From Rodentolepis nana (taxonomy: Eukaryota > Platyhelminthes > Cestoda > Cyclophyllidea > Hymenolepididae): a stretch of 12,186 bases of DNA. Positions within the stretch are counted from its first letter, which is position 1. Each line of letters opens with the position of its first letter. A program made the translations under genes and the position numbers. The DNA is taken from positions 1-12,186 of the forward strand of contig UZAE01001645.1 in NCBI GenBank assembly GCA_900617975.1, written 5' to 3'. Below, piece by piece: positions 1 to 12,186 of this stretch. The notes under the pieces are model-generated. The model was not told the origin of the DNA and searched no databases. It worked only from the letters and a program-made list of their open reading frames with translations.

Positions 1-98
1 CCCCCCCCCCCTCTGTGGAGTCTGAAGGCCACTAAAGGCCTAATGATAACTATCAAAACACCTGCCATTTGATATAAATAAATAAATAAATATTATAT
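1..98 (+). mobile_element. 3' terminal fragment of LINE copy (poly-C, hairpin and ATAA-type tail)
   Basis: The window opens inside a poly-C run of 12, then a short unique stretch, a small hairpin TGATA-AC-TATCA, the block CCTGCCATTTGA and a tail of ATAA units. Read on the opposite strand, the end of the LINE at 10700-12186 has the same order: a run of ten C, a short stretch, TGATA-AA-TATCA, GCCTGCCATTTGAA and an ATAAAT tail. This is therefore the 3' UTR end of another copy of that LINE, in the opposite orientation, with its body outside the window. The shorter elements at 3572-3965 and 10111-10441 share only about the last 60 bases and lack the poly-C, which favours a LINE origin here. Confidence 0.7.
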
Positions 99-1800
99 TT
101 ATTAGAAAACATTTGGTTTTGAATGAAGTACTAGTGAAATGATTGTTTTAACCGCTGTCTCTAATGAAAGCTGAAAGTTCTCTAACTCAACAACTATTTG
201 CCATTCGTTTGTCATAAATATCTTTTTTTAAGAATTCTACTCAAATGGGCGCACTAAATAGTTACCTAGTTTACGACTCCCTAACCTCATAACTTAACAG
301 TTTATATCAAAGTTTAAAACATCCAGTTATTTACAATCTAATGCATTGCAATACTTAAAACAGTCACCTAAACAGGCCTTACAGTGTGATCTAAAAATCA
401 TGCATAATTGTAAACCCTAACATTAATTTAAAATCTGCTAAATCTTTCGGTGCACGACGACAACAATGCAACGGATTTTTTTAAAATTTCAAAGAAATAG
501 GGTAGGCACTCTGTTCTTGAAAACAGAAACTGGGGTTTATTGGGAAATAAATTAGGCAGGTTGACTGAATAATGTAATATTTATAACAACCTAGAAGATG
601 TAAGAAAGGCAACTAAAAGCATTTAATCTTATAACTTCAAAGAATAATTATTGTTAGCGCTTCAAAATGTTATAAGTATACTTCGGCTATTCATTGTGTC
701 AATTTTTATTGAGATTTACAACCAGTCGCACTTGAATTTCTTTTTTGGCACTCAAGTATTTCTTTATAAATATCAGTAGTAAAGATTAACATAAGGGTCA
801 CTTAGTCTATATTCAATCCCAGTGCAGTTACGCATTTCTTGTCAAGATGTGCCATTCCTTAAGCATCCTGCTCAGCAAATTAAAGCCGTTTTAAAATTTT
901 GTTGGGATTTCTCCGATGTAGGCAATTATACCAATTTATACTGAGAGCTATGGTTTTCGTGGCCAAGCCTCTTCATGCAGCAACCTACTACTTAATTTCT
1001 AAATTGCAACCACCCACCATCCCCATTGAAATTGAACATCTCTTTTTTTGAGCAGGATATTCTAAAATTCCACCCAAGGTGGTTTTAACGGACAATCATA
1101 TATATATATATATGAACTTAATAGCACTAATTGTCTTCTAGTTCTATTCGACTATTTTTAACTCAAAGCTTTGAAGGATACATTTTCTGTCATTTCAACA
1201 TATTACATACCAATTTAATAAATTTGGTCCAAAGTGATAACTCATACTTATTGAAACACATGATTACATTTATTAAAGTTGATTAAATCAAAACAGTTTA
1301 GAATTGCAGTTTTCTGAACTGATTTAAGTGTCAAATTACACTAATGGGCAAATTCATACCATTCGAGTTACATAATTGGCACAATAGACCTTTACGATGC
1401 AAAACATACGGAAAAGTATATATAAGATCAATTAAAACCGCTTCTTACACTTTTATCTATATGTGAACGCTTGTCAAAAGTCGAAAAATAAAACAATGCC
1501 TCGATAGCAAGCAATTAGGAAATAACTCAAAGACATAACTGAGAGTAGAATAAAAATAAAATAATGAACTACTAACAATAGCAATCCATAAGACGCTCGC
1601 ATGGATTTGTCAATTGTACAGACCAGCAAAAGCTGCAAGTACCAAAATGGTCAGCGGGAGAATTTGTAAAATTAATTCCACTGTGAAACATTCATATATG
1701 TGGGAGATTGAACATTCTCAATCTGCAAATGTTAAAGTGATTAATGAAGAACTTATATTTGTTCTTATCAATTGTGAGTATTTCAGTTACTTTAAGTTAT
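99..1800. other. AT-rich stretch without a recognisable gene
   Basis: I see no convincing coding region on either strand. The open frame at 1614-1817 (+) has low-complexity composition and no recognisable motif. The only distinct structure is a short TA microsatellite at 1098-1113. It may include 3' UTR or downstream sequence of the minus-strand exon chain that begins at 5148 or beyond. Confidence 0.5.
1098..1113. repeat. (AT)n microsatellite
   Basis: Eight uninterrupted AT dinucleotides. Confidence 0.9.
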
Positions 1801-1920
1801 TTAAGCTAATCTATTAATTGACTTGTCAATGAGGTTATTTACTTCATAGTTACTATAGATAAAATTGTGAACGCCATATGCCAATTTTCTGCCGTCATTT
1901 GAGAATCCAGTGGGTAATTC
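1801..1920 (-). CDS. Candidate last exon of the minus-strand exon chain, unknown product
   Basis: On the minus strand the sequence TTTTTGCAG gives a good acceptor immediately before 1920. Two readings are possible. In frame with the acceptor (phase 0) the exon stays open for 39 codons, starting ELPTGFSNDGRKLAYGVHNF, and stops at TAA (1803-1801). In phase 1, matching the large exons upstream, it gives only ITHWILK and stops at TGA (1897-1895). The long reading looks more protein-like and joins in frame to the 2272-2301 segment read as ITIRYLQQAL. It does not join in frame to the other micro-exons, which have a TAA in that frame. The family is not recognised. Confidence is limited because the true splice partners are unknown. 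Confidence 0.35.
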   Translation of the reverse strand, partial: ELPTGFSNDGRKLAYGVHNFIYSNYEVNNLIDKSINRLA

Positions 1921-2271
1921 CTGCAAAAACTGATGAGAAAAAACCTTTTATCAGTAAATCTTTAATACGGAAAATCAAAAACGTAAGAAATAGTTTAATA
2001 AAATTCACAACTTGCTCGAGATCACAGAACTAATCACGCAATCTATTTTACGACATGAAAAAATAGTTTAAACTGCTGCTGTCTATAAGCCGATACTGAG
2101 AGCTTGCAAATTAGTGAGGTAAGAGTATATTCAGCTAAGGAACAAGTCTATCTGTTAAGTTAGAATGAAATTAGTTTTATGTTGTGGTTAACTCTTAAAG
2201 CATTAAATGGGATTCAATGACCCGGTTTGAATTATGTTTTTTAATTAAATCATTTAGATTTTTCCACTTAC

Positions 2272-2301
2272 CAACGCTTGTTGTAGGTATCTGATGGTAA
2301 T
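2272..2301 (-). CDS. Candidate 30-nt micro-exon (copy 3)
   Basis: On the minus strand a 30-nt segment lies between CCTTAG and GTAAGT, so both splice signals are present. In phase 1 it encodes YHQIPTTSV plus split codons; in phase 0 it encodes ITIRYLQQAL. It is related to the segments at 2904-2933 and 3316-3345, each also exactly 30 nt between AG and GTAAG. The length is a multiple of three, so skipping or duplicating it would keep the reading frame. This could be a real micro-exon, or a relic of a duplicated exon. Confidence 0.35.
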
Positions 2302-2903
2302 CTAAGGATATCCAATTTTCATATTTTTATTTCATAAACACCTAGCACGAATTAAAGCAGTATAAATATGCTCGAAAGTATCTTTTGCTAATAAATGATA
2401 CCGTCGCCTCTAAATATACATTAAATTGTGATGAAATATTTATCCAGCAAAATAATGTCTTAACAGAGCTCTTTGTCGATAATAGTTGATGCCATACAAA
2501 ATTGAAAATTAAGGCTATCCTATGCTATTTACTAATATGGTATTTTTGCTTACGCAATCAATTACTCAAAATATATATCAAATTATTTCGATTTGTCGGT
2601 TTAAATCACTTAAAACTTTTCCCATGAATATACTCAGCCAAATTGCTCCTAGAAGCTCTACATGCATTGCATTAATCGTGAAGAATGCTTTAATATTGAG
2701 AAATGTTGCATTAGATAATTCAACACATTATAAATAATTGAAATAAATTAAATATTCGTTATAATTTTAAAAGGAAGGTGGAATGAATAATCGAATCTTA
2801 GAGCAGCCATGCTTCGGGTTAATGTAAGAACGTTTTTATTCGTTCGATTTTCAGATATATTTTAGAGTGTGATAAAACTTACGATTTCCACACAAACTCT
2901 TAC

Positions 2904-2933
2904 CAATACTCGTTGCAGTTATTTGTTGATACT
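2904..2933 (-). CDS. Candidate 30-nt micro-exon (copy 2)
   Basis: On the minus strand this 30-nt segment is preceded by TTTTTCAG and followed by GTAAGAG. In phase 1 it reads YQQITATSI, aligned with YQQVTTTSS in copy 1 and YHQIPTTSV in copy 3. In phase 0 it contains TAA. Seven of 30 positions differ from copy 1, without a clear third-codon-position bias, so selection on the peptide is not shown. It lies in the first unit of the 2640-3385 tandem duplication. Confidence 0.35.
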
Positions 2934-3315
2934 CTGAAAAATCGCGCATTTTGGCTTTCAAATACGATTTGATAATTTGATTTTTTTTAAGTCTTCATAT
3001 ATTCAGAACTTTAAATTACCATAATATTCCTCATAACTAAACTCAGTAGCTTTGTTCGTTGGAACTCTAAATTTATTGCATTAAATATGAGAAATGTTTG
3101 TTTTATTGTAAAATGATTCAGTGAATAATTAACCACATTATAAAGCAAGGAAATAAATGAGATAATAAAGAATAAATTTTAAGCTTAAGGAAAAATGAAA
3201 AATCTATTTTTAACAATTTTTTATAGATACAGCTAAATATTTGCTTCCAAAATCGTTTCATTTTAGCTTCATGCTAAATCGTGAGAAAACTATTTTTTTT
3301 CAGAAAAAGACTTAC

Positions 3316-3345
3316 CAGAACTCGTTGTTGTTACTTGTTGATATC
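3316..3345 (-). CDS. Candidate 30-nt micro-exon (copy 1)
   Basis: On the minus strand the segment is preceded by ATTTTTTAG and followed by GTAAGTC, both strong splice signals. Phase 1 reads YQQVTTTSS; phase 0 has TAA after DINK. It lies in the second unit of the 2640-3385 tandem duplication. Joined in phase 1 to copies 2 and 3, the frame stays open through all three, giving a repeated Tyr-x-Gln-x-x-Thr/Ala-Thr-Ser pattern. Confidence 0.35.
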
Positions 3346-3497
3346 CTAAAAAATTACAAATTTTGACTCACACGTACAATTTTTATGCATATAAATTCAT
3401 CTTAAGCCATCGGATATTAAAAAATATTTACCAAATGCCATCTTCTTAATATCATATTAAGGAAAAATGAAATTTTAATTTAGGATAAATTACCCAC

Positions 3498-3527
3498 TTT
3501 GGCATTCAACGACGTCAGGTGAAACGC
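3498..3527 (-). CDS. Candidate micro-exon, 30 nt (or 34 nt)
   Basis: On the minus strand CTGTTTTAG is a good acceptor before 3527. A donor GTGGGT at 3497 gives a 30-nt exon in phase 1 reading VSPDVVECQ. The alternative donor GTAATT at 3493 gives 34 nt, which breaks the phase-1 chain but would fit a phase-0 entry (AFHLTSLNAKV). The choice cannot be made from sequence alone. It sits just downstream, in gene orientation, of the intron that holds the retroelement at 3572-3965. Confidence 0.25.
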
Positions 3528-3584
3528 CTAAAACAGAAAGTTACTTTCAAGAATGAAATAAATATATATGCATATAATGGACTT

Positions 3585-3654
3585 GGGGTGCGCAATAGAC
3601 TTACCTCCACGTGGTGCACCCTGGGCAACGTATACCTATACGGCAAAGTCTATT
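3585..3654 (+). ncRNA. HDV-like self-cleaving ribozyme (predicted active)
   Basis: The nested double-pseudoknot order of the HDV class can be traced by hand. P1: 3585-3591 GGGGTGC with 3616-3622 GCACCCT (7 pairs, first one G-U). J1/2: GC. P2: 3594-3600 AATAGAC with 3648-3654 GTCTATT. P3: 3603-3605 ACC with 3613-3615 GGT. L3: 3606-3612 TCCACGT, with the two C able to form P1.1 with G3623-G3624. The joining strand GGGCAAC is at 3623-3629. P4: 3630-3634 GTATA with 3637-3641 TATAC. J4/2: 3642-3647 GGCAAA, placing the expected general-acid cytosine at 3644. Cleavage is expected just 5' of G3585, at the element start. Such ribozymes are known at the 5' ends of R2 and some other non-LTR elements, where they free the 5' end of the RNA. 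The tiny P4 loop would probably open one pair. Confidence 0.85.
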
Positions 3655-3713
3655 AACTGGTAGTTGACTTCTCCTATACGGCAAAAAAATCTATTGATCG
3701 GCAGTTGATTTCT
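3635..3713 (+). repeat. Tandem duplication overlapping the ribozyme's 3' part
   Basis: Two imperfect units, 3635-3672 and 3673-3713, both start CCTATACGGCAAA and continue into a TCTATT and GTTGA block. The other element copy (10111-10441) has only one. The repeated piece contains half of P4, the J4/2 strand with the catalytic C, and the 3' strand of P2. The second unit could therefore offer a competing, weaker P2 partner. Confidence 0.75.
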
Positions 3714-3965
3714 GACTTCAAATTTCTATGGTCCGACTATTTGTCATATTCGACCCCTTCACAGTACTCATCTTACCTTTTTTATGCCTTTGTGTTTGTC
3801 TGTCTGTCTGACTCTTTCATATCTGTGAATCACTCTTCTGTTTCCTCTCTCGACTTTTTGTAACTTTAATGTTCCTTCTGCTCTCTGTGAAGCCCCGAAG
3901 TCAGCTCCAGGGCTAATAATGATTATCAAAATGCCTGCCATTTGATATAAATAAATATAATGGAC

Positions 3966-4178
3966 ATACTTGCCTTATCCCAGTAAACAGAAACTCCCAC
4001 TTAGGACGTTAAGGAATTAAATTTGAAATTGTTGTGCTTTCCATTATTAACTCGATGATACTCCAATAGGTAATCGAGCTGGCCTTTTTGCGCATTTACC
4101 ACAAGATTCTCTCAATAAAAACGAATTTTAAATCTTTCTGTGTGAGCACCAAAAAAACGGAAATGCATTTTGACTTAC
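3966..4178. other. Putative intron sequence
   Basis: AT-rich sequence between the retroelement and the 39-nt candidate exon. No separate feature is seen. Confidence 0.3.
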
Positions 4179-4217
4179 CGCATTGAGATGGTGAAATATC
4201 CTTTTTAACATTAACAC
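4179..4217 (-). CDS. Candidate 39-nt micro-exon
   Basis: On the minus strand GTAAGTC directly follows 4179, a strong donor. The acceptor is less certain: TAAG before 4217 gives a 39-nt exon, and TTCGTAG four bases further upstream gives 43 nt. With 39 nt, phase 1 reads VNVKKDISPSQC, symmetrical with the larger upstream exons. Phase 0 reads VLMLKRIFHHLNA, also open. The peptide DISPSQC loosely resembles VSPDVVEC of the next segment. The family is unknown. Confidence 0.35.
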
Positions 4218-4457
4218 CTTACTACGAACATAAAAATGAATTGCCATTTCTCAAGTAGCTCTTAAAGAAAATAATATTTACAAAATTGAATTAGGTAAAT
4301 CAACATTAAGTGTACACCTATTCCAACAAGTTTGTAATTGTGTTCCTAATCAACAGATATAGCATTTTCTTTTAATATGTTTGAATTCGAATTCATGAAA
4401 ACAAAATAAGAAAATAAATGATGCATTCCAAATGTGAATATAAACGCACATCTCCAC

Positions 4458-4553
4458 CGTAATCTTTTCCTTTTATGGAGAAATTAATTTTGACAGAATT
4501 CTTTCCTTCTTGAAATCTGATAAACGGAAACGATACGTCAGGTTGAACCTCCC
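4458..4553 (-). CDS. Candidate coding exon, 96 nt, unknown protein
   Basis: On the minus strand ATGAGTTTTTAG is a plausible acceptor before 4553. The phase-1 frame reads EVQPDVSFPFIRFQEGKNSV and continues in frame. It can leave at a weak donor GTGGAG after 4458 (exon of 96 nt, phase 1 again) or run on to a TGA at 4395-4393 as a terminal exon ending LECIIYFLILFS. The frame joins without a stop to the upstream 4641-4760 exon. The composition (mixed charged, aromatic and small residues) is unlike random AT-rich translation. No family is recognised. Confidence 0.5.
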
Positions 4554-4640
4554 CTAAAAACTCATGTCGAAAAATGTCGTTTATTTTGATCATCTATATA
4601 TACCATATTTAATAGTATCATAGGTCACCTAAGATCTTAC

Positions 4641-4760
4641 CAGTTTCGACAGGTTGAAATACACATTTTGGAACAAATTGGACAGTGCATGTGTTTTCGT
4701 CTCCGTAATAACGCATTTCTTTGTATTTGGAGATATTATTTATTGTAATATTGAAATATC
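4641..4760 (-). CDS. Candidate coding exon, 120 nt, unknown cysteine-containing protein
   Basis: On the minus strand TTTGTCCATAG is the acceptor before 4760 and GTAAGATC the donor after 4641. The 120-nt exon is symmetrical in phase 1 and fully open, starting YFNITINNISKYKEMRYYGD and ending with CTVQFVPKCVFQPVET plus a split Gly codon. It has two potential N-glycosylation sequons (NIT, NIS) and two Cys, suggesting an extracellular or luminal protein. It joins in frame to the exon at 4811-5148 upstream and the exon at 4458-4553 downstream. Confidence 0.55.
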
Positions 4761-4810
4761 CTATGGACAAATTTTGAATATGAAAGGTAAAATTTAAAAA
4801 AAATAGAAAC

Positions 4811-5148
4811 CATCACTTTGGCCTTTATAGCATGGTTTTCCGATTTCTGCATCATTTAAATAACACTTATTCGCTTTCATTAACATCTCTTCTGTCACCT
4901 CGCCAAGCCTCATGTTAAAACTCTGCAAATATTGACAAAAATATTTTTCCTTCGATAATCTGCTTACTTTTGATAAGGTTTCGTCAATTATTATAGGGTC
5001 CGATTTACCATGTGGTGTTGACACAATTCTTGATCATGCTGGAACAGACAAAGCTGACTCCTCCTTTCCAAGAGCGATCTTTATTTGAAGCCAAGAAATC
5101 GTCCATAGCAGGATAATCAATTTTAATACATCGGTTCCTCCTTAAAGC
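4811..5148 (-). CDS. Candidate coding exon with a one-base frameshift, unknown cysteine-containing protein
   Basis: On the minus strand TTATAATTACAG is the acceptor before 5148. The phase-1 frame reads LRRNRCIKIDYPAMDDFLAS, continues through KGGVSFVCSSMIKNCVN and stops at a TAA near 5005. A second frame takes over from about 5035, reading STPHGKSDPIIIDETLSKV and later KANKCYLNDAEIGKPCYKG, up to a donor GTTTCT after 4811. The total length of 338 nt is one short of a multiple of three. A single-base deletion between about 5006 and 5037, a small unseen intron or a sequencing error would explain the switch. Downstream phase is correct for the 4641-4760 exon. A CYLND/GKPC stretch loosely recalls Na,K-ATPase beta subunits, but the rest does not, so I leave it unnamed. 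Confidence 0.5.
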
Positions 5149-5494
5149 TGTAATTATAAATCTGTACAAATCTTATAAATATGTATCCATTTAATATATA
5201 TCTTTATTATGCAGGAAAATTTTGCATTAAGAAAACATTTGAAATAATGAATTCAAATGTGGGAAACGAATGAAACACTAGAAAACAGGATAAAATTGCA
5301 ATGAAAAATAATTCAAGTAGTAGATGTTGAGTTTATTTTAAAAAGCATTTAGTGTGAAAACTCTGAAGATCAATAATATTGCCCTAATGATTTATTACGC
5401 AAAGACACAAATAAGAATAGTACAATAAAACTCTTTAAAGCAAGCCAAAACGGACAATATTGGGCACAAAAAGATGGTGAAAGGAGATAAATGG

Positions 5495-5537
<43 letters not shown>

Positions 5538-5838
5538 GATCACATAGTGCCATACAAAGTTACATTTAAATTGAAAAAAACTGCCCAATTTAATTTATAT
5601 TTATATATATGTGAGCGATATCACCTTTGAATTATTAGATAAAGGGATCGTCATCTTCTTACGTTGATGGCTGGTCGAACTATTTGAAAGAGCCCATGAA
5701 TAGGAATTAAAATAACAATCCTTTGACATAGCTAACGAATGTCAGAATAGCGATGGTTACACCAAAATTGATTAATTTTTGAGAATATAGATTTAAGTCA
5801 ACCCATCTTGCCCAGTCATATAAACCTATGTTGCATAA
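5149..5838. other. Intergenic or intron sequence
   Basis: No gene is recognised. It contains the TA microsatellite at 5498-5538. It would be an intron if the exon at 6585-6758 belongs to the same gene as the exon at 4811-5148. Confidence 0.4.
5498..5538. repeat. (TA)n microsatellite
   Basis: About 20 TA units with one G interruption close to the 3' end. Short TA runs also lie nearby at about 5601-5609. Confidence 0.9.
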
Positions 5839-6505
5839 ATGGATGATGCTTGTGATGAATGTGAAATGAGCTTTTGGTATAAATATCAATTAAACGATCG
5901 CAAACGCAAACATATTACCAAAAACCAATTATCTGTGAAACTTGCGAAAATGATTTGAGCAAAAATTATGAACTGAATGCTCACGAAAATATCCACAGTG
6001 TCTATATACCATTCAACTGTAAAAAATGTGATAAAGCCTTTACAAATAAATCCAATTTTTCGAAACATATGCATATCCATGCTGGAGCAAACCAATCCAA
6101 TGCACAGTATGTGACAAAAAAGTGCAGTTAAATACAATTTGACAAGACAATTGCGCTTGCAAACTGGTTAAAGACGATCCAATTGCAATGTATGTTGAAA
6201 GCGGTTTAAACAAAGAAATTACTTAATTCATCAAATTCGAACCCATCCTTGAGAAAAACCATTCAAATGCAATGCATATAGAAGGCGTTTTGAAGATATA
6301 TATTAGGAATTTACACTGACTTTAACACACTGGTAAAATTCTATAGACTTTTGAAGAATATGGAAAAGCATTTATTCAGAAGATTTTCTTTTAATTCGAC
6401 ACTAACAGATCCTCTCAAGAGAAATGAAATTTAGGTGCAAAGTTTGTCAAAAAAACAACTTTAAAAGTTTATTTAAAAACATACAAAGATACACACGCAT
6501 CTAAA
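5839..6505 (+). pseudogene. Decayed C2H2 zinc-finger gene fragment, about seven fingers
   Basis: The finger pattern C-x2-C-x12-H-x3-H recurs across shifting frames. Finger 1 starts at 5851 (CDECEMSFWYKYQLND), with its first His changed to Arg. Finger 2 starts at 5933 (CETCENDLSKNYELNAHENIH) after a frameshift in an A-run. Finger 3 starts at 6018 (CKKCDKAFTNKSNFSKHMHIH) and is intact. Finger 4 starts at 6101 (CTVCDKK) after another frameshift and is broken again. Finger 5 starts at 6184 (CNVC) with TGA right after the second Cys. Finger 6 starts at 6268 with its second Cys changed to Tyr, after an EKPFKC linker remnant. Finger 7 starts at 6436 (CKVCQ) and has lost its His. Linkers are degraded forms of TGEKP. 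The ATG at 5839 begins the frame of finger 1, but no promoter or upstream exon is visible. A functional relative would be a nuclear DNA-binding protein; this copy cannot encode one. Confidence 0.85.
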
Positions 6506-6584
6506 CGATGGCTTTTGTTGAACTAAGTGAACTCGATTTTACTGCAAAATCAATTTATTTCTTCACCAAAGGGACAATAACTAC

Positions 6585-6758
6585 CTAGTTTTGAAAGAAA
6601 TTGAATTTCTAAACTAGGATCCATAAGGAAACTCAACAGATCCATTTTACGCAGAAAAGCATCCCTTTTTAAGAGATTTACTTCAACACCAACGGTGACA
6701 TCTAGGATTAATTCAAAATGATATCCATAACTTGGCAGTTCAAAAGCATTCCCATATC
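6585..6758 (-). CDS. Candidate coding exon, 174 nt (or terminal exon to 6550), unknown protein
   Basis: On the minus strand AATTTTGCTTTCAG before 6758 is an excellent acceptor. The phase-1 frame reads YGNAFELPSYGYHFELILDV and then KRDAFLRKMDLLSFLMDPSL. A donor GTAGTT after 6585 would close a 174-nt exon symmetrical in phase 1, able to join the exon at 5148. Without it the frame ends at a TGA at 6552-6550 (GSYCPFGEEIN), as a last exon. The composition is protein-like, with alternating hydrophobic strands followed by an amphipathic stretch. I do not recognise the family. No convincing upstream exon was found: a splice-flanked segment at about 6835-6886 does not fit the phase. Confidence 0.5.
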
Positions 6759-9700
6759 CTGAAAGCAAAATTTGCTTTCAACTCATTTAATTATTTGGAA
6801 AACAATTTTAGTATTATTTGTGATTCTATCTACCTTTCTTTGAAAATAAGAATAAACCAAAATATTGAACACTTTTCCACTTTCTCTGGGGTAATATTTT
6901 TTTTTTAAAATGCTCACAGTGTCTCACGAATTAAATGCAAACTTAAAATAGCTATCTCCATGGCGAACATGTATGCATCTACGCTTCATTTAAAAAATGT
7001 CATGTCGGATTTTCTGTTGTCTTTGTTGATGTGATCATTATTTACTGATTATTAGATTGGAGTTAACAGATAAAATTTCAATTAAAGCAGATATGTCATA
7101 AGAGATTTTCGCCATACTACATTTTTTGATATTGACTTGTAGTATTTTGAATTATTACATAAGCAAGCCTGTCTACCATCTATATTGATTGAAAACAGAG
7201 ATTATGCTTCAAAAATGGTACGGATTTAAATTAATTGAGAGAAGGGAAATAAAACTGAGGCAAATGTGAAGCATTCCTAAAAGTAAATGATGAGGCTTGT
7301 ATTCGTTTAAGCTCTTAATGTATAAGTGTGACAAATTTTGAAGTGCAAATCTAAGCAAATGCTGAAAGGACTTTTTGTTTTGATCTTCCTGAAAATAAAG
7401 GCTCCCATCTTTACTTGAGGGTATATAATTGCTAGATTCTAAATGCTCAAGTATATTCGTAACATTGAATTGGAAAGCAGAACCTATATTTTATGTTGCA
7501 ACTTTCAAAGTGTTTTCCTCACTGTGCAATACGATAAATTTACCGTGTAAATGAAAACGGAAAGCTGTAAGGTGAATGACACAGTAATTTGGATTGATGT
7601 TCATTTGCTTTCTGGTCATTTTTATAAAAATAGAGTTGGTTTACTGGTAAACATTAATTTTTTTGCAGTTTTTAAAGAGATATGCAATTATTCATGCGTA
7701 TATAATTTATTGAGTCATACATAGATTCTTGTGACAGTAGTTGTCTATTTTTGCAACATGTTCATCATCGTCTAATTAGATTTCTGAAGATTCAACTATA
7801 TATGGACCACACATATGGCGATATTCTTGATGAACCAAAAGAGAGTAATCTTAAGACATTACCAATCAAATAGAATTAAGATATCACTCAAACACCCATC
7901 GTATCCAGGCTTGTAAATTGACATTCCTTGATTTGGTACATCTTTTCTCTATTCACTTTTCTTCCCAATAAGACATGTACAATAAATTCTAAGCGAGCAA
8001 AAATCTGATTGCGCCTTTATTTTAATTTGAAAATGGTCAAATTAGTATTTTGGCGTGAATCACATTGGTGAGTTCTTAAAACAAAAGTGCGTAAATCATT
8101 TAAATATAACCAAACTCAAATTGAGGAAGTGGACAACTTGGGCAATGTGTCCTGAGATGACCTCTCCACGATGTAGTTTCTTAAACTACCCACCTTTCAC
8201 TTTTCTGTTTAAATTCGACTAAAGGGGGGAACATTTGGAGTTTTTATCAGATAAAATGTCCCAATCGAACACTACAGGCTAATAGCTAGTCTAATTGCTC
8301 CTTCTTCAGGCATTTACTGAGAAACCTTCGATGTCAAGCTGGCTTCTGGCAATTTTTGGGTGAAATATTTGAAGCAGTCTCAGTCCGATCGCTTCCTTTT
8401 ACGATTTATTTGAACCTGCATCTCAACTAGCGCCCCGAAAGGTGGCATATTATGAAATAGAATCTTACAGTAGGACATTATCTTGGCAAAATGAAAACTA
8501 GTTTTCTAACGCGGTGAATAGTAATAATGATGCACTATTAGGAAAGTGATGATAAAAGTAGTTAAATGTTTATCTTCAAGGTTATGTGCTTTTCTTTCCG
8601 TTAATTTACGCACTCATAATAAAATGTGAGTAGACTGGGAGTGAGAATGTTGGGGTGGTCTAAAAAGATATCAACACGAACACATGATCACAGCTCATTC
8701 ACACTTTTTTTGGGCAATAGCATGTTTGTGTCATCTGGTTCCACTCGCTTATTTTGACACTCTTAAGTCTTTTAAGTTCTTTAAATCTTAATGCCTCTTG
8801 CTTTAATGTTTCGGTGATTGCTCCATTAGACTTCACTGTTTACTTGCATTTCTACTGCAACCAATCACATATTTTTCTACATTAACCCCCCCCCCCCCCA
8901 TTTCCAAAAAAAATTGGATATCTTCTTGCTGTTAGCACCTTAGATAGTCTTGAAATCGATTAAAAAACAAGAAATTAAATGGAAAGAAAGTATTAACAAT
9001 CTCACAACTATAACGAAATCACATTTATTTAATAAAAGTACGAGATAGAATCTGATCAATTGAACCTACGTGTTGCGAATATTCATGGTAGCAAATGAAT
9101 TTCACCTTCATTACAAAAAAATGCTATTGTAGTGATATAAGTAGAGTTGTCCTGCCAACAGCTAACTAAGTCTTTATTTAAAAATCATATGTTACGCATC
9201 TATTATAAGGACCCTACTCTGTTTGATACGAAATACGCCAATCTCCTTGCGCTTTGCTGGACAAATTTCAGCAATTATGCAACATTATGAGATTTTGTAT
9301 AGTCTACAAGAAGCTGACTAGACCATTGGAGACAATCTTCCGAACTAAACCTCTCCCATACCCCATGTTAAAAGCTGGATGAAGTAAAAGAAGGAAAGAA
9401 AGTATTTATTTACCCTGGCATTATTTTGTTCTATAAAGTCGAATGACTTTCACGTGATTACTAATAGACTTACTAATGACTAGTAAATAATGCCAAATCC
9501 AGTGTGAAATTTTACTTGTTTTCACTAGAACACTCTCCTAATCACCACATTCTGAGGATAAATTTTGCTTATTTATATGCTAAAATTGTAATAATTATTT
9601 CAACAAATATATTGCCTTATGTCAATGATTAAAATCATTTGTGTTCACAACCATTTATGGTTTATACCTAAACTAACGATTAACAATTACAGGTATTATG

Positions 9701-10110
9701 AAGTGACTTTTGAACAAAAGAAGGAAATATTTCATTTCTGATGCAAATAGGTTTTTTCTTTGATGGTGTTAATTTAACTAGTTCTATTTAATTTTTACAT
9801 ATTTTCGCTTTTTACCAAAGTCAAATTGATCAGTTCAATTATGAAATATTACTAATTGCATTTCAGATAAATTTGTGCTTGTCGTAATTAAACATAGTCT
9901 ACTCCGAATAGGATAGGTAACACACATTTCTTGCATTAAATGATCGCATTTCGCAAAAGCGTGTTGATTGAAATTTAAAGATTTTAAAATTTATATTGAT
10001 CTTATGCGACTTTGGCGTCCTTTGCGCGAGCTTTAAAGGCTTTAATTGAAAAAGAGAGCTACAACTGACGTGAATTAAACAGTCTTTTAAGAAGATTCTG
10101 CTATATTTCG
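6759..10110. other. Long AT-rich stretch without a recognisable gene
   Basis: No convincing ORF, RNA gene or transposon was seen on either strand. Small structures only: a perfect 7-bp inverted repeat at 8173-8189 (GTAGTTT, 3-nt loop, AAACTAC), a run of 14 C at 8886-8899 and scattered A or T runs. The segment at about 8130-8460 is less AT-rich than its surroundings and could be an old repeat, but I could not match it to anything else in the window. Confidence 0.5.
8886..8899. repeat. Poly-C run
   Basis: Fourteen uninterrupted C. Unlike the poly-C runs at 1-12 and (minus strand) 10786-10795, it is not followed by the LINE tail block. Confidence 0.9.
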
Positions 10111-10441
10111 ATGCGCATTAAATTTATTTATTCAAATGGCAGGCGTTTTGATTGACACCATTAGCCATTTAGGTGACTACGGGCTTCACAGAGGGAAGGT
10201 TCAAAAAGTAGCAGAACAGAAGAGCGATTCACAGATGAAAAAGAGGCAGACTGACACGAAGGTAGAGATGAAGGTAAGGTGAATACTGTGGAGGGGTCAA
10301 ACATGACAACCGGAGAGGTCGTGGTTGTTTGAAGTCAAAAGTCAAATGGGGGTTAATAGACTTTATTCCCGTATGAGTATACGTTGCCCAGGGTGCACCG
10401 CGTAGAGTTAAGTCTATCGCACACCCCATGCGCATTAAATT
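10111..10441 (-). mobile_element. Short non-autonomous retroelement with 5' HDV-like ribozyme and LINE-type 3' tail (copy 2)
   Basis: A perfect 14-bp target-site duplication ATGCGCATTAAATT lies at 10111-10124 and 10428-10441. Read on the minus strand, the element begins GGGG at 10427, exactly next to the duplication, and runs through the ribozyme fold and a pyrimidine-rich middle containing CATCTGTGAATCGCTCTTCT. The other copy has CATATCTGTGAATCACTCTTCT. It then ends with CGCCTGCCATTTGAATAAATAAAT. It is shorter than copy 1 because it lacks the internal duplication at 3635-3713 and has other indels. The 68-codon open frame over 10229-10435 is a chance frame across the ribozyme and body. Confidence 0.87.
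10355..10427 (-). ncRNA. HDV-like ribozyme, probably inactive copy
   Basis: The fold is the same as at 3585-3654. P1 pairs GGGGTGT with GCACCCT, with G-U pairs at both ends. P2 pairs GATAGAC with GTCTATT. The joining strand GGGCAAC is identical. P4 is GTAT with ATAC around a 4-nt loop. L3 is TCTACGC, one of its two P1.1 cytosines being T. The J4/2 strand reads GGGAATAAA instead of GGCAAA, so the position expected to hold the catalytic cytosine (10368) is G, and three bases are added. The middle pair of P3 (A opposite G) is also lost. Cleavage is therefore not expected. The predicted cleavage point coincides exactly with the target-duplication edge. Confidence 0.75.
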
Positions 10442-10699
10442 AAAAGTTTATTAAGAAGGGGCATTAAATTTGATTTTAGAAATTAATTGGGCTTTAATAG
10501 TGCTATAGAATAAATATTACGTACTCAATTGGACACAAATGGAAGAGGTGACTCAAAAAAATTACATAGGGCGAATAAATGAAAACTCTGTGGGAATAAC
10601 CTTTTACGAATTTCTCCATTATTTTAACTGCTTTTATAAAAATAAACTAAATGATTGATAGGTATCCACCACACATTAAAAGTCACAAACGAAGAAAAA
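10442..10699. other. AT-rich spacer between two retroelements
   Basis: No gene or RNA is recognised. It separates the short element from the tail of the LINE; both elements lie in the same orientation. Confidence 0.5.
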
Positions 10700-10785
10700 A
10701 TATTTATTTATATTTATTTCAAATGGCAGGCTTTATGATATTTATCATTAGACCTTAAGCTTTGACTTCAGGTTCACCCAAGGGT

Positions 10786-10795
10786 GGGGGGGGGG
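10786..10795 (-). repeat. Poly-C run in LINE 3' UTR
   Basis: Ten C on the minus strand, about 35 bases before the terminal hairpin. The LINE end at 1-98 has a poly-C at the same relative position, so it belongs to the family's 3' UTR. Confidence 0.7.
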
Positions 10796-10816
10796 TACAT
10801 TTATAGCAGTTAATTA

Positions 10817-11320
10817 CTAGCAATTAATTAGCTGTCTACTTGATTCCAAATATCTCTGGCTTTCCGTCGTTGGCTTTAGAGCTGGACACTGAATCAGGTG
10901 GGTCCTCTCCATTTCCTCCTGTAGGTTACATAGGGGGCATGTGAGTTGAGTGTATACTCTCAATTTGTGAAGGTGTTTTGCGAGCAATTGTGTCCGGTAC
11001 GTAGTTTAGACTCAGCAACGGCTTCGATTCTTGGCCAGTCGGGTATGTCGGAGAGTGCCACTGTGAACTGTTTCTCCTTTGTTCGAGCTTTAATTTCGTT
11101 GCATCTTGAGATTTGGAATTCTCTCCTGATAAAGGCCTTCATTGTGTGGAAATACATCGGCCGGTCCATGCATTGCAAAATCGTTGTCCCTTTCTTAGCA
11201 AGTGTGTCAGCAATCTCATTGTCTTTAATGCCACAGTGACCAGGAATCCATTGTAAGACCACTCTTTTGTTTTTCTCTCTCAGCAGCTCATAGAGTTTTC
11301 TGCATTCATTTATCTCAACC
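10817..11320 (-). pseudogene. RNase H and C-terminal Cys/His part of LINE ORF
   Basis: The frame begins abruptly at VEINECRKLYELLREKNKR and continues VVLQWIPGHCGIKDNEIADT, which contains the RNase H His and the last Asp of the active site. The first acidic residues of RNase H are missing, removed by the deletion that joins this segment to RT at about 11320. After SKLRTGHNC a one-base deletion near 10987 shifts the frame. The other frame continues LAKHLHKLRVYTQLTCPLCN and then MERTHLIQCPALK, a C-x2-C-x9-H-x3-C motif (first Cys codon at 10937-10939) usual at the C-terminus of such LINE ORF2 proteins. Stop at 10819-10817. Confidence 0.85.
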
Positions 11321-12185
11321 AACCTTTGCCAATTTCAGAATCAGATTCTCTTTCCATACTAAGTCATAAGCTGATTTGAAATCAACGAAAACAGCCCTAA
11401 GGGTGTTTGTTGCATCAAGGGCATCTTTGGTGTGTTGGGAGGAAGTGGCTACTTGTTGGTTCGTTGATCGATGTGGCCTGAAACCTGCTTGTTCACTCCA
11501 AGAATATTGTTGGTCTCATGGAACCAGGTCAGCCTCCTGTTAACCATTCCTTCCCTAAGTTTAGCCAGCAGGCTTGTGAGGGAGATAGACCAATAGTTGT
11601 CAAAGTTGCTACGGTCTTTGCCCTTTTTTAGTACTGGTATTACTATGGCAACTTCCAATTTTTAGTACTGGTATTACTATGGCAATTTTCCATTGGTTGG
11701 TAAGTACTGGTATTACTATGGCAACTTTCCATTGGTTAGGTACGAAACTGGTCTCCCAGATTTTTTTAAAAGCATCAACATGGTTTCTTTGGCTTCTGGC
11801 TCCATTCTAATTAGAAATTCCGGATGAATACCGTCTTCGCCAGGAGACTTCTTGCACTTTAGCTGTTTTATCGCAGCATTAAGTTCGCAAGGTCTGAATG
11901 GTTCAGTAAGTACATTATTAAGTGTTGCGTCTTCCTTAATTTCAACAAACTCTCTTACATGTATCTTTAAATCTTTTGAAGATTTTCTGCCAAAAGTGTT
12001 TTCTTTTGTTTGTGGGAATAGAACCTCGCAAAGCAGTTGGCTATTTCGGTGTCGGTGGTAAGCAATTTGCTGTTTAAGCGTATTGGATCTCTCTTGGGTC
12101 TTTCTCTGTTGTTTTGCAGGTTTCTCAGAAATTTGAAAGTGCGTTGGCTATCACTTTGATAGTTGATATTTGAGATGAACTTGTC
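11321..12185 (-). pseudogene. Reverse transcriptase N-terminal part of LINE ORF, broken by frameshifts
   Basis: From the window edge the frame reads KFISNINYQSDSQRTFKFLR and on to IANCFARFYS. It shifts near 12015 to GRKSSKDLKIHVREFVEIKE and then KCKKSPGEDGIHPEFLIRM (11817-11848), the conserved block before the RT fingers. A T-run at 11761-11767 (one base short) causes another shift. The AIVIPVLKKGKDRSNFDNY and ISLTSLLAKL blocks follow, spoiled by a triplicated segment at 11630-11735. Another one-base loss near 11491 precedes QAGFRPHRSTNQQVA. Catalytic motif A, FVDFKSAYD, is at 11363-11389. The YxDD motif, thumb and the start of RNase H are absent: the frame ends at LKLAKVG where the RNase H remnant starts. 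Confidence 0.88.
11630..11735 (-). repeat. Three tandem copies of an RT segment
   Basis: The + strand motif AGTACTGGTATTACTATGGC starts at 11630, 11664 and 11703, spacings of 34 and 39 bases, each followed by an AACTTTCCATTGG-like piece. On the coding strand it encodes QWKVAIVIPVL of the RT fingers. The 39-base step keeps frame and the 34-base step breaks it. An intact relative should have one copy. Confidence 0.9.
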
Positions 12186-12186
12186 G

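Follow-up and report, generated by a model that had tools for sequence, protein, structure and literature searches.

A putative HDV-like ribozyme heading a high-copy, non-coding retroelement with a candidate partner LINE in an apparent flatworm

The closest described systems to the element considered here are the R2 SIDEs of Drosophila, which according to the accessible text of PMC3414825 are short and non-autonomous, combine a 5'-terminal HDV-like ribozyme with a LINE 3' end, are mobilised by a LINE and are freed from a co-transcript. These elements occupy fixed 28S rDNA sites, where the same text calls them rare and derives them by internal deletion, and template jumps at 5' ends are reported for R2 and R2/R1 SIDEs. 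A comparable arrangement exists in trypanosomatids, in which the LINEs L1Tc/ingi encode endonuclease, reverse transcriptase (RT) and RNase H and have a 5' ribozyme in common with their short partners NARTc/RIME; the available portion of PMC4035085 describes the shared 5' sequence, Pr77, as a promoter as well, and the short partners as truncated versions of the LINE. SIDER2 of Leishmania carries more than one ribozyme-related 5' signature per short element, namely two in tandem (PMC5509151 and PMC4035085, accessible parts), and the animal retrozymes are non-autonomous retroelements with a self-cleaving ribozyme, in their case a hammerhead (PMC7229834, accessible part).

The feature at position 3585 of the window, by which we mean the whole 12,186-nt stretch analysed, very probably forms the 5' terminus of a non-autonomous non-LTR element, non-coding and present in many copies, that is predicted to be self-cleaved from read-through RNA and mobilised by a partner LINE. 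Such an element would resemble the R2 SIDEs in every respect listed first above, including release from a co-transcript, and differs from them in its thousands of core matches, in a middle without clear match in the LINE pieces compared, and in its insertion sites, since its copies have varied flanks in place of the one 28S rDNA site of an R2 SIDE. Like NARTc/RIME and L1Tc/ingi, the short element and its LINE have a 5' ribozyme in common, and the two LINEs are alike in domain content; the host lineages are distant. The two tandem signatures of SIDER2 compare with 17 partial cores (a motif count) in one array described below, and, unlike the retrozymes, the short element has an HDV-type ribozyme at its 5' end together with a LINE tail. 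The preliminary description had suggested an undescribed family. This may hold for the family itself, whereas the kind of element is known from R2 SIDEs and NARTc/RIME (PMC3414825 and PMC4035085, as far as their accessible text goes). The accessible literature on HDV-like and self-cleaving ribozymes, covering flatworms, arthropods, SINEs, template switching and drz-Agam, yielded no report of the short-element family, an absence of little weight as most subscription journals lie outside that scope. New, in our view, are the family's likely host lineage, its abundance, the middle absent from the LINE pieces compared and the 5' arrays of partial cores. An arrangement of LINE, short partner and HDV-like ribozyme known in trypanosomatids and insect rDNA elements is now seen in an apparent flatworm, where it is not tied to one target site.

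The ribozyme fold

By hand tracing, the preliminary description had assembled a 7-bp P1 beginning with G-U, a 7-bp P2, a 3-bp P3 with the loop UCCACGU, a joining strand GGGCAAC, P4, and a GGCAAA strand bearing C3644. All of these parts are present, P4 with 5 bp (3629-3633 with 3638-3642), and together they provide the P1, P2, P3, P1.1 and P4 of the double-pseudoknot fold of HDV-like ribozymes, with the predicted catalytic cytosine in J4/2 (Table 1). The covariance-model and descriptor searches that had been recommended bear this out. RF02682 (Rfam) matches 3585-3655 (+) at 46.8 bits (E 3.2e-6, gathering score 44) with 0 non-standard pairs marked, and the pseudoknot helix P2, which this model leaves unscored, is perfect in all 7 pairs. 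A five-helix descriptor, consisting of P1, P2, P3, P4 and the joining strands and composed after the site was seen, has its sole window match at 3585 and matches 0 of 200 dinucleotide shuffles. The RF02682 score and the descriptor result rule out a chance fold for 3585-3654. The nested minimum-energy fold of the region (z -0.62, with 51 of 200 shuffles folding equally well or better) gives no support, because the program is unable to form pseudoknots.

RF00094 also matches, at 33.1 bits over 3583-3694 and under its cut-off of 50, and its alignment takes a second copy of the ribozyme 3' half located 38 nt after the first; owing to this duplication, either strand could complete the fold. The families RF02682 (HDV-F-prausnitzii), RF00094 (HDV_ribozyme) and RF01787 (drz-agam-1) belong to the same ribozyme class as the ribozyme at 3585. 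RF02682 is named after a bacterial example, and the likeness lies in the core common to the class and carries no sign of transfer; for the horizontal transfer from Faecalibacterium that the name might suggest, there is no evidence. The second copy of the element in the window, read from 10427 to 10125 on the minus strand, has G at the catalytic cytosine position (10368), reaches only 24.2 bits with RF02682 and is missed by the descriptor.

Table 1. Features of the short element and of LINE-derived sequence in the window
Feature	Position	Strand	Basis or remark
LINE or short-element 3' tail from a further copy, at contig edge	1..93	+	direct reading
5' target-site duplication ATATAATGGACTT, reaching ribozyme G1	3572..3584	+	12/13 identical to 3955-3967; 11-nt exact match ends 2 nt before G1
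HDV-like ribozyme, predicted cleavage before G3585	3585..3654	+	RF02682 and descriptor
P1 5' strand GGGGUGC	3585..3591	+	direct reading and Rfam alignment
P2 5' strand AAUAGAC, partner 3648-3654	3594..3600	+	direct reading
P3/L3 hairpin ACC-UCCACGU-GGU	3603..3615	+	direct reading and Rfam
P1 3' strand GCACCCU	3616..3622	+	direct reading and Rfam
J1.1/4 GGGCAA (P1.1 guanines and joining strand)	3623..3628	+	direct reading and Rfam
P4 hairpin CGUAU-ACCU-AUACG	3629..3642	+	direct reading and Rfam
J4/2 GCAAA, predicted catalytic cytosine 3644	3643..3647	+	direct reading and copy comparison
P2 3' strand GUCUAUU	3648..3654	+	direct reading
Second copy of ribozyme 3' half (P4 3' strand, GGCAAA, P2 3' strand)	3673..3713	+	13-nt exact direct repeat; extent read directly
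Element middle, no clear match in LINE pieces compared	3714..3908	+	alignment
3' end common to LINE copies L094, L077, L091 and L078 (80-88% identity), AT-rich tail at end	3909..3959	+	alignment
3' target-site duplication ATATAATGGACAT	3955..3967	+	match search and direct reading
Second element copy	10125..10427	-	14-nt exact target-site duplications 10428-10441 and 10111-10124
Decayed LINE 3' part (3' tail preceded by RNase H fragment), internally deleted when compared with other copies	10701..12186	-	Pfam RNase_H; 3' limit read directly

Copies, insertion boundary and conservation

A 24-base core stretch has 4,959 exact occurrences (2,293 + 2,666) in 107,105,815 bases, a figure inflated as an element count by arrays with several cores, and the backward pattern has 0. 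Among the matches listed, 9 of 100 core places have a same-strand neighbour less than about 300 bases away. The window's 70 nt found matches in 40 of 40 scored places in its own genome (the best 40 of 1,026 candidates), and RF02682 gave at least 59 matches across the whole genome (61 scored of 25,212 candidates), at least 37 of them over the cut-off; the same model was positive in 0 of 14 control genomes, which were mostly or all prokaryotic. Thousands of cores amount to an extensive natural collection of ribozyme variants, in which insertion boundaries would report where the RNA was cut.

For comparisons among copies, 89 ribozymes were collected as BLAST matches that cover query positions 3 to 58 and have 110 bases of sequence, repeats of one place being removed. 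Collection by ribozyme or element similarity means that this sample favours intact ribozymes. Of these, 85 are distinct, and in 63 the flank was long enough and the tail recognisable; the set used for lengths and identities also numbers 63 and was obtained with a slightly different filter. Elements with a recognisable 3' tail measure 289-458 nt, and 289-373 nt in 56 of the 63. The absence of coding capacity proposed from the window extends to these copies, which contain no long reading frame, their longest stop-to-stop stretches being 52-128 aa.

In 29 of 63 copies, an exact direct repeat of at least 8 nt runs up to G1 and is found again behind the tail, as compared with a mean of 1.36 and a maximum of 4 when the 3' flanks are shuffled. 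Shifting the repeat 1, 2, 3, 4 or 5 nt into the element leaves 5, 2, 1, 1 and 0 of 63. Repeats ending 1-3 bases before G1 are present in 34 of 63 copies (control 1.5) and those ending 4-6 bases before it in 30 (control 0.8); both counts take in trimmed versions of long G1-reaching repeats, together with a small number of copies in which the match does not extend to G1. The best duplication match per copy lies at offsets of 0-3 from G1, and target-site duplications extend up to 15 nt. Since the duplications reach G1 and drop when shifted into the element, the predicted cleavage site is the element start; with the Rfam match, this upholds the original proposal that a short retroelement begins with an HDV-like ribozyme.

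A further view of the boundary comes from 20 neighbourhoods of other copies plus the window (128,814 bases), the neighbourhoods being no random sample, as they were picked for a strong ribozyme. Besides the bait copy of each neighbourhood, they contain 30 copies that have a 3' end, a count from which the window's own two copies were not excluded. Starts fall within base 8 in 19 of them (base 1 in 16), at bases 9-85 in 5 and at base 249 or later in 6, and the last may be LINE tails. The family consequently displays the target-site duplications, the LINE-type 3' tail and the occasional 5'-shortened copy by which a non-LTR retroelement inserted by target-primed reverse transcription is recognised.

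Among the 85 distinct ribozymes, 79 retain the J4/2 cytosine, and the examined positions of L3, P1.1 and J1.1/4 keep one letter in 81-84. The covariation check put forward in the preliminary description did not come out in its favour: 1,916 of 2,040 cells are paired (93.9%), and as this is not above shuffles (mean 93.7%, maximum 94.1%), within-family covariation offers no support. Changes from the consensus letters comprise 4 two-sided, 149 one-sided and still paired, and 124 broken cells, and 10 cells are two-sided relative to the commonest pair; at P2 pair 10-70, A-U occurs in 34 copies, G-U in 27 and G-C in 6, with 18 unpaired. The test is unhelpful because the copies differ too little and each decays on its own, and we take the pattern as what young copies in independent decay would be expected to show. 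Mean pairwise identity over 63 copies is 0.887 for the ribozyme, 0.797 for the middle and 0.865 for the 3' end, and the higher conservation of the ends weighs little, given that copies were found via the ribozyme and a recognisable tail was required.

The partner LINE

The LINE-type character claimed for the 3' tail is supported by a LINE of the same genome that has both ends in common with the short element. Its endonuclease, RT and RNase H domains were pieced together from partial copies. One copy, L094, starts with the ribozyme, and the first ATG of its endonuclease frame follows about 30 nt further on; it also includes an RNase H part and a short untranslated 3' end, closes with the same tail as the short element, and is flanked on both sides by AATATTTAACAATC (matching 14-nt duplications). 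This copy is broken by an N and much of its interior is missing; the RT domain is found in related copies. When its first 301 nt were compared with the genome, the 40 best of 3,060 candidates included L094 itself, the other 39 were 95-97% identical to it, and 36 of the 40 scored alignments begin at base 1.

The ribozyme of L094 scores 30.0 bits with RF02682 (cut-off 44; E 0.00039 in a 188-base search), 31.3 bits with RF00094 (cut-off 50; E 0.0039) and only 12.4 bits with RF01787 (cut-off 37), and an Rfam scan of ten loci at E 0.01 listed no ribozyme match for L094 or L100. In that scan, 5 of the 10 loci (L018, L046, L048, L064 and L066) contain a copy over the RF02682 cut-off, L037, L043 and L057 each have a copy at 40.5-43 bits against the required 44, and three more copies in L018 score 32.7-36.2 bits.

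The short element has the LINE 5' and LINE 3' ends that characterise a SIDE, being 84.5% identical to L094 at the 5' end (71 columns) and 87.8% at the 3' end (49 nt); across the LINE pieces, about 50-60 nt of the 3' end are common at 80-88% identity. Further inside, the duplicated ribozyme half alone rematches the LINE ribozyme within element nt 93-146 (E 0.015), and element nt 147-310 gave only chance-level matches of 10-21 nt against the partial LINE pieces (E 0.65 or worse). Long matches to L077 and L078 are read as separate short-element insertions, of which one lies just after the LINE copy and one inside it. The window's own LINE piece, taken as 10730-12186, aligns to other copies in parts that split at query 869/870, and in this form, with most of the tail left out, it has no match to the short-element 3' end. 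About three tandem units of 34-39 nt lie at 11625-11742 within the LINE-derived stretch.

Judged by these shared sequences, the short element most plausibly parasitises the same-genome LINE, being itself non-autonomous, and a likely course of its propagation can be outlined. Host transcription would run through an element copy, and the RNA would adopt the HDV-type double pseudoknot and, as fold and boundary suggest, cleave itself before G3585 to leave an RNA starting with GGGG. The partner-LINE protein would then presumably recognise the 3' tail common to both elements, and the RNA would be inserted by target-primed reverse transcription, which leaves target-site duplications. Because the released RNA starts with the ribozyme, every full-length copy would bring it along.

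Core arrays and alternative readings

At some loci the ribozyme core is repeated. L100 contains 17 core motifs, partial cores included, over about 800 nt upstream of the apparent start of the short-element body. An alignment allowing jumps, applied to five loci chosen for showing arrays, revealed 49 backward junctions, which fall into 28 distinct kinds. Downstream units start at ribozyme positions 16-26 (P3/L3) at 33 of the 49 junctions and in 14 of the 28 kinds, upstream units end at 54-72 (P4', J4/2, P2') at 35, and 36 show no microhomology. Many junctions, and the same run of units, are common to L018, L074 and L100, and blocks were therefore inherited or copied as units, so that independent junctions are fewer than the totals imply. 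DNA slippage is a less likely origin for the arrays, considering the 28 distinct pairs and the 36 junctions without microhomology. Both the arrays and the duplicated halves would be accounted for by occasional template jumping of the LINE reverse transcriptase at the stable ribozyme, as the junctions suggest. Tentatively, and with considerable doubt, it is conceivable that the ribozyme has two roles, setting the 5' end and acting as an RT roadblock, that repeated jumps from P3/L3 of one ribozyme back to J4/2 or P2' of another built arrays of cores of about 40 nt whose blocks spread as units, and that these may serve as 5' monomers of a promoter-like or protective kind. With the arrays, one could test directly whether template jumping in target-primed reverse transcription is provoked by a structured ribozyme.

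Two further loci are of note in this regard. At L055 365-440, the middle of a three-unit element, the ribozyme unit resembles the LINE ribozyme by eye, for which a jump between two RNAs (LINE and short element) would be needed. L073 301-960 contains two short elements arranged head to tail and separated by about 25 nt, and an N (a possible assembly join) is present at the end of the first element's tail.

The layout of the arrays also bears on the function of the 5' end. In L018 and L100 the first unit has GGGG and the P1 strand and most inner units are without them, which counts against the 5' 70 nt being mainly an internal promoter that starts at G1, as Pr77, with an inherited ribozyme fold that is either dispensable or additional. 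The catalytic core, kept as a ribozyme would need it with one letter in 79-84 of 85 copies, argues in the same direction, even though the copies were found via that same sequence. We consider a primarily promoter function unlikely, while recognising that promoter monomers occur in other LINEs and that the core arrays resemble them. A promoter start at G1 would likewise yield the insertion boundary observed, and Pr77 is reported to be internal promoter and ribozyme at once (PMC4035085, in its accessible text). Very unlikely, in our estimation, is that the current ribozymes are relics of a dead family whose pile-up at G1 records past activity: many copies do have broken pairs or a lost catalytic cytosine, as in the window's minus-strand copy, but the near-identity of the LINE 5' ends (95-97%) and the existence of short elements that combine exact 14-15-nt duplications with intact-looking ribozymes point to recent activity. 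An ordinary Pol III-transcribed SINE whose ribozyme-like head has no present use would fit the length, abundance, target-site duplications and LINE-shared 3' tail, as well as a weak B-box-like stretch (ATTCGACCC) visible by eye mid-element in many copies, yet it is highly improbable, as ARAGORN finds no tRNA in the window, an Rfam scan of the window at E 5 is without tRNA, 7SL or 5S match, and the runs of four or more T inside 63 of 63 elements (five or more in 55) would tend to halt Pol III, all of which agrees with the lack of a visible internal Pol III promoter remarked upon in the preliminary description.

Aside from the ribozyme-headed element and its LINE, the window contains an 82-aa frame at 5883-6131 (+) matching Pfam zf-C2H2 (E 4.2e-9), which may be an exon of a zinc-finger gene or a decayed remnant of one, and an (AT)20 microsatellite at 5498-5537. 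Weak Rfam matches to mir-1277, mir-297, mir-466 and mir-3149, all under cut-off, fall on this microsatellite and are taken as chance. Elsewhere in the assembly, L089 3458-5113 (-) on contig C1797 is mitochondrial COX1 of the host, and of the three codes tried, code 9 gives the highest Pfam score at 357.5 bits, ahead of code 4 (350.1) and code 5 (343.0). Mitochondrial code 9 is that of flatworms and echinoderms, and the COX1 protein presumably resembles that of parasitic flatworms.
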